A stretch of 6,265 nt of DNA, taken from positions 1 to 6,265 of the forward strand of contig JBKPCR010000505.1 in NCBI GenBank assembly GCA_046727435.1. Reading direction: 5' to 3'. Under the pieces are notes generated by a model. That model did no database searches, was not told the origin of the DNA, and saw only the letters and a list, made by a program, of their open reading frames with translations. Of this stretch, positions 1 through 6,265 are shown piece by piece; position 1 is the stretch's first letter; every line of letters begins with the position of its first letter. This DNA comes from CAVPRW01 sp046727435 [NCBI: bacterium]. Lineage in GTDB: Bacteria > Tectomicrobia > Entotheonellia > J063. The translations under genes were made by a program, and so were the position numbers.

Positions 1-1
1 A

Positions 2-940
2 TATGCTTTTGCCCACCATGCCCTCAACCGGTTTGAGGAGTCACACCGATTGGCCGAACGCTCACTGGCATCCAATCCCCGCTGTGGGCACGCGGTGCAT
101 AGTCTAGCGCATGTGTTCTACGAAACGAACGACCATGCCACCGGGGCCACATTCTTACATGGGTGGATGGCAAATTACCACCGGAGTGGGCCGATGCATT
201 GCCATCTCGCCTGGCACCAGGCCCTCTTCGAACTGTCCATGGGCTACTATGGGCGGGTGATGGATCTATATGAAGACGCCATCCGTCCCGACGTGGCCCG
301 GACACGGACCAGCATGTACGATGCCGCCTCGCTGCTGTGGCGCTATCAGATCTATGGGTGTGCCCAGGATGAGCTCCCCTGGTCAGCGGTGGGTGAGCTG
401 GCCGCGCGCATGACAGCTCAACCAGGCATGGCGTTTGTTGATGCCAATGCCGCCTTGGCGCTGGCGGCCGCGGTGGATGAGGTGGCCTTCGGCCGGCTCA
501 TCGATGGCTTACGCGCGCTCGAGGCGCAGGACCATCCGACGGCTGGATGTGTCGTGCTCCCCCTGGTGCAGGGGATTTGGGCTTTTGCGCAAGGCGCGTA
601 CGACGAGGCCATCGCGTGGATTGAGCCCATCGCCGATCAGATCGTGCGTATTGGTGGCAGCAACGCCCAGCGGGAGGTCTTCGAGGACACACTACTGGAA
701 GCCTATCTGCGCGCTGGGTGCTATGCGCACGCCGAAGCGATCCTGCGCCAGCGGCTCGGTCGAAGGCCCTCGGCACGAGACTTTTTTTGGCTCGGACGCG
801 CCCAGATAGGTAACGGTCAGCTAGAGAACGCCCGGATCAGCCTCCATGAGGCGCAGCAGTGCTGGGCCAACGCCGACCCTGAGGCTGCAGAGCTGATTGC
901 CCTCGAACGCACCCGGCGTCTGGCGCAGGCTACGGAGTGA
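2..940 (+). CDS. TTC38-like tetratricopeptide repeat protein, 5' end outside window
   Basis: This reading frame is open from the first bases of the window to a TGA at 938-940, giving about 312 visible residues. The TTG at 50 is not the start: the frame continues upstream without a stop and reads AHHALNRFEESHRLAERSL, a typical TPR helix pair. The segment encoded at about 80-290 (HSLAHVFYETNDHATG, then CHLAWHQALFELSMG and a VMDLYEDAIRP-like stretch) matches the helical-repeat pattern of the TTC38 family, in which an HxxAHV helix is followed by a WHxALF helix and a YDxxI turn. Further helical repeats follow (YDEAIAWIEPIA, YLRAGCYAHAEAIL, FFWLGRAQIGNGQLENAR). Family members are usually around 450 residues, so roughly 140 residues should lie outside. 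No signal peptide or membrane segment is visible. The molecular function of bacterial TTC38 proteins is unknown; a protein-binding scaffold role is only an inference. Confidence 0.85.
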   Translation, partial: YAFAHHALNRFEESHRLAERSLASNPRCGHAVHSLAHVFYETNDHATGATFLHGWMANYHRSGPMHCHLAWHQALFELSMGYYGRVMDLYEDAIRPDVARTRTSMYDAASLLWRYQIYGCAQDELPWSAVGELAARMTAQPGMAFVDANAALALAAAVDEVAFGRLIDGLRALEAQDHPTAGCVVLPLVQGIWAFAQGAYDEAIAWIEPIADQIVRIGGSNAQREVFEDTLLEAYLRAGCYAHAEAILRQRLGRRPSARDFFWLGRAQIGNGQLENARISLHEAQQCWANADPEAAELIALERTRRLAQATE

Positions 941-1676
941 TCTCAGGCAGTGTTGGGCGCTTCGGAAGCGGGCTGGCATCATCTTTGTTCAAGAAAGAAG
1001 CGCGGACAAACCACAAGAGATTCGACGGCTATCGCCTCGAATGTGTACTCCAGTCGGGTGGCACCGCAAGATGATCGCGAAGGGTAGCCCTGAGTGCCAG
1101 GTACCTGCTGCAGATTTTTATCGACCCCGAGCAATCTGCTCTCATACACTTCCGCAATCTTCCTATGAATGGGCCGCTGATGAATGCCGTACTTGATAAG
1201 GACGACGAACATGTCTCACGCCAGTTCAAACCGGCCTTGCACATCTCCTATCATGCCCCGTCTTCCAGCCGTATCGAAGTTCTTCATGAGGCCGCAACTT
1301 CTCACCGGATGCTACAGCGGCCGCGAAAATCGAGGTGCGGAGCAACGGCCAGCGCGGGCGCTATCTCAAGCTCGTGGCGACGTCAGCGGCGGATAACCGC
1401 CCGTGGACCAGTGCGGCCGAAATCCAAATCATCGGGGAACTCCCGTAGCGCGGCGTGATCCGACTTGGGGCCGCAACCGCCGACTCGCGGTTGTACCCGA
1501 CTGACTAACAAGATGCTCGGTTAGCCCTAGACATCATTGTCGCCCAGGACTAGCATCAACCGGTCAGTGGCAATTCTTCCAGGCCAGCGAAAATGCTCAT
1601 GCGCTTTTTCTTGCATCTTTGGCCCCCTCGGGGCACGAGCCTTATAGTGGAACGGCGGGACAGGGAAGATGATCGC
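941..1676. other. Long intergenic region without an intact gene
   Basis: About 735 bases separate the TPR gene from the first promoter of the selenoprotein gene. Short open frames on both strands (for example 897-1196 and 1165-1458 plus, 979-1212 and 1556-1780 minus) have no recognisable protein motifs and no convincing ribosome binding site. Small hairpins are visible: CGCTT/AAGCG at 958-970, CAACCGC/GCGGTTG at 1474-1493, and GCCCC/GGGGC at 1622-1634. None is followed by a clear T tract. The one protein-like signal is the discoidin-like fragment listed separately. The region looks like decayed coding sequence plus spacer. Confidence 0.6.
1290..1448 (+). pseudogene. Remnant of an F5/8 type C (discoidin-like) domain C-terminus
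   Basis: In the frame ending at TAG 1446-1448, the last 40 or so codons read GRYLKLVATSAADNRPWTSA followed by AEIQIIGELP. This closely resembles the end of bacterial F5/8 type C carbohydrate-binding domains, which typically read GRYVRLVALSE..G.PWTSAAEI. Upstream the frame is interrupted by TGA at 1287-1289, no start codon with a ribosome binding site is visible, and no other frame continues the domain convincingly. I read it as the last surviving piece of a larger secreted or sugar-binding protein gene that has been deleted or has decayed. The similarity is from recognition of the motif alone, without alignment, so the family call is moderate. Confidence 0.5.
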
Positions 1677-1704
1677 TTGACATCATCGCCAAAATGCGTA
1701 GAAT
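1677..1704 (+). promoter_or_regulatory. Sigma70-type promoter for the selenoprotein gene
   Basis: A perfect -35 box TTGACA (1677-1682) and a near-perfect -10 box TAGAAT (1699-1704) are separated by 16 bases. Transcription would start near 1711, leaving a leader of about 60 bases before the ATG at 1773. This is the best promoter-like sequence noticed in the window and suggests that the downstream gene is transcribed on its own. Confidence 0.6.
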
Positions 1705-1714
1705 AGGACTTAGT

Positions 1715-1743
1715 TTGACACTGTAGTATCGTGTTAGTGTAAG
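1715..1743 (+). promoter_or_regulatory. Possible second promoter, downstream of the first
   Basis: A second perfect TTGACA (1715-1720) is followed after 17 bases by TGTAAG (1738-1743), which matches the -10 consensus at four of six positions. It lies about 38 bases after the first -35 box and would give a very short leader (start near 1750). It could be a tandem promoter or chance; the -10 box is weak. Confidence 0.3.
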
Positions 1744-1759
1744 GTGGCAACGTGGATGT

Positions 1760-1766
1760 AAGGAGG
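1760..1766 (+). promoter_or_regulatory. Strong ribosome binding site that fixes the selenoprotein start
   Basis: AAGGAGG lies six bases before ATG 1773. This decides the start of the gene: the alternative GTG at 1854, which a standard gene caller would use because of the TGA, has no Shine-Dalgarno sequence in front of it and sits inside a hairpin arm. Confidence 0.85.
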
Positions 1767-1772
1767 GTGAAC

Positions 1773-2060
1773 ATGGCCACAAATGGCGAGTGGAAAGTTC
1801 TCGTGGATATCTTGTACTGCGTCGCGTGACAACATCACGCCACGGCCACGTGGGTGGCCAACGAATTCTTCAGGACTTTCGGTGGTGACGTCGGGATCTC
1901 CCTGACTCCGGGCGCCAACGGCCGGTTCGAAGTGTACCTGGACGGTGAGAAGATCTGGGACAGGAAGGAAGCCGGAAACGTTTACCCGGATCTCAGCATT
2001 GTGCGGCAACTGAAGGGTGTGATCAAAGCCAAGATAGACTCGTTGGTCGCTGCTGACTAG
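1773..2060 (+). CDS. SelW/Rdx-family selenoprotein with CxxU motif (UGA read as selenocysteine)
   Basis: Read through the in-frame TGA at 1827-1829, the frame encodes 95 residues and ends at TAG 2058-2060. The N-terminus runs from strand 1 (KVLVDILYC) into C16-V17-A18-U19, the redox CxxU motif at the place where SelT/SelW/SelH proteins carry CxxC or CxxU. A helix follows (ATATWVANEFFRTFG), then the family's hallmark middle strands (VGISLTPGANGRFEVYLDGE) and KIWDRKEAGNVYPD. A C-terminal helix closes the protein (IVRQLKGVIKAKID). Length and order fit the family, which is usually 80-100 residues with a thioredoxin-like fold. SelW proteins are cytosolic thiol-redox proteins linked to glutathione and oxidative stress; the exact substrate is unknown. 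The gene has its own promoter and a strong ribosome binding site. The alternative is a Cys-type gene broken by a nonsense mutation, but the exact motif position and the following hairpin favour selenocysteine. No sel genes are in the window to confirm decoding. Confidence 0.88.
1827..1829 (+). other. In-frame UGA, predicted selenocysteine codon 19
   Basis: TGA is codon 19 of the frame beginning at ATG 1773. It occupies the second redox position of the C-x-x-U motif (TGC GTC GCG TGA). The same frame stays open for 76 more codons that encode the rest of the SelW fold, so the frame is intact on both sides. Confidence 0.85.
1844..1859 (+). promoter_or_regulatory. Bacterial SECIS-like hairpin
   Basis: GGCCAC (1844-1849) pairs perfectly with GTGGCC (1854-1859) around the four-base loop GUGG (1850-1853). 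The loop begins 20 bases after the UGA, and its first bases are G and U. Known bacterial SECIS elements lie within the coding region just downstream of the UGA, with the apical loop about 16-37 bases away and a guanine at the start of the loop; all of these hold here. The hairpin would bind SelB carrying selenocysteyl-tRNA. I see no clear bulged U in the stem. Confidence 0.75.
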
Positions 2061-2087
2061 CGGCTGAGGTGATCACTTCCACCAAAG

Positions 2088-2129
2088 CTCCTTCAGCCCT
2101 TCCGCGAGTTCCAGGAAGGGCTGAAGGAG
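2088..2129. terminator. 16-bp perfect inverted repeat between convergent units
   Basis: CTCCTTCAGCCCTTCC (2088-2103) and GGAAGGGCTGAAGGAG (2114-2129) form a perfect 16-bp stem with a 10-base loop. It starts 27 bases after the selenoprotein stop codon and lies between that gene and the end of the minus-strand operon, so it could end transcription from both sides. No U tract follows directly on either strand. A run of five T occurs only at 2170-2174, so a classical intrinsic terminator is not fully supported; an mRNA 3' stabilising hairpin is an alternative. Confidence 0.55.
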
Positions 2130-2245
2130 GTGATAAGCCTTCGATCACGGCTCTTTCTCAGCTGGAGCGTTTTTCTCCACCTCTAGCCTCTGCATTAGGG
2201 CGAAATTCCCACCATTGAACAACAGCCAATCGCTGCAACATCTGG

Positions 2246-3163
2246 TCAGCGGGCAAGTGTCGGCGCGGCTTGGCCGAGTTCCGGAATGGGCCCGTCATAG
2301 TAGGGCAACCGATCAATGCGTGGGGTCCAGATACCGTCTGCGATGACCCGCCTGACGTGTGTCGCAATGTCCTCAAGGGTGGCAAACCACACCCGTCCCT
2401 TGCTGTGCATGTACTCGATCAGCCTGGCGATGGCCACGCAACGAGCGAGCCGCCCACTCAAAAAAGGATGCCAGACTGCAATCCAGAGTCCACCATATTC
2501 CCACATGGCATCGAATTCGGCCTGATAGACCTCCATCGCCTGCTGAGGCGACCGTGGAGGCATTAGGTAGGCGAGATCCCTTGATGCCATGAAGTGCGGC
2601 CAGTCATCCATGGCATAGTGCGTCGGCAACTCAACCACCTGCCCCTGGCCATTATCCAGCATATATGGGATGTCGTCGCCCATCAGCGAAGCATCGTAGA
2701 GCAACCCCTCGCGGACGAGGATGTCCAGGCTGACCCGCGAGAACCGGTAGGAGGGGGCGCGGAACCCTCGCGGTGGCTGGCCGGTCATGCGCGCGATGAC
2801 CTCGCTCGCACGTCGAAACCAGTAGGCCTCCTGCTCGGGCTCACAGGCGTTCGGGTGTTCGTGCAGATAGCCGTGATGGGCGATTTCGTGACCGCCCTGG
2901 AGAATCGTCTCGACCGCAGCTGGGTAGCGTTCCATACACCAGGCGGGGAGAAAAAAGGTCTGCCGCATGCCAAAGTGTTGGTAGAGGTCAACCAGGCGCG
3001 GTACAGCGACTTCAGGCCCGTACCGTAGCATGGACAGCGCCGCCACTCGGGTATCGGCGGATGAATGATGCGCCAGATGCAGAATGCTATCGCCGTCCAT
3101 ATCGAACGTAAAGGCCACGGCGCATCGCGCGCCATTCGGCCACGGGACCGGGTTCTTAATCAT
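2246..3163 (-). CDS. NodB-fold polysaccharide deacetylase / PuuE-like hydrolase
   Basis: The protein has 305 residues from ATG 3163, chosen because GGGAG stands seven bases upstream and the family usually begins shortly before WPNGARCAVAFTFD. The longer starts (ATG 3190, TTG 3229) lack a good ribosome binding site. Visible motifs are TFDMDGDS (residues 19-26, with D21 as probable base and D23 as probable metal ligand), GHEIAHHGYLHEHP (91-104, with H97 and H101 spaced as metal ligands), GFRAPSYRFS (near 137-147) and WHPFLSGR near residue 235. This pattern is that of the PuuE allantoinase / HpPgdA-like branch of the carbohydrate esterase 4 superfamily, whose members hydrolyse C-N bonds in cyclic amides or N-acetyl groups. 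There is no signal peptide, so a cytoplasmic small-molecule substrate is more likely than a cell-wall polymer. It is the last gene of the operon. Confidence 0.88.
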   Translation of the reverse strand: MIKNPVPWPNGARCAVAFTFDMDGDSILHLAHHSSADTRVAALSMLRYGPEVAVPRLVDLYQHFGMRQTFFLPAWCMERYPAAVETILQGGHEIAHHGYLHEHPNACEPEQEAYWFRRASEVIARMTGQPPRGFRAPSYRFSRVSLDILVREGLLYDASLMGDDIPYMLDNGQGQVVELPTHYAMDDWPHFMASRDLAYLMPPRSPQQAMEVYQAEFDAMWEYGGLWIAVWHPFLSGRLARCVAIARLIEYMHSKGRVWFATLEDIATHVRRVIADGIWTPRIDRLPYYDGPIPELGQAAPTLAR

Positions 3164-3232
3164 GGCAGCGCTCCCAATCGAATCATGCATGAGTCCCGTC
3201 TGACTGCAGTCGAGACGGAACGAGGGCAACGA

Positions 3233-4231
3233 TTAGAGGCCCAGAAGCTGCTCCAGGTTCTTCCAGAGAATTTTTTCTTTTTCCTCTGGGGTGAGACTAG
3301 TCAAGCTCTGCACCCATCCCGGAGGTGAGGGCTCCCACCCCACGAACGGCCAATCGCTGCCGAGGACGACGCGGTCTGCCCCCACTTGGTCGATCAGAAA
3401 GCGTAAGGCGACCTCGCTATTGGTCACGCAGTCGTAGTAGAGGCGACGTTGATAGGTGCTGGGAGGATGCTGAATGTGCATGCGGGCCTCGGAACGGACT
3501 TGCCAACCGCGGTCGAGGCGTCCCATGCCAAAGCAGGCCGGTCCACCCCCGTGAGCAATGCACACCTTAAGCTCTGGGCAGGCGTCGAAGATGCCCCCGA
3601 AGATGAGGGTGGCAACGAGCAAGGCGTCTTCCACAGGGACACCGATGCTATTTGCTAAGTTAAACTTCTCGGTAAAGGCCAACACCAGATTATCCTGCGG
3701 CTGCGGGTGAAAAAACAACACGGCGCCCATCGCTTCCGCAGCCTTGAACAACGGCAAAAAATGCGGCTCATCCCAGGTCTGGCTATTGACCACGGTGTCC
3801 AACTCCGCGCCTTTGAGGCCGAGGACATGGACGGCACGATCGAGCTCCGCCACGGCTGCGCCGACATCTTGCACCGGTAGGGTGGCCAGTCCGGAGAACC
3901 GTTTCGGCCACTGTCGGGTCATGGCGGCGATCTCGTCGTTCACCTCTCGTGCTAATTGCTGCCCCTGAGCCGAGTCTACATCATAACTGAACAATGGCGT
4001 ATGAATCGACACGACTTGGACGTCTACGCCCTGTTCGTCCATGTCCTTCAGGCGCTCTTCCGGCGTGAAACGCAGTTTGGGTGTTTGCACGCCGACGCGT
4101 TTGTCGGCGCGCACCACCGCCCCCAGCCCACGCCCCGGTTCGAGGCGGAAACCATGCCAGGCCTGCCCGGCGTCAACGGCCTTCCAGAGACTCTGCGGCA
4201 TCAGATGCGCATGAATGTCAATGCTCCGCAT
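3233..4231 (-). CDS. Amidohydrolase family protein, ACMSD-like (Amidohydro_2)
   Basis: The 332-residue protein has the TIM-barrel metal-enzyme motifs of the amidohydrolase 2 family: DIHAH (H7 and H9), FFHP (H175), AHGGG (H227) and GSDWPF (D293). The family includes aminocarboxymuconate-semialdehyde decarboxylase and related non-oxidative decarboxylases and hydrolases of unsaturated or aromatic acids; all expected metal and catalytic residues are present, so it should be active. The ATG at 4231 is preceded by AAGGAGGTG with good spacing, and the length is normal for the family. It begins 33 bases after the luciferase-like gene stops and is followed by the deacetylase gene about 70 bases on, which fits one operon. 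The exact substrate cannot be read from the sequence; a carboxylated intermediate produced by the preceding oxidoreductase is an inference. Confidence 0.9.
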   Translation of the reverse strand: MRSIDIHAHLMPQSLWKAVDAGQAWHGFRLEPGRGLGAVVRADKRVGVQTPKLRFTPEERLKDMDEQGVDVQVVSIHTPLFSYDVDSAQGQQLAREVNDEIAAMTRQWPKRFSGLATLPVQDVGAAVAELDRAVHVLGLKGAELDTVVNSQTWDEPHFLPLFKAAEAMGAVLFFHPQPQDNLVLAFTEKFNLANSIGVPVEDALLVATLIFGGIFDACPELKVCIAHGGGPACFGMGRLDRGWQVRSEARMHIQHPPSTYQRRLYYDCVTNSEVALRFLIDQVGADRVVLGSDWPFVGWEPSPPGWVQSLTSLTPEEKEKILWKNLEQLLGL

Positions 4232-4264
4232 GGAAACACCTCCTTATCGATGGCTGATGGAAAA

Positions 4265-5161
4265 TTAAGAGGCTCCGTCCATGGCTTCCTTGAACTGCCG
4301 CAAGGCATTGATGTGCTGGTGTGGGGATTTGAGGCCACCCCCGCCGGTCCCGACAGAGAGATTTGTGGCACCGAGTTCCTCCCAGGCCTTGACCTGGGCG
4401 AGCCAGTCTTGCGGTATCCTGCCGGCTACAGTGACACGGCCCTCAATGCCAATGTCGGCTGGGTCGCGTCCCGTCTCCCGGGCATAGCCCTGCATGCGGG
4501 CGATGGCCTGTCGCCCCTCTTCACCTGGGGAGAACATCGGGAACCAGCCATCAGCAAGCCGACCAATCCGACGTAACGCTGCCTCGGGAGGAATGGGACG
4601 CGCGGACCTGCCGGCCCCGATCCAGATGGGGATAGGCCGCTGCACCGGCATTGGATTCAAGCCCGCGTGGTTGATCTGGTGCCATTGGCCTTTGAAATCG
4701 ACCACCTCCTGCGTCCACAGCGCTCGCAGGACAGCGATTTGCTCCTCGCATCGTCGGCCACGGTTATGGAAGTTTTCGCCCAGCGCTTCATATTCGACAG
4801 GGTTCCAGCCCACTCCGATCCCCAGCCGCAGTCGACCGCTGCTGAGTACATCCACCTCGGCGGCCTGCTTGGCGACTAGGGCCGTTTGGCGCTGGGGGAG
4901 GATCAGAATGGCCGTCACCAGTTGGACCCTGGTGGTGATGGCGGCGAGATAGCTCATCAGGGTCAACGGTTCATGGAGGTAGCTCTGGTGCGTATAGGGG
5001 AACTCAGGCACCTCGGGATGGAACTGTGGGTCGGCACCCAGGACATGGTCGAGGATACGCAGATGGGCATAGCCCAGCTCCTCCGCTGCCTGAACGAAGT
5101 CGCGCAGCCCAACGAGATCAGCTCTGAACTCGATGATCGGGACGTTGACGCCAATGTGCAT
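4265..5161 (-). CDS. Luciferase-like (LLM class) F420-dependent oxidoreductase
   Basis: The 298-residue protein shows the luciferase-like TIM-barrel pattern. It has an N-terminal MHIGVNVP strand, a helix ending in AAEELGYAHLRILDHV (25-40), LTLMSYLAAITTRVQLVT (66-83), and then the signature LPQRQTALVAKQAAEVDVLS (88-107), continuing GRLRLGIGVGWNPVEYEALG (109-128). RGRRCEEQIAVLRALW (134-149) and RPIPIWIGAG (175-184) follow. This is typical of the subgroup annotated as F420-dependent, although FMN cannot be excluded from sequence alone. Such enzymes oxidise or oxygenate small organic substrates in the cytoplasm. AAAGGAGGG stands six to seven bases before ATG 5161. The gene lies 45 bases after the DUF4387 gene and 33 before the amidohydrolase gene, suggesting co-transcription. 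Confidence 0.9.
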   Translation of the reverse strand: MHIGVNVPIIEFRADLVGLRDFVQAAEELGYAHLRILDHVLGADPQFHPEVPEFPYTHQSYLHEPLTLMSYLAAITTRVQLVTAILILPQRQTALVAKQAAEVDVLSSGRLRLGIGVGWNPVEYEALGENFHNRGRRCEEQIAVLRALWTQEVVDFKGQWHQINHAGLNPMPVQRPIPIWIGAGRSARPIPPEAALRRIGRLADGWFPMFSPGEEGRQAIARMQGYARETGRDPADIGIEGRVTVAGRIPQDWLAQVKAWEELGATNLSVGTGGGGLKSPHQHINALRQFKEAMDGAS

Positions 5162-5206
5162 GGATACCCTCCTTTCGACGACCTCAGGGGCGAGGCCATG
5201 GTGCGG

Positions 5207-5521
5207 CTATAGCCCAGGAATCTCGATATCCATCAGCGGCGCATATTGCTGCCCGCCATGGTTGTCACTGTCGAACAGGTCACCCTGAAAGTTGGGGCGC
5301 GGGATCGACGCCTTGAAGGCCAAGGCATTATCGCAGACGAAGAATTTCACCTCATCCGGGGGCAAGCCATAGTGCGCGGCGACGACTTCGCGGCTGAGCG
5401 CTCCGGACTCTCTGACTCGCTCGTAGACTTCGGGCTTGGCGAACATGATGTCAAAGGTCAGCTCAAAGGGGCCGGCATTTTTACTACGGATAAGACGTGC
5501 AAGCTCTCCCAAGGTCGCCAT
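5207..5521 (-). CDS. DUF4387 family protein
   Basis: The 104-residue protein carries the family signature RSKNAGPFELTFDIMF (12-27), a central YGLPPDEVKFF segment, IPRP near residue 75, and the C-terminal GGQQYAPLMDIEIP. ATG 5521 was chosen because AGGAGG stands five bases before it; the two GTG codons immediately upstream (5527, 5524) overlap or crowd that site. DUF4387 proteins are small, have no established activity, and are usually encoded directly after an AtuA-family gene, as here with a 27-base gap. They are therefore thought to work with AtuA, perhaps as a partner subunit; that is inference. No membrane segment or signal peptide is seen. Confidence 0.88.
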   Translation of the reverse strand: MATLGELARLIRSKNAGPFELTFDIMFAKPEVYERVRESGALSREVVAAHYGLPPDEVKFFVCDNALAFKASIPRPNFQGDLFDSDNHGGQQYAPLMDIEIPGL

Positions 5522-5548
5522 CACCACCTCCTGCTCTGTATCGATTTT

Positions 5549-6265
5549 TCAATGCACATCGATGTATTCGATGGGGAACATCTCATAGGGGTCGTCGGGC
5601 TCGACCACGTGATTGACACAAAACCGATAGACTGCACCGCGTTCCAGATAGGCCGGGTTATAGGGACAGGCCACCCCGGTGATCAGGCCGCCCCATTCGG
5701 GGATCGGCAGATGAATGGCCTGGTGCCTGGTGATGGCGGCGATGGAGGAGGCGATCTCCTGCGTTGGCGCCGTGACTTCGAATAGCAGGCAGAGCTCATG
5801 CGTATGGATGTCCTTGACCGGCTCAAGCGGTCCCATGGTGCCGTTCTTACCGTACACACGGATGTAAAAGACATAGTCATCACGCGATAAGGCTTCGCCG
5901 TACACGTCTGCGACCCGCGCATGCACCCGTTCGTAGACGCGCGCCACCCAGTCGTCGATCTGACGGATGATAAAGGGATCGCGAATCGACCCGACGACCA
6001 CACTCTGATAGCCCACCTTTTCTGCGCCTTCCAGTTTCACCGTATAGCGCTCTGCCGGAATGAACTGGCTCCTCGTCACACGCACGCGGCGGTCGTCGAG
6101 CGCTTCATACCGCGAGTGAGTTAAATCGATCGTGCCGTTCGATTCCACATGCAAGTATGGATCGGCATTCTCGTAGAGGCTGTGGGAGGCGATACTTTGC
6201 GGCGTACAGCGCAGCGCCGGGTCGAGGGGTTCGACATCAAAATGATTCGACCGACAAGTCGCCAT
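5549..6265 (-). CDS. AtuA family (acyclic terpene utilization-like, DUF1446) protein, 5' end outside window
   Basis: About 238 residues are visible, ending at TGA 5549-5551, with the frame open at the right edge. The ATG that coincides with the edge (6263-6265) is probably internal, because family proteins are longer and this part matches their C-terminal half. Conserved stretches are HFDVEPLDPALRCTPQSIAS, LYENADPY, YEALDDRRVRV, YTVKLEGAEKVGYQ and VYGKNGTMGPLEP, followed by EVTAPTQEIASSIAAITRHQ, IPEWGGLITGVACPYNP and a YRFCVNHVVEPDDPYEMF-like end. AtuA was named from the acyclic terpene (citronellol/geraniol) pathway of Pseudomonas, but most relatives, including this DUF4387-linked type, act on unknown substrates. 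It is the first visible gene of the minus-strand operon, and the promoter must lie outside. Confidence 0.85.
   Translation of the reverse strand: MATCRSNHFDVEPLDPALRCTPQSIASHSLYENADPYLHVESNGTIDLTHSRYEALDDRRVRVTRSQFIPAERYTVKLEGAEKVGYQSVVVGSIRDPFIIRQIDDWVARVYERVHARVADVYGEALSRDDYVFYIRVYGKNGTMGPLEPVKDIHTHELCLLFEVTAPTQEIASSIAAITRHQAIHLPIPEWGGLITGVACPYNPAYLERGAVYRFCVNHVVEPDDPYEMFPIEYIDVH

Follow-up and report, generated by a model that had tools for sequence, protein, structure and literature searches.

Is the TGA codon at 1827-1829 a stop that breaks a small gene, or does it encode selenocysteine (Sec)? The window, that is, the whole stretch of 6,265 nucleotides analysed here, contains an otherwise open frame of 95 codons on the plus strand, from ATG 1773 to TAG 2058-2060, which is split by this single in-frame TGA at codon 19. 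No further in-frame stop codon or frameshift was found in 1773-2060. It is highly probable that the gene at 1773-2060 is intact and encodes a SelW-like selenoprotein of 95 residues from the Rdx family, with UGA 1827-1829 as its predicted Sec codon. The features of the locus are as follows; L001 to L004 are loci found in other genomes.

1677..1704, plus strand: promoter-like TTGACA-16 nt-TAGAAT (11/12, a consensus match only)
1760..1766, plus strand: Shine-Dalgarno sequence AAGGAGG, 6 nt ahead of the ATG
1773..2060, plus strand: gene of a SelW-like selenoprotein (Rdx family), 95 codons and a TAG stop; codon 19 is the predicted Sec codon
1818..1820, plus strand: TGC for Cys16, the first redox position of CxxU, invariant in a 21-row alignment
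1827..1829, plus strand: in-frame TGA, predicted Sec19 of C16-V-A-U19 (second redox position); TGA in L001, L002 and L004, TGC in L003
1844..1859, plus strand: predicted bacterial SECIS hairpin, stem 1844-1849/1854-1859 (6 bp), loop GUGG at 1850-1853
1854..2060, plus strand: false 68-residue ORF from GTG 1854, expected from a Sec-blind gene-finder and the sole entry for this frame in the standard ORF list
2088..2129, plus strand: 16-bp perfect inverted repeat, 28 nt past the stop codon, without a T-run

The preliminary description had pointed out the frame, the TGA at the second redox position and the AAGGAGG before the ATG, and all of these are seen in the sequence. It had also warned of a false 68-residue ORF starting at GTG 1854, and the standard ORF list gives exactly that piece. 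The window gene is another case where an ordinary gene call loses the active site. Could the short ORF be the true gene? If the UGA terminated translation, the product would be the 68-residue fragment from GTG 1854, whose frame is indeed open, or an 18-residue peptide. However, the first strand and the redox motif would then be lost, although they are the conserved part of the protein: C16, U/C19 and Y15 are invariant across the 21-row alignment. Moreover, the codons ahead of the TGA are conserved too, and the Shine-Dalgarno sequence precedes ATG 1773. Early termination is thus scarcely credible.

The Rdx family and the modelled fold

The read-through product, with the TGA taken as Cys or Sec, matches the Pfam family Rdx (PF10262) with an E-value of 1.5e-17 and 64 bits (cut-off 22.6), and the NCBIfam model TIGR02174 (CXXU_selWTH) with 45.9 bits (cut-off 34.2). 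With both cut-offs passed, the SelW/Rdx family and the motif given in the preliminary description hold. The equivalog model SelTWH_Campy (NF041051) was not reached (42.1 bits, cut-off 88). A structure model was made by AlphaFold2 from the 21-row alignment with Cys substituted for Sec (pLDDT 92.4, pTM 0.83). The modelled order is a strand (9-16), a helix (22-39), three strands, and a helix (74-93), and the model places C16 at the end of the first strand and residue 19 in the loop ahead of the helix. In the model, this is the placement one would expect for a CxxU redox site, and the fold would be thioredoxin-like.

The top PDB matches of the model were 2obk (the best, Z 13.5), 2fa8, 2oka, 2p0g, 2ojl and 3dex, with Foldseek E-values of 4e-8 to 9e-6 and Z of 12.8-13.5. 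These six all-Cys bacterial Rdx proteins, each also matched by sequence with an E-value of 7e-10 or better, are the nearest solved structures by both sequence and fold; they differ from the window product in having Cys, not Sec, at the second redox position. Next came mouse selenoprotein W (2npb), which has the same fold and aligns structurally over 85 residues at 26% identity (Z 10.9), and MIEN1 (2ljk, Z 10.0), with ordinary thioredoxins later (Z below 8.5). Mammalian SelW is also described as a CxxU protein (PMC8508763), like the window product. Judging from its family, the window product would be a thiol/selenol oxidoreductase, and the Cys16-Sec19 pair of such a thioredoxin-like CxxU protein would most likely cycle between the reduced and the selenenylsulfide state.

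In the Sargasso Sea set, SelW-like proteins were among the bacterial selenoproteins reported, with 48 sequences (PMC1088965), and SelW-like selenoproteins were also reported in sequenced bacteria (PMC1794560). According to the GOS ocean survey, the SelW-like family, with CxxU, is the most abundant selenoprotein family there, with 427 Sec and 56 Cys sequences (PMC2398784), and the table of a 2022 review gives SELENOW-like as pfam10262 with CxxU (PMC9312934). Since bacterial SelW-like CxxU selenoproteins have thus been described from 2005-2006 onwards (PMC1088965, PMC1794560, PMC2398784), the window gene is a further member of a known family, correctly read. What it shares with the bacterial SelW-like proteins, as these are presented in PMC9312934 and PMC2398784, is the Rdx domain, the UGA at the second redox position of CxxU, the thioredoxin-like fold and the in-frame SECIS, the last two being predicted for the window. 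The two types nevertheless differ. The classical bacterial SelW type has CxxU-N-Y and about 75 residues, whereas the type in the window has CV[APS]U followed by [QKGN] and, in most rows, 90-97 residues. Unlike classical SelW, it retains features of Cys-Rdx proteins, namely W27 and the LTPG..G.FEVYLDG stretch.

The TGA codon and the Sec-decoding genes in relatives

Is the TGA conserved? With the window protein alone as the query, a scan of 84,980 species genomes gave the four loci L001, L002, L003 and L004. The codon aligned to U19 is TGA in L001, L002 and L004, and TGC in L003. The nearest relative is L001, with 75% identity over the alignment and 74% in the best segment. Its genome, G001, is the nearest genome examined: the amidohydrolase of the window (3233-4231) is 77% identical, over the full length, to one of the G001 copies. 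Of 145 G001 relatives, 30 carry an Rdx gene, with 35 matches in total. Exactly one TGA and no other stop was found in 27 of these 35 matches, which lie in 25 genomes, while the remaining eight lack a TGA, one of the eight being a fragment. A wider search, with the four-row alignment as the query, gave matches to the window's type in 209 of 296 relatives of another genome, G148. Here, every row among the matches listed has one TGA, and six of those rows have a TAA or TAG as well. Such a second stop probably marks where the gene normally ends, since in four G001 relatives it disappeared when the shorter Pfam profile was used. All full-length TGA genes that were read out have this codon at the U of C-x-x-U.

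For a closer comparison, 100 family hits in the loci were reduced to 80 distinct ones, and the fragment L036, which lacks the motif, was excluded, giving 79 genes. Position 19 is U in 65 of them and C in 14, although the compared loci were the top-scoring hits from each search and were not sampled at random. The preliminary description had proposed looking for Cys homologues at U19 and for random stops in relatives; Cys is indeed aligned there in homologues, and the relatives have a TGA at the same codon instead of random stops.

These comparisons bear on the idea that the window holds a dying pseudogene, in which a Cys codon has mutated to TGA. A change from TGC to TGA takes one base, and Cys versions of the family exist. 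However, the same codon is TGA in 65 of the 79 compared genes, the frame has no additional stop or frameshift, and the Shine-Dalgarno sequence is strong. The substitutions between the window and L001 are mostly synonymous on either side of the TGA: pN is 0.127 and pS 0.527 for the 14 codons before it, and pN is 0.157 and pS 0.754 for the 71 codons after it, with the synonymous sites saturated. A pseudogene is therefore very improbable, if slightly less so than the other alternatives. A sequencing error at 1827-1829 could be suspected because the window sequence is a single record, but the TGA at the same codon in the independent records L001, L002 and L004 leaves this with almost no plausibility. 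As for the DNA itself, the blastn alignment of the window with L001 is limited to 1788-2066, in effect the gene alone; thus, the gene including its internal TGA is the conserved unit. A search of L001 and L002 for conserved gene neighbours, made with the six other window proteins, gave no match.

If the UGA is read as Sec, the decoding genes should be looked for in close kin. G001, which carries the same TGA-containing gene as the window (L001), has SelB (377.7 bits, cut-off 242.25), a tRNA-Sec (77.6 bits) that ARAGORN reads as tRNA-SeC with the anticodon TCA, and SelD (L127; 357.4 bits). Directly ahead of SelB lie the last 165 positions of SelA, whose score of 169.2 bits is below the cut-off because the gene is cut by the contig end. 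The SelD gene has its own in-frame TGA for the Sec of CAGU (CAGUASK). In the relatives of G001 as well, most of the above-cut-off SelD genes among the matches listed have an in-frame TGA themselves. Thus, Sec decoding is indicated for the lineage of the window, as close kin G001 has selB, selC and selD. For the window's own organism, I infer Sec insertion from the decoding genes seen in this kin genome. SelB and tRNA-Sec would decode UGA 1827-1829 as selenocysteine.

G148 has SelB and a tRNA-Sec with TCA; a search for SelA in it found none. G146 has SelB and SelA. Its tRNA-Sec match (52.3 bits, above the cut-off) was dropped as support, since ARAGORN reads it as tRNA-Ser with GCT. In G147, to which the Cys gene L003 belongs, neither SelB nor tRNA-Sec was found above the cut-offs, and no SelA was found. 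Among the 145 relatives of G001, SelB is above the cut-off in 24 of the 25 genomes with a TGA Rdx gene versus 45 of the 120 others (Fisher p 2.3e-8), and among the 296 relatives of G148 in 185 of the 209 with a match versus 50 of the 87 without one (p 8.4e-9); these p-values are a guide only, as the genomes are related, many are incomplete, and the TGA was checked in part of the 209. G066 is the single genome among the G001 relatives with a TGA Rdx gene but without an above-cut-off SelB, and its SelD is above the cut-off. The absence of SelB there, and in 24 of the 209 matching G148 relatives, is perhaps due to incomplete assemblies.

An organism-wide reassignment of UGA to Trp or Gly, as in genetic codes 4 or 25, would likewise open the frame. 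However, three of the six other long ORFs in the window (the TPR, polysaccharide deacetylase and AtuA-like ones) stop at TGA, so UGA is not simply reassigned, and an in-frame TGA was found in none of the six. Furthermore, all 14 genes without the TGA have Cys as the homologous residue and none has Trp or Gly, and the SelB and TCA-anticodon tRNA-Sec of G001 speak against it too. Such a reassignment is exceedingly unlikely. On the evidence above, all four alternatives (a pseudogene, global UGA reassignment, early termination and a sequencing error) were rejected in favor of an intact selenoprotein gene.

The candidate SECIS hairpin and the Sec branch

Does the mRNA have a SECIS element? A bacterial SECIS model has been published with a loop of 3-9 nt, a stem of 4-16 bp, a G in the first two loop positions, a spacing of 16-37 nt and an MFE of -7.5 or lower, as given in PMC13188914. 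The predicted hairpin of the window, GGCCAC-GUGG-GUGGCC, starts 14 nt past the UGA and agrees with this model, with a loop of 4, a stem of 6, G first, a spacing of 20 nt and -11.1 kcal/mol. It may help the decoding of the UGA. Its predicted position is in frame, whereas the eukaryotic SECIS lies in the 3′ UTR, as stated in PMC1088965.

The hairpin was compared with shuffled sequences. Synonymous (codon-preserving) shuffles were as good as the window hairpin in 11 of 400 and in 12 of 300 cases. For the 40 nt after the UGA (MFE -12.6 kcal/mol), 18 of 200 dinucleotide shuffles were as good (z -1.53), and by this measure the hairpin is not outstanding. In the branch of the family to which the window belongs, the -7.5 limit was reached by 10 of 32 genes versus 3.8 expected from synonymous shuffles; the corresponding numbers were 23 of 33 versus 6.2 for the other Sec genes and 4 of 14 versus 2.9 for the Cys genes. 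Counted from the UGA, the start of the best loop falls at 19-22 nt in 31 of the 32 genes of the window's branch and at 21-22 nt in 30 of the 33 other Sec genes; in the Cys genes, it is scattered from 16 to 34.

The branch has 23 distinct 48-base stretches, and covariation was assessed in 15 of them, leaving out the CVSU-G-Y-F group and near-copies. The outer pair joins the wobble bases of the Thr24 and Ala29 codons; among the 15 sequences, it is C-G in 8, U-A in 2, U-G in 1, unpaired in 3 and, in the window alone, G-C, while the innermost stem pair is unpaired in 12 of the 15. The covariation score was 0.192 versus a shuffled mean of 0.120; it was reached in 4 of 500 shuffles, and sliding the stem gave 0.021-0.095. 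Several weak signs combined indicate that the predicted hairpin is real, and the hairpins of many relatives appear to be shorter than the published limit.

The tree of the 79 genes groups the window gene with L001 (99/92), within a branch of 32 genes that all have Sec (99/95). The sister of this branch is a branch of 13 genes that all have Cys, and both together have a support of 99/97. The window's Sec branch is separate from the classical C-x-x-U-N-Y genes. G001 has three Rdx paralogues (L001/L007, L005, L006) of different branches, one with Cys and two with TGA. The tree, which is unrooted, asks for two changes between Sec and Cys, but a separate Sec origin of the window's branch is not claimed, since the AU test left a single Sec group unrejected (lnL difference 9.96, p 0.334). 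As a tentative idea, which I consider rather doubtful, the Sec-only branch may have gained Sec apart from classical bacterial SelW, from a Cys Rdx ancestor, building its own SECIS in the Thr24-Ala29 codons; this branch occurs in the lineage of the window and is widespread among the relatives of two genomes titled Chloroflexi. No description of this branch was found in the open-access literature on selenoproteins in Tectomicrobia, SAR202 and Chloroflexi/SelW. The Sec-only branch beside its all-Cys relatives, together with the G001 paralogues (two Sec, one Cys), offers a small natural set for studying Cys-Sec exchange and SECIS formation under a protein-coding constraint.

The surroundings of the gene

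An Rfam search of the window gave no match, and ARAGORN found no tRNA in it. At 2-940 on the plus strand lies the C-terminal part of a TPR-like protein, which is open at the start of the window and has weak, sub-cut-off Pfam matches only. A row of minus-strand genes occupies 2246-6265 and encodes a polysaccharide deacetylase, an amidohydrolase (PF04909), a luciferase-like F420-type oxidoreductase, a DUF4387 protein and an AtuA-like protein. The adjoining DUF4387 and AtuA-like genes suggest a catabolic cluster.

The SelW-like gene and the polysaccharide deacetylase gene are convergent, and the repeat region between them (2088-2134) has a predicted fold of -33.9 kcal/mol (z -5.9). One arm of the 2088-2129 repeat was sought among 127 loci and was not found. 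The inverted repeat is possibly a transcript end between the convergent genes. Its 3′ arm continues into AAGGAGGTGAT, which I take to be the full complement of the anti-Shine-Dalgarno end of 16S rRNA.
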